Shown here piece by piece: positions 1 through 64,000 of a stretch of 64,000 nt of DNA. Within the stretch, counting starts at the first letter, position 1, and every line of letters begins with the position of its first letter. Below the pieces are notes generated by a model. That model saw only the letters and a program-made list of their open reading frames with translations. It did not search any database and was not told where the DNA came from. This DNA comes from Alphaproteobacteria bacterium. GTDB lineage: Bacteria; Pseudomonadota; Alphaproteobacteria; Bin95. The stretch covers positions 1-64,000 of the forward strand of contig JAURGE010000001.1 of assembly GCA_030833925.1 (NCBI GenBank), given 5' to 3'. Made by a program: the position numbers and the translations under genes.

Positions 1-220
1 GAGGCACACCCAATTCGTCTAATCGCGTTAGAATTGCGGAGACGCGGCGTGGCCCATTAGAGAGAAGGCAGACTTTTGACCCTTTTTCTTTGGCTTTCAG
101 CAGAGCATCAACAGCCTGGGGGTACGCCTGGACACCATTGTGGACACAGCCCCAAAGATCAACCAGCAGCGCGTCATATTTATGAATGACCTCGTTAAGA
201 CCATTTATGCGTTGGGTCAT
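1..220 (-). CDS. TIGR01459-type HAD hydrolase, class IIA (3' end cut off by window)
   Basis: The first 73 residues of a HAD-superfamily hydrolase of the NagD/UMP-phosphatase type are visible; the rest lies outside the window. The reverse strand reads MTQRINGLNEVIHKYD, then DALLVDLWGCVHNG, which is HAD motif I with its catalytic Asp pair replaced by the DxWG form typical of the TIGR01459 family, and then LLSNGPRR, motif II with Ser/Asn. The start ATG (218-220) overlaps the TGA of the upstream FAD oxidoreductase gene as ATGA, so the two are probably translationally coupled. In many alphaproteobacteria this gene sits beside ribF; here it does not. The substrate is unknown, probably a small phosphorylated metabolite. 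Confidence 0.85.
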   Translation of the reverse strand, partial: MTQRINGLNEVIHKYDALLVDLWGCVHNGVQAYPQAVDALLKAKEKGSKVCLLSNGPRRVSAILTRLDELGVP

Positions 221-1686
221 GCTGCCCCCTGGTTAGCCGCACGGGCTGCGTGGGCACCAGCGATTCGGCCGAAAACGCATCCTCGCATGACTGAAGTGGA
301 GCCAGTGTATGTCCTAAAATACATCCCCGCTGTCTCACCAGCGGCGTAAAGCCCAGGAATTGGATGGCCGTCATGGTCAATCACTCGGGCAGATGAATCT
401 ATCTTCAAGCCACCAAAAGTGAAGCAGGTAGCGCACACAATAGGCCAGGCGCGAAAGGGTGGCTTTTGCAGCTTTCGGGACCAATGTGTTTTTGGCGGTG
501 ATAGTTTTGTGACAGCCAGGCCATCCGTCTTTATTGGATCAAATCCGCTAGGGTCTGGGCAAGCGTTATTGAAGGATGAAATCGTGCGTCTAGCTTCTGT
601 TGCGTCGATGTCGAGCTTTGCCAAAAGCCCGTCCAAAGTATCTGCAATAATCTCTGGTTGGTCTGAACGAACGGCCTTTCTCCAATTTGGCACGTCGTCA
701 ATTTGGCCATCCACAATTGCCCATGCCATACCTTGACTTTGTTTTAAAATGTCGCGTGAGGTGGCTTCGTAAGTTGCGTCTACTGTAGCGGGGGCCTCAT
801 TGGTGAAGCGTTTCCCTTCACGGTTTAAAAGGATCCCGTAGCTGTAAGTCAAAACTACTGGCTCTGCTTCACCTGAGCGCGGATCAACAGGCTGGGCGTG
901 GAAGCTACCAAAATCTCCTGCCGGAGCGGCGCCTGCCTGGAGGCCCATCGTGACGCCCTCGCCTCTGTTATAGTATCCACCTCGTGCTATTGGCCGTGTC
1001 CACTGAGCCGCGGGCCCACAGTATCTTGCCATCATCTCGGCATTACCTTGGAAGCCCCCTGTTGCAAGAATTACACTCGGTGCCTCGAGACTGATATAGC
1101 CGCTTGGACCCTTCGCGATAATGCCTTGGATGCGGCCGGTTTCATCTTGGATTAATCGCTCGGCGGCTGTTTCATAGATGTAGGATACGCGGTCTTCAAA
1201 TTCTTCCGCTCGCGCGGCAAGGGCCTCCACGATAGCACGGCCACCGCCAATGGGTGACATTCTGGTTGTTGATACTGTGATAAAATAATTTGGAAGAAAG
1301 TCGAATTTAACTCCCTGACTTTCTAGCCAACGCAATGTTGGTCCCGCTTGTTCTCCCCACGTTTGGATTAGGTCGGGGCCAAGAGCTGGGTGTGCTTTCA
1401 ATATAGCTGGCCACCCACTCTGTTCTCGTGTCCAGTCCTTGGTTACCTCGGGATCTAGCCAACCACCCGCATTTTCGGCGAGACGTTGAGTAAAATCATC
1501 GGCCACTTCGTCCTTGGATTGCATGCGCCAAAATGATTCGGTGTATCGCGTATTACCGCCCCTTTCATCTTTGGGAGCGCGTTCGAGGATGGCGACACGA
1601 GCACCTGACTCAGCGGCTGTTACGGCTGCTGAAAGTCCTGCCGCTCCAGAGCCAGCAACTATGAGGTCAAATCGCTGTTGCTTCAT
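217..1686 (-). CDS. FAD-dependent oxidoreductase, fumarate reductase/tricarballylate dehydrogenase (TcuA)-like
   Basis: A soluble flavoprotein of about 489 residues. The N-terminus carries the FAD-binding GAGSGAAGLSAA-type dinucleotide fold (here VAGSGAAGLSAAVTAAE) followed by ILERAP. The C-terminus has PGLYAAGETAG and GSTSVMRGCVFGRIAGAHAA, the hallmark of the FRD/SdhA-like family that includes TcuA and 3-oxosteroid dehydrogenases. The open frame runs 20 codons further upstream to 1746, but that extension is not family-like and would overlap the preceding gene, so the ATG at 1684-1686, next to MKQQRFDLIVAGSG, is preferred. It lies 8 nt after the aminotransferase and overlaps the HAD gene, suggesting a three-gene operon. 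The substrate is not predictable. Confidence 0.85.
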   Translation of the reverse strand: MKQQRFDLIVAGSGAAGLSAAVTAAESGARVAILERAPKDERGGNTRYTESFWRMQSKDEVADDFTQRLAENAGGWLDPEVTKDWTREQSGWPAILKAHPALGPDLIQTWGEQAGPTLRWLESQGVKFDFLPNYFITVSTTRMSPIGGGRAIVEALAARAEEFEDRVSYIYETAAERLIQDETGRIQGIIAKGPSGYISLEAPSVILATGGFQGNAEMMARYCGPAAQWTRPIARGGYYNRGEGVTMGLQAGAAPAGDFGSFHAQPVDPRSGEAEPVVLTYSYGILLNREGKRFTNEAPATVDATYEATSRDILKQSQGMAWAIVDGQIDDVPNWRKAVRSDQPEIIADTLDGLLAKLDIDATEARRTISSFNNACPDPSGFDPIKTDGLAVTKLSPPKTHWSRKLQKPPFRAWPIVCATCFTFGGLKIDSSARVIDHDGHPIPGLYAAGETAGMYFRTYTGSTSVMRGCVFGRIAGAHAARAANQGAA

Positions 1687-1694
1687 ATCAGTTA

Positions 1695-2915
1695 TCACCG
1701 CTGAATGTTGGCGCTGCGCTGGGGGACACCGAATTCGCGGTGACAAATGTCTGCAAGTTTCGAAATGCCTTCTCTAATCTCGTTAACTGAAGGATTGGCG
1801 AAGCAAAGGCGAAGACGTTTTTTGCCGTAAGCTTCGACGGTTGACCACTCAACTCCAGGATTAATGGCAACACCCTCAGCACCAGCTATTTGAAAGAGGC
1901 GAGAGGTATCAACTGAGCCTGGAAGTTTTAACCATAAGAAAATGCCGCTTTGAGGTTTTTCAAACTCGGCAGCAGCCCCAAAATACTCGTCAATGGCGTC
2001 TGCCATAGCTTCAGCCTTTATCTTTAAGGTTTGATTTAGGCTGGCAACATGTGCATCAAATTTTGTGGCTACATATTCTGTGAGGGCCATTTGCTCGATG
2101 GCTCCAGTGCCACCATCGGTTTTTAACGGCAGAAGTCTGGAAAGAATTGGCCAGTCAGCAGCTATAAAACCTACGCGAATGGCTGGCCCGATCGATTTAG
2201 AAAATGAGCCGCAATATACGACACGTCCATCCTCATCCAGGGCACGAATTGCTGGAGGACGGCCTCCAGAAAATATCAAATCTGCATAGCAGTCATCCTC
2301 GAAGATAGGCAGGTTATGTTCTGCCGCAACAGCTAGGATGTGCCGCCGCCGGGCTTCCGACATGACGCGACCCGTTGGATTTTGAACTGTGGGAATGGTG
2401 TAGATCATTTTTGGGCGCTTGCCAGCCGACTTTACCTGTTTGATGGCCTCGTCCAGAGCGTCGGCTTGCATTCCCTCTTCATCTAACTCTACTCCAATAT
2501 ACTCAACGGATCGGGCTCTTAAGCGGGATAGAGTGCCCCCGTAGCAAGCCTTTTCCAAGAATACGACGTCACCAGGGTCGAGAAAGAGATCAAAAATCAA
2601 CGAAAGTGCTTGGAGTGAGCCGGAGGTTACGAGAATGGAGCTCTGGTTCTCCTTCATTCCAGCGCGGCGATTTAGCATCGAAGCAATAGCTTCTCTAAAT
2701 GGTCTGTAGCCTTGAGGCCCACTTTGTAGGCCATAGGTGGCTAGGTCTCTTCCCTCACGACCTAAGATAGAAGTGACTGAAGCCGCGAGCTCAATAGCTG
2801 GGATGCTTGCGGCATCATTATGCCCTCCAACGAAATTATATTTTGGGAAACCCTTCCAGGGTTGAGCTGGCGCGGGGGGATTTGCGCGTAGCGCAGATTC
2901 GGCATTGAAGGGCAT
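1695..2915 (-). CDS. PLP-dependent aminotransferase, fold type I (2-aminoadipate/MocR-type catalytic domain)
   Basis: A 406-residue stand-alone aminotransferase similar to LysN/ARO8-type enzymes and to the C-terminal half of MocR regulators, with no DNA-binding domain. Visible cofactor residues: YGLQSGPQGYRPFREAI near 61-77, Asn179 in QNPTG, Asp and Tyr in FEDDCYADL (~206-212) and the Schiff-base Lys240 in GSFSKSIGPAIRVG. It probably transfers an amino group from an amino acid to a 2-oxo acid. It is first in a likely operon with the FAD oxidoreductase and the HAD gene. The 165 nt between it and rlmN contain no gene and presumably its promoter. Confidence 0.9.
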   Translation of the reverse strand: MPFNAESALRANPPAPAQPWKGFPKYNFVGGHNDAASIPAIELAASVTSILGREGRDLATYGLQSGPQGYRPFREAIASMLNRRAGMKENQSSILVTSGSLQALSLIFDLFLDPGDVVFLEKACYGGTLSRLRARSVEYIGVELDEEGMQADALDEAIKQVKSAGKRPKMIYTIPTVQNPTGRVMSEARRRHILAVAAEHNLPIFEDDCYADLIFSGGRPPAIRALDEDGRVVYCGSFSKSIGPAIRVGFIAADWPILSRLLPLKTDGGTGAIEQMALTEYVATKFDAHVASLNQTLKIKAEAMADAIDEYFGAAAEFEKPQSGIFLWLKLPGSVDTSRLFQIAGAEGVAINPGVEWSTVEAYGKKRLRLCFANPSVNEIREGISKLADICHREFGVPQRSANIQR

Positions 2916-3080
2916 TCGTTTTAGCTTTCCTGATCAGTAGACACTGAAGTTAGCTAGGCGCAACCCTCACCGCAACGCGTGATTAACATTGAGTTTAAAA
3001 ATGGAAAGCTGATCCATTCAGAACAAGCTTCAATTTTAATATTGTGCTGGGAACCGTTTGTTGAAGCGGTGGGTTGTAGA

Positions 3081-4172
3081 TCAAGCAGCAGCTGCTCCGG
3101 GGCGGGCACGACGGACCTTTTCCGTGGCGGATTTTAGTTGCCCGCAAGCGGCAAGAATGTCTTCTCCTCGGGGTGTCCGGACAGGGCTTGGATAACCTGC
3201 ATCCATTAAGATCCCAGCGAATCGCTGGATACGGTCTTTTGAGGAGCGTTCAAACGCTGCGCCTGGCCATGGATTAAAGGGTATAAGATTGATCTTGGCT
3301 GGGATGTCTTTCAGCATCTCCGCTAGGGCGTGTGCGTGTTCATCTCGGTCGTTCACGTCTTTTAGCATTACATATTCGAAAGTGATCCGCCGTGCATTGT
3401 TTAGTGTTGGGTAGGCGCGGCAAGCATCTAGCAGTTCATTAAGGGGATATTTTTTATTAATTGGGACGATTTTATCTCGGATCTGGTCGTTAGTAGCGTG
3501 CAGGGAAATAGCTAAATTTACACCAATTTCTTTCCCTGCGCGGCCAATCATCGGCACCACACCGGCTGTTGAGAGAGTGATCCGACGCCGTGAAAAGCCA
3601 AGGCCCTCTGGATCCAAAGCGATAAGCATAGCGTCTTTTACATTATCAAAATTGTATAGTGGCTCTCCCATTCCCATTAACACTATGTTTGTAAGCTTCC
3701 GATCAGGACGGGGCGCTGGCCAATCTTCGAGCTCGTCCTTTGCTGTTAGGATTTGAGCTAGTATTTCTTGTGAAGAGAGGTTTCTGACAAGCTTCTGAGT
3801 GCCGGTGTGGCAAAACTGGCAGTTTAAAGTGCAGCCCACCTGGGATGAAACACATAGCGTGCCTCGGTCGGTTTCAGGAATGAACACTGTTTCGACGAGT
3901 GAGCCATCATGAAGTTTAAATAACCACTTTCGGGTTCCATCTTTCGATATCTGCGCGCTTTCAATATTAAGCCGGCCCACAATAAAGTTGTTGGACAAGC
4001 CCTGCCGTGCAGACTTCGCAATGGTGGTCATGCAGTCAAAGTTTACAGCACCCAATCGATAGATCTGCTGCCAAATTTGCCCTATCCGGTAACCTTTAAG
4101 ACCATGTGGTTCCAACACATTTGCAAGCTCATCTCTGTTTAGACCAACGAGATCAATCACCGTTTTGGACAT
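3081..4172 (-). CDS. rlmN: Dual-specificity 23S rRNA/tRNA adenine C2-methyltransferase RlmN
   Basis: A 363-residue radical SAM enzyme that methylates A2503 of 23S rRNA and A37 of some tRNAs. The CxxxCxxC cluster motif is Cys114, Cys118, Cys121 (CTLNCQFC). The conserved [12 protein letters not shown], which helps bind SAM, and [12 protein letters not shown] follow. The methyl-carrying cysteine is Cys343 in AACGQL near the C-terminus. Length is normal. The start at 4172 lies 16 nt inside the end of the upstream ialB gene, so the two are probably one transcript, an arrangement often seen in alphaproteobacteria. Confidence 0.97.
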
Positions 4173-4681
4173 GCATTAGCTACCGCGTTAAGGGCGGCCG
4201 TGAAGCCGCGAAGAGAGAAAATGTCTTTTGTAAGGGTGCCACGTGACGAAGTACCTTTGAGTTCAAGGGCGGTTCCAGCCGTCATTCTGGATAGAAGTGT
4301 TTGGCCATCTTTAACTTGCGGCCATGCAACATCACTTACAGCGTCAGCAATGAAGCGGTTAGAACCTATCGAAAGGGTCGGCTTGCTGTTCTTCTGGTAT
4401 GTATACCCCGCAATTGCACTTACTTCATCATAAACGTTATCAGTGGGGCGCCGTGTGACCATAAGAAACACAGGGTCGCGCCTCGAGTAGTTCCCTATGG
4501 ACTCCTTTGGGGAAGTCAGCGCATAGCAAATTTTACTGCCCTTCTCATCAGCAGTGTATGCTTCCCAATCTCTAAAACGTCCAAGTGATTTGGGATTAGC
4601 TGCAGAGGCAGTTTCTATGAAAAGAAATATTCCGGTAAAAGCCAAAAGGCTAACGAAAAATGTGCGGGTAGATGTTGGCAT
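4157..4681 (-). CDS. Invasion-associated locus B (IalB) family periplasmic protein
   Basis: A 174-residue exported protein. Residues 1-28 form a signal peptide (charged start, hydrophobic [15 protein letters not shown], cleavage after ASA). The mature part begins with [11 protein letters not shown] and contains [10 protein letters not shown] and [10 protein letters not shown], typical of the IalB fold named after the Bartonella invasion protein; family members occur widely in free-living alphaproteobacteria and their biochemical role is unclear. Two cysteines, one in the CYAL motif and one near the C-terminus (NACPKR), could form a disulfide. It overlaps rlmN downstream. A more distant paralog is at 35379-35876. 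Confidence 0.88.
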
Positions 4682-4993
4682 GGGTCTCCTGAAATCTCTT
4701 AACTATTTTGCTTATAGAATCGGTCATATCCAAAAAATAGGGCGCTGACATGGCCCATCGAAGAGCCTGAACTTGCTGCTTGAACTTAACGGCAGGAGCT
4801 TTTCGGGCCAAGGCCCTGCCGGCAAATCGTCGCGACACGATATATAAATCAGCAATCTTTGTTAGAAGCGGGTTGATTTGATGCGTGGCATCTGTATAAC
4901 AGCGCCTTCGTCGACGGCCGGCCGGATCCGCGATTTTTTTCGCGCGGCCTGCTGTCGAGTTTTTTTCCAACCATACGCGGGTATGAACCGGTT
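4682..4993. promoter_or_regulatory. Gene-free divergent region and leader of the rpsF operon
   Basis: These 312 bases separate ialB (minus) from rpsF (plus). No convincing gene is present. For the plus strand there is a TATATAAAT stretch at 4841-4849 that could be a -10 region, though no good -35 is seen. Between it and rpsF is a GC-rich leader with a GGCCGGCC palindrome (about 4916-4923) and a hairpin (CGCGA, six T, TCGCG at 4929-4944). In many bacteria the rpsF leader is bound by the S6:S18 complex; whether this leader does so is a guess. rpsF itself has no clear Shine-Dalgarno sequence. Confidence 0.4.
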
Positions 4994-5437
4994 ATGGGTT
5001 ACTACGAGAACGTATTCATTGTTAGGCAGGATATGTCGCCTGCTCAAGTCGAAGGTTTGGCAGACAATTATGCCACGCTGATCGAAGAGAATGGCGGCAA
5101 GGTCCTCAAGCGCGAGCATTGGGGCCTTAAATCTCTAGCTTACAGGATTAAAAAGAACCGCAAGGGGCACTATGTCATGTTTGACGTAGAGGCGAATTCA
5201 GATGCGGTTAATGAATTAGAACGTCAGATGCGGTTGTCTGAGGACGTCATAAGGTTCATGACAGTGAAAATCGATGAGGTGACAGAGGCTCCGTCACCAA
5301 TGATGTCACGACGTGACCGTGATGACCGGCGCCGTTCTCGGGATGACCGAGATGATGATTTTGGCGATGATGGCGATGACGTGCGTGGTCGCGCTGACCG
5401 CGAAGACGCTGACACCATCGAAGAGGAGAATTCCTGA
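4994..5437 (+). CDS. rpsF: 30S ribosomal protein S6
   Basis: S6 of the small ribosomal subunit, partner of S18 on the platform. Residues 1-95 are the conserved ferredoxin-like fold ([41 protein letters not shown]). Residues ~100-147 form a long charged tail that is first Arg/Asp-rich ([15 protein letters not shown]) and then acidic. E. coli S6 also has an acidic tail, post-translationally glutamylated, so this extension is not unprecedented but is long and strongly mixed in charge. It is first in the operon rpsF-rpsR-rplI; its TGA overlaps the rpsR ATG by one base. Confidence 0.97.
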
Positions 5438-5676
5438 TGGCAATGGGCGGCGGCCGCCGGCCGTTTTTTCGACGCAAGAAGTCGTGCCCGTTCTCGGGCC
5501 CTCACGCGCCGGCAATAGATTACAGAGATGTGCGATTGCTTCAGCGCTTTTTGACCGAGCGCGGTAAGATTGTGCCCAGTCGCATATCGGCTGTATCGGC
5601 AAAGAAACAACGCTTGCTTGCTCAGGCAATCAAGCGTGCTCGTCACATCGGGCTCCTGCCCTACATTATCCGCTGA
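5437..5676 (+). CDS. rpsR: 30S ribosomal protein S18
   Basis: A 79-residue basic protein matching S18 over its full length: [15 protein letters not shown] at the start, [19 protein letters not shown] in the middle, and [21 protein letters not shown] at the end. It binds S6 and 16S rRNA on the platform. A strong ribosome binding site (GAGGAG) lies inside the end of rpsF, and the start ATG shares one base with the rpsF stop (TGATG), so translation of the two is coupled, as befits proteins made in equal amounts. Confidence 0.98.
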
Positions 5677-5712
5677 TCCGCGCCTGCTGGCGGACACCGG
5701 GAGTAAAGTCTA

Positions 5713-6309
5713 ATGGATATTATTCTGCTTGAGCGTGTCGAGAATCTCGGCCAGATGGGCGATGTAGTAAAAGTAAAGAACGGGTATGCCCGTAATTTTC
5801 TTTTACCTCAGAAGAAAGCCCTTCGCGCGTCCAAAGACAACATAGCTTATTTTGAAACCCAGAAAGCTCAGCTAGAGGCTCAAAATATAGAACGTCGCCA
5901 GGAGGCTGAGGCCGTTGCTGGCAAGATGACTGGCATGTCTGTGGTATTGATCCGATCTGCAGGGGATACTGGTCAACTTTATGGATCTGTATCCAGCCGT
6001 GATATTGCTGACGCAATGGTGGAGGCTGGCACCTCCATAGATCGCCGTCAGGTCGAGTTAGAGCGCCCGATCAAGACCTTAGGCCTTCATGGAGTGCGTG
6101 TGCGGTTACACCCCGAAGTGGTGGTGACTGTTACAGCAAACGTAGCTCGCTCGGCTGATGAAGCAGATGCTCAAGCCCGTGGTGAGAATGTCCTAAGCCG
6201 CGATGAAGGTTTTGAGTTCGATGACGACCTCGATGCCGACGAAGCGCCAGCTCTTGAGGATCTTCTTGAAGAGCCAGCAGCGGAAGAGAATGAATCCAAG
6301 GCTGATTGA
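5713..6309 (+). CDS. rplI: 50S ribosomal protein L9
   Basis: L9 of the large subunit, 198 residues. The N-terminal rRNA-binding domain is clear ([21 protein letters not shown], then [16 protein letters not shown]), followed by the long connecting helix and the C-terminal domain ([28 protein letters not shown]). Typical L9 is ~150 residues; the last ~45 residues are an added, strongly acidic tail ([19 protein letters not shown]). A GGGAG ribosome binding site precedes the ATG. It is the last gene of the rpsF operon and converges with the DUF192 gene, with only 3 bases between the two stops. Confidence 0.97.
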
Positions 6310-6312
6310 GGC

Positions 6313-6783
6313 CTATTTTTCTTCAAACCAATTGAAGACGATCCTGTCGCCTATTTTAATTGAAAGGCGGGAGGCTGTGCCTGCGGTAACTTCAAGCACA
6401 GCTGCTACATTGCCCGAGGTTCCATAGGGATTCTTGGAGTAGGGTATAGTGTGCTTGGCCAGCATTAGCACCCTACCCCCTTTATCTAGAAACAGCATGT
6501 CGAGGGGCTGCGGGGTGTTTTTCATCCAGAACCAAGCTGGGCCAATTGAAGGCTGCTTAAAGAGCATTCCTGAATGTGGGTCGAGCTGTTTTCGCATCAT
6601 AAGGCCGCAAGTTCTCTGTTGGCCTGTTACGGCCAGCTCAACTATAAACAAATGCTTTCCAGCCGATGTCTCAATTTCAACGGGAGCTGTTTCCAGTTGA
6701 GGCTGGGGTGCAACTTTGCATTCACTGCGAGCTGACGTTGGCAATATCAGAGCTGTAAAGATTGTTATCACCAACAAACGCAT
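6313..6783 (-). CDS. Exported DUF192 family protein
   Basis: A 156-residue DUF192 protein. The open frame extends upstream to 7071 but would run through the divergent NTF2-like gene; the ATG at 6781-6783 gives a good signal peptide (MRLLVITIFTALILPTSARS). The mature domain has the family pattern: FIVELAVTGQQRTCGLMMRK, then GMLFKQP, WFWMKNTPQPLDMLFLD and YGTSGNVAAVLEVTAGTA. The molecular function of DUF192 is not established. It is common in alphaproteobacteria. Its stop nearly touches that of rplI, so both genes must terminate inside one another. Confidence 0.85.
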   Translation of the reverse strand: MRLLVITIFTALILPTSARSECKVAPQPQLETAPVEIETSAGKHLFIVELAVTGQQRTCGLMMRKQLDPHSGMLFKQPSIGPAWFWMKNTPQPLDMLFLDKGGRVLMLAKHTIPYSKNPYGTSGNVAAVLEVTAGTASRLSIKIGDRIVFNWFEEK

Positions 6784-6913
6784 TCGAATTCCAATAGTTG
6801 ATGGTGCACCAATTGGCATTGCTAATAAAAAACTAGCATGAATACCTGCAACATGCTTGACCATTCGGGGCGGCATTATCTTATAAACATTGTCGCTATA
6901 AGGAGGGCCAGCG

Positions 6914-7300
6914 ATGGGTGCAATTGAACGCGAAACGGCAATGACCGTTCTGAAAGCTTTTGGTAAGGCGTTTAATAAAGGAGATGTAGACGGCATTCTC
7001 CAGAACGTCACCGATGATTTTGAGTGGCGGTTGCATGAGGGACCTGATGCGCCAGACGGCCAAATAGTCAAAGGAAGAGAAGCCGTTCGTAGAGCGCTTG
7101 AATCACGAGCAGCCGTAATCGATACCCTCCGGTTTTCTGAAACCGAAGTTATGTTCGGAGACGAACATGTTGTGGGTAGGTTTAAGGCTACTGGGGCTTA
7201 TAAAAATGGCGAAACCATCGACGTCCGTGGGGTAGATATATACAGCTTCCGCGATGGCAAAATTTCGGTGAAAGATAGTTACTGGAAAAGGATAGCCTAG
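6914..7300 (+). CDS. NTF2/SnoaL-like small cone-fold protein
   Basis: A 128-residue single-domain protein of the SnoaL/NTF2-like superfamily: an N-terminal helix (VLKAFGKAFNKGDVDGILQNVTDDFEW) and then strands with KGREAVRRAL, VVGRFKATG and DIYSFRDGKISVKDSYW. These folds serve as small isomerases, hydratases or binding proteins; nothing here tells which. The start is supported by an AAGGAGG ribosome binding site. It is separated by only 2 nt from def, so it probably leads a def-fmt-truA operon. Confidence 0.75.
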   Translation: MGAIERETAMTVLKAFGKAFNKGDVDGILQNVTDDFEWRLHEGPDAPDGQIVKGREAVRRALESRAAVIDTLRFSETEVMFGDEHVVGRFKATGAYKNGETIDVRGVDIYSFRDGKISVKDSYWKRIA

Positions 7301-7302
7301 TT

Positions 7303-7836
7303 TTGACCGCCCTTCCGATTCTTATAGCTCCTGACAGACGCCTCAAAACTCGTTGTAAGTCAGTCGATATTGTTGATGACGCAATTCGGCGTCGGCTGGA
7401 TCAAATGTTAGAGACAATGTACGAAGCGCCAGGTATCGGCTTAGCCGCCCCTCAGGTAGGCGATGAACGGCGCCTCGTTGTGATTGATGTTTCTAGAGAA
7501 GGCGATCTGCCGGCTCCTTTTAAACTTGTTAATCCAGAGATCACCTGGATGTCAGACCAGACCTGTCTGATGAGCGAGGGCTGTCTCTCGATTCCAGATG
7601 TTTTCTACGACGTTAGCCGCCCTGAACGAGTAAGAGTTACATACTTGGATGAATCGGGGACACAGTGTGAGACGGAGGCCGATGGATTGCTGGCCCGATG
7701 TATTCAACATGAAATTGATCATCTGGACGGCATCTTGTTTATCGACCACGTGTCCATGCTAAAGCGAAATATTGCTCTAGCTAAAATGAAAAAGTTAAAG
7801 GCTCAGCGAGCGGGCAAGCGCTCCGCTAAGGATTGA
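7303..7836 (+). CDS. def: Peptide deformylase
   Basis: Removes the formyl group from the N-terminal Met of new proteins. All three metal-site motifs are intact: GIGLAAPQ (44-51), EGCLS (92-96, Cys ligand) and HEIDH (136-140, two His ligands and the catalytic Glu). Length 177 is normal. The start codon is TTG at 7303-7305, two bases after the stop of the upstream gene, with an AAAGGA site in place; no ATG lies near. It forms a unit with fmt (4 nt gap) and truA. Confidence 0.97.
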   Translation: MTALPILIAPDRRLKTRCKSVDIVDDAIRRRLDQMLETMYEAPGIGLAAPQVGDERRLVVIDVSREGDLPAPFKLVNPEITWMSDQTCLMSEGCLSIPDVFYDVSRPERVRVTYLDESGTQCETEADGLLARCIQHEIDHLDGILFIDHVSMLKRNIALAKMKKLKAQRAGKRSAKD

Positions 7837-7840
7837 ACCT

Positions 7841-8758
7841 ATGCGCCTCGGTTTTATGGGAACACCGGATTTTTCGGTGCCGGCGCTCCAAGCCTTAATT
7901 GAAGCTGGCCATGAAATAGTGGCTGTTTACACTCAACCACCTCGGCCTGCTGGGCGCGGCTATAAGCTTAAAAATTCGCCAGTCCACGAAGCAGCAGTTT
8001 CAGCTGGCATAGAGGTAAGAACCCCAAAGTCCCTGCGAACAACCGAATCTATAGAAGCATTTATCGCCTTGGGCCTGGATTGTGCTGTAGTTGCCGCTTA
8101 CGGTCTCATTCTCCCCGAGGCCATCCTAAGAGCGCCGCGCTATGGTTGTATAAACATTCATGCTTCACTTTTGCCTCGTTGGCGTGGGGCTGCGCCGATC
8201 CAGCGAGCTATTATGGCTGGAGATTCTGAAACGGGTATAGTTACTATGGCAATGGATGCTGGCCTGGACACGGGTCCGATGTTGCTGAGAGAAGTGGCGC
8301 CAATCACCCCTCAAACTAATGGCGGTAGTCTACATGACCAACTTGCCGAGATCGGAGCGCGTATTATCGGTCCGACACTAACCGGGATAGAGGCGGGCTC
8401 TCTTATACCTACACCTCAACCTTCCTTGGGGGTTACTTATGCCCATAAACTCACCAGAGAGGATTGTTGGATCGATTGGAAACGTTCAGCTGTTGAAATT
8501 GAGCGTCAGGTTCGTGCTCTCTCACCCTTTCCGAAGGCTTGGACCAGTTTTGGCGGCGAAGAATTCAAGGTAGGAGCATCTCAATTGGAAGCCCGACAAG
8601 GTAATCCCGGCGAATTGCTTGACGATAAACTTCTCGTTGGGACAGGAAAGGGTGCAATTCGGGTCCAGGCATTGCAGCGACCGGGTAAAGCCATGATGGA
8701 TGCCGCTTCCTTTCTTCGCGGTTATCCGATGCCTGCGGGCGGCTCGTTTGCTCTCTAA
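7841..8758 (+). CDS. fmt: Methionyl-tRNA formyltransferase
   Basis: Formylates initiator Met-tRNA using 10-formyl-tetrahydrofolate. The N-terminal Rossmann-like domain begins MRLGFMGTPDFSVPAL; the catalytic residues Asn105, His107 (INIHASLLPRWRGAAPIQ) and Asp143 are present. The C-terminal OB-like tRNA-binding domain starts near residue 205 (THKLTREDCWIDW-like segment). Length 305 is normal. Its stop overlaps the truA start as TAATG. Confidence 0.97.
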   Translation: MRLGFMGTPDFSVPALQALIEAGHEIVAVYTQPPRPAGRGYKLKNSPVHEAAVSAGIEVRTPKSLRTTESIEAFIALGLDCAVVAAYGLILPEAILRAPRYGCINIHASLLPRWRGAAPIQRAIMAGDSETGIVTMAMDAGLDTGPMLLREVAPITPQTNGGSLHDQLAEIGARIIGPTLTGIEAGSLIPTPQPSLGVTYAHKLTREDCWIDWKRSAVEIERQVRALSPFPKAWTSFGGEEFKVGASQLEARQGNPGELLDDKLLVGTGKGAIRVQALQRPGKAMMDAASFLRGYPMPAGGSFAL

Positions 8759-9498
8759 TGCCACGGTATCGCATCACAGTTGAGTATGATGGCAGCAATT
8801 TTGTTGGGTGGCAGCGGCAGTCCAATGGGATGTCAGTGCAGGAAGCTCTTGAGATAGCACTTCAGCGATTGACTGGTGAAAACCCTCGTGTTCAGGGTGC
8901 GGGTAGGACTGACGCGGGCGTTCATGCTGCGGGACAGGTTGCGCACTTTGATTTGGAGCAATCCTTTCCATTGAAAAATTTACGCGATGGAAGCAATTTT
9001 CACCTCCGACCTCACCTTGTGACCGTTATCGATGTTTCTGAGGTTGGTAGCAGTTTTGACGCCCGGTTTTCTGCAATTCGCCGCCGCTACCGCTATCGCA
9101 TTCTAAACCGCAGGAGTCCTCCTGCGTTGGCGAGGGGACAGGTTTGGTTTTTTGCTAAGCCTCTAGATGAAACAAAGATGCAAGCCGCGGCAGATCTTCT
9201 TGTTGGAAAGAATGATTTTACAAGCTTTCGCGCCGTGCAGTGTCAGGCAAAATCTCCCGTTAAGACCCTAGAGAAGCTCAAGGTTTCGAGGCAGGGCGAT
9301 GAAGTATTGATCGATGTTGAGGCCAGGTCATTTTTGCATAATCAAGTTAGGATAACTGCTGGCACCTTAGTGCTCGTTGGAGAAGGCGCTTGGGCTCCTG
9401 ACGATGTTGGAATCGCATTAAAAGCAAAAAATAGAGCGGCAGCAGGACCAACAGCGCCGCCAGAGGGACTTTGTTTAATGGAGGTTAATTATCCCTAG
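8758..9498 (+). CDS. truA: tRNA pseudouridine(38-40) synthase TruA
   Basis: Isomerises uridines 38-40 in the tRNA anticodon arm. The catalytic Asp52 is in GAGRTDAGVHA; RYRYRILNRR and DFTSFRAVQCQAKSP and LHNQVRI are also conserved. 246 residues is normal for the family. Translationally coupled to fmt by a one-base overlap. It converges with the kinase/ATPase fusion gene; the two coding ends overlap by 4 nt. Confidence 0.97.
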   Translation: MPRYRITVEYDGSNFVGWQRQSNGMSVQEALEIALQRLTGENPRVQGAGRTDAGVHAAGQVAHFDLEQSFPLKNLRDGSNFHLRPHLVTVIDVSEVGSSFDARFSAIRRRYRYRILNRRSPPALARGQVWFFAKPLDETKMQAAADLLVGKNDFTSFRAVQCQAKSPVKTLEKLKVSRQGDEVLIDVEARSFLHNQVRITAGTLVLVGEGAWAPDDVGIALKAKNRAAAGPTAPPEGLCLMEVNYP

Positions 9499-11069
9499 AG
9501 ATGAAGGGCGTCGGTCACCCTATCTAAAGGGCTCTGAATTGAATTAAGCCGTTTCCAATGAATTTGGCCCAGTTCAAAGCTTTCCTGTCTAGCTGCAACT
9601 TCAGGCGTTGCGTCTGAAATATCGTTTTTCCGTCTTTCGATCCGCTTTTGTCGTTCAAAGAGATCCACATCCAGCCAGAAGCCATCGAATGGAATATTTA
9701 GACGTTTAGCAATTGTTTCAGCGGCTTCTCTTTCCGACTCCCTGGCGAATACTGCATCGACAATAACGGGTCTGCCCTGGTGGAGAACCTCCTCCGCCTC
9801 ATTCATAAGGGTCTCATAGACAGCAAAATTCTCGGCAGCTGTGTACGCTGTAGCCGGTAATTTTGCATCGAAGGGCTGTCCTGCCCGCCTTTTTCGAATC
9901 GCATCTGACCTAAGGTGCACTCCACCTACTGGTGGGGCCAGTAACGGCGCTAAGCTTTGAGCGAGCCTCGTTTTGCCCGAACCTGAAAGCCCGCCGATTG
10001 CAACCAAGCGTGGTTTAGGTTCCGTCAACGCACTCAAAGCCATGTCAAGATAGCGTCGGGCTTCGGCTAATTTGATTTCATTATCATTACCCTCTGTGAG
10101 CGATGCCGCGTGAAGGGAAACTTTTGTTCTGACAGCAGCCCGCATCGCAATAAATAGAGGAGCTAACTCCTGTCCTTCATAGGCACCGCGCGCAGCTAGA
10201 TATCGGCTCCAGGTTCGCGTTGCTAGCTCAGATGCCCCCCGAACCCAAAGATCCATTACGAGGAAAGCTAGGTCGTGAAGCTCATCGATGGTAGCCATAT
10301 CACTATTGAACTCTAGAGCATCAAAAATAACAGCCTCTTCATTGATCCGGACGACATTACCAAGATGCAGATCGCCATGGAGTCGTTTGATGTACCCTGT
10401 CATTCCTCGATGGTTGATAGAGGGTGCCATTTTTGTGAGAGTCCGCTCCATTTTTTCACTTAGGAGATCAACGCAGTCACCAAGTAAATCCTTTGCCACT
10501 AGGATATCTCTAAGAGTACGCTGAGCCGCTTGGGTCAGTGATCTGGCTGCGTTTTCGCGGCGGACTGATGGTGTTTTTGCGTGAAATCCAGCTATGGTGT
10601 CTGCAAGTTGATCAATCAGCGCCCCATCTAATTTTCCGGCCTCGGCGAGCTGGTCTAGGGTCTGTCCATCTTCGAACCGTTCCATAGTCACAAGGTGCGC
10701 AGCGACGCTTTGATCAGGGTCGAGTTCCTCACAAAGCTCGCCTAGCCGAAAGGATTGACCAAATCGGTATACAGGCGTCAGTCCTAAGTAGAGGTTTGTC
10801 GCCGTTCGCCGGTTAACCTGCAATTCAGACTTAGCTGCAATATTACGTTTATTAAGATCACTAAAATCCATAAAACTATAGGAAACAGCTCGTTTGAGTT
10901 TATAGGCTCTCTTTTCGGCTAGAAAAATAATTGCCCCCAGAGTCTCAATTTGTCGTGGCCTGTCTTCGTCTAAAACTCCTGCGCCACCCAAAAAGGCCAC
11001 GAGTGAGCTCTGATCATTTGATAAATCAGCTGCAGCCAATATGATCTCCCAAATAGAGCGCACACACAT
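9495..11069 (-). CDS. Bifunctional aminoglycoside phosphotransferase-like / P-loop ATPase protein
   Basis: A two-domain protein. The first part (about residues 20-320) is an APH-like kinase fold: YKLKRAV near the start, HGDLHLGN as the catalytic loop, then FDALEFN as the metal-binding segment. The second part (from ~345) is a P-loop kinase of the zeta-toxin/gluconate-kinase type with Walker A GLSGSGKT and HLRSDAIRKRRAG. This fusion is widespread in proteobacteria; its substrate is unknown. The frame is open to 11135, but the ATG at 11067-11069 avoids overlap with dusA and removes an unsupported N-terminus. No clear ribosome binding site decides between them. Confidence 0.8.
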   Translation of the reverse strand: MCVRSIWEIILAAADLSNDQSSLVAFLGGAGVLDEDRPRQIETLGAIIFLAEKRAYKLKRAVSYSFMDFSDLNKRNIAAKSELQVNRRTATNLYLGLTPVYRFGQSFRLGELCEELDPDQSVAAHLVTMERFEDGQTLDQLAEAGKLDGALIDQLADTIAGFHAKTPSVRRENAARSLTQAAQRTLRDILVAKDLLGDCVDLLSEKMERTLTKMAPSINHRGMTGYIKRLHGDLHLGNVVRINEEAVIFDALEFNSDMATIDELHDLAFLVMDLWVRGASELATRTWSRYLAARGAYEGQELAPLFIAMRAAVRTKVSLHAASLTEGNDNEIKLAEARRYLDMALSALTEPKPRLVAIGGLSGSGKTRLAQSLAPLLAPPVGGVHLRSDAIRKRRAGQPFDAKLPATAYTAAENFAVYETLMNEAEEVLHQGRPVIVDAVFARESEREAAETIAKRLNIPFDGFWLDVDLFERQKRIERRKNDISDATPEVAARQESFELGQIHWKRLNSIQSPLDRVTDALHL

Positions 11070-11108
11070 GTTCTTGTCGCCAGTATAAATTGCAGGCACA
11101 AGACCTCT

Positions 11109-12116
11109 ATGTTTTTTGACCCTCTTGCCAAGCATAGATCGTTTTCAGTGGCGCCAATGATGGATTGGACCGACCGCCATTGTCGATTCTTTCATCGCAT
11201 CCTCACGCGACACGCTCTCCTTTACACGGAAATGATTACTACGGGAGCAGTTCTAAATGGCGATCAGGAACGTCTACTTGCTTTCGACCCTGTAGAGAAT
11301 CCCGTTGCCCTTCAGTTGGGTGGGTCCGAGATGACGGATCTAGCTGCTGCTGCTCGTATTGGCGTTAGCTATGGGTATAACGAGATTAACCTAAACTGTG
11401 GATGTCCTAGCGACCGGGTTCAATCTGGTGCTTTCGGTGCTTGCCTTATGCGTGAGCCCAAACTTGTCGCTGATTGTATAAAGTCCATGCAAGACGCGGT
11501 TGAAGTTCCTGTAACAGTCAAATGTCGATTGGGTGTTGATGATGACGATGAGGAAGCGCGGCTGTTTGAATTCATCGACACTGTGGCTGGTTCTGGCTGC
11601 CAAGTTTTCATAGTCCATGCACGTAAGGCATGGCTTAAGGGCCTAAGTCCAAAGGAAAACAGAGATATACCACCGTTGAATTATTCATTGGTCCAAAAGC
11701 TTAAGCAGGAACGTCCAGACCTTACTATTATTTTAAATGGGGGTATTTCGGACCTTGATACCGCGGCAGCAGCCATGGCTGATGGTGTCGATGGCGTAAT
11801 GCTCGGTCGCGCGCCATACCAAAAACCCTGGCTCTTAGCCGAAGTAGACCCCCGTTTTTTTGGAAAACAAGCACAAGTTGAAACACAGGAACAGGTCATA
11901 GAGGCACTTTTGCCTTATGTAGAGCTAAGGCTTAGGTCTGGGGATCGACTGCAGGCAATTGCCCGCCATATTTTAGGCCTTTTCCAGGGCCGTCGGGGTG
12001 CCCGTGCCTTTCGCCGTCATATTTCAGAGAACGCCACAAAGAGGTGTGCAGGTTCAGAGGTGATCTCGGCTGCTGCGGCTTTTGTGCAACCACATTCTGA
12101 AAGATCCGCCGCCTGA
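11109..12116 (+). CDS. dusA: tRNA-dihydrouridine synthase A
   Basis: FMN-dependent enzyme that reduces U20/U20a in tRNA. SVAPMMDWTDRHCRFF and LLYTEMITTGA at the N-terminus are specific for the DusA branch. The catalytic Cys99 is in LNCGCPSDRVQSGAFGACLM. FIVHARKAWLKGLSPKENR and NGGI and GVMLGRAPYQKPWLL follow. 335 residues is normal. Its TGA overlaps the ATG of the next gene by one base. Confidence 0.95.
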   Translation: MFFDPLAKHRSFSVAPMMDWTDRHCRFFHRILTRHALLYTEMITTGAVLNGDQERLLAFDPVENPVALQLGGSEMTDLAAAARIGVSYGYNEINLNCGCPSDRVQSGAFGACLMREPKLVADCIKSMQDAVEVPVTVKCRLGVDDDDEEARLFEFIDTVAGSGCQVFIVHARKAWLKGLSPKENRDIPPLNYSLVQKLKQERPDLTIILNGGISDLDTAAAAMADGVDGVMLGRAPYQKPWLLAEVDPRFFGKQAQVETQEQVIEALLPYVELRLRSGDRLQAIARHILGLFQGRRGARAFRRHISENATKRCAGSEVISAAAAFVQPHSERSAA

Positions 12117-12700
12117 TGCTAAAACGCCTTTATATTTGGACGCTAGAAAGAGCCGGAAAACCAGCGGCAAAAACCTGGCTCTTTATTATCGCCTTTATAG
12201 AAAGCTCTATCTTCCCAATCCCCCCTGATGTGCTGCTCGTTCCGATGTGCCTCGCTCGTCGGGCCCAATCTTTTGCTTTTGCAGGAATTTGCACAGTTGG
12301 ATCGGTTTTAGGGGGCATTGCAGGTTATGCCATAGGCGCACTTTTCTTTTCGACGGTTGGTGGGGCTTTGATCAATCTCTATGGAGGTCAAGCTGCTATG
12401 GCTGACCTGCGTCTTCTGTACGCTGAGCAGGGTTTCATGATTGTTGCCTTCGCTGCCTTTACCCCATTCCCCTTTAAGGTGGTGACTATCGCATCTGGCG
12501 CGATGTCCATGGATTTTGGAAGCTTCGTTATAGCCAGTTTTCTTGCGCGCGGGGGCCGCTTTATTTTGGAAGCTTCGTTGCTATGGCGGTTTGGAGAACC
12601 AATTCGTCAATTTGTTGAAAAACGGCTAACGCTAGTTACGCTGTTCGTAGGGGCACTGGCAATTTTGTTCATAGTTGTTGCTAAGGGAATTTTAAACTGA
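12116..12700 (+). CDS. YqaA/DedA-type (VTT domain) inner-membrane protein
   Basis: A 194-residue membrane protein of the SNARE-associated/VTT family, YqaA branch. Hydrophobic segments are seen at about 21-45, 50-80, 100-125, 130-150 and 172-192. FIESSIFPIPPDVLLVPM near the start is the conserved re-entrant motif, and GSVLGGIAGYAIG and FTPFPFKVVTIASGAM are also family-like. DedA-type proteins act in lipid (undecaprenyl phosphate or phospholipid) translocation in studied cases. Coupled to dusA by a one-base overlap. Confidence 0.88.
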   Translation: MLKRLYIWTLERAGKPAAKTWLFIIAFIESSIFPIPPDVLLVPMCLARRAQSFAFAGICTVGSVLGGIAGYAIGALFFSTVGGALINLYGGQAAMADLRLLYAEQGFMIVAFAAFTPFPFKVVTIASGAMSMDFGSFVIASFLARGGRFILEASLLWRFGEPIRQFVEKRLTLVTLFVGALAILFIVVAKGILN

Positions 12701-12770
12701 CGCTTAGATCTCTCTTCTTCTTGCATGAGGAGTTAAGCAGACATCAGTGCCTCATTGTGCGATTTCGTTT

Positions 12771-12793
12771 TTCAGACGCCCGTGTTGTCTGAA
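12771..12793. repeat. Perfect 7-bp inverted repeat upstream of the amidase gene
   Basis: TTCAGAC (12771-12777) and GTCTGAA (12787-12793) are exact inverted repeats with a 9-nt spacer. It is in the 190-nt gap between yqaA and the amidase gene, about 100 nt before the amidase ATG. No T-run follows on the plus strand, so it does not look like a terminator for yqaA. It could be an operator for the amidase gene; this is a guess from position and symmetry. Confidence 0.35.
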
Positions 12794-12890
12794 TAGTGTG
12801 AATTTCTTGCTTTCGGAGAGCTTTTTCTTGCAGCCTGGAAATTAACGCGGTCATTATGTTGAGACACCACGGATGGATTGAGGCTAAAGA

Positions 12891-14300
12891 ATGACCGACG
12901 AAGATCTTTGTTTTCTCCCAGCGACTTTGCTTGCTCCAATGATCCGAGCAAAACAGGTGTCTCCGGTTGAGGTGATGCAGGCTATCCTAAATCGTGTAGA
13001 GAGATTGGAGCCAAAGATTAATGCATTTGCCTATTTTGATGGGGACCGGGCTTTAGATCGTGCGAAAGCAGCCGAATCCCAGCTTGCTAGAGGAGCAGCT
13101 CAAGGCGCGCTATTTGGATTGCCAGTTACGATTAAAGACTTGGCCGTTACCGGTGATATGCCTACAGAACGCGGCTCTTGGATTGAAAAAGGTAATCAGC
13201 CGGACACTGATGCCCCATTTGTCCAACGTCTTAAAATGGCGGGGGCTATTCCACTGGGAAAGACAACTACAAGTGAATTTGGTTGGAAGGGCGTGAGCCA
13301 AAGTCCTCTGACAGGCATAACTCACAATCCCTGGGCCCATGGCCTCAACGCCGGGGCATCCTCTGCAGGCGCCGGTGCAGCCGCTGCTGCCGGGTATGGG
13401 CCACTGCATCAAGGATCTGATGGTGCCGGGTCAGTTAGGATGCCAGCCCATTTTTGCGGAATCTTTGGACTAAAGCCAAGCTTCGGGCGCGTTCCAAATT
13501 GGCCAGTTCCTTCTAATGATCAGACTAGTCACATCGGTCCTATGACTCGGACGGTGGCCGATTCCGCCCTCATGATGGAAACAATTTCTGGCCCCCACCC
13601 ATGGGATCACTACAGTTTGGAGTCTCCTCCCTCCCCATATGTTCGAAAGTTAGATGGCGCTTCGGTCAAGGGCCTGCGTGTTGCCTGGAGTCCAAACCTT
13701 GGGCATGCAAGGGTAGACCCCGACGTTGCAGCTTTGGCGGAGGCTGGCGCGAAGGTCTTTGAAGATATGGGGGCAAGGGTTGAAGAGGTTACCCCCTCAT
13801 GGGGCCCTCAGGGCCCAGAACTTATTCGCTTCTTCTGGGCTGCACATGAATTAGGCTATCAAAAGTTTCTGCCAGAATGGCGGAATAAGATGGACCCGGG
13901 CCTCGTGGCCTGCATTGAAAGTGCGGCGAACCATTCGGCGGCTGACTATGTTGCCATGCGTGTTAGAAAACTTTCGTATGTTGAAGCCATTCATCGTTTT
14001 TTTGAGGACTATGATCTGCTACTTACTCCGGCTGTCTCTGTTGCCGCGTTTCCCGCAGATAGATTGATGCCTGAAGACTGGCCAGACCATCCATGGGACT
14101 GGGTCCAATGGGCAGAATTCTCATATCCTTTCAATATGAGCCACAACCCTGCTGCTTCAGTTCCCTGCGGTTTCACAGAAAAAGGACTGCCTGTTGGCTT
14201 GCAGATTGTCGGCCCGCGCATGCGCGACCTTGCAGTATTGCAAGCATCAGCAGCTTTCGAAGCTGCATCCCCTTGGGCTGATAGGGTGCCAGAGATTTAA
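12891..14300 (+). CDS. Amidase (amidase-signature family)
   Basis: Hydrolyses an amide bond in an unidentified substrate. The Ser-cisSer-Lys triad is readable: Lys82 (TIKDLAV), Ser157 (GASSAG) and Ser181 (GAGSVRMPA), with spacings of 75 and 24 residues as in fatty acid amide hydrolase. HQGSDGAGSVRMPAHFCGIFGLKPS is a strong family match. The glycine-rich loop reads GASSAGAG rather than the usual GSSGGS, which may alter the active-site loop. 469 residues, no signal peptide. It stands alone on the plus strand. A second amidase is at 32222-33640. Confidence 0.92.
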   Translation: MTDEDLCFLPATLLAPMIRAKQVSPVEVMQAILNRVERLEPKINAFAYFDGDRALDRAKAAESQLARGAAQGALFGLPVTIKDLAVTGDMPTERGSWIEKGNQPDTDAPFVQRLKMAGAIPLGKTTTSEFGWKGVSQSPLTGITHNPWAHGLNAGASSAGAGAAAAAGYGPLHQGSDGAGSVRMPAHFCGIFGLKPSFGRVPNWPVPSNDQTSHIGPMTRTVADSALMMETISGPHPWDHYSLESPPSPYVRKLDGASVKGLRVAWSPNLGHARVDPDVAALAEAGAKVFEDMGARVEEVTPSWGPQGPELIRFFWAAHELGYQKFLPEWRNKMDPGLVACIESAANHSAADYVAMRVRKLSYVEAIHRFFEDYDLLLTPAVSVAAFPADRLMPEDWPDHPWDWVQWAEFSYPFNMSHNPAASVPCGFTEKGLPVGLQIVGPRMRDLAVLQASAAFEAASPWADRVPEI

Positions 14301-14416
14301 ATCATGTTGGCTGAAGAGGGGGACTTTTCATATTAAAAGCTAAAATCGTTGGCGATTTGCAGCGGTGGACACTATATCTATAACAATCAACAAAATTGGC
14401 TTAACAGGGTTAGGTA

Positions 14417-15046
14417 ATGACTTCGATCAAAACAGCGAGTACCCGCAAGCGCTCGGGCAAGGTGACTCTTATAGCAATGGGCGCCGGCGTCTCTGCCATT
14501 GCTGTCGCTGCTTTGATGCAAGGCGAGGAAAAATTAGACGCATTTCAGTTCGCCACGGTTGATGGCTGCATCACTTCTGGAGAGTTTACCGAGGCTTATT
14601 GTAGGGCGCAATTTGCGACTGCTCAGACGGAACATGCCCGTGTAGCGCCTCGATATCAAACACTTGCTGACTGTGAGGCTGAACACGGTCCGCAAGCTTG
14701 CCAAAAACCGCCCCAAGTCAGTAAGTCAGAGGCGGTGCAGCCTGGCGGCACCTCCGACAATCAGGCCCCGCAGCATGCATCTACGGGCGGCGGTCTCTGG
14801 ATGCCCTTGATGGTTGGTTGGATGATGGGGCGCGCTATGGGTGGACCCGTGGCTACACAACCGCTGTACACCGGGGCGAAGCCTGGCACGGCTAGAACTG
14901 CAGCGGGTGCCTCCGTCGACGCTAAGACAGGTCCAGTATCCGTTGCAAAAAGTAAAGCGGCCCGGCCACCAGCCGGTCGCCTTATGGCCCGGGGAGGTTT
15001 TGGACGAACGGGAACTTCCACTGGAATGCGCAGTTTTGGCGGCTAA
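14417..15046 (+). CDS. DUF1190 family protein (YgiB-like)
   Basis: A 209-residue protein resembling E. coli YgiB. It has a basic start (RKRSGKVTLIAMGAGVSAIAVAALM) that is a membrane anchor or signal sequence. The conserved domain is DGCITSGEFTEAYCRAQFATAQTEHARVAPRYQTLADCEAEHGPQAC in parts, with four cysteines that may pair in the periplasm. A Gly/Ala/Pro-rich tail follows (GGLWMPLMVGWMMGRAMGG and GRTGTSTGMRSFGG). Its stop abuts the GTG start of the YgiC-like gene, so the pair is translated together, the same arrangement as ygiB-ygiC in E. coli. Function is unknown. Confidence 0.8.
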   Translation: MTSIKTASTRKRSGKVTLIAMGAGVSAIAVAALMQGEEKLDAFQFATVDGCITSGEFTEAYCRAQFATAQTEHARVAPRYQTLADCEAEHGPQACQKPPQVSKSEAVQPGGTSDNQAPQHASTGGGLWMPLMVGWMMGRAMGGPVATQPLYTGAKPGTARTAAGASVDAKTGPVSVAKSKAARPPAGRLMARGGFGRTGTSTGMRSFGG

Positions 15047-16213
15047 GTGGAACGAATAAAGTCCGCTGAACGCTCTGACTGGCACAAGGTTGCGCAGGAG
15101 CTAGGCTTTCGTTTCCATACTCCTGGAGGAGAGCCTTACTGGCGAGAGGATGCATACTACGCCTTCTCAATTAATGAGATTGAAGACGATCTTGAAAACC
15201 CGGTGGCAGAACTGGAACAGATGTGTTTTGCCGTAGTGGAACGTGCTTGTCGGGATGAAGAGGTTCTGGAAAGACTTAAGATTCCAAGGAATTTCTGGGA
15301 CTATATTCAACAATCATGGAAAAACCGTGCCCGCAACCTCTATGGTCGGATGGATTTTAGCTATTCTGGTGATGGTGGCGGCCCAGCGAAGCTTCTAGAA
15401 TACAACGCAGATACGCCAACTGCCCTTTATGAAGCCGCAGTGTTCCAGTGGCGGTGGTTGGAAGATTTGCAAAAATCAGGCCAACTGCCCGAGAGCGCCG
15501 ACCAGTTCAACTCTATTCATGAAACGCTCATCGAAGCCTTTGAAGCCTTTGGTATTGAGGGACCTTTGCACCTCGCTTGTGAAGAGAACTCCGAGGAGGA
15601 TCTTGGTACGATCGAATATCTGGCAGATTGTGCGGAGCAAGCGGGCTTGAGCCCGTATCTTCTTCCAATAAGCGCTATTGGATTGACAGACTTAGGTGGG
15701 TTTGTGGATGGCGAGGACCGAAGTATCTACAATCTTTTTAAGTTGTATCCTTGGGAGTGGATTTGGAAGGATGAGTTTGCTGTCCACTTGCAGCGCTCGC
15801 GCATGAAGGTAATTGAGCCTCCATGGAAGGCAATCCTCTCTAATAAAGGTTTGTTACCCTACCTTTGGCAGCTAGAACCAGGGCACCCAAATTTATTGCC
15901 TGCTTTTTTTGAAGATGCTGTTGATACGGAAGCTTTAGGCTTAAATTTCGTTCGAAAACCGCTTTTTTCTCGTGAAGGCGCGAATATCGAGATTTTTGAA
16001 GATGGGTGTAGTGCTGAAACTGCAGGTGGCCCCTACGGAGCAGAGGGAGCAGTTGTACAGGCCCTCTCTCCCCTCCCTTCTTTCGATGCAATGCACCCTG
16101 TTATGGGAGTTTGGCTTGTAGCTAGCCGTCCGGTTGGCCTAGGGATCCGTGAAGACGTAGGACGCATTACAACCGATGGCAGCCGTTTTGTGCCCCACGT
16201 AATCTTGGAATAG
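15047..16213 (+). CDS. Glutathionylspermidine synthase-like ATP-grasp protein (YgiC-like)
   Basis: A 388-residue protein similar to the synthetase domain of glutathionylspermidine synthase and to YgiC/YjfC. Conserved blocks: YWREDAYYAFS, RMDFSYSGDGGGPAKLLEYNADTPTAL (in parts), FKLYPWEWIWKDEF, GLLPYLWQLEPGHPNLLPA, KPLFSREGANI and HPVMGVWLVASRPVGLGIRED. YgiC itself is thought to ligate a peptide bond but has no proven glutathionylspermidine activity. GTG start at 15047-15049, zero gap from the DUF1190 gene. Likely cytoplasmic. Confidence 0.88.
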   Translation: MERIKSAERSDWHKVAQELGFRFHTPGGEPYWREDAYYAFSINEIEDDLENPVAELEQMCFAVVERACRDEEVLERLKIPRNFWDYIQQSWKNRARNLYGRMDFSYSGDGGGPAKLLEYNADTPTALYEAAVFQWRWLEDLQKSGQLPESADQFNSIHETLIEAFEAFGIEGPLHLACEENSEEDLGTIEYLADCAEQAGLSPYLLPISAIGLTDLGGFVDGEDRSIYNLFKLYPWEWIWKDEFAVHLQRSRMKVIEPPWKAILSNKGLLPYLWQLEPGHPNLLPAFFEDAVDTEALGLNFVRKPLFSREGANIEIFEDGCSAETAGGPYGAEGAVVQALSPLPSFDAMHPVMGVWLVASRPVGLGIREDVGRITTDGSRFVPHVILE

Positions 16214-16268
16214 GCGACCAGGGTGGTTTTAAGCTGTCCCAGAGCAAGATGAGGGGTTTTAGAAATTT

Positions 16269-17141
16269 TCAGGCTGCAACCGCTTCTCGGTCAAAAGCCT
16301 CGTCGCTTACATCGCCTATCGTTGTTCGTTGCATAAGGCGTTTTTCTGCGTTTGCGTTATAGGGTGTTGCACGATGAACGCATGCTCGGTTGTCCCAGAT
16401 TAAGACATCGCCTTCTTGCCAATTGTGGCTATAGCAAAACTCTGGCTGTGTCGCGTGCTCCAAGAGATAATTGAGTAGCTCCAATCCTTTCTTCTGGTCC
16501 CAGCCTCTTATGTTCATTGCGTGTGCCCCAATAAGCATAGACTTGGCCTTATTTGCCGGGTTTTCGCGAACTAGTGGGTGACGAACCTTGTGCATTGTTG
16601 ACCGTTCTTCATCATTAAATTCGTAGCCGATAAGGCCTCGCGACCAAACTAGAGAATACTCGGCGATGAGGGGATCAATCTTGGCTTTTGTTGGAGTATC
16701 TAGTGCTTCATAGGCCAATCGGGTTGAGGCGACTTCGGTTGCGCCACCCTCCGATGGGATGATTCTTGCTGAGAGTATAGAGCAAAGAGAAGCTCTAGGT
16801 TTGAAGGCGGAGTCAGCATGCCAAAGCATGTTTGCTTTTTGATAGAACATTCGCCGGTCATCCGCTGGAATTCGATCACCGGTGGCTATGTCGAGGTTTG
16901 ATTGCCGGGCAAAAACGGATCCCGCTGCTGGATTTCCCTTTAACGTTTTCTCACAGGGCCCAAACATTTCTGAAAAGGCTATTTGCGTTTCATCGGACAG
17001 TGGGTTGCCGCGAATTACTACCACCGAATGTGCCTCAAAGGCAGCTCGCACTTGCAGATAGTCGTCTTTCGAAACACCCGAATTAATATCTAAACCCAAG
17101 ACTTCGCAGCCAAACGGTGCGTCAAGGCGTTTGATTTCCAT
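16269..17141 (-). CDS. TauD/TfdA family Fe(II)/2-oxoglutarate dioxygenase
   Basis: A 290-residue non-heme iron dioxygenase. The facial triad is His108-x-Asp110 (WHADSAF) with His256 (NRACVHRATP), and the 2-oxoglutarate-binding arginine is in EKRLMQRTTI (268/272). Members hydroxylate or cleave diverse small acids (taurine, 2,4-D, alpha-ketoglutarate-dependent sulfonates); the substrate cannot be named from sequence. No transporter or regulator is next to it. It is convergent with the YgiC-like gene. Confidence 0.9.
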   Translation of the reverse strand: MEIKRLDAPFGCEVLGLDINSGVSKDDYLQVRAAFEAHSVVVIRGNPLSDETQIAFSEMFGPCEKTLKGNPAAGSVFARQSNLDIATGDRIPADDRRMFYQKANMLWHADSAFKPRASLCSILSARIIPSEGGATEVASTRLAYEALDTPTKAKIDPLIAEYSLVWSRGLIGYEFNDEERSTMHKVRHPLVRENPANKAKSMLIGAHAMNIRGWDQKKGLELLNYLLEHATQPEFCYSHNWQEGDVLIWDNRACVHRATPYNANAEKRLMQRTTIGDVSDEAFDREAVAA

Positions 17142-17290
17142 AAATATCAGCCCTCCTTCTATTCAGCAGCTTGTCCGAAAAGCCCTAACTGCAATTCTTA
17201 ATGGATTAACCATACTAAAATCATATCGTGCCCATTTTTTCGTTTCTGTTCACCTAGGACATGAAACCTTCAAAAAAGTTGTCATGAATT

Positions 17291-18634
17291 TCATTTTTTA
17301 TCGTCAGTTCCATTTTTTGGGCTAAGGGCTCGAAGTATATCCTCGGCACGAAGCCAGCCTGCAGATCCTTTTGGCAGGTGATGCTGAGCGCGCTTTGCTT
17401 GAAATACTGCATTGTCCTTTTGGCCATTCAGTACCTCTGCCTCTGCAAGGGCAACTGAAGCCTCGCCAATATTGCCCTGTTTGCCATAACTGATACCAAG
17501 TTGCCGCCAAGCACTAGAATTACGAGGTTCCCGAAAGGTGACATCTTGGAGAATTTGGATTGCTTTTGCAGTATCTCCGCGACTTTCTAAAATTGCGTTT
17601 GCTGCCGGCAGCATTATTGCTGGGTCGCCCGGCCTAAGCTGGAGAGCAGTATTATAGGAGCTTTCAGCTTCGGCGCTGCGCCCGTTTTCCATCAACATTT
17701 GGCCTTTGAGTTCGTGCAGAAATGGATCGTTAGGGGAGCTCGCGATTAATCCGTCAATTAAGGGGATTGCTTGTCCAAGGTCCCCGCGCCGATAGTGGGC
17801 GATGGCACGTGCATATCGATCTATGGGCCCGGTATTCTGATAATTAGATAGTGTTTTGCTAGGTGGGTCTATAAAGGCAGCTAGTTTAGCTTGAATTCGT
17901 TTAAACCTTTCCAGATCGGTGGCGCTTCTCGTCGTCGATTTAAATTGACTACGTGACAGGAAGGCTTTGGCAGTTTCTAGTCTGTCTCTGCTCAGAGGGT
18001 GCGTACGTACATACGGGTCTTGGTAACGCGAAGAGAGCAGTTCCTGGTCAGAGAGCCGCTTAAGCATATCGACGATACCTTGAACGGATTGACCAGTTCC
18101 TTCTAGGTACCGGAAGGCAGCCTGATCCGCTGCGGACTCCTGGGTGCGGGTGTGTGCAAGAACTCCGCGAAGCGCGCTAGATTGACCTCCAGCCGTGACA
18201 GCAGCGCCCAGATCGGGTCGGCCAGAAGCAATTGCTGCTGCAACACCAAGGATTGCTGAAGCAATTGCTTGTGTTGATGCATTCTCAAGTGTCGAACCAA
18301 GTCGGGCTATATGACCTCCTGCGATATGCCCTATTTCGTGCGCAAGAACGCCAATCACTTCGTCAGGTGTTTCTGCTTTGCGCAAAAGACCGGTGTAAAC
18401 AAAAATGTTCATACCACCAGCCACGAAGGCATTAATATCTGGTTGGTTAATAAGGATTAAGCGCACATCGCCAGGGGCAATTCCTGCTGCTTGTAAAAGT
18501 GGCGTCATATAGCCTTGGATGATATCTTCTAATTCAGCGTCGCGGATAACAGCTGGCCCGGCGCTGGTGACGATTGGGGTTAGAGTTGCCCAAATCGCTA
18601 CTGCTACCACTGCAAGATGCTTAGAGAATTTCAT
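17291..18634 (-). CDS. BepA-like periplasmic M48 metalloprotease with TPR repeats
   Basis: An exported zinc protease of about 447 residues. The start chosen (ATG 18632-18634) gives the signal peptide MKFSKHLAVVAVAIWATLTPIVTSAG; the frame extends 7 codons upstream. The zinc site is HEIGH (99-103) and the third ligand lies in QESAADQAAFRYL. After ~residue 260 come TPR-type repeats (AIAHYRRGDLGQAIPLIDGL, AEAESSYNTALQLRPGDPA). This is the architecture of BepA/YfgC, which maintains outer-membrane protein assembly by acting with BAM. Transcribed away from the aminotransferase at 18762. Confidence 0.92.
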   Translation of the reverse strand: MKFSKHLAVVAVAIWATLTPIVTSAGPAVIRDAELEDIIQGYMTPLLQAAGIAPGDVRLILINQPDINAFVAGGMNIFVYTGLLRKAETPDEVIGVLAHEIGHIAGGHIARLGSTLENASTQAIASAILGVAAAIASGRPDLGAAVTAGGQSSALRGVLAHTRTQESAADQAAFRYLEGTGQSVQGIVDMLKRLSDQELLSSRYQDPYVRTHPLSRDRLETAKAFLSRSQFKSTTRSATDLERFKRIQAKLAAFIDPPSKTLSNYQNTGPIDRYARAIAHYRRGDLGQAIPLIDGLIASSPNDPFLHELKGQMLMENGRSAEAESSYNTALQLRPGDPAIMLPAANAILESRGDTAKAIQILQDVTFREPRNSSAWRQLGISYGKQGNIGEASVALAEAEVLNGQKDNAVFQAKRAQHHLPKGSAGWLRAEDILRALSPKNGTDDKK

Positions 18635-18761
18635 GAAGATCCAACCTCGGTGCATCGATACGAATGAACGTATGCGTGTGACTGGAAACCGTCAACGACA
18701 GCTATCTGCTTCCAAAATATCGGTATTGATCTCCAATTTTGGAAATTAAGGGTTAAGAGTT

Positions 18762-19904
18762 ATGGCATTAAAGCAAGCTCAGCGCGGAAACGTTTCCTCT
18801 TTTCTTGTGATGGACGTAATGCGTGCCGCAGCAGAAATTGAAGCTACTGGGAAGGGGGTTTTGCATTTAGAAGTCGGTCAGCCTGGGTTTCAGGCGCCAA
18901 AAGGGGCACGCCTCGCAGCCGCTCGCGCGCTTGAAGAAGATACTCTGGGTTATACCGATGCCGTAGGCCGTCCAGCCTTGCGAGCTCGAATAGCCGAACA
19001 ATACAGTGAAGCTTATGCAGTCGATGTGACCCCGGAACGCATTTCAGTCACTACTGGGTCTTCCGCTGGTTTCCTTCTTGCTTTTCTTGCCTGCTTTGAG
19101 GCAGGCGATCGCGTTGCTCTCGCTGATCCCAGTTATCCTTGCTACCGAAACATTTTGAAGGCGCTAGACATCGAGACAGTACCTATCCCAGTAGGTCCAG
19201 AGACGCGGTATCAACCAACACCAGAGCATCTGGAGGCTTTAGGCGAGATAGATGGCGTTGTTGTGGCCAGTCCATCTAATCCAACAGGGGCCATGTTTGC
19301 CCCAGGCGAGCTTGGGCGTTTGGCAAGGTGGTGCCACTCAAAAGGGGTGCGCCTGATTTCCGATGAAATATACCACGGATTAACTTACGAGCAGACGGCA
19401 GAAACCGCTGCAAATTCTTCTTCCGCCATCGTTATAAATAGTTTTTCCAAATACTATGCGATGACAGGGTGGCGGATTGGTTGGATGGTCCTGCCTGAAG
19501 ACTTGATTGAGCCCATAAACAAGCTGGCACAGAACTTTTTTATTTCGCCTCCTGCAATATCGCAGGTTGCCGCTCTGGCCTCCTTCGATTGCAGGGAAGA
19601 GCTTGAGGCCAATAAATCTATATATGCTCGTAACCGAAAGGTGCTTCTCGAGGCTTTAACGGATCGCGGTCTTCAACCAGCAGCCCCGCCTGATGGAGCT
19701 TTCTACATATACGTAGATGCTTCACCACTTTCCAATGACTCACTTTCATTATGTAAATCCATGCTCGATGAAATCGGGGTTGCTGCAACATCTGGCCTTG
19801 ATTTCCAGCCCATTAATGGAAATCGATACATTCGTTTTAGTTTCTGTGCCTCGGAAAGTGATGTCGCGGAAGCAGCGCGCCGCATTCGGACTTGGCGGAC
19901 CTGA
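18762..19904 (+). CDS. Class I/II aminotransferase (aspartate aminotransferase-like)
   Basis: A 380-residue fold-type-I PLP enzyme. Visible residues: LEVGQPGFQAPKGA near 36, YTDAVGRPALRARIA, Asn173 (SPSNPTG), Asp201 and Tyr204 (ISDEIYHGL), Lys230 (NSFSKYYAMTGWRIGW) and the substrate-carboxylate Arg near the C-terminus (YIRFSFC). Specificity for Asp, Ala or aromatic acids cannot be told. It is separated by 178 nt and a possible terminator from the sarcosine oxidase operon. Confidence 0.92.
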   Translation: MALKQAQRGNVSSFLVMDVMRAAAEIEATGKGVLHLEVGQPGFQAPKGARLAAARALEEDTLGYTDAVGRPALRARIAEQYSEAYAVDVTPERISVTTGSSAGFLLAFLACFEAGDRVALADPSYPCYRNILKALDIETVPIPVGPETRYQPTPEHLEALGEIDGVVVASPSNPTGAMFAPGELGRLARWCHSKGVRLISDEIYHGLTYEQTAETAANSSSAIVINSFSKYYAMTGWRIGWMVLPEDLIEPINKLAQNFFISPPAISQVAALASFDCREELEANKSIYARNRKVLLEALTDRGLQPAAPPDGAFYIYVDASPLSNDSLSLCKSMLDEIGVAATSGLDFQPINGNRYIRFSFCASESDVAEAARRIRTWRT

Positions 19905-19919
19905 TTGTTGCATCATTGC

Positions 19920-19948
19920 AGACAAATAATGCCAACCTAAATTTGTCT
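19920..19948 (+). terminator. Possible terminator hairpin after the aminotransferase gene
   Basis: AGACAAAT (19920-19927) and ATTTGTCT (19941-19948) form a perfect 8-bp stem with a 13-nt loop, 15 nt after the aminotransferase stop. The stem is AT-rich and the following TCTTAC is only partly T-rich, so it is a weak intrinsic terminator at best. Confidence 0.35.
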
Positions 19949-20082
19949 TCTTACAAAAACTGATAGGAAGTCCAGTTATTCTAATTCATCATCAAGGACC
20001 TTCGGTCATTGGCGTTTTCAATCCTTACTGACCCGGATATCTTGTTTACGACGATTAGAATCCACCAGGGAGCAAAGCAATT

Positions 20083-21234
20083 ATGGGGCCGTTAGAAGGT
20101 GTTAAAGTAGTTGAATTAGCCGGTATTGGACCAGGTCCCCACTGCTGTATGTTATTGGCAGATATGGGGGCGGATGTAATCCGAGTAGATCGGTCCGCTA
20201 ATGTGGGTCGCACTGGAGCCATACCAGACAAGTTCAATAATTTGACCCGTGGCCGGCCTAATCTTGCGGTGGACTTAAAGAATCCCGAAGGCGTCGAAAC
20301 AGTTTTAAAGCTTTGTGAAGAGGCCGACATTCTAATTGAAGGTTTTCGTCCTGGGGTATTAGAGCGCTTGGGCATTGGCCCGAAGGTGCTTCACGAGCGC
20401 AACCCGAAGTTGATCGTTGGCCGTATGACTGGGTGGGGACAGTCAGGGCCCATCGCCCATACCGCTGGTCATGATATCAACTACATCTCGTTGTCTGGTG
20501 CACTTTCCTGTATTGGCCCTGTCGACGGAGCCCCAACGCCACCTTTAAATCTTGTTGGTGACTTTGGCGGAGGATCATTGTACCTCGCGATGGGCGTGCT
20601 TGCGGCTTACATTTCGGCGCAAAAAACGGGTAAGGGCCAAGTGGTCGACACCTCTATGGTTGAGGGCTCAGCCTCGCTTTTAGCAGCAATGTTTGGCGCT
20701 CTTGCAGCTGGGACATGGAAAGAAGACAAGCGTGGCTATAACCGTCTTGATGGCGGCGCTCATTATTACGGTGTCTTTGAAACTAAGGATGGACGTCATG
20801 TTTCGATTGGTTCAATCGAACCTCAGTTCTATGCGCTATTGAAGGAAAAAACAGGCCTATCCGACAGCGATCTCTATCCTCAGGGTGACCGTGATCATTG
20901 GCCTGATAATCGCGCAAAACTTGCGGAAGTTTTCAAGACTAAAACCCGGCAAGAATGGGTTGATCTTATGGAAGACTCAGATGTCTGTTTCGGCTCGGTG
21001 CTTACGATGTCTGAAGCAATGGAACACCATCATAACGTTGCGCGCGAAACCTTCGTCGAGGTGGATGGTTATAAGCAACCAGCTCCGGCCCCTCGCTTCT
21101 CGGGCACTCCGACGAAAGTTAGAATGGGGGCTTCTTCAGCTGGACAGCATACGCGTGAAACATTGAAGGCGTGGGGTTTTTCCTCTGATGAGGTTTCGCG
21201 CCTTGAAGTATCAGGTGCGGTGAAGCAGGCCTAA
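20083..21234 (+). CDS. CaiB/BaiF family protein, alpha-methylacyl-CoA racemase-like
   Basis: A 383-residue class III CoA-transferase-fold protein. The start GPLEGVKVVELAGIGPGPHCCMLLADMGADVI (in parts) and DLKNPEG are family hallmarks. His130 (AGHDINY) and Asp160 (VGDFGGG) match, with the same spacing of 30, the catalytic pair of alpha-methylacyl-CoA racemase; this argues for a racemase of 2-methyl-branched acyl-CoAs rather than a CoA-transferase. The stop is only 2 nt before the TTG start of soxB, so it is likely co-translated with the sarcosine oxidase genes, an unexpected pairing. Confidence 0.88.
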   Translation: MGPLEGVKVVELAGIGPGPHCCMLLADMGADVIRVDRSANVGRTGAIPDKFNNLTRGRPNLAVDLKNPEGVETVLKLCEEADILIEGFRPGVLERLGIGPKVLHERNPKLIVGRMTGWGQSGPIAHTAGHDINYISLSGALSCIGPVDGAPTPPLNLVGDFGGGSLYLAMGVLAAYISAQKTGKGQVVDTSMVEGSASLLAAMFGALAAGTWKEDKRGYNRLDGGAHYYGVFETKDGRHVSIGSIEPQFYALLKEKTGLSDSDLYPQGDRDHWPDNRAKLAEVFKTKTRQEWVDLMEDSDVCFGSVLTMSEAMEHHHNVARETFVEVDGYKQPAPAPRFSGTPTKVRMGASSAGQHTRETLKAWGFSSDEVSRLEVSGAVKQA

Positions 21235-21236
21235 CC

Positions 21237-22508
21237 TTGGTTCGCGAACGTTATTCATTTCTGGCGCTAGCTAAGCATGCGCTCACGGGCCATAAAAATT
21301 GGCAACCCGCGATTCGGCATCCTGAACCTAAATCGAATTATGATGTCATTGTAATAGGGGGTGGAGGGCATGGGCTGGCCACTGCTTATTATCTAGCAAA
21401 GCTGCATGGAATTAACAAAGTAGCATTGCTTGAGCGTGGTTGGATTGGCGGAGGAAATACAGGCCGCAATACCACTATTGTCCGCTCCAATTATTTACTG
21501 GAGGAAAATGCCAACTTCTATGAACATTCGTTGAAACTTTGGGAAGGATTATCGAGCGATCTCAATTTCAATGTGATGTTCAGCCAACGAAGTGTCATCA
21601 ACACATGTCATACGCCCGCTGAACTCGAAGGCACGATGCGTCGCTACAATGCCATGCGACTGAATGGAATTGACGCGGAGTTCCTCACAGCCGCTGAGCT
21701 TAAACGGCGCGTTCCATCTATCAATCTTGGGCAAGATGGTTCGCTCCGGTGGCCGATCCTGGCGGCTTTATCACAGCCACGCGGTGGTGTTGCACGCCAC
21801 GACGCTGTTGCCTGGGGATTTGCGCGCGGAGCGGATGCTTTGGGTGTAGATATCATTCAAAATTGTGAGGTGACAGGGTTTCGGCGCGCTGCTGATGGAC
21901 GCGTGATTGGAGTGGAAACAAATAGAGGACCAATTGCTGCATCAAAGGTCGGTGTAGCCGTTGCTGGGCATTCGGGTCACGTAATGGCAATGGCTGGTAT
22001 TACTTTACCGATCGAGAGTCATTTACTGCAGGCTTTCGTGTCCGAACCAGTAAAACCCTTTCTTGACGTTGTCATATCTACTGGTGCGCTCCACTTTTAT
22101 ATTTCTCAAACTGATAAGGGCGAAGTCTTACTTGGTGGTGGGCTGGATGGCTACAATTCCTACGGGCAGCGCGGAACTATACCGAACATCCAAGAAGTGA
22201 CCTCAGCGGCGACCGAGATGTTCCCTAACATCAGCCGCCTTAAGTGGATGCGACAATGGGCTGGCATCATGGATATGACCATGGATGGCAGCCCTATTAT
22301 CGGTAAAACCCCAATTCCTGGTCTCTTCTTTGATGGCGGATGGTGCTATGGAGGCTTCAAAGCAATACCTGGATCGGGATGGTGCTTCGCGCACACTATC
22401 GCAAATGGCGAACCTCACCCTTTGAATGCTTCATTTACGCTAGAGCGTTTTGGCCGATCCGCCGTTATTGACGAAAAGGGCGCCGGCCCATTTCCAAAGG
22501 CCCATTAG
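21237..22508 (+). CDS. soxB: Heterotetrameric sarcosine oxidase, beta subunit
   Basis: Catalytic flavoprotein subunit that oxidises sarcosine (N-methylglycine) to glycine, passing the one-carbon unit to tetrahydrofolate in the alpha subunit. RYSFLALAKHALTGHKNWQPA and PEPKSNYDVIVIGGGGHGLATAYYLAK are near-identical to the family start, supporting the TTG start at 21237. GRNTTIVRSNYL and the ARHDAVAWGFARGADALGVDI region follow; His188 of ARHD lies where the covalent FMN-binding histidine of studied enzymes is expected (from memory). 423 residues, slightly over the usual ~410. Confidence 0.95.
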   Translation: MVRERYSFLALAKHALTGHKNWQPAIRHPEPKSNYDVIVIGGGGHGLATAYYLAKLHGINKVALLERGWIGGGNTGRNTTIVRSNYLLEENANFYEHSLKLWEGLSSDLNFNVMFSQRSVINTCHTPAELEGTMRRYNAMRLNGIDAEFLTAAELKRRVPSINLGQDGSLRWPILAALSQPRGGVARHDAVAWGFARGADALGVDIIQNCEVTGFRRAADGRVIGVETNRGPIAASKVGVAVAGHSGHVMAMAGITLPIESHLLQAFVSEPVKPFLDVVISTGALHFYISQTDKGEVLLGGGLDGYNSYGQRGTIPNIQEVTSAATEMFPNISRLKWMRQWAGIMDMTMDGSPIIGKTPIPGLFFDGGWCYGGFKAIPGSGWCFAHTIANGEPHPLNASFTLERFGRSAVIDEKGAGPFPKAH

Positions 22509-22510
22509 CG

Positions 22511-22777
22511 ATGCTTTTGATCCCTTGCCCCCATTGCGGCCCCAGGCCTGAAACAGAATTTGTTTATGGCGGAGACGCACGTGTAAAGCGCCCTGATCCA
22601 GAAAATTCAACCGACGAGCAGTGGACATCATACATCTATGCTCGGGACAACCCAAAAGGACAGCACCAAGAACTTTGGCTGCATAACGCGGGCTGTCATC
22701 TATGGTTGATTGTGGAGCGAGATACCGTCTCTCACGCCATTGGGTCCGTTAGAGCCGTTCGAGAGGGTCAGCAATGA
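22511..22777 (+). CDS. soxD: Heterotetrameric sarcosine oxidase, delta subunit
   Basis: Small zinc-binding subunit, 88 residues. CPHCGPR at 6-12 and HNAGCHLWLIVERDT near 57-71 provide the zinc ligands. Starts 2 nt after soxB and its stop overlaps soxA by 4 nt (ATGA). Order B-D-A-G is the standard one for this enzyme. Confidence 0.96.
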   Translation: MLLIPCPHCGPRPETEFVYGGDARVKRPDPENSTDEQWTSYIYARDNPKGQHQELWLHNAGCHLWLIVERDTVSHAIGSVRAVREGQQ

Positions 22778-25716
22778 CAACCTCTCAACCAAATCGCACA
22801 ACGTTAGGCGGGCGATTAATCGACCGCACTCAGATCAAAAACTTTCAGTTTGACGGAAGGTCTATACCTTTCCACCCAGGGGATAGTATTGCCTCTGCTC
22901 TGCTTGCCTCTGGCAGATCGGTGGTCGGTCGAAGTTTTAAACTTCATCGTCCGCGAGGCGTCTACGCTCTAGGCGCAGATGAGCCAAATGCCCTCGTAAC
23001 GACAGGCTCTGGCCCTACGCTTACTCCAAATCAGCGCGCCACTATAATACCAGTTGAGGCAGGAATGCGTGTCGCCGGGCAGAACGCCTGGCCAAATGTT
23101 CAAGTTGATTTATTCGGATTACTTGACCGTGTTAGGCCTCTTCTACCTGCGGGGTTTTATTATAAAACCTTTATGTGGCCCCCTTCACAGTGGCTTCGCT
23201 ATGAACGTCAGATCCGGAAAATGGCAGGCCTTGGCCCCCCACCCACGGAGGCAGATTCTGCCAAATATGCTCACCGAAATGCACATGCCGATGTTTTGAT
23301 AGCTGGTGGTGGTCCTGCTGGCTTGTCTGCTGCACTTGCTGCAGGCGAGGCTGGGCAAGACGTTATTTTAGCCGCAAGTGGCCAAGCGCTTGGCGGTGGG
23401 CTTTTGAACCAATATCACCAGGCGCAGGATGCCTGGCTGGCAGAGACAATCACAAAACTCAAAGCCCTCCCAAATGTTCGTATTATGACAATGACCACGG
23501 TCGTTGGTGCTTATGAACATAATTTGTTCACGCTTTCAGAACGCGTTGTCATGCGGGATGGGAGGATGGAGGGACAGCCAGAAGAGCGGTTTTGGCAAGT
23601 AAGATCGCAACGTCTAATCATTGCAACTGGCGGCATCGAAAGGCCTCTTCTTTTTGGCGACAATGACCGTCCAGGAGTGATGTTAGCAGGTGCGGCTAGT
23701 GGGTACATTTGGCGCTTCGGCGTATTGGCCGGCAGGTCACCCATAATAGCGGGTGCCGACGATCGAATTTATAAAATTGCCAGAGATTTTATCGATGCTG
23801 GAGCAAATGTTCGCGCTGTTATAGATCTTCGTGATGATCCTGGAGCCATGGCTGACCTCCTAGCGGCAGACGGTGTGCGTGTGGAACGAGGTGCCATGAT
23901 CGTTCGTGCTCATGGCCGCCACAAAGTTAGGGCCGCTGAAGTATGGCGCATTTCTGAAGCAAAACCACGCCTGCTGGAACTGATTTCAGCGGACGCGATC
24001 CTTACGACAGGCGGGTTTGGCCCAGCTTTACAGCTTCATGCTCAGGCGCGGGGTAAACTGAGTTGGGATTCAGGTTTGAGAGCCTTTGTTCCAGCTGATA
24101 ATCCAGACGGCAATGTCTCAATCGGTGGGGCTAGAGGTTCATTTAATTTTGAGTTGGCGATTTCTGAGGGAGCTAATGCTGGGCGTGATGAACCGCTTCC
24201 CACTCTGTGTTCCCAACAAGCCCCAAGTGTCCATGCTCCTTGGGATTTACCGCGGCTTTCAAAAAGGCCGCGGTTTGTTGATTTTCAGAATGATGTTGCT
24301 GACAAAGATATTGAGCTTGCCGCGCGCGAAGGATACCGCTCAATAGAACATGTGAAGCGCTACACCACATTAGGTATGGGTACTGATCAAGGCAGAGCAG
24401 CAGGTCCCATGGGCCTTGCGTTGCTTGCCGCCGCTATTGGGCAGGAAATTACAAAAACAGGAGTTACAACGTTTCGTCCTCCGACTACGCCAGTTACCTT
24501 TGGTGCTGTCGCTGGTGCCACAAAGGGCGAGCTGGGACATGCTATTCGAAGGACAGCAGCTGACGGTTGGCATGCAGCTCAGGGTGCATCTTTCATTGAT
24601 GCGGGACTCTGGCGGCGACCCAGGTTCTACAAGGCCAATGGAGCTACTGTTGGTGAAGCCTATCGTGCTGAAGCAAAGGCTGTTCGTGAGAAGGGTGGTA
24701 TGATTGATGTATCAACTCTTGGAAAAATAGATGTCCAGGGTCCAGATGCAGGTATTTTTTTAGATAAGCTCTACACAAATCGTATTTCGAACCTTCGCCT
24801 GGGTCGCGGACGTTATGGCCTTATGCTCCGGGAAGATGGGCGTATCTTCGATGATGGTGTGGTTTTTCGGACTGGTGAAGACCGCTTCCACCTAAGCTGC
24901 ACTACTGGAGGCGCCAGTGCGGTGTATCAGCATATTGAGTACGCACTTCAAGTTTTGTGGCCAAGCCTGGAAGTATATGTGACGCCAGTAACAGAAGAAT
25001 GGTTTGCTGTTGCTGTTTCTGGGCCACGTGCACGTGATCTGCTTACCGCTCTTTTACCTGGCCTTGATGTCACCAATAGCGCTCTTCCACTCATGGGTAT
25101 GCTCGAGACTACTCTGTTTGACCAGCGATTGTTGGTCATGCGCATTAGCTATTCCGGAGAGTTATCATACGAAATAAACATTAGTGCTGATTGGGGTGCA
25201 GCCCTTTGGCGCCGGTTATCAGAACTTGCCTCCGATCTAGAGATCATTGCTTATGGGACAGAAGCGATGGGGGCGCTTCGGATTGAAAAAGGTCACATCA
25301 CCCATGCGGAGGCTGATGGCCGTACTACCCCGGATGATGTTGGTCTAGGAAGCTTGGTTGACAAAAAGAAGGACGCAATTGGGGTAAGGTCTCTTAGCCT
25401 TCCAGTTTTTTCTGAGGCTGGGCGGAAGCAGCTTGTCGGTCTGGTTGTGGATGATGGTGCGGCGACGTTGCCGATAGGGGCTCAGATCACTGTTGATGAT
25501 CAGGGCGCAACTCCTAGACCGTCCTTGGGCCATGTGACTTCGTGGGCTTATTCTTCAGAGCTGCAACGCACGATAGCCCTAGCTTTGATCAAAGATGGAA
25601 AAAGGCTGATTGGCGAGAGGATCTTTATCGTTTCCCCAGTGATGGGTGAAAGTGTTGCCGGTAAAGTGGTGGATCCCGTCTTTATAGACAAAGAAGGGTC
25701 AAGACTTCGTGCCTGA
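22774..25716 (+). CDS. soxA: Heterotetrameric sarcosine oxidase, alpha subunit
   Basis: A 980-residue subunit. N-terminus: ferredoxin-like region (FQFDGRSIPFHPGDSIASALLASG, SFKLHRPRGVYALG). From ~residue 165: an NAD/FAD Rossmann domain (DVLIAGGGPAGLSAALAAGEAG; second at ~330). From ~615: the aminomethyltransferase (GcvT-like) domain that binds tetrahydrofolate (RRPRFYKANG, IDVSTLGKIDVQGPDAGIFLDKLYTN). It accepts the iminium intermediate and yields 5,10-methylene-THF. All domains are intact and length is normal. Confidence 0.96.
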   Translation: MTTSQPNRTTLGGRLIDRTQIKNFQFDGRSIPFHPGDSIASALLASGRSVVGRSFKLHRPRGVYALGADEPNALVTTGSGPTLTPNQRATIIPVEAGMRVAGQNAWPNVQVDLFGLLDRVRPLLPAGFYYKTFMWPPSQWLRYERQIRKMAGLGPPPTEADSAKYAHRNAHADVLIAGGGPAGLSAALAAGEAGQDVILAASGQALGGGLLNQYHQAQDAWLAETITKLKALPNVRIMTMTTVVGAYEHNLFTLSERVVMRDGRMEGQPEERFWQVRSQRLIIATGGIERPLLFGDNDRPGVMLAGAASGYIWRFGVLAGRSPIIAGADDRIYKIARDFIDAGANVRAVIDLRDDPGAMADLLAADGVRVERGAMIVRAHGRHKVRAAEVWRISEAKPRLLELISADAILTTGGFGPALQLHAQARGKLSWDSGLRAFVPADNPDGNVSIGGARGSFNFELAISEGANAGRDEPLPTLCSQQAPSVHAPWDLPRLSKRPRFVDFQNDVADKDIELAAREGYRSIEHVKRYTTLGMGTDQGRAAGPMGLALLAAAIGQEITKTGVTTFRPPTTPVTFGAVAGATKGELGHAIRRTAADGWHAAQGASFIDAGLWRRPRFYKANGATVGEAYRAEAKAVREKGGMIDVSTLGKIDVQGPDAGIFLDKLYTNRISNLRLGRGRYGLMLREDGRIFDDGVVFRTGEDRFHLSCTTGGASAVYQHIEYALQVLWPSLEVYVTPVTEEWFAVAVSGPRARDLLTALLPGLDVTNSALPLMGMLETTLFDQRLLVMRISYSGELSYEINISADWGAALWRRLSELASDLEIIAYGTEAMGALRIEKGHITHAEADGRTTPDDVGLGSLVDKKKDAIGVRSLSLPVFSEAGRKQLVGLVVDDGAATLPIGAQITVDDQGATPRPSLGHVTSWAYSSELQRTIALALIKDGKRLIGERIFIVSPVMGESVAGKVVDPVFIDKEGSRLRA

Positions 25717-26287
25717 TGTAACGAGAGATCAAACAGCCGCCGGCCTTGGTTTGGTAGACCCAGGGGGGGCATTAGTTGCGTACGCTAACCCACCAGCAGG
25801 GCAGGCGGTTATTCGAGGTAGGGCTAATGATGCTCATTTTACGGAAGCTTCAACTCAGGCTCTCGGGATAGCTCTACCAGTCGACTCAAAAACGACAGCC
25901 GACGCAGCAGAGCTCACGATTTTCCGTCTTGGCTATGACCAATGGCTTGCAGTTCATGAAGTCAATCGAGACTTTGGACAACAGCTCGAAAAAATTGATT
26001 CCCTCCGCGCTATTGATGTTGGTTCTGCGCGGACGAGGATCTCTCTTAGAGGGGAAGCTGTTCGTGACTTGCTGGCTGTGGGAGTGAAGATTGACCTTAG
26101 GCCAAAAAGTTTCCCTGTTGGCACCTTTGCGCAAACTCCGGCAGGAAATGCTAACACCATCATTCATGCCTCTGCGATTGATAGATTTGACGTCTATGTC
26201 AGCCGCAGTTTTGCTTCCTCATGGAGAGTTTGGCTAGAGCACGCTGGACAAGAATTTGGATTAAACCTTGCGAAAGTAGAGAGATGA
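25709..26287 (+). CDS. soxG: Heterotetrameric sarcosine oxidase, gamma subunit
   Basis: A 192-residue protein of the SoxG/GcvT-C-like family, the least conserved subunit. Recognisable are RLGYDQWLAVHE, DVGSARTRISLRGEAVRDLLAVGVKIDL (in parts) and FDVYVSRSFASSWRVWLEHAGQEFG. The start codon is GTG at 25709-25711, overlapping soxA by 8 nt. Its TGA overlaps the following cupin gene by ATGA. Confidence 0.9.
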   Translation: MPDVTRDQTAAGLGLVDPGGALVAYANPPAGQAVIRGRANDAHFTEASTQALGIALPVDSKTTADAAELTIFRLGYDQWLAVHEVNRDFGQQLEKIDSLRAIDVGSARTRISLRGEAVRDLLAVGVKIDLRPKSFPVGTFAQTPAGNANTIIHASAIDRFDVYVSRSFASSWRVWLEHAGQEFGLNLAKVER

Positions 26288-26955
26288 CAGCTCTTGAACT
26301 CCGTTTTTACCGTGATCAATTCCAGCCAAATGCTGAAATTGTGAGGCCTCTAAAGGCAGCGCATAGAATCGTTTATGTTTTCGAGGGAAGCGTTAGAGCT
26401 CTCGGCGACAAGCCTTTAGAAGCCGACTCTGGTCTATATTCAAAGGCTGCTATGTCGATAATTTCGGGATCAGATGGTGCAGAAATCTGGCGCTGGGAAA
26501 TTGCTAATAAAGATGCGGAAGAGGGCCTTGTGGAAGGTCATGGCGTAGTCTCGAAGTTGCTTCTTTCTGGCCCTCTTGCGACGGTCGAGACAGAAAACAA
26601 CGAAGGCTGGCTGATGCGGCTGGATAGTGTAGCCTTTCCTGCTGGTGGATGTGCGTTCACCCACACACATCGTGGCCCAGGAATTCGTTCTCTTGTGGCA
26701 GGTTCTATCAGAATAGATGCTGACAGCACATCGCATAGTTATGGCGTTGGAGAACCGTGGTTTGAGAGCGGCCCAGATCCGGTCTTTGCTCAAGCAGGAA
26801 ATCATCCAACGCGTTTTGTGCGGGGATCGGTTTTACCAGAGCGGCTTCTTGGTAAATCATCTATTCGGTACGAGAACCCAGAAGACTTAGATAAGCCTAA
26901 GGATCAGATGTATAGAAGTTATTTAGACACCGTGATTGGAAAACCAACTCGCTAG
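26284..26955 (+). CDS. Cupin-fold protein of unknown function in the sarcosine oxidase operon
   Basis: A 223-residue protein with two cupin-like halves. The first (RIVYVFEGSVRALGDKPLEADSGLYSKAAMSIISG) lacks clear metal ligands. The second has AFTHTHRGPGIRSLVAGSIRIDA, with the HxH metal motif, and a later GEPWFESGPDPVFAQAGN. The frame is open 21 codons upstream, but ATG 26284-26286, overlapping the soxG stop, is the likely start. The reaction is unknown; position suggests a role with N-methylated glycine or folate products, though this is inference. Confidence 0.75.
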   Translation: MTALELRFYRDQFQPNAEIVRPLKAAHRIVYVFEGSVRALGDKPLEADSGLYSKAAMSIISGSDGAEIWRWEIANKDAEEGLVEGHGVVSKLLLSGPLATVETENNEGWLMRLDSVAFPAGGCAFTHTHRGPGIRSLVAGSIRIDADSTSHSYGVGEPWFESGPDPVFAQAGNHPTRFVRGSVLPERLLGKSSIRYENPEDLDKPKDQMYRSYLDTVIGKPTR

Positions 26956-26958
26956 AAG

Positions 26959-26998
26959 AGCTGCAGCATGTTTGTGGTAGTTTAGACAGCTTTTTTTT
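26959..26998 (+). terminator. Possible terminator after the sarcosine oxidase operon
   Basis: AGCTG (26959-26963) can pair with CAGCT (26987-26991), the latter running into eight T. The loop of ~23 nt is long, so this is a weak candidate, but the T-run lies exactly between the operon and the convergent quinone oxidoreductase gene. Confidence 0.3.
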
Positions 26999-27009
26999 GG
27001 ATTTGTCTT

Positions 27010-27990
27010 TTATAAAGCTGCTGAGAGCACCGCTTTGCCGATTATCTTTCGCGCCTCGATAGCGCGAAAAGCTTGTGCCACATCTTCGAAGCGGAAACGG
27101 TGTGATATGTGTGGTGTGATCTGTCCGGTTTCTGCCAACGCTAGCAGTTTCTCCTTGGCGAGAGCGCCGCGTGAAGGGTTCTTTCTAGCACCCTCGCCTG
27201 CTCTAATACCGATTACTGATGCACCTTTGATCAACAAATGATTTGTTTTAGCCAGCGCGGCGCGACCAGAAACAAAACCGACCACTATAATTCGTCCCTC
27301 CCAAGCAAGGCACCTCACACTTTCGTCGAAAACATCACCACCTACCGGGTCATAAACGAGATTAACGCCAAAATTCCCTGTGAGTTTTTTGACCTCATCC
27401 CGAAAACCAGGCGCAGAAGAAATCACATGGTCTGCACCCGCTTCTTTAACTGTCGCAAGTTTTTCCATGTTCCCACCGCTAGCGATTACATGTGCGCCAA
27501 GGGCTTTCGCAAGCTGAACAGCGGCAAGCCCTACACCGCCGGTGGCGCCGTGAATTAGAACAGTTTCTCCGGACGCTAAACTGCCTCTATCAACGAGACT
27601 GTGGTATGCTGTCATCGCAGCAGAGCGAAATACGGCTCCTTGTTCAAAGTCCATTGAGGAAGGCACAGGCCACAGTTCGTCTCCTCCGAGGATATGCATC
27701 TCCTGAAATCCACCGGGTCGGTGACTGGAAATCACACGATCTCCAATTTTCCAGCGTTCAACATTCTTTCCGGTGGCAACGATTTCTCCGGCCGCTTCTA
27801 GGCCGGGGATAAAAGGTGGCTCAGGTTTTAACTGATAGCCGCCTCGACACATTAGTGTGTCAACAAAGTTGACCCCCCAGGCTCGCTGTTGAACTAGGAC
27901 CTCGTTCGTGCCGGGGTTTTCGGCTTCAGGTCTGTTCGCCAATTTCAGGTTCTCTGGGCCACCAAGGCCGTTACATATAATTACTCTCAT
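27010..27990 (-). CDS. Zinc-independent NADPH:quinone oxidoreductase-type MDR enzyme
   Basis: A 326-residue medium-chain dehydrogenase/reductase. N-terminal GroES-like fold (NEVLVQQRAWGVNFVDTLMCRGGY, GLEAAGEIVATGKNVERWKIGDRVIS) and a NADPH-binding Rossmann domain (VLIHGATGGVGLAAVQLAKALGA). The structural zinc cysteine lobe is absent, as in quinone oxidoreductases. Proteins like this reduce quinones or enoyl compounds; the closest annotated group is often called acyl/enoyl reductase or Qor. Transcribed alone. The 256 nt upstream, shared with the NDUFS4 gene, hold no gene. Confidence 0.88.
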   Translation of the reverse strand: MRVIICNGLGGPENLKLANRPEAENPGTNEVLVQQRAWGVNFVDTLMCRGGYQLKPEPPFIPGLEAAGEIVATGKNVERWKIGDRVISSHRPGGFQEMHILGGDELWPVPSSMDFEQGAVFRSAAMTAYHSLVDRGSLASGETVLIHGATGGVGLAAVQLAKALGAHVIASGGNMEKLATVKEAGADHVISSAPGFRDEVKKLTGNFGVNLVYDPVGGDVFDESVRCLAWEGRIIVVGFVSGRAALAKTNHLLIKGASVIGIRAGEGARKNPSRGALAKEKLLALAETGQITPHISHRFRFEDVAQAFRAIEARKIIGKAVLSAAL

Positions 27991-28246
27991 ATGAGTATCT
28001 TTGGTCCTACCTCAGATTCAGGTCCCGAGTTTTTATTTTCTGGTACTTGCTTGCGATGATTAAGGGTGCTTATCGTCTGACAGCAAAAGAAGTATAACAG
28101 GACTAAGAGTTTATAGTGCTTTAAAGCATATACACGTCGCATCTACGAAATCGGCTTTGCTTTTTTAGCACAAGACTTCCGCCTGATACCGTTTGTAGGT
28201 AAAAAGCTAAAACTGAGTAGTTCAAGGGGTCGGGAAACGAGCCGAT

Positions 28247-28534
28247 ATGACCGTTAAAGCAAGAATATTTCAGCCAGCTCGTACAGCTATGCAGCAAGGG
28301 CGAGCAAAGACTAAATCCTGGGTATTTGAGTGGGAGCCAGCGGAAGCCCGTCGAGCAGAACCCTTAATGGGTTGGATTGGTTCAGGTGATACCCGCCGTC
28401 AAATACAGCTTCGTTTTGAGAGTAAAGAAGAAGCAATAGCCTATGCCGAGGGCAGAAATATTCCTTATGTCGTTCGGGAGCCTAAGCATCGTTCCCCAAA
28501 GGTTAAGAGTTACTCGGACAATTTTCGCTGGTAA
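28247..28534 (+). CDS. NDUFS4-type accessory subunit of respiratory complex I
   Basis: A 95-residue protein of the ETC complex I subunit family (mitochondrial NDUFS4/AQDQ), found in alphaproteobacterial complex I. ARIFQPARTAMQQGRAKTKSWVFEWEP (in parts), MGWIGSGDTRRQIQLRFESKEEAIAYAE (in parts) and YSDNFRW at the end are diagnostic. It supports assembly or stability of NADH:quinone oxidoreductase. The nuo operon is not in this window; a lone copy followed by tRNA-Arg is common in the class. Confidence 0.94.
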   Translation: MTVKARIFQPARTAMQQGRAKTKSWVFEWEPAEARRAEPLMGWIGSGDTRRQIQLRFESKEEAIAYAEGRNIPYVVREPKHRSPKVKSYSDNFRW

Positions 28535-28558
28535 GAGTATGTTGCCCTACTGGCCATC

Positions 28559-28635
28559 GACCCCGTAGCTCAGCAGGATAGAGCACGTGCCTTCTAAGCT
28601 CGCGGTCGCAGGTTCGAATCCTGCCGGGGTCGCCA
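28559..28635 (+). tRNA. tRNA-Arg (anticodon TCT)
   Basis: A 77-nt cloverleaf with encoded CCA. Acceptor stem GACCCCG/CGGGGTC, D stem GCTC/GAGC, T stem GCAGG/CCTGC with TTCGAAT loop. The anticodon TCT is at 28593-28595. The anticodon stem CGTGC/GCTCG has one T-T mismatch in the middle pair. Confidence 0.95.
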
Positions 28636-28664
28636 TTTTCTAAAATTTTCGCGAGTGGGGTGTT

Positions 28665-30272
28665 ATGGACGTCTTCGACTACATAATCATTGGTGCTGGT
28701 TCATCTGGTTGTGTCCTTGCAAATAGGCTCTCAGCTGACCCAAAGAACCATGTGCTTTTGCTCGAAGCCGGCGGTAAAGACAAACACCCATTAATCCATA
28801 TCCCTGCGGGTTTCGTGAAGACGATGAATAACCCCCGGTATAACTGGGCATTCGAGTCGGAGCCTGAAGAAGGAACAAAGAACCGCAAGCTGCCAATTGC
28901 GCGTGGAAAAGCTCTGGGCGGATCATCATCGATCAATGGCATGGTTTATGTTCGGGGTCAGGCCCGGGATTATGATGATTGGGCACAAATGGGGTGCCGC
29001 GGTTGGTCATGGGATGAGGTGCTTCCTCACTTCATTAAGTCAGAAAACAGAGAAGGTGCTACCGATGCCACGCCATGGCGAGGACGAGGTGGAGAGTTAA
29101 ACGTTGCTGACTTAACCGAAACTTATCCAATGCTTGACCAAGTGCTGAAGGCTGCTGTGGAAGCGGGCTTCACACTTACCGATGATTATAACAAGGGGGA
29201 TCAAGAAGGTTTCTCATATTACCAAGTGACCCAGAAAAAAGGGAGGCGCTGGTCTGCCGCCAAAGCTTTTCTTGATCCAGTCAAAAGCCGACCTAACCTT
29301 CGTATAGAAACCCATGCATTTGTCACCGAACTCCAAGTGGAAGGTGGGCGCGTCACCGGGGTGATTTTTGACCAGAATGGAGAGATAAGGTTCGCGAAAG
29401 CTGGGCGAGAGGTAATTCTTGCTGCTGGAGCAGTGCAGTCGCCGCAAATTCTTGAATTGTCTGGTATTGGCCGGCCTGATTTGCTCGGTGATCACGGTAT
29501 AAAAGTTCGCCATAAATTAATGGGCGTTGGTGAAAATTACCGGGACCACATGCTTGTTCGTATGGTATGGCGCTTTGAAGGTCTCCCATCTTTTAACCAG
29601 CAAACCAGGGGTCTCTCCCTGGCAAAGGAAGTGGTCAAATATGCCCTTACTCGAAAGGGCGTACTCGCTGTTCCGGCAGGGCTATTAAACGGGTTTGTGC
29701 GTTCTCGGCCAGAATTGGAGGTCCCCGACCTTCAAATCCGCGCCACCCATGCATCCTTCAAGGATGTGCGTAAGCGCATTCTAGACGACTTTCCTGGAAT
29801 TACCTTGGCGCCTAATCAAAGCCGGCCAGAAAGCAGAGGCACAATTCATATTAAGTCTAAAGATTTTAGAACTGCTCCCGCTATCCGTCCGAATTTTCTT
29901 TCAGATGACATTGATCGCCAAGCGATCGTGGCAGGCATGAAAATAGTCCGCAGAATTGTTGCTGCACCATCCCTTGCTAAGCACATAAGAGAGGAATTAG
30001 CCCCAGCTAAAGGCGCGCATACTGATGATGAATTATTGGACGTAGCCCGCTCTAACGGTGTTACGATTTTCCATCCAGTTGGAACTTGTAGAATGGGCCG
30101 CCGCGACGACCCTATGGCCGTCGTTGACGAACGACTTAAGCTGCAGGGGTTGGATGGATTACGAATAATTGATGCCTCAATCATGCCAACTTTGGTTTCG
30201 GGTAACACCAATGCGCCCGTAATAATGATCGCAGAAAAAGGGGCTGCAATGATTCTTGAGGATGCAGCTTAG
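28665..30272 (+). CDS. GMC-family FAD oxidoreductase (choline/alcohol dehydrogenase-like)
   Basis: A 535-residue flavoenzyme. FAD motif [19 protein letters not shown] at the start, [23 protein letters not shown] (GMC signature 1), [22 protein letters not shown] (signature 2), and the C-terminal [10 protein letters not shown] and [16 protein letters not shown], with the active-site His and Asn. Choline dehydrogenase is the usual annotation, but the family oxidises many alcohols. It is followed 33 nt later by an Ldh-family dehydrogenase and an alpha/beta hydrolase, so it may start a small catabolic operon. Confidence 0.9.
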
Positions 30273-30305
30273 GAACACTTTTTCGTTCGAAGGACAGATG
30301 AAGCT

Positions 30306-31361
30306 ATGACTAATGTTTTATACGCAGCTGAAACCCTCGAAGCGTTTGGCTGCGCGTTGTTTGTTGCTGCCGGAATGCCTGAGGACCGGTCTATTATTGT
30401 TGCGCGCTATTTGGTTGAGGGTGATTTAATGGGCCATGATACGCATGGCCTTGCCCAAGCAGCCGGGTATCTGAAGGATCTTCGGGCCGGAAATATGCCG
30501 GCAGATGGCGACATTGAAGTTATTTCGGACAAGACGGTGGCGGCTGTGTGGGACGGTGGTTACAAGTCAGGCGTCTGGCTGGCATGGAAGGCGGTCGATG
30601 AGGCGGCGCGACGGGCAAAGAAGCATGGACTTTCAGCAATAACAATCCGTCGATCCCATCATATTGCTTGCCTCGCCACTTTTCTGCCAGTGGCAACCGA
30701 GCAAGGCCTAGCGGTAATGCTTATCTCTTCGGATCCATCCGTTAAGGCCGTGGCGCCTTTTGGGGCAACAGAGCCGCTATTCACTCCTAATCCTATTGCA
30801 TTTGGGTACCCTACCGACGGTGATCCAGTTTTGATTGATATTTCAGCCTCTGGCACCACGATGGGCCTTGCCATGCGTCAGAAGGTTGAAGGGCGTCGCC
30901 TACCTGGTAAGTGGCTTGTAACTGCTGATGGCGAGGCGACTGACGATCCAGAAGAACTCTTCACGGATCCGCCTGGTGCCTTTCTGCCCTTGGGAGGCTT
31001 AGACAGGGGTCACAAAGGCTTTGGTCTCGCGTTGATGGCTGAAGCGTTAACCTCTGGTCTAGGTGGTTTTGGGCGTGCTGATGGTTCTAACCAATGGGGT
31101 GCATCTGTATTTGTTCAGTGTATTGACCCTGAGGCCTTCGGTGGCCGGGCCGCCTTTGAAAGGGAAGCCGGATGGCTTGCAAGAGCCTGCCGTGGAGCAA
31201 GAACTGCCCCGGGTGCTCCACAACCTCGTATGCCTGGTGATGGTGCTCTGGCCAGAAAACGCGCCGCTTTAGCTAATGGAGTCTCTTTGCACCCATCTAT
31301 TATTCCCGCTCTTGAGCCTATCGCTGCAGAGTTAGGGGTCACGTTGCCAAAGCCCCTCTGA
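30306..31361 (+). CDS. Ldh family NAD(P)-dependent 2-hydroxyacid dehydrogenase
   Basis: A 351-residue member of the malate/L-lactate (type 2) dehydrogenase family (MdhA, AllD, YiaK), unrelated to Rossmann-fold lactate dehydrogenases. Substrate-site GHDTHGLAQ near 50, catalytic RRSHHIACLATF near 120, NPIAFGYPT and GHKGFGLALMAEAL are conserved. AllD-type ureidoglycolate dehydrogenase is one possibility. It is the most divergent of the three Ldh-family genes in this window (others at 59818 and 60928). Its TGA overlaps the following ATG. Confidence 0.88.
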   Translation: MTNVLYAAETLEAFGCALFVAAGMPEDRSIIVARYLVEGDLMGHDTHGLAQAAGYLKDLRAGNMPADGDIEVISDKTVAAVWDGGYKSGVWLAWKAVDEAARRAKKHGLSAITIRRSHHIACLATFLPVATEQGLAVMLISSDPSVKAVAPFGATEPLFTPNPIAFGYPTDGDPVLIDISASGTTMGLAMRQKVEGRRLPGKWLVTADGEATDDPEELFTDPPGAFLPLGGLDRGHKGFGLALMAEALTSGLGGFGRADGSNQWGASVFVQCIDPEAFGGRAAFEREAGWLARACRGARTAPGAPQPRMPGDGALARKRAALANGVSLHPSIIPALEPIAAELGVTLPKPL

Positions 31362-32215
31362 TGAATTCTAAACCCGTTGAATACCGAATGTCTGACGGAA
31401 TCGTTCTCCGTGGCGACGCTTTGGGACCGGAAAATGGACGTCCTGTTTTGCTGCTGCATGGAGGAGGACAGACCCGACATGCTTGGGGTGCTGCAGCAAA
31501 TGCCTTGGCAGAGCGTGGATGGAGAGCTGTAGCAATTGATCAGCGTGGTCACGGTGATAGTGATTGGGCATCGAATAATTTCTATCGGATCGATAATTTT
31601 GCGAGTGATATGAGATCTATTGCTACCTCAATGCGGCAGCCTCCAGCGGTTGTTGGCGCGTCATTGGGGGGGCTCGCTTCCATGCTTGGAGCCGGGGAGG
31701 CTGAAAATCCGAGTGCTGTCGCAAGTGCCATTATCTTTGTAGACATAACGCCTACCGTGGAACGAGCGGGTGTTGAGCGAATTGTCAGCTTTATGCAGGC
31801 ACGCATGATGGATGGTTTTGCAGATTTGGACGAAGCCGCCGATTATGTCGCGTCCTACCTTCCCGATCGCCCACGCCCAAAATCCAATGCAGGCTTGGAG
31901 AAAAATCTCCGGCGTCGTGATGATGGTCGGTGGTATTGGCACTGGGACCCGGGTTTTATGACCGACATAGATACCCGCATGGAGGATCGGGATCCCGCGC
32001 GCATGAGGGCTGCAACTAAAAGACTTTCGATGCCCGCATTACTTGTTCGTGGAGGAAAGTCAGACCTCGTAACACCTCAAACGGCTCAAGAATTTGTCGA
32101 GCTTGCACCTAATGCCCGGTTCGTGGATGTGGCGTCCGCTGGACATATGGTAGCTGGTGACAAAAACGATGTTTTTATTGAGGCGGTAACGACCTTTCTA
32201 AACGAGGTGATCTAA
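31361..32215 (+). CDS. Alpha/beta hydrolase
   Basis: A 284-residue alpha/beta-hydrolase-fold protein. Oxyanion region LLLHGGGQTRHAWG, nucleophile elbow GASLGGLAS (Ser), Asp in LVRGGKSDLVTP and His in SAGHMVAGD complete the triad. Likely a hydrolase of an ester, lactone or epoxide; the substrate is unknown. Coupled by a one-base overlap to the Ldh-family gene. It converges with the amidase gene. Confidence 0.88.
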   Translation: MNSKPVEYRMSDGIVLRGDALGPENGRPVLLLHGGGQTRHAWGAAANALAERGWRAVAIDQRGHGDSDWASNNFYRIDNFASDMRSIATSMRQPPAVVGASLGGLASMLGAGEAENPSAVASAIIFVDITPTVERAGVERIVSFMQARMMDGFADLDEAADYVASYLPDRPRPKSNAGLEKNLRRRDDGRWYWHWDPGFMTDIDTRMEDRDPARMRAATKRLSMPALLVRGGKSDLVTPQTAQEFVELAPNARFVDVASAGHMVAGDKNDVFIEAVTTFLNEVI

Positions 32216-32221
32216 ACATTC

Positions 32222-33640
32222 TTAGGAAAGCTTGGGTCTCAAAGTTGGAATTTTAGCGGCCGCTTCAAAGGTTGCGCTTAAGCTAAGAAGCCGAGTGTCG
32301 GACAGCCATGGTCCCACAAACTGTATTCCGCCTGTTGGCAGGCCCTTATTTGTAAATCCGTTCGGCAGGGTGATAGCTGGGTGTCCAGTTAAGTTGAAGG
32401 GATGAGTGTAAGGATACCAGCCATCTCTAAGACCCCCGGCTTCATTTTCATTAATTATCACCGCGCCAAATGGGTTTTGGTCAGCAGGCAAAGCTGGGCA
32501 GGCGAGTGTCGGAGTGGCGATGAAATCAACCTCCGTGAACCACGACTGTATTTGGCGATATAGAAGAGTTCTCGTTTCCATTGCTCTTTGAACGTCAACT
32601 GCCCCGTAGTCACGACCTTCTTTCATCCAATGTCGTAAAGTTGCACTCATACCTTCGCCTATCTTTTCCTCTACGTGGGCAAAACGACAGGCCCAAATAG
32701 AAAAAGTGAGTGGACCCCAAACAGGGAGAGTATTCTCGAAAGGGTCGTTCCTCTCTATCAAAATGGCACCAAGGCTCTCCAATATTTTTAAGTTAGCTTC
32801 GAAGGCTGAGAGAGTTTCGGAATCTATTAGTGAGTTTCCCAAGTATGTTCGCCAGCCAATTTTGAGCCCTTTTAAGTCAAGAGGTTCAGCGGCCGCTTTA
32901 CTAATTCCCTGGATATCACGACCGAGTGAATGGGGATCACTACTGTCTGGACCCGCCATTGCTTCTAGCATAAGCCCAGCATCAGCAACTGTGCGAGCCA
33001 TTGGGCCCACATAAGCTAGTAAGCCGAAAACTTCGGGGGTCTGATCGTGTGGAACGACTCCAAGGCTTTGTTTCATCCCGACGAGCCCGCAGGCCGCCGC
33101 AGGAATACGGGTAGAACCACCTCCATCTGTACCAACAGCGATCGGTCCCGCACCTGCTGCTACTGCGGCCCCCGATCCACCAGATGAGCCACCGGTTGTC
33201 CTGGTAAGGTCCCAGGGATTTAGGGTTTGCCCAAAGATAGGCGCTTCAGTAAGGGGTTTATGTCCAAATTCAGGCGTTGTTGTCTTCGCAAAAATGATAG
33301 CGCCTGCAGCTTTCAAACGCGCAACCGCCACACAGTCTGCAGTGGGGACATTGTCTTTATAAGCTAGGCTACCAAACGTCGTACGTAGGTCTGCAGTATT
33401 GCACAAATCCTTCACGGAAACTGGTACTCCATGAAGAGGTCCTTTGGGCGGTTCTTTTTCTGCCTTGCGGGCCGCTGCTATTGCTCGTTCGCCATCAATG
33501 GTGATGAAAGCGTTACAAGCAGCTTGTAGTTCGCTTGCACGCTCAAGAGTTGCCTCCATAACTTCTACCGGAGAAACTTCTCTATTCGAGATGCGTTGTG
33601 CAAGTTCACTAGCGCTTGCCCAGATTAATTCGGTACTCAT
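32222..33640 (-). CDS. Amidase (amidase-signature family)
   Basis: A 472-residue amidase with intact Lys77 (VSVKDLC), cis-Ser152 (GGSSGGS) and Ser176 (DGGGSTRIPAA), spaced 75 and 24 residues. Related by family, but not closely, to the amidase at 12891-14300; here the glycine-rich loop is standard. It starts inside the stop of the gamma-glutamyltransferase-like gene (ATGA overlap), so the two are translated together and may work on the same amide-containing compound. Confidence 0.92.
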   Translation of the reverse strand: MSTELIWASASELAQRISNREVSPVEVMEATLERASELQAACNAFITIDGERAIAAARKAEKEPPKGPLHGVPVSVKDLCNTADLRTTFGSLAYKDNVPTADCVAVARLKAAGAIIFAKTTTPEFGHKPLTEAPIFGQTLNPWDLTRTTGGSSGGSGAAVAAGAGPIAVGTDGGGSTRIPAAACGLVGMKQSLGVVPHDQTPEVFGLLAYVGPMARTVADAGLMLEAMAGPDSSDPHSLGRDIQGISKAAAEPLDLKGLKIGWRTYLGNSLIDSETLSAFEANLKILESLGAILIERNDPFENTLPVWGPLTFSIWACRFAHVEEKIGEGMSATLRHWMKEGRDYGAVDVQRAMETRTLLYRQIQSWFTEVDFIATPTLACPALPADQNPFGAVIINENEAGGLRDGWYPYTHPFNLTGHPAITLPNGFTNKGLPTGGIQFVGPWLSDTRLLSLSATFEAAAKIPTLRPKLS

Positions 33641-35277
33641 TGCCGGTTGCCCTGATGAACGGTTAGTACCGCGCCATCGTGACTAGGATCTCCCCCTCCG
33701 CGAAGTCCGCTTTCTGTGTAGAAATCAATTGCGTGTGGAGCAGCAAACGCAAAAGTTAGAGGTGATCGCTGGATTTCATATCCCTCTGCTTCAAGTGGCT
33801 CTACTGCATATCCTGGAACACGATTTGCTATATCTATTATGTTGCTCGTAGCAGACACCCGCGGGGCGGAAACGGCTTCTGTCGGTGACATGCCGAAGTC
33901 AAGCATGTTCAGAATTGTTTGCATGACGCCCATTGCAATCTGAGTGCCCCCAGGAGCGCCCAGAGCAATTACTGGCTTTTCATCCTCAAAGATAATAGTT
34001 GGACAAAGAGAGGAAAAACGGCTCTTTCCAGGCGCTACAGAACCTGCGCGGCCTGGCCTAGGATCAAACACACCCATGCACCCATTGTACATAAACCCAA
34101 GTCCGTCGGTGATCACACCTGATGGCATGCCAAGCGAATGGGTCATTGTTACAATATTACCATCTCGATCACGGACAACGACATGAGTGGTGTCTCGTCC
34201 TTCTTCTAAGCCGCCTTGGTAGCGCTTGACTGCTGCCTTCTTCCTACTGCGGATACGAGCCGCAATCTCTGCTGCATATTGTTTCGAAAGCAGTCGATCT
34301 ATTGGAACTTCGATAAATGCGGGATCACCAACGAAAGCATCTTTGTCAATGGTAGCCTGCTTCATCGCTTCAGCTAGGATCCGTATATATTCTGGTTCGT
34401 TGTGACCGATTGCGGCCAAATTGAAATTTTCCAGAATGTTAAGCATTTCTAGAAGCTGTATGCCTCCACCCGGAGGATTGTTAGAAGCGATTCGCCGACC
34501 GCGATAGTTCGTCCATAATGGCCCCCCGCGCACGAGTTTGTATTCAGTGAGGTCTTTCTTCCGCAAAAGACCTCCGTTTGCCCTCATATCCGCATCAATT
34601 TCGTCGGCAATTTCTCCTTCATAAAATACAGAAGAGCCTCCATCCGCGATCCTGCTCAGAGTGCGCGCTAGATCAGGATTGGAAACATGGTCGCCAACCC
34701 TTTTTATAGACCCGTCAGAACGAAAATAGATGTCGCGCCCTGTTGCTGAAAACCTCAATCGGTTGGTTACTTCGGCGCGACCGAATGCAGCCCCTTGAGT
34801 CCACCAAAAATGAACATGAGGACGGACAATAAAGCCCTTCTCTGCTTGTTTAATAGCCGGCTGACATATGTCCGACCAATCCCAGGTTCCATAGTCCTCA
34901 ATGGCAGTGTGATAAGCTTTCAAACTTCCAGGCGTGGTTATCGACTGGTACCCCAGGTCATTTACGAAATCTTTTAGGACGAAACCAAAGCCGTCTCGTG
35001 TTTCTCCTTCTATCAGATTGGACCACATATCTGGAGTTGCGCCCAACGGGGTATTGCCATGGAAGTCGATACATTCGTGAACACCAATTTTTGGTAGGTA
35101 CATGTGGGCACAGCCGAAACCAGCGATGCCACACATTTGTGGATCAACAACCCCCTGGACCAGAGCTGCTGCCATGGCAGCGTCAACAGCATTGCCTCCC
35201 CGCATCAATACTCGGGCACCTGCCTCGGCAGCCTCAGGTTGTGCTGCAACTATTATAGCGTCGTGATTTTTGGACAT
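33637..35277 (-). CDS. Gamma-glutamyltransferase family protein (cytoplasmic type)
   Basis: A 546-residue Ntn-hydrolase precursor that should self-cleave before Thr363 (RDTTHVVVRD) to a large and a small subunit. AAQPEAAEAGARVLMRGGNAVDAAMAAAL (in parts), GGIQLLEMLNILE and GAPGGTQIAMGVMQTILN are conserved. There is no signal peptide, unlike classical secreted GGT; cytoplasmic homologs include HpxW (oxamate amidohydrolase) and cephalosporin acylases. With the coupled amidase it may open and hydrolyse an amide or gamma-glutamyl compound. True glutathione activity is not assured. Confidence 0.9.
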   Translation of the reverse strand: MSKNHDAIIVAAQPEAAEAGARVLMRGGNAVDAAMAAALVQGVVDPQMCGIAGFGCAHMYLPKIGVHECIDFHGNTPLGATPDMWSNLIEGETRDGFGFVLKDFVNDLGYQSITTPGSLKAYHTAIEDYGTWDWSDICQPAIKQAEKGFIVRPHVHFWWTQGAAFGRAEVTNRLRFSATGRDIYFRSDGSIKRVGDHVSNPDLARTLSRIADGGSSVFYEGEIADEIDADMRANGGLLRKKDLTEYKLVRGGPLWTNYRGRRIASNNPPGGGIQLLEMLNILENFNLAAIGHNEPEYIRILAEAMKQATIDKDAFVGDPAFIEVPIDRLLSKQYAAEIAARIRSRKKAAVKRYQGGLEEGRDTTHVVVRDRDGNIVTMTHSLGMPSGVITDGLGFMYNGCMGVFDPRPGRAGSVAPGKSRFSSLCPTIIFEDEKPVIALGAPGGTQIAMGVMQTILNMLDFGMSPTEAVSAPRVSATSNIIDIANRVPGYAVEPLEAEGYEIQRSPLTFAFAAPHAIDFYTESGLRGGGDPSHDGAVLTVHQGNRQ

Positions 35278-35378
35278 AGTATTCCCCTTTGTCCTGCGGA
35301 CATGGGAGAGATTAGATGGGAAAATTGCCCTGTGAAACCGCTGTACTAATAGTGGAGCGCGCTATGCGGGTAAAACTA

Positions 35379-35876
35379 TCAACGCCTGATGGCGGTCAGC
35401 CCAGCCGTAAATCCACGAAGCGACAAAGGCACTTCAATTTCGCGTCCATTTAAGTCTTTGAAGGCTAGGACGCCGTTTAAACCAGCTTTCATTGCGAGGA
35501 AAAGCTTATCGTCAATCTCAATTTCAACATGGCAGCCAAGTTTGTCGCAGAAGCGAAACGGCGCCCAGCCATCAACGCCTTTATCTATTTTAATTCTAAG
35601 TCCGTCAGGTAATAGCACCGCCCCCAGAGGAAGATTGATAACTGCCATGGGTTTTGCTTGCGGTTGCTTGAAGCCCACCATGATGTTTGCCGCAGGCCGA
35701 TCCTGATAGGAAAGTCTTTGGAAGATGAAACAGACCTCGTTAGACTCTGAGCTTCCTTCGCAGCCTTCCTGCCAATCCTGAAAAACACGTTTTGTCTCTC
35801 GGACCGACTGTGATACAGCCGGCGTCGACGTTATCAAAGCTAAGACCAAGAGAGCAATTGACCTAAAAGCCGGCAA
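35379..35876 (-). CDS. Invasion-associated locus B (IalB) family periplasmic protein, second copy
   Basis: A 165-residue exported protein. Signal peptide MPAFRSIALLVLALITSTPAVSQ. The mature domain has VFQDWQEGCEG, VCFIFQRLSY, GWAPFRFCDKLGCHVEIEID and LSLRGFTAGLTAI, matching the IalB fold. Four cysteines probably form two disulfides (one CxxxxxxxxC pair near 39-49, another in FCDKLGC). It resembles classical IalB more than the copy at 4157. Divergent from tadA with a short shared promoter region of about 64 nt. Confidence 0.9.
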   Translation of the reverse strand: MPAFRSIALLVLALITSTPAVSQSVRETKRVFQDWQEGCEGSSESNEVCFIFQRLSYQDRPAANIMVGFKQPQAKPMAVINLPLGAVLLPDGLRIKIDKGVDGWAPFRFCDKLGCHVEIEIDDKLFLAMKAGLNGVLAFKDLNGREIEVPLSLRGFTAGLTAIRR

Positions 35877-35940
35877 GTTCCTCTGCGTCCCCTAACGATT
35901 TAGTTTGCCACTGAAAGCAGTAGGTGTAGTTATCATAGCT

Positions 35941-36405
35941 ATGACTACTTTGTCCCCCACCATTGATAAAGTTATGATGGACCTTGCCTTCATTGCAGCC
36001 CGCTCGGCCGCATTGGCAGGTGAGGTGCCTGTGGGGGCTGTAGTGGCTAAAGGTCAGCGTTGCATAAGTGTTGCCCATAATTTGGTCGAAACCAGACCGG
36101 ATCCGACAGCTCATGCTGAAGTCTTAGCTTTACGGCTTGCGGCATACCAGCTTGGCACAGCTCATCTTTCCGAATGCACTCTATACGTTACACTCGAACC
36201 CTGTGCCATGTGTGCGGGAGCTCTGGAGCATTCTCGTATTGGTCGTATCGTATTTGGGGCATATGACCCGAAAGGTGGAGGTGTCGAACATGGTGCCCGC
36301 GTCTTTCAAAGAAAAACATGCAGACATGTTCCGGAGGTCATAGGAGGCCACAGGGAAGATGAGGCTAGTCAGTTACTGACAGATTTTTTTAAGAACCTTC
36401 GATAA
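35941..36405 (+). CDS. tadA: tRNA adenosine(34) deaminase TadA
   Basis: Deaminates A34 of tRNA-Arg(ACG) to inosine. Zinc site His58 and catalytic Glu60 (TAHAEVLAL), Cys88 and Cys91 (EPCAMCAG). Typical N-terminus MDLAFIAARSAALAGEVPVGAVV. The frame is open back to 35905; the ATG at 35941 (MTTLSPT) is a reasonable start and a later ATG at 35977 is possible. Its TAA directly abuts the TAA of the Ada-like gene on the other strand. Confidence 0.93.
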   Translation: MTTLSPTIDKVMMDLAFIAARSAALAGEVPVGAVVAKGQRCISVAHNLVETRPDPTAHAEVLALRLAAYQLGTAHLSECTLYVTLEPCAMCAGALEHSRIGRIVFGAYDPKGGGVEHGARVFQRKTCRHVPEVIGGHREDEASQLLTDFFKNLR

Positions 36406-37260
36406 TTATTTTCTCAAGCCACTTAGGGATGCTGCTTCCCAGCCAATCATGGCAAGCTTTCTTGGTATGCCCCACTCGTAGTTTCGCAAATATCCATTGG
36501 AAAGTATCGCGCGATGGCAAGGAATAAGCCACGAGATTGGGTTTCTTCCAATTGCAGCTCCTACAGCCCTTGCGGCTCTTGGTTCGCCTGAAATTCTGGC
36601 TACTTCACCATATGTAACAAGTCTACCAAATGGGATCTCTAATAATGCTCTCCAGACTTTGATTTGAAACGCGGTACCAAAAAGACAAAGATCAATTTTA
36701 TCAGTGCCAGAATTAAATATGCGTTGGCTTGTCGAACAGGCCGCATCTTTATCTGCGCAGAAAACAGCAGCAGGCCAACGCGCTTGCATGTTGTTTAGTA
36801 CCCGCGATCGCTCGTTTGCACCCGCTGGTCCAGCGCTGGCGAAAGCAAGGCCGACAAGGCCGAGTTTGCTTTGCATTATCAGCGCCGCACCAAAAGGGCT
36901 TTCGGTCCACCCCCAACTGATTGTTGTACCTGATCCGCGCTGTTTGTAATCACCCGGGGTAAATCCTTCGTGTATGACGAAAAGATCATGCAAGCGGGAT
37001 GGTCCCGAAAGTCCAGCAGCCAGGGATGTGTTGAGAACGCTTGTGCCCTCCTCTAACCGAGCTTTGGCATAATCGAGGGTTAAGTGTTGCAAAAACTTCT
37101 TCGGACTAAGGCCTACCCAACGTTTGAAAGTGCGTTGTAATTTGGAGGGCGATACTTCTAGTTTGGCAGCAATCCATTCGAGTTCTGGTTGCTCGTGTTG
37201 CATATCGGCGATTATGGCCATCGCCTTTTCTATCAATTGGTAAGTGTCGTTGTTGGCCAT
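36406..37260 (-). CDS. AraC-type HTH / methylated-DNA-protein cysteine methyltransferase fusion (Ada-like)
   Basis: A 284-residue protein with an AraC-type DNA-binding region (residues ~1-105: LEWIAAKLEVSPSKLQRTFKRWVGLSPKKFL in parts) fused to an O6-alkylguanine methyltransferase (from ~200: GTAFQIKVWRALLEIPFGRLVTYGEVA in parts). The acceptor Cys248 is in LIPCHRAIL. It lacks the N-terminal zinc Ada domain that senses methylphosphotriesters in E. coli Ada. It therefore repairs O6-methylguanine and may regulate by another means. This domain arrangement is common in alphaproteobacteria. Convergent with tadA. Confidence 0.9.
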   Translation of the reverse strand: MANNDTYQLIEKAMAIIADMQHEQPELEWIAAKLEVSPSKLQRTFKRWVGLSPKKFLQHLTLDYAKARLEEGTSVLNTSLAAGLSGPSRLHDLFVIHEGFTPGDYKQRGSGTTISWGWTESPFGAALIMQSKLGLVGLAFASAGPAGANERSRVLNNMQARWPAAVFCADKDAACSTSQRIFNSGTDKIDLCLFGTAFQIKVWRALLEIPFGRLVTYGEVARISGEPRAARAVGAAIGRNPISWLIPCHRAILSNGYLRNYEWGIPRKLAMIGWEAASLSGLRK

Positions 37261-37350
37261 ACACCCTCACTCAATATGCCGCCAATACTGCAGGACAAAA
37301 CTGCCAGATAGGCCTTTAAAAACCCACCCGATTCTTGCAGCAATCAGCGC

Positions 37351-38241
37351 TTATTTTCCTGAGAGGAAATCTCTTGCCATAGGCAAGAAAGCATCAAGCC
37401 GATCATGGTGAACCCAGTGCCCTGCTTTCTCAAAATTTTCTACGCGTGCATTTTTAAAAAAAGCTGCGCGACCATCTTTAATGGGATCACTTGCCCAACT
37501 TTCTGTTCCGCGTATCAAAAGAACAGGACACTTTATCTCCCGCCAGAAGTCACGGGTTTCTTCCGGGGTCAGTCCGAATGGGCGATTGATCCGGACATAA
37601 TTGTCAAATTTCCAGCTATATGTCCCATCCTCATTTTGATTAACGCCATGGACAGTAAGGTGCCAGGCTTGCTCTTGCGATAAATGTCGGTTTGCTTCGT
37701 GCATACGTGCTGCGGCCTCTTCTATTGAGGCATAGCGTTTTGATGTACGTCCTGCAGCGCCTCGGGTCTCGGAGACCCATTTTTGCATTTTCTCTTGGGT
37801 AGAAATTTGGGCATCCCGTTCTAGCCGCTCTGGCGAAAGACCTAGGCCTTCAATAGCAATAAGTCGTTCCACCATATTTGGGAAAGCGCCAGCGAATTGA
37901 AGTGTGATCGCTCCACCTAGACTGTGTCCAATAATGGGTGCTTGCTCTAGTCTTAAATGGAAGAAAAGTTGTGTTAAATCATATACATAATCGGTCATTC
38001 GGTAACCGCCACCGATCAACCAGGCGGAATCCCCATGGCCGCGCAGATCGGGCGCAACGATGTGATAGTCCTTTGCTAGATCTGTTGCTACCCAATCCCA
38101 ATTTCGGCAGTGGTCGCGGCCTCCGTGGACCAGAACTAGGGGGGGAGCGTCTTGTGCCCCCCATTCCACGTAATGAAGGCGGAGGCGTTGGGATGTGAAA
38201 AATCGAGATGTGGGTCCAGCAAGGTTAGGTATTGAAGACAT
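37351..38241 (-). CDS. Alpha/beta hydrolase (epoxide hydrolase/dehalogenase-like)
   Basis: A 296-residue alpha/beta hydrolase. LVHGGRDHCRNWDWVA (oxyanion), PDLRGHGDS, nucleophile elbow IGHSLGGAI (Ser, so an esterase-type nucleophile rather than the Asp of epoxide hydrolases), LIRGTESWASDP and catalytic His in KAGHWVHHD. The cap region is the segment ~145-220. The substrate is unknown. It stands between the Ada-like gene and DUF1244, in the same direction as the mutL run. Confidence 0.88.
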   Translation of the reverse strand: MSSIPNLAGPTSRFFTSQRLRLHYVEWGAQDAPPLVLVHGGRDHCRNWDWVATDLAKDYHIVAPDLRGHGDSAWLIGGGYRMTDYVYDLTQLFFHLRLEQAPIIGHSLGGAITLQFAGAFPNMVERLIAIEGLGLSPERLERDAQISTQEKMQKWVSETRGAAGRTSKRYASIEEAAARMHEANRHLSQEQAWHLTVHGVNQNEDGTYSWKFDNYVRINRPFGLTPEETRDFWREIKCPVLLIRGTESWASDPIKDGRAAFFKNARVENFEKAGHWVHHDRLDAFLPMARDFLSGK

Positions 38242-38316
38242 GGGAAAGTTCCAACGCAGGTTCTATTGTCCAGCGCAATTCAAGCAGGAAATTTGATGAA
38301 TTATGCGAGTATGCAC

Positions 38317-38619
38317 CTAGTCTTTTGGCGCGGACTTGAAAGCTGAAAGCTGTTCGGCGCTTGCTTCTTTCTGATGCTTGGACTTCCACTCATCGTAGGG
38401 CATTCCATAGATCATTTCACGAGCGCCTTCATAGTCTAAATCTAAGCCTTTCTCTTTTGCGGCGGCAGTATACCATTTTGAGAGGCAGTTTCGGCAGAAG
38501 CCGGCAAGATTCATGAGGTCTATATTCTGCACGTCGGTGCGTTCGCGCAGATGACTTACCAATGTCCGAAAAGCGGCAGCTTCGAGTTCAGTTTTGGTCT
38601 TGGCGTCGAAATTTTCCAT
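38317..38619 (-). CDS. DUF1244 family protein
   Basis: A 100-residue conserved protein of unknown function, frequent in proteobacteria. TELEAAAFRTLVSHLRERTDVQNIDLMNLAGFCRNCLSKWY in parts is the core, followed by GAREMIYGMPYDEWKSKHQ. The CRNC pair could bind metal. It begins 21 nt after mutL stops and is probably the last gene of that operon. Confidence 0.92.
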   Translation of the reverse strand: MENFDAKTKTELEAAAFRTLVSHLRERTDVQNIDLMNLAGFCRNCLSKWYTAAAKEKGLDLDYEGAREMIYGMPYDEWKSKHQKEASAEQLSAFKSAPKD

Positions 38620-38640
38620 ATTCTCAGTCCCTTTGAAAAT

Positions 38641-40389
38641 TTAGCGTCGGTCAAATAAACGCTCGAGCTCAACTAGATCAAACGTAATATATGTAGGCCG
38701 CCCGTGATTACATCGTCCAGAATTTGGCGTTGCTTCCATTTCGCGCAGAAGGGCATTCATTTCCATTTGGTTGAGATAACGACCTGAGCGTACGCTTCCA
38801 TAGCAGGCTATAGTGGCGGCAACAGCGTCAAGGCGCTGGACTAATGGCTCCGATGTATCAGTGGCTAGAACCTCATCAGCCAGATCTTTGATTAGGCCTT
38901 GCACGTCTGCTTCCCCAAGTGGTGCTGGAGTCTCTCTGACCAGCACTGCGCCGGGCCCAAATGCTTCAATAACCAAGCCAAGTTCAGCAAGCGCGTCTGC
39001 CTGATCCGAGAGCGCTAAGGCCGCAGCAGTATCTATTTCCACCACTTCGGGGATTAGTAATATCTGGCGAGGAATATTGCCCGCTGCTCGTGCAGCCTTG
39101 AGGCGCTCGTAAACCAGGCGCTCATGCGCAGCATGCTGATCGACAAGAACTATGCCTGTCTCAGTCTGAGCCAAGATATAATTACCATGCAGCTGCGCAC
39201 GAGCAGCGCCTAGGGGATGGCTGGTTTCTTTTTGAGCAGGTTTTGTTTCTATGAATGTCGAAACGGGTGCCGATGGTGGAAAGGCATTAAAATTAAAATT
39301 ACGACTTGGCTCGCTTGAAACAGGGTTTAAAACCGGCCTTCCCTGACTGCTTTCTAACCATGTTGGATGCACTGAGCGTCCACTCTTGATACCTGCACTG
39401 GCTAGCGCGTGTTTAAGCGAGGAGACAATAAGTCCACGGATTAGATTAGGTTCGCGGAATCTAACCTCTGTTTTGGCCGGATGCACGTTCACGTCCACCA
39501 ATTCAGAAGGTAGTTCGAGGAATAGAGCTATTGCAGGAAAGCGTCCGCGCGGTAGGAGATCTGAATAAGCTGCACGAGCAGCACCTAATAGCTGCGGATC
39601 GCGGACTGGTCTGCCGTTAACAAAAAAATATTGTGCAAGGCCGTTTGCTCGATCGTAACTGGGGCCGCTTGCATGACCGTAGAGTTTTACGTTTTCCCGA
39701 TGGGCTTCAATCACTACAGCGGTCTTTGAAAAATCCTGGCCGATAATCAAAGCAGCTCGCTTGAGATGTATTTCTTGCTCGGCGCTGCCGCCGAGAGGAA
39801 AATCTAGAATACGTTTTCCGTCGTTCTCTAGACTGAAAGCTACATCCGGACGGCCAAGCGCGAGGCGGCGAATCACTTCAACACAAGCTTGCGTTTCGCT
39901 TCGAGGAGCACGTAAAAATTTAAGGCGTGCAGGCGTAGCATAAAAAAGGTCTACCGCCTCAGCGGTTGTCCCTCTGGCACGCGCTGCTGGCTCTAGTTTG
40001 GATACATGCCCTCCATTGACCCTTATTCGCCAGGCTGAATCGGTATTTTCTTGTCTACTTGTTAAGGTAAGGCGGGCAACCGAACCAATTGATGGAAGCG
40101 CTTCTCCTCGGAAGCCAAGGCTTGAAATATGAACAAGGTCGTCATCGGGCAACTTCGATGTGGCATGCCTTTCAATTGCAAGAGAAAGGTCCTCTGGGGA
40201 CATACCAAAACCGTCATCAGCGACCGAGATTAGGGTCCGCCCCCCCTCCCCAAGTGCGATATCAATACGCTGGGCGCCGGCATCCAAAGCATTTTCGACA
40301 AATTCCTTAACAACGGCTGCTGGCCTCTCAATGACTTCACCGGCCGCTATCTGGTTGACAAGGCCACTGGGCAGGCGGCGGATCGTCAT
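38641..40389 (-). CDS. mutL: DNA mismatch repair protein MutL (endonuclease type)
   Basis: A 582-residue GHKL ATPase. ATP-binding motifs at the N-terminus: EVIERPAAVVKEFVENALDAGA in parts, DDGFGM, and GFRGEALPSI. The C-terminus has DQHAAHERLVYE, which fits the DQHA(x)2E(x)4E endonuclease motif, and CNHGRP, its partner metal motif. So this MutL probably nicks DNA, as in bacteria without MutH. Overlaps pgi by 4 nt upstream. Confidence 0.96.
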   Translation of the reverse strand: MTIRRLPSGLVNQIAAGEVIERPAAVVKEFVENALDAGAQRIDIALGEGGRTLISVADDGFGMSPEDLSLAIERHATSKLPDDDLVHISSLGFRGEALPSIGSVARLTLTSRQENTDSAWRIRVNGGHVSKLEPAARARGTTAEAVDLFYATPARLKFLRAPRSETQACVEVIRRLALGRPDVAFSLENDGKRILDFPLGGSAEQEIHLKRAALIIGQDFSKTAVVIEAHRENVKLYGHASGPSYDRANGLAQYFFVNGRPVRDPQLLGAARAAYSDLLPRGRFPAIALFLELPSELVDVNVHPAKTEVRFREPNLIRGLIVSSLKHALASAGIKSGRSVHPTWLESSQGRPVLNPVSSEPSRNFNFNAFPPSAPVSTFIETKPAQKETSHPLGAARAQLHGNYILAQTETGIVLVDQHAAHERLVYERLKAARAAGNIPRQILLIPEVVEIDTAAALALSDQADALAELGLVIEAFGPGAVLVRETPAPLGEADVQGLIKDLADEVLATDTSEPLVQRLDAVAATIACYGSVRSGRYLNQMEMNALLREMEATPNSGRCNHGRPTYITFDLVELERLFDRR

Positions 40390-41675
40390 GGTGTTTCTTT
40401 ATTCGCCAGATATTCGCGGGCGAGTCTCTTGCCTTGCTCGACGGCAGGTTGGTCAAAAGGATCAACACCCAAAAGCCGAGCAGCGAGGATTGTTTCAAGT
40501 TGGTAATGCGCCATCAAAGCGCCAATCGCTTCTTCGTCTACCCGTGCAATACGCAAAACACGGGTTGGGCGACCATTACGAACTAATGTTTCTGCCGTGG
40601 CACGTTGCGATGCATCAAGCAGGTCACCAAGAGATTTGCCGTTTAGATAGCCAAGGTCAACTTCACCAGTAACTGCTGGCAATCGACTTGAGTCGATATT
40701 TTTGATGAGAATTAGGGTGAAGAGTTTGTCAGGCGGGCCGTCAAGATAGAGCTGTAACTGGCTGTGTTGATCTACAGTGCCCATAGCGCTGACTGGCAGT
40801 GTTCCTTTACCGTCTTTCCCAAGACTCTCTGCCCAAATTTGACGATACCAAAAAGTAAACGGTCGAAGCGAGTCAACATAAGGCATCAACACAGATGTTC
40901 TGATTCCTTTTTGTTGGCTTAGACCAATGTTCAAAGCTGCCCCGAGGGCAGCAGGGCTTTTATCTGGACATGCTTTCAGGGAAGCATCCATAGCTGCAGC
41001 GCCACCTAGTCGGATGGCAGAAATATCAAGTCCTGCAATGGCGGCAGGTAGTAATCCGACATTTGAGAACGATGAGTATCGCCCACCGATGTCGGGGCAA
41101 TGAACAATTCGTGGAATGTCATGAGCCATTGCTATTTGGGCAAGAGTACTTGGTTTTTCTTCGGTAATAATTGTGAAAACATCTTTAGGAAGTGGCCCAC
41201 CAGAAGCTTTTATCCAAGACAGACAAAGTTCAGTCTGCAGGATCGTTTCAGCTGTATCCCCAGATTTTGAAATGGCTATGAAGCGGGTTTTTTGGGGGTC
41301 AGAGGTATGAAAAAAGGCCCGAAAAGTTACTGGATCGATATTATCGAAGAAGATAACGCGCGGTCTTCCTGGTTTAGGTCCAAATCCAAGATCTGCAAGG
41401 CGGACTAGAGTCTGGCCACCGAGGCTAGAGCCTCCAGTTCCTAGTATAACTACAGTTTCCGCGCCCTCGCTGATGCGAAAAGCTGTAGTTAAAATTTTCT
41501 CTAAGTCATCGGTTTTATCTACCAGGGCGAGTATTTTGTTGTCGTTGCTCTCCCTGGATCTTTGCAATTCGCGAAGATATTCACGGAGTGACTCAGAAAG
41601 CCCAATCAGACTTTCCTTTGATAAACCTCTAGGCCCTATAGCACCTTCTAAGTCCTGCTCATATCCAGGAAACAT
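40386..41675 (-). CDS. pgi: Glucose-6-phosphate isomerase
   Basis: Interconverts glucose-6-phosphate and fructose-6-phosphate. Sugar-phosphate loops GTGGSSLGGQT and SKSGDTAET, GGRYSSFSNVG, AESLGKDGKG, GTVDQHSQLQL and DPFDQPAVEQGK are all conserved. At 429 residues it is of the short type, well below the ~550 of E. coli Pgi, similar to forms seen in Rhodospirillales and Gram-positives. It is wedged between an M16 protease gene (one-base overlap, TAATG) and mutL (4-nt overlap), an unusual site for a sugar enzyme. Confidence 0.93.
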   Translation of the reverse strand: MFPGYEQDLEGAIGPRGLSKESLIGLSESLREYLRELQRSRESNDNKILALVDKTDDLEKILTTAFRISEGAETVVILGTGGSSLGGQTLVRLADLGFGPKPGRPRVIFFDNIDPVTFRAFFHTSDPQKTRFIAISKSGDTAETILQTELCLSWIKASGGPLPKDVFTIITEEKPSTLAQIAMAHDIPRIVHCPDIGGRYSSFSNVGLLPAAIAGLDISAIRLGGAAAMDASLKACPDKSPAALGAALNIGLSQQKGIRTSVLMPYVDSLRPFTFWYRQIWAESLGKDGKGTLPVSAMGTVDQHSQLQLYLDGPPDKLFTLILIKNIDSSRLPAVTGEVDLGYLNGKSLGDLLDASQRATAETLVRNGRPTRVLRIARVDEEAIGALMAHYQLETILAARLLGVDPFDQPAVEQGKRLAREYLANKETP

Positions 41676-43015
41676 TAGTTATCCGATCTTGGAATGGCGT
41701 TCCACTGCTCTAATCCTTCGCCGGATCCAGCAACCGCAAAAGTTAGGTTGCTAGGATCGAAGAGTCGCAAGGCCACGCGTTTTGCGTCCGCTATTGTAAC
41801 TGAGTTTATCTGACTATTACGACGATCCAGGTAATCTCTCGGAAGATTGTTTACTCGCATTGAGAGTAATGCGCTAGCAATTGCAGTTGTTGAATCAAGC
41901 GCTAGGGGCAAAGAACCAATAAGAAAGGATTTGGCGTCGGCCAGCTCTGTTTCAGTCGGTCCTTCGGCCGACATCTTGGCCCATTCTGTCTCTATTACAG
42001 AGATGGTTTCTTTAACTGTCCTGTTCTCAGTGCTTGTAGACCCTAGAAAAAGCGCAGCCTCTGCAAGTTCGGAGTTAGAAACATCAATCCCATAAACTAG
42101 CCCGCGCTTAACACGGACTTCTTCCATCAGACGAGCTCCAAAACTGCCCCCCATGATTTCAGCTAAAAGATTGGTGGCATGCCAGTCGGGGTCATTGCGC
42201 CGCACACCTGAGCCACCGAAAACTATACTGGATTGTGGGTTAGGCATTTTTACTAAAAGGCGACTGGGCCCTTGTGGCGATGATACCGACGGCGGGTCAG
42301 TTGGCGCGCCAGGGGCATTCTTTGGGATCTCACCAAAAGCATAGTCAATGATGTTTTTGAGTTCGTTTGCAGTCACGTCACCTGCGGCCGTTACTATTAA
42401 GCGATCCTGCCCAAATCTCTCTTCATGGAGGGCAAGGAGGTCCTCTCGGGTTATCTTTTTGAGGGTTGAGATACGGCCACGCGATGAGCGGGCATACGGA
42501 TGGTTTTGAAAAGCATTACTTAGAAAAGCCCGATAAGCTTGGTGGGTGGGATTCTCTGATGCTTGTTCAAGCGATGTCACGTGAGAGGTGCGTACCCGTT
42601 CCAGGTCAGCTGGATCCAACCGTGGGTTTGTTAGTGCCAGGCCAAGAATTTTAGCAGCCTCTCTTAGATTTTTTGACAGTGTATAAATAGAGCCAGAGAT
42701 AGCATCTTGGGTTGCCGTGAAACTCATGGAGGAGGAGAGGTCAGCTAGACGTGCCTTAAAAGTAGGGCCATCCATTTCACCAGCACCTTCGGAAAGCATG
42801 TCAGCTAACAGGCGCGTGCGGCCTTGTAATTCTGGAGGATCCGCTGCTGCCCCACCCTCAATCCGGAAAGCAATTGCAACGACTGGAACGGTAGGGTCTG
42901 CCGCAAGCCAGGCATCAACGTTGACCCCTTTTACCAATTGAACTTCTAGGGCTTTCACGGGGACTGAGCTCAGGGTGAGAACCAATGCAATTGTTACTAA
43001 AGTTTTATAGATCAT
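41675..43015 (-). CDS. M16 family protein lacking the zinc motif (non-catalytic subunit)
   Basis: A 446-residue exported pitrilysin-family protein. The ATG at 43013-43015, in ATGA overlap with the upstream M16 gene, gives signal peptide MIYKTLVTIALVLTLSSVPVKA. In the place of HxxEH it reads LLADMLSEGAG, so it cannot bind the catalytic zinc. Conserved elsewhere: RVKRGLVYGIDVS. It should pair with the catalytic M16 partner encoded just upstream, as in the two-subunit periplasmic M16 enzymes and mitochondrial processing peptidase. Confidence 0.92.
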   Translation of the reverse strand: MIYKTLVTIALVLTLSSVPVKALEVQLVKGVNVDAWLAADPTVPVVAIAFRIEGGAAADPPELQGRTRLLADMLSEGAGEMDGPTFKARLADLSSSMSFTATQDAISGSIYTLSKNLREAAKILGLALTNPRLDPADLERVRTSHVTSLEQASENPTHQAYRAFLSNAFQNHPYARSSRGRISTLKKITREDLLALHEERFGQDRLIVTAAGDVTANELKNIIDYAFGEIPKNAPGAPTDPPSVSSPQGPSRLLVKMPNPQSSIVFGGSGVRRNDPDWHATNLLAEIMGGSFGARLMEEVRVKRGLVYGIDVSNSELAEAALFLGSTSTENRTVKETISVIETEWAKMSAEGPTETELADAKSFLIGSLPLALDSTTAIASALLSMRVNNLPRDYLDRRNSQINSVTIADAKRVALRLFDPSNLTFAVAGSGEGLEQWNAIPRSDN

Positions 43016-44361
43016 GATGGCGAAGCCGGTTTTGGAAGAAGCCAACCTGTTGCGGAACGCTCAATTCGAAATAAATTTTTTGCGGCAGTTTCTATTTCTG
43101 TTTTTGTTACCGCTTTAATCCGTTCAGGCCATGCTTCTACATCTTGAATTGAGCCGCCGTTAGCAAGAACACTACCAACGATACGTGCCGGACCGTCTAA
43201 GCTGTCTCTTGCGAAAATTGCCTGAGCTAATAGGCGTTTCTTGGCTGTCTCAATATCAGCCTCTGATATCCCAATTTGAAGTATGTCTTTTATGACTTTG
43301 TCTATTCTCGTTTCCAGCTCCTCGAGCCCAACTCCAGGTGACGGCAGCGCATAAAAACCTGCTGACCCAAAGTCGCGACCATCACCATCATACCAAAAGC
43401 TCGAGCTTAGTGCTTTCCTCGCATCGACAACGAGTGCCTTGTAAAGCAGGCCAGTTTCTCCACCTAACACCTCTGAAAGCACATTAAGTGCGTACGGTTC
43501 TCGTGCAGATCCGTTGAAAGCTGGAGCGATATACATGCGTTGCAAGGTGGCCTGTCGGACTCGTTCATCTTCACGGATTATCCGCCGAGCCGAGGTCTGT
43601 TCTGGTTCATGGTAAATTAGTTTGGCTGGTAAAGTACCCCTAGGGATTTTGCCATAAGTTTGTTCTGCGAGTGTTAGTGCTGCTTTGGGATCAACATCCC
43701 CAGAAATGACGACAACAGCATTGTTTGGCTTGTACCAATTCTGGTAGAAATCCAAAGCATCAGCCCTGGTTAAAGCCGATACCTCCGGTTTCCAGCCTAT
43801 AATAGGCCGGCGATAGGGATGATTTAGATAGAGTGCCGCGTTAAGAGCTTCGTAGAATATGCCAGATGGCCGACTTTCAACGCGAGACAGACGCTCTTCT
43901 AACACAACAGCAAGTTCTGAATCAGCCACTGAACTGTCGAAGCTCAGGTTGATCATCCGATCAGCTTCCATGTCCATGATCAGTCCTAATTGCTCGGAGG
44001 CGATGATCTGGAAATAGGCCGTGTGGTCCTTGGAGGTGAAGGCGTTATCTCTACCTCCATGCTTTGTGACTAGGCGAGAAAATGCGCCGGATTCAACTTT
44101 GGCGGTGCCTTTGAACATTAGGTGTTCGAGAAAATGAGCAAGCCCAGTCTTGCCCTTTTCCTCATCCATAGAGCCCACCCGATAATAAATAAAATGAGCA
44201 ACAACTGGCCGACGATGGTCTTCGATCACCACTAGTTCGAGACCATTTTCTAGGACATATCGAGTAGGCTTAAATACTTCGGCGATGGCAGGACTGCCAC
44301 CTACTAGCACTAGCCAAATAGCTATTGCCAATACCGTCCACCGGCTGGCTAACTTAACCAT
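43012..44361 (-). CDS. M16 family zinc metallopeptidase (catalytic subunit)
   Basis: A 449-residue exported protease. Signal peptide within 1-28 (VLAIAIWLVLVGGSPAIAE). The inverted zinc motif is HFLEH (76-80), and the downstream Glu ligand lies in VVLEERLSRVESRPSG. RRPIIGW and NVLSEVLGGETGLLYKAL are typical. It degrades peptides or processes proteins in the periplasm with the non-catalytic partner. Genes for both subunits overlap; the pair sits between the DUF3035 lipoprotein and pgi. Confidence 0.94.
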   Translation of the reverse strand: MVKLASRWTVLAIAIWLVLVGGSPAIAEVFKPTRYVLENGLELVVIEDHRRPVVAHFIYYRVGSMDEEKGKTGLAHFLEHLMFKGTAKVESGAFSRLVTKHGGRDNAFTSKDHTAYFQIIASEQLGLIMDMEADRMINLSFDSSVADSELAVVLEERLSRVESRPSGIFYEALNAALYLNHPYRRPIIGWKPEVSALTRADALDFYQNWYKPNNAVVVISGDVDPKAALTLAEQTYGKIPRGTLPAKLIYHEPEQTSARRIIREDERVRQATLQRMYIAPAFNGSAREPYALNVLSEVLGGETGLLYKALVVDARKALSSSFWYDGDGRDFGSAGFYALPSPGVGLEELETRIDKVIKDILQIGISEADIETAKKRLLAQAIFARDSLDGPARIVGSVLANGGSIQDVEAWPERIKAVTKTEIETAAKNLFRIERSATGWLLPKPASPS

Positions 44362-44900
44362 TAAAACAGCCTAATTCCTCCCGTGGAACGCTTTATTTCT
44401 ATTACAGGTGTATCACCGTCAGTCGGTTTTTTGCCTGCTTCTTTATTCTCTTTTAGACGCTTGGCTTCACCTGCAGCATCCACGATAGTCCCTGGCTCAC
44501 TCTTTTTTTGCCAGAACATCATTTTTTCAACAAATCCACGGTCATCAGTTGCAAGTATATTGGCGTCCGCATCAACCTTTTGGCGAATGGTTGGATCGGG
44601 GTTAGACGCTTCTAAATGGGAGAGAAGAGCTTGTTCTCCAGACGTACCTTTTGCGGGTTTTTCGGGCACTGTGAGAAGTAACCGGGCTTGATCACGTTGA
44701 GTTTGTTTCTGATTGCCAAGTTCACCTGGCTTCGGAGGCCTAAGATTATAATCTGGGGGTAGGCTTAAGGGTGCGTTCCGCACAACGGTGAATTCGTCAG
44801 GTGCTTTTTTCTCGAGCCCGAGTTCTTTCTTCACACCACCGCATCCCGCGATCGAAGAAACCAATACGCCAACCAAGAAAACGCGAAGGACATTTCGCAT
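44361..44900 (-). CDS. DUF3035 (BamF-like) outer-membrane lipoprotein
   Basis: A 179-residue lipoprotein. The start at 44898-44900 gives MRNVLRVFLVGVLVSSIAGCGG, with lipobox SIAGC; the frame extends 28 codons upstream without support. The mature part has DEFTVVRNAPLSLPPDYNLRPP, the DUF3035 hallmark. In alphaproteobacteria related proteins co-purify with the BAM complex and have been called BamF. Between lspA, the enzyme that would process it, and the M16 pair. Confidence 0.88.
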   Translation of the reverse strand: MRNVLRVFLVGVLVSSIAGCGGVKKELGLEKKAPDEFTVVRNAPLSLPPDYNLRPPKPGELGNQKQTQRDQARLLLTVPEKPAKGTSGEQALLSHLEASNPDPTIRQKVDADANILATDDRGFVEKMMFWQKKSEPGTIVDAAGEAKRLKENKEAGKKPTDGDTPVIEIKRSTGGIRLF

Positions 44901-44931
44901 GTTGAGCCCCACCTTCAAACAAGCTTTTCTA

Positions 44932-45405
44932 TCATGTAGTCGAACGACGGCCCGGCCACAAGGAATCGATGATAATGAGGCCAACGCCGCAAGAAATTGC
45001 CATATCAGCTACGTTGAAAACTGGCCAACTCCATGATCTCCAACTCAGCAAAATAAAGTCGATCACAGCCCCGTATATCGCTCTGTCAATTACGTTGCCA
45101 AGAGCGCCACCAATAATTAGGCCAAAACCCATGCCAAGTATTAATTTTTTTGAGTTCCAGAGCTGCCAGGTCAAGAACATAGAAATTAATATGGCAATCA
45201 ATATCAAGGCAAATGGAGGTACAGAGCCGCCTCCAAAAATCCCAAAACTAACACCCTGATTCCAAGTAAGTTTGAGATCTAGAAATGGAAAAATACTGAT
45301 TGGTTCCGCCGCAGAAATACCTTCTAACGCCAGATATTTAGTCAATTGATCCAGCACAATTGTTGCCCCTACCATGAAGAGGCCTGAGCGCTGGGCTTTA
45401 TTCAT
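44932..45405 (-). CDS. lspA: Lipoprotein signal peptidase (signal peptidase II)
   Basis: A 157-residue, four-helix membrane aspartyl protease that cuts prolipoproteins. Catalytic Asp residues lie in GALGNVIDRAIYG and FNVADMAIS; the conserved LTWNQGVSFGI is also present. Its start overlaps the ileS stop by 4 nt. Its substrate, the DUF3035 lipoprotein, is encoded next to it. Confidence 0.96.
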   Translation of the reverse strand: MNKAQRSGLFMVGATIVLDQLTKYLALEGISAAEPISIFPFLDLKLTWNQGVSFGIFGGGSVPPFALILIAILISMFLTWQLWNSKKLILGMGFGLIIGGALGNVIDRAIYGAVIDFILLSWRSWSWPVFNVADMAISCGVGLIIIDSLWPGRRSTT

Positions 45406-48266
45406 TTTGTGTCGTGGCCATAACTGCTGACGGCATCAGCACAACGTCCGCACAAACTTGGATGTGCCTCAATAGTTCCAATATCGGGAAGATGACGCCA
45501 GCATCGGTCACACTTCTCATCGGTTGTTCTCGTTGGCTCTACTGATACCCCAAACACTTCGGAAATACGAAAAGCATCCACGGGGCCATCACCAACTTTC
45601 AGAGAGATAGTTGAGGCAATAGTGACTTCGGCAAAATCTACACCCTCAAGGTCAGAAAGACGGTCCTCCGATAGCCAAACGATGGGAGACGCCTCCAAAC
45701 TAGAGCGAATTCGCTTCTCTGATCGTTCGTTCTCAAGAGCACCAGTGACTACGCGGCGTATTTCTCGGATTTTCGACCAGCGACTTGCTAGCGCATCATC
45801 CCGCCAACTTGCAGGAGTCTCTGGGAAGGTCCGTCGGTGTACCGTAATCCCTTCGCCGTCACCATATCTTGAAAGCCAGGCCTCATCTGCTGTGAAGCAA
45901 GTAATAGGCGCAAGCCATGTTGTGAGCCGTTGAAAGATAGCGTCCATCACTGTGCGATTTGAGCGTCGCAAATGACTTTGAGGTGACTCGCAGTACAGCG
46001 TGTCTTTTCGGATATCAAAATAGAAGGCTGAAAGGTCAAGAGCACAAAAATTATGTAGTGCAGTCCATAGACCATGATAATCGTAATCAACAATCGCTTT
46101 TCTAACGAGAGCGTCCATTTCGAAAAGGCGATGCAGTACCCAGCGCTCAAGTTCAGGCATATTTTCAGGATCGACCCGCTCTTCTTCAGAGAAACCTTCG
46201 AGTCCTCCCAAGAGATAGCGGAGGGTATTCCTCACGCGTCTGTACAAATCAGCCTGATACTTCAGAATTTCAGGCCCGATGCGCAGATCTTCAGCGTAGT
46301 TTGATGAAACAACCCAAATTCTGAGAATATCTGCACCGTATTGATTCATGACATCTATTGGCGCTGTGACATTGCCCAAAGACTTTGACATCTTTCGACC
46401 CTGTTCATCTAAGACAAAACCATGGGTCAACACAGCATCATAGGGAGCCCGTCCTCTAGTGCCGGCGCTTTCTAGAAGGGATGAATGGAACCATCCGCGG
46501 TGTTGGTCTGATCCCTCCAAATAAAGATCAGCTGGCCATCGAAGATCTTCTCGATCCTCCAGCAAGAAAGCATGGGTTGATCCAGATTCGAACCAGACCT
46601 CAACTATGTCTTGGACTTGTTCATAATCCTCTGCGTTATATTCACTGCCAAGGAAACGTTGAGCTGGGGAAGAGAACCAGGCATCGCCGCCTTCTACTTT
46701 GAAAGCCTCCACGATACGGTCAAAAACCGCCTGATCCTTTAATATTTCACCAGATTGGATATGAACAAATAACGGGATTGGTACGCCCCAGGCTCGCTGG
46801 CGTGATATGCACCAGTCAGGACGCTGCTCCACCATAGAGTAGAGGCGATTGCGTCCTTGAGTTGGCACAAAACGCGTTGCATCAATAGCTGAAAGGGCTT
46901 TCCCGCGCAGATCGTTCGTTTCCATGGAAATGAACCACTGCGCAGTGTTCCGGAAAATTAATGGTGCTTTAGAGCGCCACGAATGAGGATAGCTATGCTT
47001 AAGGCGTCCTCGGCCCAAAAGGCCGCCTTTTCCTGCCTCTGCAACGGCCTGCATCGCGCTGATAACAGCAGCGTTGGCGTCACCTTCTGATCCATCAGGG
47101 TTGAGAACACGTTTTCCGGCGAATAGTGGCACAAAATCACGGTATGTACCGTCAGGGCCGACATAATCTGTTACTTCAAGTCCATGTTCACGTCCAAGGT
47201 AGAAGTCGTCAGCGCCATGGCCAGGTGCAACGTGAACGAATCCAGTGCCCGCATCCATGGTTACGAAATCGCCATTTAGTAGAGGCGACGGCACATCATA
47301 TCCCTGACCCACTAGAGGGTGGTTACAAATTGTGCCGAGGAGGTCTGAACCAACCATCTCCGAAAGAACAGTGTATCCTTCGATGCGCATAGCCTTGACC
47401 GCAACGTCCACTAGTCCTTTGCCCAGGACAATGATTTGCCCGCTTTTGATGAAGCTCTCTTCTTGTGTTTTATCAACACTAAGTCGGATGTAGGTTTCCT
47501 CGGCTGCAGCTGCGATTCCACGGTTAGATGGAAGTGTCCAAGGTGTTGTTGTCCAAATTACAACAAGATCACCTTTCTCGAGCTGGCTTTGGGCCCCAGG
47601 GGTGGCGACGGGGAATCCAATATGTACGGTCGGAGAGACGTGGTCTTCGTATTCGACTTCTGCATCTGCGAGCGCCGTTTTTTCCACACATGACCACATA
47701 ACTGGACGTTGTCCACGATATAGGCCGCCGTTCATTGCAAACTGGGCTATCTCCCCTGCGATACGTGCTTCGGCAGGGAATTTCATCGTGAGGTATGGGT
47801 CGTTCCAGTCACCAATCACCCCAAGGCGCTTGAATTCAGTACTTTGAACACCAATCCAATGTTCTGCGAATTCCCTGCATTCCTGCCGGAATTCTAGAAC
47901 AGGTACATCATCCTTATCCTTACCTTGGTCTCGGTAGCTTTCCTCCACCTTCCATTCAATGGGCAGACCATGGCAGTCCCAACCGGGTACATAGTTGGCA
48001 TCAAACCCCGACATCTGCCATGCTCGGTTAATCACGTCTTTGAGGATTTTATTTAAGGCGTGACCAATGTGGAGGTGACCGTTTGCGTACGGAGGGCCAT
48101 CATGCAGGATGTATTTCTCTCGGCCCTGAGAGTCTTGGCGCAGTAGCTTGTAAAGGCCCATTTCCTCCCATCGCGCCAAAATTTCAGGCTCCCTTTTTGG
48201 CAGCCCGCCGCGCATAGGGAAATCAGTCTTTGGAAGAAATATTGTGTTGCGGTAGTCATCGCTCAT
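45402..48266 (-). CDS. ileS: Isoleucyl-tRNA synthetase
   Basis: A 954-residue class Ia synthetase. HIGH motif (HLHIGHALNK) near residue 60, GWDCHGLPIEWK, the editing domain in the middle (TTPWTLPSN), KMSKS in LDEQGRKMSKSLGNV, and a C-terminal zinc finger CDRCWRHL...CGRC. Length is normal for the bacterial type sensitive to mupirocin. Followed by lspA with a 4-nt overlap, preceded by ribF. Confidence 0.97.
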   Translation of the reverse strand: MSDDYRNTIFLPKTDFPMRGGLPKREPEILARWEEMGLYKLLRQDSQGREKYILHDGPPYANGHLHIGHALNKILKDVINRAWQMSGFDANYVPGWDCHGLPIEWKVEESYRDQGKDKDDVPVLEFRQECREFAEHWIGVQSTEFKRLGVIGDWNDPYLTMKFPAEARIAGEIAQFAMNGGLYRGQRPVMWSCVEKTALADAEVEYEDHVSPTVHIGFPVATPGAQSQLEKGDLVVIWTTTPWTLPSNRGIAAAAEETYIRLSVDKTQEESFIKSGQIIVLGKGLVDVAVKAMRIEGYTVLSEMVGSDLLGTICNHPLVGQGYDVPSPLLNGDFVTMDAGTGFVHVAPGHGADDFYLGREHGLEVTDYVGPDGTYRDFVPLFAGKRVLNPDGSEGDANAAVISAMQAVAEAGKGGLLGRGRLKHSYPHSWRSKAPLIFRNTAQWFISMETNDLRGKALSAIDATRFVPTQGRNRLYSMVEQRPDWCISRQRAWGVPIPLFVHIQSGEILKDQAVFDRIVEAFKVEGGDAWFSSPAQRFLGSEYNAEDYEQVQDIVEVWFESGSTHAFLLEDREDLRWPADLYLEGSDQHRGWFHSSLLESAGTRGRAPYDAVLTHGFVLDEQGRKMSKSLGNVTAPIDVMNQYGADILRIWVVSSNYAEDLRIGPEILKYQADLYRRVRNTLRYLLGGLEGFSEEERVDPENMPELERWVLHRLFEMDALVRKAIVDYDYHGLWTALHNFCALDLSAFYFDIRKDTLYCESPQSHLRRSNRTVMDAIFQRLTTWLAPITCFTADEAWLSRYGDGEGITVHRRTFPETPASWRDDALASRWSKIREIRRVVTGALENERSEKRIRSSLEASPIVWLSEDRLSDLEGVDFAEVTIASTISLKVGDGPVDAFRISEVFGVSVEPTRTTDEKCDRCWRHLPDIGTIEAHPSLCGRCADAVSSYGHDTK

Positions 48267-48291
48267 CGGACGTTATCCGTGGTGGGTTTGC

Positions 48292-49230
48292 TTAGCGAGT
48301 TTCTAGGTGCGTCCTAGCCGCTATGGCATCTTGGACGATTTGTTCTTTAAGCGCTTCAAAACTCTCGAATTTCTTCTCTGGGCGAATGAATTTCAAAAGT
48401 CTGACGCGTGCCGGCTTGTCGTACACATCCCGGTCGAAGTCAAATAGGTGAACTTCTAAGCGTTCATCTTCGCCGCCAACGGTTGGCCGAATACCCAGGT
48501 TGGCAACACCTAACAACCAGCCGCCTTTATCCTCAACTTGTGCTTCGATGGCATAAACGCCGAGAGCCGGGCGGGTAAGTTCACCTAAGTAAATATTCAT
48601 TGTCGGGAAACCGATTGTGCGGCCTCTCTTGTCTCCGTGGGTGACGATCCCCTCAATTTCCCAGGCTCGCCCCAGAAGTTCATTTGCGCGGCAAACATCT
48701 CCTTTGGCCAAGGCCGCTCGGATGGCGGATGATGAAAAGACAAGACCATCTGGCCCCGCCATTGCCGGAACTGAAGTTACATCAAAGCCATGACGCTTAC
48801 CTGCCTCAAGGAGGAATGCTGTGTTTCCAGCACGCTGCTTGCCAAACTGAAAATCTTCGCCTACTGCCACGTGCGACACTCCCAGGCCGTCTATAAGCAC
48901 GGTTAGGATGAAGTCTTCAGCGGAAAGCGCGGCTAAGTCCCTGTCAAATTTAGAAATAGCCATAAAGTCAACGCCAAGGGACTCGAGCCCCCGTGCCTTG
49001 CCACGCCAGTCAGTCAGTCGGAATGGCGGCCCATCACTGGTGAGAACGCTGCGTGGATGGGGTTCGAATGTGAGTACACCAAGCGGAACACCGCGCGTTC
49101 TCGCAGCAGCAGCAGCAGCTTGGATTACAGCCGTATGACCTTTATGCACCCCATCGAAATTACCAATGGCTACGGCGGCGCCCCTATATGCACCTATAAC
49201 CTCGGACAGATCGTGGAAGACTTGGATCAT
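48292..49230 (-). CDS. ribF: Bifunctional riboflavin kinase/FAD synthetase
   Basis: A 312-residue enzyme making FMN and FAD. N-terminal adenylyltransferase: VAIGNFDGVHKGH and FSSSAIRAAL. C-terminal kinase: THGDKRGRTIGFPTMNI and GVYAIE, then LEVHLFDFDRDVYDK. It is just upstream of ileS, the usual order. Flavin supply matters here since the window codes for many flavoproteins (sarcosine oxidase, GMC, HpaB-type). Confidence 0.97.
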   Translation of the reverse strand: MIQVFHDLSEVIGAYRGAAVAIGNFDGVHKGHTAVIQAAAAAARTRGVPLGVLTFEPHPRSVLTSDGPPFRLTDWRGKARGLESLGVDFMAISKFDRDLAALSAEDFILTVLIDGLGVSHVAVGEDFQFGKQRAGNTAFLLEAGKRHGFDVTSVPAMAGPDGLVFSSSAIRAALAKGDVCRANELLGRAWEIEGIVTHGDKRGRTIGFPTMNIYLGELTRPALGVYAIEAQVEDKGGWLLGVANLGIRPTVGGEDERLEVHLFDFDRDVYDKPARVRLLKFIRPEKKFESFEALKEQIVQDAIAARTHLETR

Positions 49231-49251
49231 TCTTTGCCAAGACCAGTTTTA

Positions 49252-49680
49252 TTATGAACGGGAAGGAGGCATTACTATTGCCTCACCATCGACGACAATT
49301 TTTCCCTTTACCAGGCATTGGGTCGATAAGGTAACTCGTCTTTTCTCAAGGTCTATCGATTTCACCTCGCATACAGCCGTAACGGTATCACCTGGCTTCA
49401 CTGGCGCCTTGAAGCGCAGATTTTGTGACAAATAAATTGCGCCTGGGCCTGGCATGCGTGCGCCAAGAACAGCAGAAATAAACGATGCCGTCAGCATGCC
49501 GTGAGCTATTCGGCTTTTGAAAATCGTATTGGATGCATATTCATCGCTCAGATGGACTGGATTGGTGTCGCCAGACACACCCGCGTAAAGCGTTATATCC
49601 GCGTCGGTGACAGTCTTCGCAAAGCTTTCCTGTTGGCCAACTTCTAGGTCTTCAATAAAATATCCGCTCGCCGAAGCCAT
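49252..49680 (-). CDS. MaoC-like dehydratase (hot-dog fold)
   Basis: A 142-residue (R)-specific enoyl-CoA hydratase-like protein. The hydratase signature is GVSGDTNPVHLSDEYA (Asp and His), followed by FKSRIAHGMLTASFISAVLG. Similar to PhaJ and to the MaoC protein often found next to ribF. 21 nt before ribF, so likely in its operon. A second MaoC gene is at 57273-57728. Confidence 0.92.
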   Translation of the reverse strand: MASASGYFIEDLEVGQQESFAKTVTDADITLYAGVSGDTNPVHLSDEYASNTIFKSRIAHGMLTASFISAVLGARMPGPGAIYLSQNLRFKAPVKPGDTVTAVCEVKSIDLEKRRVTLSTQCLVKGKIVVDGEAIVMPPSRS

Positions 49681-49757
49681 GGCGCGTTCCTCGACATCTA
49701 TCTGAGTTTTGAGGACTCAATAGCGTAATAAAAGCACTTCGGCCATGCGGGCGTTCG

Positions 49758-50051
49758 TCACTCCGAAACAATTCCATTCATGAACTTTGCAAGTTTAATA
49801 TCCAGTTCCGTCACACCTCCTTCTGAGTGTGTGGTAAGCGTTACATCAACCTTGTTATAGACGTTAAACCATTCTGGATGATGGTCCATTTTCTCAGCCA
49901 TTAAGGCCGTTCGGGCCATGAAGCCGAATGCAGCGTTGAAGTTTTTAAACTCAAAAGTCTTTTGGATAGCTTCTCGGCCAGAGACATCTTGCCAGCCAGG
50001 TAAATCTTCTAGCGATTTTCGGAGGTCGGAATGATTCAGTTTTTTCGCCAC
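49758..50051 (-). CDS. phhB: Pterin-4a-carbinolamine dehydratase
   Basis: A 97-residue protein; recycles 4a-hydroxytetrahydrobiopterin. [21 protein letters not shown] contains the signature HHP...NxYNxV...TH. It is universal in this class even where phenylalanine hydroxylase is missing, and may act in molybdopterin or transcription roles. No phhA nearby. Confidence 0.95.
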
Positions 50052-50088
50052 GTTCTATGCCTCTCTTCGGCAATTTTCGATTTTAGTG

Positions 50089-51030
50089 TCAACTGGCTCG
50101 TGACATGACCGTTTCCGAAAAATTGGCCATTGCCTTAAGACTGGAATGAATATCTGCCCCCCGAAAATCAAACACCAACTCGTGCACTCCGGTGTCGGCC
50201 ATTTCAGCAATATCGTCGAGTGCGGCTTCCACACCACCTGTGAAAAGTCGTCTGACTTCCCCCGCTGGGGGTTTGCCGTCGTCATAGAAAGGAGCCTTAT
50301 AACAAATCGTTAGCTTGTCGAAATCTCTCCCGTTCGCCTCTGTTTCTTCGCGAAGGCGACTAAGTTTTTGCCTCATTTCCGCTGGTGGCAGAGGTGACGC
50401 CGCCGTTGCTCCAACTGGATGCCAGCCGTCACCCAGTTTAGCCACCCGGCGGAGGGCCGGGCCAGAATGCCCCCCTATCCAAATTGGAGGGTGCGGTTTT
50501 TGAATTGGTACTGGTTGGCAATAAATCTCATCGAACTTGTAGAACTCGCCGTTGTAACTAACAGCTTCACCTGTCCATAGCTTCTTCCAAATATCGACGA
50601 ACTCATCTGTGGAACGGCCACGAGCGGCAAAATCTGGTGCTGCAAGTGCTTCAAATTCCTCAGCCATCCAGCCTACTCCTATACCAACCGTTACACGGCC
50701 TTCTGATAGAACATCTGTTGTGGCTATCGATTTTGCGGTGAGGATAGGGTTACGGTGTGGGGCAATCATAACGCTAGAGACAATGCGTAGTTTCTCTGTC
50801 GCGGCAGCAACGAACGCCATCAAGGTCAACTGCTCCATGCACTCGCCTTTAGATAGAAAGTTACCGCCCACCGTGTAAGGGTAGGGGCTTTCAATATTTG
50901 CAGGAACCACGATGTGGTCTGCCACCATGACTGAGCTGAAGCCGGCTTGTTCCGCGGTTGAGAGAAAAGCTTTCAGGTCGGAACGGTTTGCCTGCGGACC
51001 TCTTGTGGGTAAATAAAATCCAAAACGCAT
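50089..51030 (-). CDS. LLM-class flavin/F420-dependent oxidoreductase (TIGR03619-like)
   Basis: A 313-residue TIM-barrel protein of the luciferase-like monooxygenase superfamily. RFGFYLPTRGPQAN at the start, FSSVMVADHIVVP, GRVTVGIGVGWMAEEFEA and PPIWIGGHSGPALRRVAKLGDGWHP (in parts) are typical of the F420-dependent subgroup, though family assignment by eye does not settle F420 versus FMN. It is 37 nt from phhB, in the same direction; divergent from the AMDase-like gene. Substrate unknown. Confidence 0.85.
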   Translation of the reverse strand: MRFGFYLPTRGPQANRSDLKAFLSTAEQAGFSSVMVADHIVVPANIESPYPYTVGGNFLSKGECMEQLTLMAFVAAATEKLRIVSSVMIAPHRNPILTAKSIATTDVLSEGRVTVGIGVGWMAEEFEALAAPDFAARGRSTDEFVDIWKKLWTGEAVSYNGEFYKFDEIYCQPVPIQKPHPPIWIGGHSGPALRRVAKLGDGWHPVGATAASPLPPAEMRQKLSRLREETEANGRDFDKLTICYKAPFYDDGKPPAGEVRRLFTGGVEAALDDIAEMADTGVHELVFDFRGADIHSSLKAMANFSETVMSRAS

Positions 51031-51261
51031 CGTTATTCCTTCCTAAATTACCCTCATAAACCCACCTTCGAATGGCCAAAATTAAACCTTGTTACCTTTG
51101 TCTTTTTGCCTGTTGGACACACCGGTTAGTTTTTGATGGCAGAGTTTCTATCATCCAAGGCGGCCATGATATTTGGTGAATTGCAAGTGTTTTGCTTATG
51201 TTTTTAGATTTTCTTTTTATCAACTACCTTTGAGCTAGGTAAAAAAGCAGTAGGTCCTAAG

Positions 51262-52047
51262 ATGCAAAAAGATAATTGGGGGGATAAGGCTCGCATTGGG
51301 ATCTTTATCGTCAGCTCAGAGGCTGTGCCTGAGGCTGAATGGAACGCGATGGCTCCGTCTGGAGTTTCTATTCACGCAGCAAGGATAGCATCGCCAACGC
51401 CTTGGGCGGTTTGGCGACCTGACAGATCGAGAGTTGGTCTTTCTGCTGATCTGTTGAGAGGCGCGGAGCATTTTGCGGGCATGCAGCTTTCAGCAGTAAC
51501 GACGGCGCATACATCTAGTAGTGTTGTCGGAGGCGAGGGTTGGGATGCAGCAGTTGTTGCGGAACTGCGGTCAGTTGTTGGACCGAACATAGTTATAAGC
51601 ACCAATGGCCTAGATATGATTGCTGGGCTTAAGGCTTTGGGTGCTCGAAAGCCGTTTCTGGTTGTTCCACCGTGGTTCGGTGAATCAATAGTGAGTGCCC
51701 TGCAAATTTACCTGCAGTCAGATGGCTTTGAGCCCTCTGGCTGGCTTCGTCATGATCCTGGACCCGAATGGCGAAATGTATCGATAAGTGAAATGTATCC
51801 GCGAGGCCTGGGATTCGCTCAGGATGTGCAGGCGCTTTATCACCAAATCGTTGAGGCCTGCCCAAAATCTGGTGATGCGGTTTTGATTTGCGGCACTGGC
51901 TTTCGTTCCGTCGCGATTATTGGGGATCTGGAGAAAGAATTAGACATGCCAGTGGTCACAGCTAATCAGGCCAGTTTATGGCGCTGTCTTCGGTTAGTGG
52001 GTGTTAATGATTCCATATCGGGATACGGCCGCCTGCTTCACCTTTGA
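51262..52047 (+). CDS. Asp/Glu racemase superfamily protein, maleate isomerase/arylmalonate decarboxylase-like
   Basis: A 261-residue protein. The first half reads SAVTTAHTSSSVVGG, where maleate isomerase and racemases have a catalytic Cys; here it is replaced by Thr/Ser around residue 84-87. The second half keeps Cys210 in LICGTGFRSVAII. A single cysteine in the second half is the pattern of arylmalonate decarboxylase, so a decarboxylase or a different enolate chemistry is more likely than racemisation or cis-trans isomerisation. It is the first gene of the 51-57 kb cluster, after 231 gene-free nt. Confidence 0.78.
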   Translation: MQKDNWGDKARIGIFIVSSEAVPEAEWNAMAPSGVSIHAARIASPTPWAVWRPDRSRVGLSADLLRGAEHFAGMQLSAVTTAHTSSSVVGGEGWDAAVVAELRSVVGPNIVISTNGLDMIAGLKALGARKPFLVVPPWFGESIVSALQIYLQSDGFEPSGWLRHDPGPEWRNVSISEMYPRGLGFAQDVQALYHQIVEACPKSGDAVLICGTGFRSVAIIGDLEKELDMPVVTANQASLWRCLRLVGVNDSISGYGRLLHL

Positions 52048-52134
52048 TATTTTTAAAGTTGGTGGGTTTGCTGAACTTAATTTCTTGCCCCACACTATTG
52101 TTCGACCGTAGTTGATCCGATGAGGGCAATTTGA

Positions 52135-53604
52135 ATGACCCAGCCTATCAAAGCCGCTGCAGAGCACATAGCTAGCTTACAAGATGGGCGGACGGTGTAT
52201 TTAGACGGTCGTGTCGTCGGAGACGTTACCACCCACCCAGCATTCGCAAGATCGGTGTTATCTGCCGCAAACCTGTATGATTTTCAGGCGGATCCATCCA
52301 ACGCAGATCTGATGACCTTTGCATCACCAAAAACAGGAAGACGGGTTAATCGGGCATGGCAGATGCCACGTACCTACGCCGAATTGGTGCAACGCCGTGA
52401 AGCGCTGGTTGCCTGGGCTGAGCAACATGGCGGCTTTATGGGACGTTCCCCTGATCACTTGGCGTCTGCCGTTACTGGCCAACTCATGGGATTAAAGCTG
52501 TTTCAAGAGTATGACCCAGCTAGAGCTGGGGCTTATTGGGATTATTATGAATATGCGCGGGATAATGATCTCTTCCTGACCTACGTAATCATTAACCCGC
52601 AAGTGGATAGATCAAAGTCGGCATCCGATCTTGCTGAAGACCCGATGATGAAGATCGTCGACGAAGATGGTGAGGGAGTCACCGTTCGAGGCGCTAAGAT
52701 GCTTGGAACGTCTTCTATAATGGCAAATGAGGTGTTTGTTGCCCATTTGCAGCCACTCCGCCCCGATGAGGTCGATTATGCTATCTCATTCGCTGTGCCG
52801 ATGAATATTAAAGGTTTAAAAGTCCTTTCGCGAAAATCTTACGAGCAACACGCCGTCTCTGAATTCGATAACCCCCTGGCTGCTCGTTATGATGAAAACG
52901 ACGCTTTGATATATTTCGATGATGTGAAAGTGCCATGGGATCGCATCTTTGTGCATCGCAGTCCCGAAATGTGTCGACGCCAATTTCATGACACGCCTGG
53001 TCACATTTATCAAAACTACCAGGCGCAGATACGCCTTTCAGTCAAATTGAAGTTTCTCCTGGGCTTAGCCCGCCAAATTTGTGAAACAATAGGCACGGTA
53101 AATATGCCTCCGGTATCCGAGCAGCTGGGCAGGTTAGCGGCGGAGGCAGCAGCCGTAGAGAACATGCTCTGGGGCATGGAGGCTAAGGGGTCGATGCATG
53201 GCGATTACTTCGTCCCAGATAGGCATGCCGTCTATGCGGCTCAGACCATGACACAGGCAATCTATCCAAACTTCATCAACTCAATGAGAGAACTCGCTGG
53301 CGGGGCGCTGATAATGCTGCCCTCCTCATCCGCCGATTATAATGACGCTGATCTAGCGCGCATTATTTCTAGCGTCCAAATTGCAGCTGATGGACGGGAT
53401 TCTCTAGACAGAGTTAAGTTAATGAAGCTGGCTTGGGATGCCGTTGGTTCCGAATTTGCAAGCCGCCATACTCAGTATGAAATGTTTTATGCTGGCGCGC
53501 AGTTTGTAACCAGGGGTCACAGCTTTCGCACCTATGATTGGGCAAAGACGCGTGATCTCGTGAATGTGATTTCCAGTCGATATGAAGCGCCCAAGGTGAA
53601 TTAG
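52135..53604 (+). CDS. HpaB-type FADH2-dependent monooxygenase (4-hydroxyphenylacetate 3-monooxygenase family)
   Basis: A 489-residue member of the acyl-CoA dehydrogenase-fold HpaB/PvcC family, which hydroxylates phenols with FADH2 delivered by a separate reductase. IKAAAEHIASLQDGRTVYLDGRVVGDVTTHPAF (in parts) opens the protein; VRGAKMLGTSSIMANEVFVAHLQPL is in the flavin-binding middle, and the C-terminus has HSFRTYDWAKTRDLV. No HpaC-type flavin reductase gene is nearby. It could act on a phenolic or on 4-hydroxybutyryl-CoA-like substrate. 87 nt after the AMDase-like gene. Confidence 0.88.
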   Translation: MTQPIKAAAEHIASLQDGRTVYLDGRVVGDVTTHPAFARSVLSAANLYDFQADPSNADLMTFASPKTGRRVNRAWQMPRTYAELVQRREALVAWAEQHGGFMGRSPDHLASAVTGQLMGLKLFQEYDPARAGAYWDYYEYARDNDLFLTYVIINPQVDRSKSASDLAEDPMMKIVDEDGEGVTVRGAKMLGTSSIMANEVFVAHLQPLRPDEVDYAISFAVPMNIKGLKVLSRKSYEQHAVSEFDNPLAARYDENDALIYFDDVKVPWDRIFVHRSPEMCRRQFHDTPGHIYQNYQAQIRLSVKLKFLLGLARQICETIGTVNMPPVSEQLGRLAAEAAAVENMLWGMEAKGSMHGDYFVPDRHAVYAAQTMTQAIYPNFINSMRELAGGALIMLPSSSADYNDADLARIISSVQIAADGRDSLDRVKLMKLAWDAVGSEFASRHTQYEMFYAGAQFVTRGHSFRTYDWAKTRDLVNVISSRYEAPKVN

Positions 53605-53679
53605 ATCATACACAGAGTTTAGCGGGTCGCTGTTATAACTTATGGCAACAGCCGAGTTGGAAGTGATGGAGTGGTCCTA

Positions 53680-54405
53680 ATGTTAGATGCGTATCGAAGT
53701 CCGTTGCTTCTATTGGTGCAGATGAACATTCAGCGGGATTATGAGGATGCGTTCCAAAGTTGGTATTACCATCATGTACCCAAGCTCCTTGAAATCCCGG
53801 GATGGCACTGGGGCCGCCGTTATAAGGGTGTTAAGGGTGATACCAAATGGTTAGCTCTATATGCCGTCGAGGATATGGAGGCCCTAACTCGGGTTATGGC
53901 TGTAGACAATGCCAACAAGGATGCCCGCGCAATTGCAGAAAGGTCACTTTTTGATGGCATACCTGGCAAGACAGATGTGATTTCAAATGTCTATGAACAG
54001 CTGAGCGGAGGCCACCTTTGCAATCCATTCTTGAGGAATGACCATTATTTAAGTGTTGTGATGGCGGATGTGGCTGACCCATCTAAAGAGGCTGAGTGGA
54101 ATGCTTGGTATGATCATTCGCATGTCCCAAATCTCGTGAAGATCCCCGGGTATCTTTCAGGTGCGCGTTTTAGGATCAAATCCGATCCACGATTTGGACA
54201 GAAGAATATGGGGCCGAAATACTTAGCTCTCTATGAGTGGGAAGGACCCCACTGTCTCGAGACACTGGGCAATCCAGAAACGATGCGGCCTGAAGCCAAG
54301 GCTGAGCTTGCAGAATGGCATAGTTATGGCCTGCCCTTGGCCAAAAACACAGCATGGAATGTCTACGAACCGATCGCAACTTGGCGGAGTTTTCGCCAAG
54401 AATGA
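53680..54405 (+). CDS. Tandem dimeric alpha/beta barrel protein (EthD-like), unknown function
   Basis: A 241-residue protein made of two similar halves. The repeats share a motif: FQSWYYHHVPKLLEIPGW (residues ~25-42) and WNAWYDHSHVPNLVKIPGY (~143-161), then each WLALYAVED or YLALYEWEG. The pattern resembles EthD/ABM-type domains that dimerise to a ferredoxin-like barrel; here two copies are fused in one chain. The ATG at 53680 is preferred over GTG at 53671 because GGAG lies 8 nt before it. Likely part of the pathway, perhaps an oxygenase- or binding-type accessory; no function known. Confidence 0.75.
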   Translation: MLDAYRSPLLLLVQMNIQRDYEDAFQSWYYHHVPKLLEIPGWHWGRRYKGVKGDTKWLALYAVEDMEALTRVMAVDNANKDARAIAERSLFDGIPGKTDVISNVYEQLSGGHLCNPFLRNDHYLSVVMADVADPSKEAEWNAWYDHSHVPNLVKIPGYLSGARFRIKSDPRFGQKNMGPKYLALYEWEGPHCLETLGNPETMRPEAKAELAEWHSYGLPLAKNTAWNVYEPIATWRSFRQE

Positions 54406-54477
54406 TTTTTATTGTCGTCAGCCGAAGTTTACCCCCTGTTTCCAGGTCTTTGGCATAGTTTTGAGAGGAACAGCGTC

Positions 54478-56037
54478 ATGTCCTGGGAGCCAGAACTAAG
54501 AGAGCTAAGGCGGCGTGAAGCTATGGCCCGGGCTATGGGCGGTGTCGATAAGGTTAATCGCCAGCATGCAGGTGGGCGGCTGACGGTTAGGGAAAGGATA
54601 GACGGCCTTGTGGATCAAGGGTCCTTTCATGAGATTGGCGCGATAGCCGGGAAGGCCGAGTACGACAAGCAACATAACCTTACCCATTTTCTGCCAGCGA
54701 ATTGTGTCCTGGGCCGTGCAACAGCGGACGGACGACCAATTGTTGTTTGTGGTGATGATTTTACGGTGCGTGGCGGGTCGGCTGATGCCACTATTAAAGA
54801 AAAGCCTCAGCTGGCGGAAAAGATGGCCTTTGAGCAACGCATCCCAATCGTGCGTATCATTGAAGGCTCAGGTGGCGGCGGTTCTGTGCGAACTATCGAA
54901 ACAACGGGCCGAGCGAATCTGCCGGGTGGACAGGGAACCTCTAGCCGTTTTGATCTGATGGCTAGAAATTTATCGAATGTACCGGTTGTGGCTTTGGGGC
55001 TGGGTTCAGTAGCGGGACTAGGTGCTGCGCGACTGGCCGCTAGCCATTACTCAGTCATGACTAAGGAAACCTCTGCGATGTTTGTCGCGGGGCCACCCGT
55101 CGTTAAGGGAATAGGTCAAGATCTGACCAAACAAGAGCTTGGTGGTTGGAAAATCCAAACACGAGCCGGAGGGGTTGACGACGCTGTTGATACTGAAGAG
55201 GAGGCATTTGAACGTGCGCGTCGTTTCCTTTCTTATTTGCCAAGCTCAGTGGATGAATTGGCATCGCGGGGTCCGGTTGAGGACGCTCCCAATCGTCGCG
55301 AAGAAAGCTTGATCGCAGCCATCCCAAAGAACAGGCGCCGCGCCTACAAAATGAGACCGATAATCCAGTCGATCGTGGACAAGGATTCATTTTTTGAAAT
55401 GGGCAGTAACTTTGGGCGTTCTGTCATCACCGGCTTAGCCCGATTAGATGGGTGGCCTGTCGCGTTGATGGCCAGTGATCCCATGATACTTGGTGGTGCT
55501 TGGACTGCTGAAAGCTGTCTTAAGCTTATCCGTTTCATTGATATGGCCGAGACTTTTCATTTGCCGGTCGTTTATCTTGCTGACTGTCCTGGTTTTCATA
55601 TTGGGTTAGAGGCGGAAAAGGCCGCCACCATTCGTCATGGTGTTCGCGCTATGGCAGCTATTAACCAATCAACCGTTCCATGGTGTGCTGTTGTCGTCCG
55701 GGCGGCTTTTGGTGTTGCTGGTGGGGCGCACGTGAACGTTGGTCGGTACTGCACGCGCTATGCTTGGCCTAGTGGTTGGTGGGGCTCTCTGCCTCTGGAA
55801 GGTGGGATTGAAGCTGCATATCGTGCTGAACTTGATGCAGCCGATGATCCTAAGGCCGAGCTTCTTGCAATTGAGGAGCGGTTGGAAGCACTGCGCTCAC
55901 CCTTCCGTACTGCTGAAGCATTCTGGATCGAAGAAATAATAGACCCCCGTGATACTCGCCCTTTGCTGACTGATTTCGCAACGTTAGCGCAAAAGGCTCT
56001 AAAGCCTGGCTTGACGGGTTTTGGTCTTAGGCCATGA
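54478..56037 (+). CDS. Acyl-CoA carboxylase carboxyltransferase (beta) subunit-like protein
   Basis: A 519-residue crotonase-fold carboxyltransferase. MSWEPELRELRRREAMARAMGG at the start (ATG 54478, preceded by GAGAGGA); the frame opens earlier at 54412. AGGRLTVRERIDGLVDQGSFHEIG, IRIIEGSGGGGSVRTI-like loop, AGPPVVKGIGQDLTKQELGGW and PCA-like LADCPGFHIG are family motifs. PccB/MccB-type enzymes need a biotin carboxylase/carrier subunit; none is in the window. It may recruit a shared alpha subunit or serve a decarboxylation. 72 nt after the previous gene. Confidence 0.9.
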   Translation: MSWEPELRELRRREAMARAMGGVDKVNRQHAGGRLTVRERIDGLVDQGSFHEIGAIAGKAEYDKQHNLTHFLPANCVLGRATADGRPIVVCGDDFTVRGGSADATIKEKPQLAEKMAFEQRIPIVRIIEGSGGGGSVRTIETTGRANLPGGQGTSSRFDLMARNLSNVPVVALGLGSVAGLGAARLAASHYSVMTKETSAMFVAGPPVVKGIGQDLTKQELGGWKIQTRAGGVDDAVDTEEEAFERARRFLSYLPSSVDELASRGPVEDAPNRREESLIAAIPKNRRRAYKMRPIIQSIVDKDSFFEMGSNFGRSVITGLARLDGWPVALMASDPMILGGAWTAESCLKLIRFIDMAETFHLPVVYLADCPGFHIGLEAEKAATIRHGVRAMAAINQSTVPWCAVVVRAAFGVAGGAHVNVGRYCTRYAWPSGWWGSLPLEGGIEAAYRAELDAADDPKAELLAIEERLEALRSPFRTAEAFWIEEIIDPRDTRPLLTDFATLAQKALKPGLTGFGLRP

Positions 56038-56110
56038 GATTAAACAACTTCATGCGCTGATGTTTTCCACTTGGAATCTGGTTTTTGGCTGATAGATTGC
56101 CAATTCCTCT

Positions 56111-56186
56111 GCCTCGGTAGCTCAGGGGATAGAGCGACCGCCTCCTAAGCGGTAGGTCATAGGTTCGAATCCTATCCGGGGCACCA
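56111..56186 (+). tRNA. tRNA-Arg (anticodon CCT)
   Basis: A 76-nt cloverleaf with encoded CCA. Acceptor stem GCCTCGG/CCGGGGC (one T-G pair), D stem GCTC/GAGC, anticodon stem ACCGC/GCGGT with anticodon CCT at 56144-56146, T loop TTCGAAT. It sits between the carboxyltransferase gene and the convergent cupin-rubredoxin gene. Confidence 0.96.
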
Positions 56187-56329
56187 TTTTTCTACTTCTT
56201 TTTAAAAATCGGCGGCGATAGGAATTAATTTTAGGCTGACATTTTGGCTTCCGGGGCCTGGAAATTGCATTTTTTGTAGTCGAATGCTCTTAGCGCGAAA
56301 GTTACTTTCCTCCAGATCAGAGAATAGAA

Positions 56330-57256
56330 TCAAATTGCCTCGAAATCTGATTTAGGCGCATCGCAATTTGGACAGGTCCAATCTTCTGGAATGTCAGTGA
56401 AAACTGTCCCGGCCTTGATCCCAGCGCCTGGATCCCCCTCTTTTTGATCATACACGTAGCCACACAGCGGACACTCATGCATGCCCCCTGCTTCAGCTGA
56501 ATCCTTAATCGTGGCTAATTTGTTGGGGAATTGAAGTATCATGGCATCCAGCCCATCGTCTCCAGCAAGAAGTTCTGGAGCTCCCTCACCCTGGGCGGCA
56601 AAAGCAAGTGACCACTTGGGAAGTATATTGTCGGAACATATCCAACTGCCGCCGATCACCACAACATAATAACCGTCTCCGGCAGGCTTTGGAGGAGTTA
56701 TGCGCTGTTTTGGTCCGAGCGTTACCCGCCAGGCTGCTGCGCCGTCACCTTCAGGACCATATAAGACCGACAAGTTAGGGGAATCCCAGGACCTCAGTGT
56801 TTCTGCGTCGATTTCCGGCTTATCTGGATCTGCCATAAAAAAACGCTTCGGCACAGGTTTTAATTTTTCCTTTGAGTCTGGCAAAAATAAAGCGCCTGGA
56901 TCGCGACGTGGCCGAAGAGTGTAATAGATCACTCCTTCTGCTTCATCGGCCACAATGGGCCCGTAGGGTGTGTAAGCCCCGGAATAATGGATTGAAAGAG
57001 GTCCAAGCTTATGTCGTCCTAAACGACCACCACCTGAGGCGATTAACTGAAATTCTGCCGCAATATGAAAATGAGGTTCCACTATCGAGCCAGGTGGTTG
57101 TTCGACGCGGAATGCCTGCGGTTTTTCTTCGGAAATATTTGGGTCACGGCCATTAAAGGGCCCAACGAAATCAAACTCGCGAGCCAGAACCACGGTTGTA
57201 TTGGGCAACTCTTTGGTCCAGGCCCGAGTGCCGGAGAATGAAATGGCTTCGACCAT
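56330..57256 (-). CDS. Bicupin-rubredoxin fusion protein
   Basis: A 308-residue protein. The first ~245 residues look like two cupin-type barrels: the first has [23 protein letters not shown] with an HxHxxxxE metal-type motif; the second ([22 protein letters not shown]) is degenerate. The last ~50 residues are a complete rubredoxin: [19 protein letters not shown]...[20 protein letters not shown], with two CxxC iron knuckles. An electron-transfer domain joined to a metal barrel suggests a redox enzyme or electron feeder for a nearby oxygenase. I do not recall a characterised protein with this architecture. Confidence 0.85.
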
Positions 57257-57272
57257 TGTTGAATTATCCCAA

Positions 57273-57728
57273 TCAGGCTGTCGGGCGTTTCATCATTAAG
57301 CCCATGCGCTTGCAGTATGCGACTTCCTTGCCGTGTTGATTGAAGCCCCTGTGTTCAAAAGTGACGATCCCTTGTGTCGGACGAGATTTAGACTCCCTTT
57401 TATCGATTATTGTGGTTTCAGATCGAATTGTATCGCCATGGAAAACTGGATTGCGAAAAGCTGTGTCCGTCATACCTAAGTTGCCAATTGTAGTACCGAG
57501 CGTTGTGTCTCCAACAGAAACTCCAATAACTAAGCCCAATGTGAACAAGGAGTTCACGAGCCTCCCACCATGCTCTGATGCTTTTCCAAATTCTTCATCT
57601 AGGTGAAGCGGCTGCGGATTATGGGTGAGTGCGCAAAAAAGGACGTTGTCCATCTCTGTCACAGTTCTTGTGAGGTCGTGTTTGAATACCTGACCAATCT
57701 CAAATTCTTCGTAGTATAGTCCTGGCAT
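57273..57728 (-). CDS. MaoC-like dehydratase (hot-dog fold)
   Basis: A 151-residue MaoC protein with [32 protein letters not shown], where Asn/His replaces the Asp/His hydratase dyad seen in the other copy (DTNPVH). This form resembles mesaconyl-/itaconyl-type MaoC hydratases. It is 16 nt upstream of the bicupin-rubredoxin gene in the same direction, so the two are probably co-transcribed. Substrate likely an enoyl-CoA or branched acid. Confidence 0.85.
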
Positions 57729-57925
57729 CGGAAGTCCCCGGTTGGTGTTTAATTCTCAGCAATCACTCTAACGTTGGGCGCGACAAGGCGAAATGCTTTA
57801 AGCCCTAAAAATCGCTCTCTTGAAACATATTAAACTGGCTATGCGATGCTGGTTTATGCACTTTCTAGCGCTTAAGATCGGAATAGTTCGATTTTTTGAA
57901 AAACAATTTCGCCTGGGGGATAACA

Positions 57926-59245
57926 ATGCTGCACGATATTCGGGGTTATCCGATCGACACTGATAACGCAGCCTGCGTGGAAAATTTTGACAAGGCGATA
58001 GCGCGATTCTTTGAGTTTAGGCTTGATGCGGTTGAGTATGCGGACGCTGCGATTGCTGCAGACCCCGATTGTGCGATGGCCCAACTTCTCAAAGGCTACA
58101 TGCTAATGGGCGCGCAGTCGCGCAATCTTTTGCCGATTGTTGCTGGCCATATTACCAAGGCAGAGTCAAAGCCCGGTGGCGTACAACAAAGAGCTAAAGG
58201 CTGGTTGGTGGGCTTAAAGGCCCTGCATGCTAACGAATTACCCCAAGCCTCTAGATTGCTTGGCGAGCATATGTCTGAGTGGCCCTTAGATCTTTTTGTA
58301 TTAAAGCAGCTGCACCAACAAACGCTGTTTTGGCGCGGTAAGAGCCTTGATTTGCGGGACTCTGTGCTCCGTGTCAGCCATGCCTGGAATAAAGATGTAG
58401 TTGGTTATGGGAACTTTTTGGGCATGCTTGGTTTTGGATACGAGGAGGCGGGAGATTACGAAAAAGCAGAACGCTGCGGTCGGGCGGCCCTTCAGTACAG
58501 CCCTGAGGATCTATGGGCAGTGCACACTGTGGCACATGTTCTGGAAATGCAGGGGCGCCACAAACAGGGCGTTGAATGGATTGATTATCCATTGAACGCT
58601 TGGGATGATCGAACCCCCCTTGCTAGGCATATATGGTGGCATAAAGCTCTGTTTCTTTGGGATTCTGGAAACTATGAAGAAACCTTGGCGTTATACGATA
58701 GCGCTGTTTATCCAGGTCCTTCGACAGCATACATAGATGTTCAAAATGCAGCTGCGTTGTTGTGGCGGTTGGAAATGACTGGCGTGGATGTAGGGGATCG
58801 CTGGAAGGTTCTTGCCGGCCAGGCAGAAGCAACGATGGATGATCAATTACTCGCTTTTACTGAAAGCCATGTTTCCGCAGCGCTCGCTAAGGCTGGACGA
58901 TCAGAGGCGCTTGCACGACAGCGGCAACACCTTGCAGAACGGGCAGATGGGAAGGGCTGGGCTGCGATGCTTGCAAGCGAGGTTTCAATTCCTCTTGCGG
59001 ATGCTTTCGCTGCTTATTCGATGGGTGACTACGACCAAGCTTGCGATGGATTGCTTGCCAGTCGGGAGGATTGGGTCCGTGTTGGAGGCAGTCATGCTCA
59101 ACGTGATCTGTACAATCAGATCTTGGTTGATAGTGCTATCAAATCAGGTCGAAGAAATCTCGCCGAGTCGCTTCTTGCAGAAAGAGCGATGCAGCATCCC
59201 AATAGTCAGGGGGTTCATTATTGGCGCAGCCAGCTTGATTCCTGA
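57926..59245 (+). CDS. TTC38-like tetratricopeptide repeat protein
   Basis: A 439-residue TPR-fold protein. The ATG at 57926, after a GGGGGA site, fits better than the TTG 30 nt upstream. It resembles human TTC38 along its whole length: DLWAVHTVAHVLEMQGRHKQG, WWHKALFLWDSGNYEETLALYD, LLWRLEMTGVDVGDRWKVL and GGSHAQRDLYNQIL are close to TTC38 blocks as I remember them. No enzymatic motif or signal peptide. Function unknown in both bacteria and animals. Stands alone between the MaoC gene and a convergent nitroreductase gene. Confidence 0.82.
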   Translation: MLHDIRGYPIDTDNAACVENFDKAIARFFEFRLDAVEYADAAIAADPDCAMAQLLKGYMLMGAQSRNLLPIVAGHITKAESKPGGVQQRAKGWLVGLKALHANELPQASRLLGEHMSEWPLDLFVLKQLHQQTLFWRGKSLDLRDSVLRVSHAWNKDVVGYGNFLGMLGFGYEEAGDYEKAERCGRAALQYSPEDLWAVHTVAHVLEMQGRHKQGVEWIDYPLNAWDDRTPLARHIWWHKALFLWDSGNYEETLALYDSAVYPGPSTAYIDVQNAAALLWRLEMTGVDVGDRWKVLAGQAEATMDDQLLAFTESHVSAALAKAGRSEALARQRQHLAERADGKGWAAMLASEVSIPLADAFAAYSMGDYDQACDGLLASREDWVRVGGSHAQRDLYNQILVDSAIKSGRRNLAESLLAERAMQHPNSQGVHYWRSQLDS

Positions 59246-59294
59246 GCGATGTCCCCCGGCATGGAAATCCTAATGAAGCTGCCCTTAGCCTGAA

Positions 59295-59729
59295 TTAGAT
59301 TGGTTCAGCGAGAAAAACAGGAATGGTTCGGTCTGTTTTTGCCTGGTATTCGGCATAGTTTGGAAATGCGGCAACACTGGCGTCCCAGAGCAACTGTCGT
59401 TCTTTGTTGTCTGTGACCTCGCGAACGCGCATCTTCGTTACTTCAGTTCTGTCGCGGATTTCGACGTTCGGATGGGCTCGAAGATTGTAAACCCACACTG
59501 GGTTTTTGGGTCGGCCACCATACGAACCGACTAGAACATAGTTTTGACCAACTTTAACCCGCATTAGTGGGATTTTGCGGATACCACCGGTTTTACCCCC
59601 AGTATGGGTAATTATTATGCATGGAAGACCGGTATCTCTAAGCGTTGTTCCTTCTGTTCCGCCGCTACCCTCATACAGTTCTACCTGTTCACGAACCCAA
59701 TCAATCGCGGGTGGTATGTATTGTGCCAT
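59295..59729 (-). CDS. Deazaflavin (F420)-dependent nitroreductase family protein (DDN-like)
   Basis: A 144-residue split-barrel protein of the F420-binding nitroreductase family known from mycobacterial Ddn. The signature THTGGKTGGIRKIPLMRV and LVGSYGGRPKNPVWVYNLRAHPNVEI (in parts) are clear. Members use F420H2 to reduce quinones, nitroimidazoles or other compounds; a few bind other flavins. F420 is rare in alphaproteobacteria. No F420 biosynthesis gene is in the window. Confidence 0.86.
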   Translation of the reverse strand: MAQYIPPAIDWVREQVELYEGSGGTEGTTLRDTGLPCIIITHTGGKTGGIRKIPLMRVKVGQNYVLVGSYGGRPKNPVWVYNLRAHPNVEIRDRTEVTKMRVREVTDNKERQLLWDASVAAFPNYAEYQAKTDRTIPVFLAEPI

Positions 59730-59817
59730 AGTCGTTTCCCCAAATTATCTATCGATACAGTAGGATTTTGTTTTCCTAGCTTGGTGTTAATCACTAGCTA
59801 ACAACAGGAACGTGGGT

Positions 59818-60909
59818 TTAGTTAACCGCCGCTAAATTGCGAAGGGTGTCAGGCTGAATGCCAACGCTTTCTCCAGATGCCAGTATTTCGCGCCATGTCT
59901 CATCATCTACTGGCACGCCCTCTGCACGTCTTTCTGCCATTGTTTGGCGTTCTGGGTCACCAGGAACAAGAACAGGCTTTGCCGGATCGGCCGCAGGCGA
60001 GGCTGTGACGTGGGCAATCGCTGCGTCTATTTCAGCCTCAAAGCTTGCTCGATCGGTCATCTTCTCGGGGTCGATTATGATTGACAGCATTCCATTGAGG
60101 ATAACGTCGTTTTGATGATGTGTTTCCGGCCGGCAAGTATGACCACCGGATAACACTCCGCCAAAAAGTTCATTCATAAACGCAAGTCCATAACCCTTAT
60201 GGCCTGCGGCTTCTCCACCAACGGGAGCAAGCGCCCCCATCGGCTCTTGAAAAAGGACCATTGGATCGCGGGTTGGCTGGCCTGTGTGGTCTATAAGTGC
60301 ACCTTCCGGCGCCTCTACCCCCTTATTTTTGGCAACTCGGATTTTCCCTTGGGCCACGGCGGAAGTGGCAAAGTCTAAGACAGTGGCGGGATTGGTTGAG
60401 GTCTTTGGAAGGACAATGCAGTAAGGGTTTGTGGAGATCCTTGCATCAGAGCCGCGGAAAGGAGCGACGTAACCTGGATGACCATAACCATTGACGTGAT
60501 GCATGGAGACTAAGCCGTGTTCTGCGCACTGTTCGCCCCAAGCGCCTATTCGACACAGATGATAAGAGTTACGGATCGTTAGAATGCAAAGTCCGAAAGC
60601 CTTGGCTCGTTCAATGCCGATCTCCATTGCTTCCTCACCAATTACTTGGCCGTAACCTTGGTTCCCATCGACTTGAACTATTATGCCGTGATCGGTAACG
60701 ATTTCTGCATGTGAGTTGATGTTCAATTCGCCTGTGAATGTCGACTTAATATATCGGGGCAGCATTCCGACGCCGTGGCTATCATGCCCTTTCAAATTAG
60801 CTACCACTAGATTCCGGGCAACTTGGTCCGCCTCTTTTTCAGATGAACCACGGGCGGAAGTGATTAGGCGGCATACGGCTTCGAGCTTATCTGCTTGAAT
60901 TGTTGGCAT
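59818..60909 (-). CDS. Ldh family NAD(P)-dependent 2-hydroxyacid dehydrogenase (tandem copy A)
   Basis: A 363-residue enzyme of the malate/L-lactate type-2 dehydrogenase family. GHDSHGVGMLPRYIKS near 42, RNSYHLCRIGAWGEQC near 112, NPYCIVLP, GKIRVAKNKG, GHKGYGLAFMNELFGG are conserved; the C-terminus PGDPERQTMAERRAEGVPVDDETWREI is shared with copy B. 18 nt after copy B, so they form one operon, and the two are clear duplicates. The substrate is unknown; family members handle malate, sulfolactate, ureidoglycolate and ketogulonate. Confidence 0.92.
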   Translation of the reverse strand: MPTIQADKLEAVCRLITSARGSSEKEADQVARNLVVANLKGHDSHGVGMLPRYIKSTFTGELNINSHAEIVTDHGIIVQVDGNQGYGQVIGEEAMEIGIERAKAFGLCILTIRNSYHLCRIGAWGEQCAEHGLVSMHHVNGYGHPGYVAPFRGSDARISTNPYCIVLPKTSTNPATVLDFATSAVAQGKIRVAKNKGVEAPEGALIDHTGQPTRDPMVLFQEPMGALAPVGGEAAGHKGYGLAFMNELFGGVLSGGHTCRPETHHQNDVILNGMLSIIIDPEKMTDRASFEAEIDAAIAHVTASPAADPAKPVLVPGDPERQTMAERRAEGVPVDDETWREILASGESVGIQPDTLRNLAAVN

Positions 60910-60927
60910 AGTGTACGTTCCTCAGGC

Positions 60928-62007
60928 CTAAATACCGGCAATGTCGTTCAGATCGTCAGCGCGCATGCCGACGGATACAGCTGATTCTGTGATTTCTCGC
61001 CAAGTCTCATCATCAACAGGCACACCCTCTGCCTCTCTCTTTTTCCAGGACATGCGTTCAGGATCTCCTGGTACAACTACTGGTTTAGCTGGATTAGCTG
61101 CTGGGGAGCCCTTTACATTGGCTATTGCTGCGTCAGTTTCCTCATTAAATCGTTTGCGTGAGACAAGTCGGTTCGGATCAATGATGACAGAGAGCATATT
61201 GTTAATTGTCTTGGGAGGATCAAAACGAGTTTCGGGTCTGCAGCCGACCGTACCGGTCATAGCAGAAGGTAAAATTTCATTAAGAAGCGCCAGCCCATAA
61301 CCCTTGTGCGCACCAAATGGATTTAAGGCACCGCCAATAGGGTCGGTATACATGATATTAGGGTCGCGGCTCGGCTTCCCTGTTGTGTCAATCAGCGCGC
61401 CTTCTGGAGCAGGTTCGCCCTTATTGCGAGCGACACGTATTTTACCCATAGCAACAAAGCTAGTCGCAAAATCAAGTACGGTCGGGGGATTTTGATCGGT
61501 TGCTGGCATTACCGCGCAGTACGGGTTTGTGATGTAGCGCGCATCGGAACCACCAAAAGGTGCAACCGATGCTTTATGCCCAACAACATTCACATGATGG
61601 GTGGATACAAAACCTGCAGCTGCGCACTGCTCGCCCCATTGACCAATACGACCAATATGGTGAGCATTTCGGAGCCCTACACAGGCAGCGCCAAACCGCT
61701 TAGTTCGTTCTATGCCGATAGCCATCGCCTCTTGTCCTACCACCTGGCCATAGCCCGATCGGCCATCGATAACTATGACAGCGCCATTGTCGACAACAAT
61801 TTCGGCGTGTTCATTTGGCTTAAGACCGCCATTCAGTAAGTTAGTTATGTACGTTGGGATCATTCCTACGCCATGGCTATCATGGCCGGCCATATTGGCG
61901 TCTACTAAGTTGTCAGCAACAATGCGAGCCTCATGGTCCTCACTGCCGCCAGCGATACAAATCGCAGCGATAGCGTCCCGAAGTCGGGCGTGATCTATTG
62001 TCAGCAT
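60928..62007 (-). CDS. Ldh family NAD(P)-dependent 2-hydroxyacid dehydrogenase (tandem copy B)
   Basis: A 359-residue duplicate of the following gene. GHDSHGVGMIPTYITN, RNAHHIGRIGQWGEQC, NPYCAVMP, GKIRVARNKGEPAPEGALID and GHKGYG-type GAHKGYGLALLNEI, ending PGDPERMSWKKREAEGVPVDD. The ATG at 62005-62007 starts a normal MLTIDHARLRDAI; 18 upstream codons look spurious. By eye roughly half the positions match copy A. It is divergent from the MFS gene, and their starts are very close or overlap. Confidence 0.92.
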   Translation of the reverse strand: MLTIDHARLRDAIAAICIAGGSEDHEARIVADNLVDANMAGHDSHGVGMIPTYITNLLNGGLKPNEHAEIVVDNGAVIVIDGRSGYGQVVGQEAMAIGIERTKRFGAACVGLRNAHHIGRIGQWGEQCAAAGFVSTHHVNVVGHKASVAPFGGSDARYITNPYCAVMPATDQNPPTVLDFATSFVAMGKIRVARNKGEPAPEGALIDTTGKPSRDPNIMYTDPIGGALNPFGAHKGYGLALLNEILPSAMTGTVGCRPETRFDPPKTINNMLSVIIDPNRLVSRKRFNEETDAAIANVKGSPAANPAKPVVVPGDPERMSWKKREAEGVPVDDETWREITESAVSVGMRADDLNDIAGI

Positions 62008-62039
62008 TATTAGTCTCGTCAAAACGGGAAAAGAAAAAA

Positions 62040-63302
62040 GTGCAAGAAGGAATATCAGCACAAGCTAGCGCGCTGGAAAAGCCGTCGTCGCTATTCCTTG
62101 ATAGAGATTTTTTACGAGTCTGGCTCGCAGGGGGTACGGTTGGTGTTATGCGGTGGATGGATGTGCTTGTAGTTGGTTACTACACAGTCCAAATCACTGG
62201 TTCAGCCTTAATCACTGCTCAGATGTTATTCCTTCGAATGTTACCTATGTTTCTTCTGGGTGCATTCTGTGGAGCTTGGGCAGAGCGGTTTGATAGAAGG
62301 ATCCTTCTGATCTTTCTGATGTTGTCGATGACGGGGATGTATTCGACGCTAGCCACCCTTGCCATATTTGAAAGACTAGAGTTGTGGCACGTTGCCATTG
62401 GGGTAACATTCTCTGGCATTTTTTGGTCATTCGAATTGCCAGTGCGCCGCACGATGGTTGGAGATATAGCAGGGTCAACCCGCCTGCCCCGCGCCATGGG
62501 GCTGGAAAGTGCCACTAACAGTATTACCCGTGCTTCCGGAGCCTTTATCGGAGGGGCTTTGTTGGATTTTACTGGTATCCAGGGGCCTTTCGGATTTGGT
62601 GCTTTTGTGTGTTTCTGCGGTGCTTTTCTGCTCACTGGTGTGCGGCGTGGCACCCGAAGCGAAGGTATCGGCCGCGAGCCTGTGTTGCAGAGCCTAGCTG
62701 CAGGCGTGCGCTACATACGCCAAGAAAGAGTTATCCAAGCAGTCCTTTTTGTTACGATAATTCTAAATCTCTTTGGCTTTGCTTGCGTTTCAATGCTTCC
62801 GGTTATAGGTCGCCAGAATTTTGAGATGAGTGCATTGGAAACAGGAACCCTCACTAGCTTGGAAGGAATTGGCGCACTCTGTGGCGCAACCCTTGTTGCC
62901 GCTTTTGCCAGGTCGTCGCAACTTGCGCGCATCTTCACTATAGGCGCAGGTACTTATATTGCTTGTATGGGCCTGTTTGCCTGGATGGGTTGGCTCGGAG
63001 GGATGTCGCTTATTTATATTGCAGGTGGGTTTCTCTTTTTAGCCGGGTTTGGGCTTTCTGGTTTTGGATCGATGCAATCAGGGCTCATTCTTGCGCGCGC
63101 ACCACCTTCAATGCGGGTCCGAGTGATGGGTGTTTTGGCCATGTGCATTGGCAGCGGCCCCATTGGAATTCTAAATGTGGGATGGATTGCCGAAACCGTT
63201 GGCGACGCTGCTATTGCGGTCATTATCGTAACCAGCATTGGATTTATTTGTTATTTAATTGCAAATAATTTCTATCCAGAGCTTAGACGCCGATTGACCT
63301 AA
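62040..63302 (+). CDS. MFS exporter (EntS/MFS_3-like)
   Basis: A major facilitator of about 420 residues with some 11-12 hydrophobic segments (e.g. FLRMLPMFLLGAFCGAWAERFDRR, FVTIILNLFGFACVSMLPVIG). The AERFDRR motif between helices 2 and 3 and GRQNFEMSALETGTLTSLEGIGALCG are typical of the enterobactin-exporter group (DHA3). Start uncertain: an earlier TTG at 61998 would overlap the Ldh-family gene by 10 nt; GTG at 62040 after GGGAAAAG avoids it. May export a product of the adjacent dehydrogenases, but that is a guess. Confidence 0.85.
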   Translation: MQEGISAQASALEKPSSLFLDRDFLRVWLAGGTVGVMRWMDVLVVGYYTVQITGSALITAQMLFLRMLPMFLLGAFCGAWAERFDRRILLIFLMLSMTGMYSTLATLAIFERLELWHVAIGVTFSGIFWSFELPVRRTMVGDIAGSTRLPRAMGLESATNSITRASGAFIGGALLDFTGIQGPFGFGAFVCFCGAFLLTGVRRGTRSEGIGREPVLQSLAAGVRYIRQERVIQAVLFVTIILNLFGFACVSMLPVIGRQNFEMSALETGTLTSLEGIGALCGATLVAAFARSSQLARIFTIGAGTYIACMGLFAWMGWLGGMSLIYIAGGFLFLAGFGLSGFGSMQSGLILARAPPSMRVRVMGVLAMCIGSGPIGILNVGWIAETVGDAAIAVIIVTSIGFICYLIANNFYPELRRRLT

Positions 63303-63331
63303 GGTAGCTTGCCGCCCTATGAAGGGGGTGT

Positions 63332-63408
63332 CGGAGCGTAGCGCAGCCTGGTAGCGCATCTGCTTTGGGAGCAGAGGGCCGCGGGTTCAAATCCTGCCGC
63401 TCCGACCA
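63332..63408 (+). tRNA. tRNA-Pro (anticodon TGG)
   Basis: A 77-nt cloverleaf with encoded CCA. Acceptor CGGAGCG/CGCTCCG, D stem GCGC/GCGC, anticodon stem TCTGC/GCAGA with anticodon TGG at 63366-63368, T loop TTCAAAT. It marks the point after which base composition falls sharply. Confidence 0.97.
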
Positions 63409-63441
63409 ATTATCAAAAAGTTAGTCACCTGCGCCTCACTG

Positions 63442-63455
63442 AGCCGATAACGGCT
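63442..63455 (+). terminator. Small perfect hairpin after tRNA-Pro
   Basis: AGCCG (63442-63446) and CGGCT (63451-63455) form a 5-bp stem with an ATAA loop, 34 nt after the tRNA. No T-run follows, so it is only a weak terminator candidate. Confidence 0.25.
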
Positions 63456-63498
63456 GGGTCTTCAATCTGGCAGAAAAAAGCAAATGGCAGGGCTGAAA

Positions 63499-64000
63499 TT
63501 ATTTAGCTCCGTCAACTTTTTTCGGACGTACTTGATGCGAAAGTACTTTTAACCGAGCCTTGTGAAATTCATCTAGATCGCCCCCCCTTTCACGAATTAA
63601 TTGCTGACCAACTTGCTCAGCTTCCTCGCTTCTATTTTGAAGGGTTAAAAAATGGGCATACAAAATATAAGCCTGAGGTGGCTTATGATTATATGAAAAC
63701 GCTTCCTGGGCTAATTCCCAAGCAGAATCAAAATCTCCAAAAATAGCTTCAACTTCTGCGCACTCGTAAATCATTCTTCCTTTAGATTTAGTAGATTCAA
63801 TTTTATGATTTTTGTTGTATTTTCTTACTAATGGAATCAAATTTTCACAGTCGTACAATGAATCAATTGATCTCCTTAGTTCTTTTCGTGCAATCATTCT
63901 ATTGTACAAAAAAAACATCATTTTATTTTCATCGGAGTTCTCAAGTATTGATGGTTCTGCATTAGCATTAGCAATCAATTTTCTTTGTTTTTCTAATTTT
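63499..64000 (-). CDS. TPR-like protein, AT-rich, N-terminus beyond window
   Basis: The last ~167 codons of an open frame that enters from the right edge; an internal TTG at 63976-63978 is not a convincing start, since the frame stays open to base 64000. The readable part has helix-turn-helix repeats: GDFDSAWELAQEAFSYNHKPPQAYILYAHFLTLQNRSEEAEQVGQQL in parts, like TPR units. GC is well below the rest of the window by eye. No family recognised. The coding strand has a run of seven G at 63581-63587. Confidence 0.6.
   Translation of the reverse strand, partial: KLEKQRKLIANANAEPSILENSDENKMMFFLYNRMIARKELRRSIDSLYDCENLIPLVRKYNKNHKIESTKSKGRMIYECAEVEAIFGDFDSAWELAQEAFSYNHKPPQAYILYAHFLTLQNRSEEAEQVGQQLIRERGGDLDEFHKARLKVLSHQVRPKKVDGAK

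What the first reader, a model, noticed from the sequence alone, without database searches (positions are those of the whole stretch)
57926..59245. Bacterial homolog of the eukaryotic TTC38 family
The protein matches blocks I recall from human TTC38 across its length (AVHTVAHVLEM, GGSHAQRD, LWRLEMTGVDVGDRW). TTC38 has no well-defined function, so a bacterial copy with a simple context could give a lead. The direction of descent (mitochondrial ancestor, transfer) is worth testing.
Basis: partly seen in the sequence, partly recalled or inferred. Interest (0 to 1): 0.5.

Follow-up and report, generated by a model that had tools for sequence, protein, structure and literature searches.

The report
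Bacterial TTC38-like protein, likely metal enzyme
A bacterial protein that looks like a relative of TTC38, a human protein of unknown function, is built like a protein-binding scaffold but carries four almost never-changing histidines placed as if to hold a metal ion, which suggests that the family are enzymes and can be tested simply.

Summary
The ORF is real (57926-59245 +, 439 aa) and the quoted blocks are in it. It belongs to a discrete, patchy bacterial family (54 of 398 phylum genomes, own included; three copies in its own genome). Descent is unresolved.

The new lead: two HxxxH pairs (H200/H204, H235/H239) are present together in 147 of 148 distinct members, including 41 of 42 not found by peptide pattern and under 30% identical to this protein. 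The exception lost all four; a same-genus relative keeps them. In a confident model (pLDDT 95.4) they lie on neighbouring A helices at TPR groove positions. Others report human TTC38 as an off-target of the hydroxamate panobinostat, and that rare TTC38 variants raise urinary X-22162. My reading: a TPR-fold metalloenzyme of small-molecule metabolism. Metal, substrate and reaction are inferred, not shown.

The parts
57926..59245 (+). TTC38-like family protein, 439 aa, TPR solenoid of about 11 helix pairs
   Evidence: translation; family searches; AlphaFold2 model pLDDT 95.4, pTM 0.92
57915..57919 (+). Shine-Dalgarno-like GGGGG, 6 bases before the ATG
   Evidence: read directly; role inferred
58523..58537 (+). 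first HxxxH, H200 and H204, helix 196-208, TPR positions 5 and 9
   Evidence: 147 of 148 rows each; 66 of 67 rows not found by pattern; helix; register
58628..58642 (+). second HxxxH, H235 and H239, helix 232-246, TPR positions 2 and 6
   Evidence: 147 of 148 rows each; 66 of 67 rows not found by pattern; helix; register
58766..58768 (+). R281, helix 269-284, candidate substrate-binding or second-shell residue
   Evidence: 148 of 148 rows; role inferred
58868..58870 (+). H315, helix 310-322, candidate fifth ligand or acid/base
   Evidence: H in 136 of 148 rows, Q 8, N 3, S 1; role inferred
59084..59107 (+). GGSHAQRD block (387-394) at the start of helix 390-406
   Evidence: G387 148, S389 147, Q392 147 of 148 rows; H390 is H in 47 of the 67 rows not found by pattern
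57273..57728 (-). divergently transcribed MaoC-like enoyl-CoA hydratase, 151 aa
   Evidence: Pfam PF01575 E 3.2e-22; homologues lie upstream on the opposite strand in L034-L037 too
56330..57256 (-). protein of 308 aa with C-terminal rubredoxin domain
   Evidence: Pfam PF00301 E 1.8e-20; homologues within 2 kb of the family gene in L034 and L035
59295..59729 (-). F420H2/deazaflavin-dependent nitroreductase-family oxidoreductase, 144 aa
   Evidence: Pfam PF04075 E 8.3e-40

Best explanation
The gene encodes a bacterial member of what is very likely the TTC38 family. The protein is a TPR solenoid whose concave groove carries a four-histidine metal site (H200, H204 on one A helix; H235, H239 on the next), with R281, H315 and the S389/Q392/D394 cluster around it. 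I propose that it is a soluble metalloenzyme that converts a small molecule in catabolism or detoxification, and that human TTC38 does the same for the unidentified metabolite X-22162. Shown here: conservation, loss as a block in one member, position on A helices at groove-facing TPR positions. Reported by others: hydroxamate binding and the human metabolite association. Inferred: that a metal is bound, that it is catalytic, and the reaction. If it is a metalloenzyme I weigh a hydrolase at about 0.5, an oxygenase or other redox enzyme at 0.35, other chemistry at 0.15.
For: Quartet in 147 of 148 aligned members, all 148 distinct in sequence; in 66 of the 67 rows (this protein included) not found with peptide patterns, in 41 of the 42 of those under 30% identity to P0001, and in 41 of 42 after thinning to under 60% mutual identity, mean pairwise identity 29%. 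The only exception, L122, has L, A, T, Y at the four places, S at H315 and G at S389, while keeping R281, G387, Q392 and the family profile; a member from the same genus keeps all four. Of 20 loci kept from the search with L122, one is L122 itself, one (L155) is split by a stop, and 18 of 18 others keep the quartet; 5 of these 18 were already among the 148 rows, 13 are new. Of P0001's 16 histidines these four are the ones held in 66 of 67 rows; H315 follows with 59 and H390 with 47. Of 15 positions conserved at 90% or more whose residue is polar, Trp or Tyr, 11 lie on A helices, 1 on a B helix, 3 in loops (A/B assigned by me). TPR register fits 9, 7 and 9 of 10 canonical positions in the repeats at 162, 196 and 234 and puts the histidines at positions 5, 9, 2 and 6. 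Panobinostat, a hydroxamate, shifts human TTC38 in proteome-wide assays, in lysate as well as in cells (passages read). Rare potentially damaging TTC38 variants raise urine X-22162 (effect 0.76, p 1.9e-22, passages) and p.Ala12Val associates with X-22162 in another cohort (passages). Two Streptomyces plasmids carry the family domain as the C-terminal half of a gene annotated FAD/NAD(P)-binding protein (flavoprotein domain confirmed by Pfam in one), both with the quartet.
Against: No metal, activity or solved structure: profile and fold searches list only TPR-type solenoids, none known to me as an enzyme with a groove active site. Atom coordinates of the model were not available, so His-His distances were not measured. 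No fixed operon: same-strand near neighbours are varied. Panobinostat has a large cap and could bind without metal; one paper lists TTC38 among 'direct or indirect' targets, and some proteins that shift with it are downstream, not binders (FADS1, DHRS1, histones). X-22162 is unidentified and that it is a substrate is inferred; PKDREJ shares the locus of one association. TPR registers for the helices with R281 and H315 are ambiguous. The block loss is a single case, in a GC-rich region with long overlapping frames.
Confidence: 0.6

Rival explanations
1. A non-catalytic TPR adaptor that binds a peptide or small ligand; the histidines contact the ligand or hold the fold, as groove residues do in other TPR proteins.
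For: The similarity found is to TPR scaffolds; a groove is where TPR proteins bind ligands (general knowledge); no enzyme family matched in Pfam or NCBIfam.
Against: Four histidines in two i,i+4 pairs are held in members under 30% identity while other groove residues of the same repeats (197, 207, 208, 258) change between clades, and they were lost together in the one exception. No widely shared partner among the 103 near same-strand neighbours scanned. Human variant data point to a metabolite.
Confidence: 0.2
2. A metal or haem sensor or store: the site binds metal but does no catalysis.
For: Bis-HxxxH sites can bind zinc, iron or haem (general knowledge). L122, without the site, lies next to a gene matching ZIP zinc transporters; the Sphingobium copy lies within 6 kb of copper genes; L035 and L036, close relatives, have a copper chaperone PCu(A)C gene next door.
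Against: Metal genes are a small minority of the neighbours listed. More of the listed neighbours are metabolic enzymes; the human association is with a metabolite.
Confidence: 0.08
3. Not TTC38-related: another TPR family whose resemblance to TTC38 is recall bias.
Against: The recalled sequence scores 436 bits to the bacterial profile. The family is discrete without it, but that says nothing about TTC38.
Confidence: 0.05

Closest known systems
Human TTC38 (tetratricopeptide repeat protein 38)
   Same: By a recalled sequence: 33% identity over 356 residues to this protein; all four histidines, R281, H315, S389, Q392 and D394 present
   Different: Not compared with a database record; E for R211 and N for H390 in the recalled sequence; the human metabolite X-22162 may not be the bacterial substrate
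StaR-like family (CDD cd05804 and StaR of the A47934 glycopeptide cluster, both recalled)
   Same: Recalled description: one family in bacteria, plants and animals, with an enzymatic role speculated
   Different: Not tested; my paper searches gave nothing that I could use on it (listings only)
TPR superhelices (OGT TPR domain, Rap-type regulators, APC/C subunits)
   Same: Overall fold: Foldseek best E 3.4e-5; VIA-align best Z 18.0 at rmsd 4.1 over 318 residues
   Different: 6 to 17% identity in the listed rows; these are peptide- or protein-binding solenoids (general knowledge); presence of the histidine quartet in them was not checked residue by residue
Hop/CHIP-type TPR carboxylate clamp (recalled: TPR positions 5/9, 6 and 2/6)
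   Same: Same groove-facing TPR positions as the histidines here (register here)
   Different: Clamp residues are Lys/Asn/Arg and bind a peptide C-terminus without metal; the comparison is from memory and my paper search for it returned nothing

Membership tests
TTC38 family | full-length sequence homology to eukaryotic TTC38, better than to general TPR proteins | tested here: inconclusive
   Only a recalled human sequence could be used: 436 bits to the bacterial profile, E 7.6e-61 to P0001. Generic TPR chains match at most about 110 residues, best E 3.7e-8.
TTC38 family | reciprocal best hit with animal or plant genomes | not testable with these tools
   no eukaryotic genomes held
this bacterial family | a discrete family apart from generic TPR proteins | tested here: met
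   A 3-row and a 43-row profile share 53 genomes of the same sample of 398; the wider one adds its own centre and one weak partial hit. Caveat: rows of the wider profile come partly from these genomes, so its low E-values are partly by construction.
TPR proteins | TPR helix pairs with canonical register | tested here: met
   PF07719 27.0 bits at its cut-off of 27 (borderline); helix pairs in the model; canonical positions in three repeats, others weaker; TPR folds in the PDB
metalloenzyme | strictly conserved candidate metal-ligand set | tested here: met
   147 of 148, joint loss in the one exception
metalloenzyme | ligands within metal-binding distance | not testable with these tools
   model coordinates not supplied; only helix and register evidence
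metalloenzyme | bound metal and catalytic activity | not testable with these tools
   needs experiment

The most novel reading that the evidence does not exclude
TTC38 and its bacterial relatives are an unrecognised class of metalloenzyme in which a TPR solenoid, normally a protein-binding scaffold, has become the active-site scaffold: a four-histidine metal centre in the groove, conserved across Pseudomonadota, Actinomycetota and Cyanobacteriota (seen here) and in animals (by recall), and bound in man by hydroxamates.
Probability: 0.5. Interest if true: 0.75.

Novelty: new member of a known kind. Interest (0 to 1): 0.5.

Why it matters
As far as I know, TTC38 is a human protein without a known function; it is a repeatedly reported off-target of a drug in clinical use and the gene behind a strong urinary metabolite signal. 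If the family are metalloenzymes, the question 'what does TTC38 do' becomes a short biochemical experiment, the drug off-target would be explained by metal chelation, and a TPR solenoid would be shown to serve as an enzyme active site.

Tried and rejected
Rejected: generic TPR protein (the family is discrete). Rejected: a fixed operon giving the substrate. Of 103 near same-strand neighbours scanned, Pfam counts are acyl-CoA dehydrogenase 8, aldo/keto reductase 5, hydantoinase/oxoprolinase B 4, chorismate synthase 3, S49 peptidase 3, amidase 2, molybdopterin-binding xanthine-dehydrogenase type 2 and others; 25 of the 69 families were shown. Against far neighbours, the acyl-CoA dehydrogenase cluster is 8 of 109 near versus 5 of 455 far, and the aldo/keto reductase cluster 5 of 109 versus 0 of 455, but loci are related, so the p values there are not independent. 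In one search only the first family gene of each of 118 loci was used. Rejected: a 929-aa frame in L157 as a fusion; its upstream part has no Pfam match and looks like an out-of-frame run in GC-rich DNA.

Not found: relatives in viral contigs (26 pattern stretches, none confirmed) or, with P0001, in phage records; with the L148 domain one short unannotated faecal phage record matches over 30% of the query (not followed). No dedicated Pfam or NCBIfam model for this protein at E<=0.01. Only TPR-type folds; the tool says that an absent fold is not excluded.

Rows left out before counts: L001 and L004 (copies of the window and L002 genes), L144 and L145 (same genes again). G217's broken second copy, listed as one partial match and as two adjacent pieces, was not fetched, so its histidines were not examined. 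L155, split by an in-frame TGA, was read as two pieces and not counted as a full member. The 81 rows from genome contigs were found by patterns that contain some of the histidines, so the fairer count is the 67-row one, though the profile that found most of those rows holds the histidines too. The folding alignment held 56 rows, P0001 and loci from the search for related loci only.

Papers: I saw passages of six and listings of the rest. Listings (40 of 93 shown) showed me no title or abstract that calls TTC38 a metalloprotein; I did not open the others, and most subscription papers and all preprints are missing from the library. The identity of X-22162 was not found (listing of 3).

Full report
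The observation. Pfam knows it mainly as weak TPR (TPR_2 27.0 bits at a cut-off of 27, other TPR models below theirs), NCBIfam only by stray hits far below cut-off. The PDB sequence searches gave only weak, partial matches, best to designed TPRs and TTC7B.

The family. The window's own genome holds three members: this one, one at 39% and one at 33% identity. A three-row profile finds members in 54 of 398 genomes of the phylum at E<=1e-10, own genome included. A 43-row profile on the same sample around another centre finds 55 of 398: 53 shared, the new centre, and a partial match inside a 2808-aa frame. In genome contigs 397 of 420 pattern stretches encode relatives, of which 80 loci were kept. 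Of 72,556 plasmid records 57 match, among them Actinomycetota and Cyanobacteriota; where the 40 rows listed have an annotation it is mostly 'tetratricopeptide repeat protein'. So it is a discrete, patchily distributed family.

Relation to TTC38. No eukaryotic sequence was available. In a quick tree of 66 rows it falls in the main 50-row group (SH-aLRT 89, not starred) without further starred placement. This makes the kinship likely and leaves the direction of descent open.

What is conserved. In an alignment of 148 members, all distinct, H200, H204, H235 and H239 are each present in 147, R281 and G387 in 148, W238, S389 and Q392 in 147, H315 in 136. The 81 rows from genome contigs were found by patterns that include some of these residues, so I recounted on the 67 rows found otherwise: 66 keep all four; of the 42 under 30% identity to P0001, 41 do; of 42 rows thinned below 60% mutual identity (mean pairwise 29%), 41 do. 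Residues W197, E207, M208 and D258 change between clades. Of the 16 histidines of P0001 none outside the four reaches 66 of 67; H315 has 59, H390 47.

The exception. L122 lacks all four (L, A, T, Y), and has S for H315 and G for S389, though it keeps R281, G387, Q392 and the family profile. It is the only copy found in its genome. A relative from the same genus has all four, and so do 18 of 18 unsplit relatives among the 20 loci kept with L122 as query (13 of them new). Loss as a block is what one expects of a functional site; it is one case only, in GC-rich DNA with long overlapping frames.

Structure. AlphaFold2 with a 56-row alignment gives mean pLDDT 95.4 and pTM 0.92, about 11 helix pairs. 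Foldseek and VIA-align match TPR superhelices such as OGT, Rap regulators and APC/C subunits (best Z 18.0, rmsd 4.1 over 318 residues). Of 15 positions conserved at 90% or more whose residue is polar, Trp or Tyr, 11 are on A helices, 1 on a B helix, 3 in loops. The TPR register is clear for the repeats at 162-195, 196-229 and 234-267 (9, 7 and 9 of 10 canonical positions) and puts H200/H204 at positions 5/9 and H235/H239 at 2/6 of the next repeat; it is ambiguous for the helices with R281 and H315. By recall these are groove-facing positions, the ones used by the carboxylate clamp of Hop. I could not measure distances because coordinates were not supplied.

Clues from man. From passages I read: panobinostat, an HDAC inhibitor (a hydroxamate, recalled), shifts TTC38 (PMC6885700, which speaks of 'direct or indirect' targets; [quoted passage not shown] PMC7666118). 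PAH, an iron enzyme by recall, is among the other off-targets; FADS1 is listed there too but called downstream, so it does not count. Rare potentially damaging TTC38 variants raise urine X-22162 (PMC7878905), in a table where PTER variants raise N-acetyltaurine; p.Ala12Val associates with X-22162 in another cohort, in a locus shared with PKDREJ (PMC5780481). TTC38 is in a liver table of an Nrf2 study (PMC2891861). Together: a drug-binding protein, probably through a chelating group, whose damage lets a metabolite rise. That is what a metalloenzyme could look like, but each link is indirect.

Context. In the window the gene stands between opposite-strand genes: a MaoC hydratase, a rubredoxin-domain protein and an F420H2/deazaflavin oxidoreductase, with an HpaB-type monooxygenase and a carboxyl transferase a few kb upstream. 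MaoC is kept upstream on the opposite strand in L034-L037. Across loci no operon is fixed; of 103 near same-strand neighbours 8 are acyl-CoA dehydrogenases, 5 aldo/keto reductases, 4 hydantoinase B. Two Streptomyces plasmids carry the domain as the C-terminal half of an 893- and an 889-residue gene, each annotated FAD/NAD(P)-binding protein; the flavoprotein domain was confirmed by Pfam in the first, and both have the quartet. This hints at redox chemistry, in a divergent clade.

Verdict. The TTC38 claim stands as likely; the gene itself is an ordinary member of a known, uncharacterised kind. What is worth attention is the testable reading that the family are TPR-fold metalloenzymes. I give that about 0.6 overall, with the metal, the substrate and the reaction unproven.

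Noticed in passing
L148:4189-6870 and L201:4606-7275: Two Streptomyces plasmids carry the TTC38-like domain at the end of genes annotated FAD/NAD(P)-binding protein, 893 and 889 aa; NAD_binding_9 was confirmed by Pfam in L148.
   Followed up: partly
L122:6001-7368: The one family member of 148 without any of the four histidines; a gene matching ZIP zinc transporters lies just upstream (4254-5909).
   Followed up: partly
window 56330-57256 (-): A 308-aa protein with a C-terminal rubredoxin domain and an upstream part without a Pfam match; homologues lie within 2 kb of the family gene in L034 and L035.
   Followed up: no
window 51262-56037 (+): Apparent catabolic operon: arylmalonate decarboxylase/EutA-like protein, HpaB-type monooxygenase, a protein with a DUF4286 match, and a carboxyl transferase.
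   Followed up: no
window 59818-62061 (-): Two adjacent ORFs that look alike by eye; the one scanned matches malate/L-lactate dehydrogenase (PF02615), so a tandem duplication is likely.
   Followed up: no
L126:7390-8085, L124:5212-5898, L125, L128: A protein of about 230-250 aa, the L126 copy without a Pfam match, follows the family gene in four related loci; in L126, L127, L128 and L130 an aldo/keto reductase-cluster gene ends 13-17 bases before the family gene.
   Followed up: no
L155: A family gene split by one in-frame TGA, both halves otherwise conserved.
   Followed up: no
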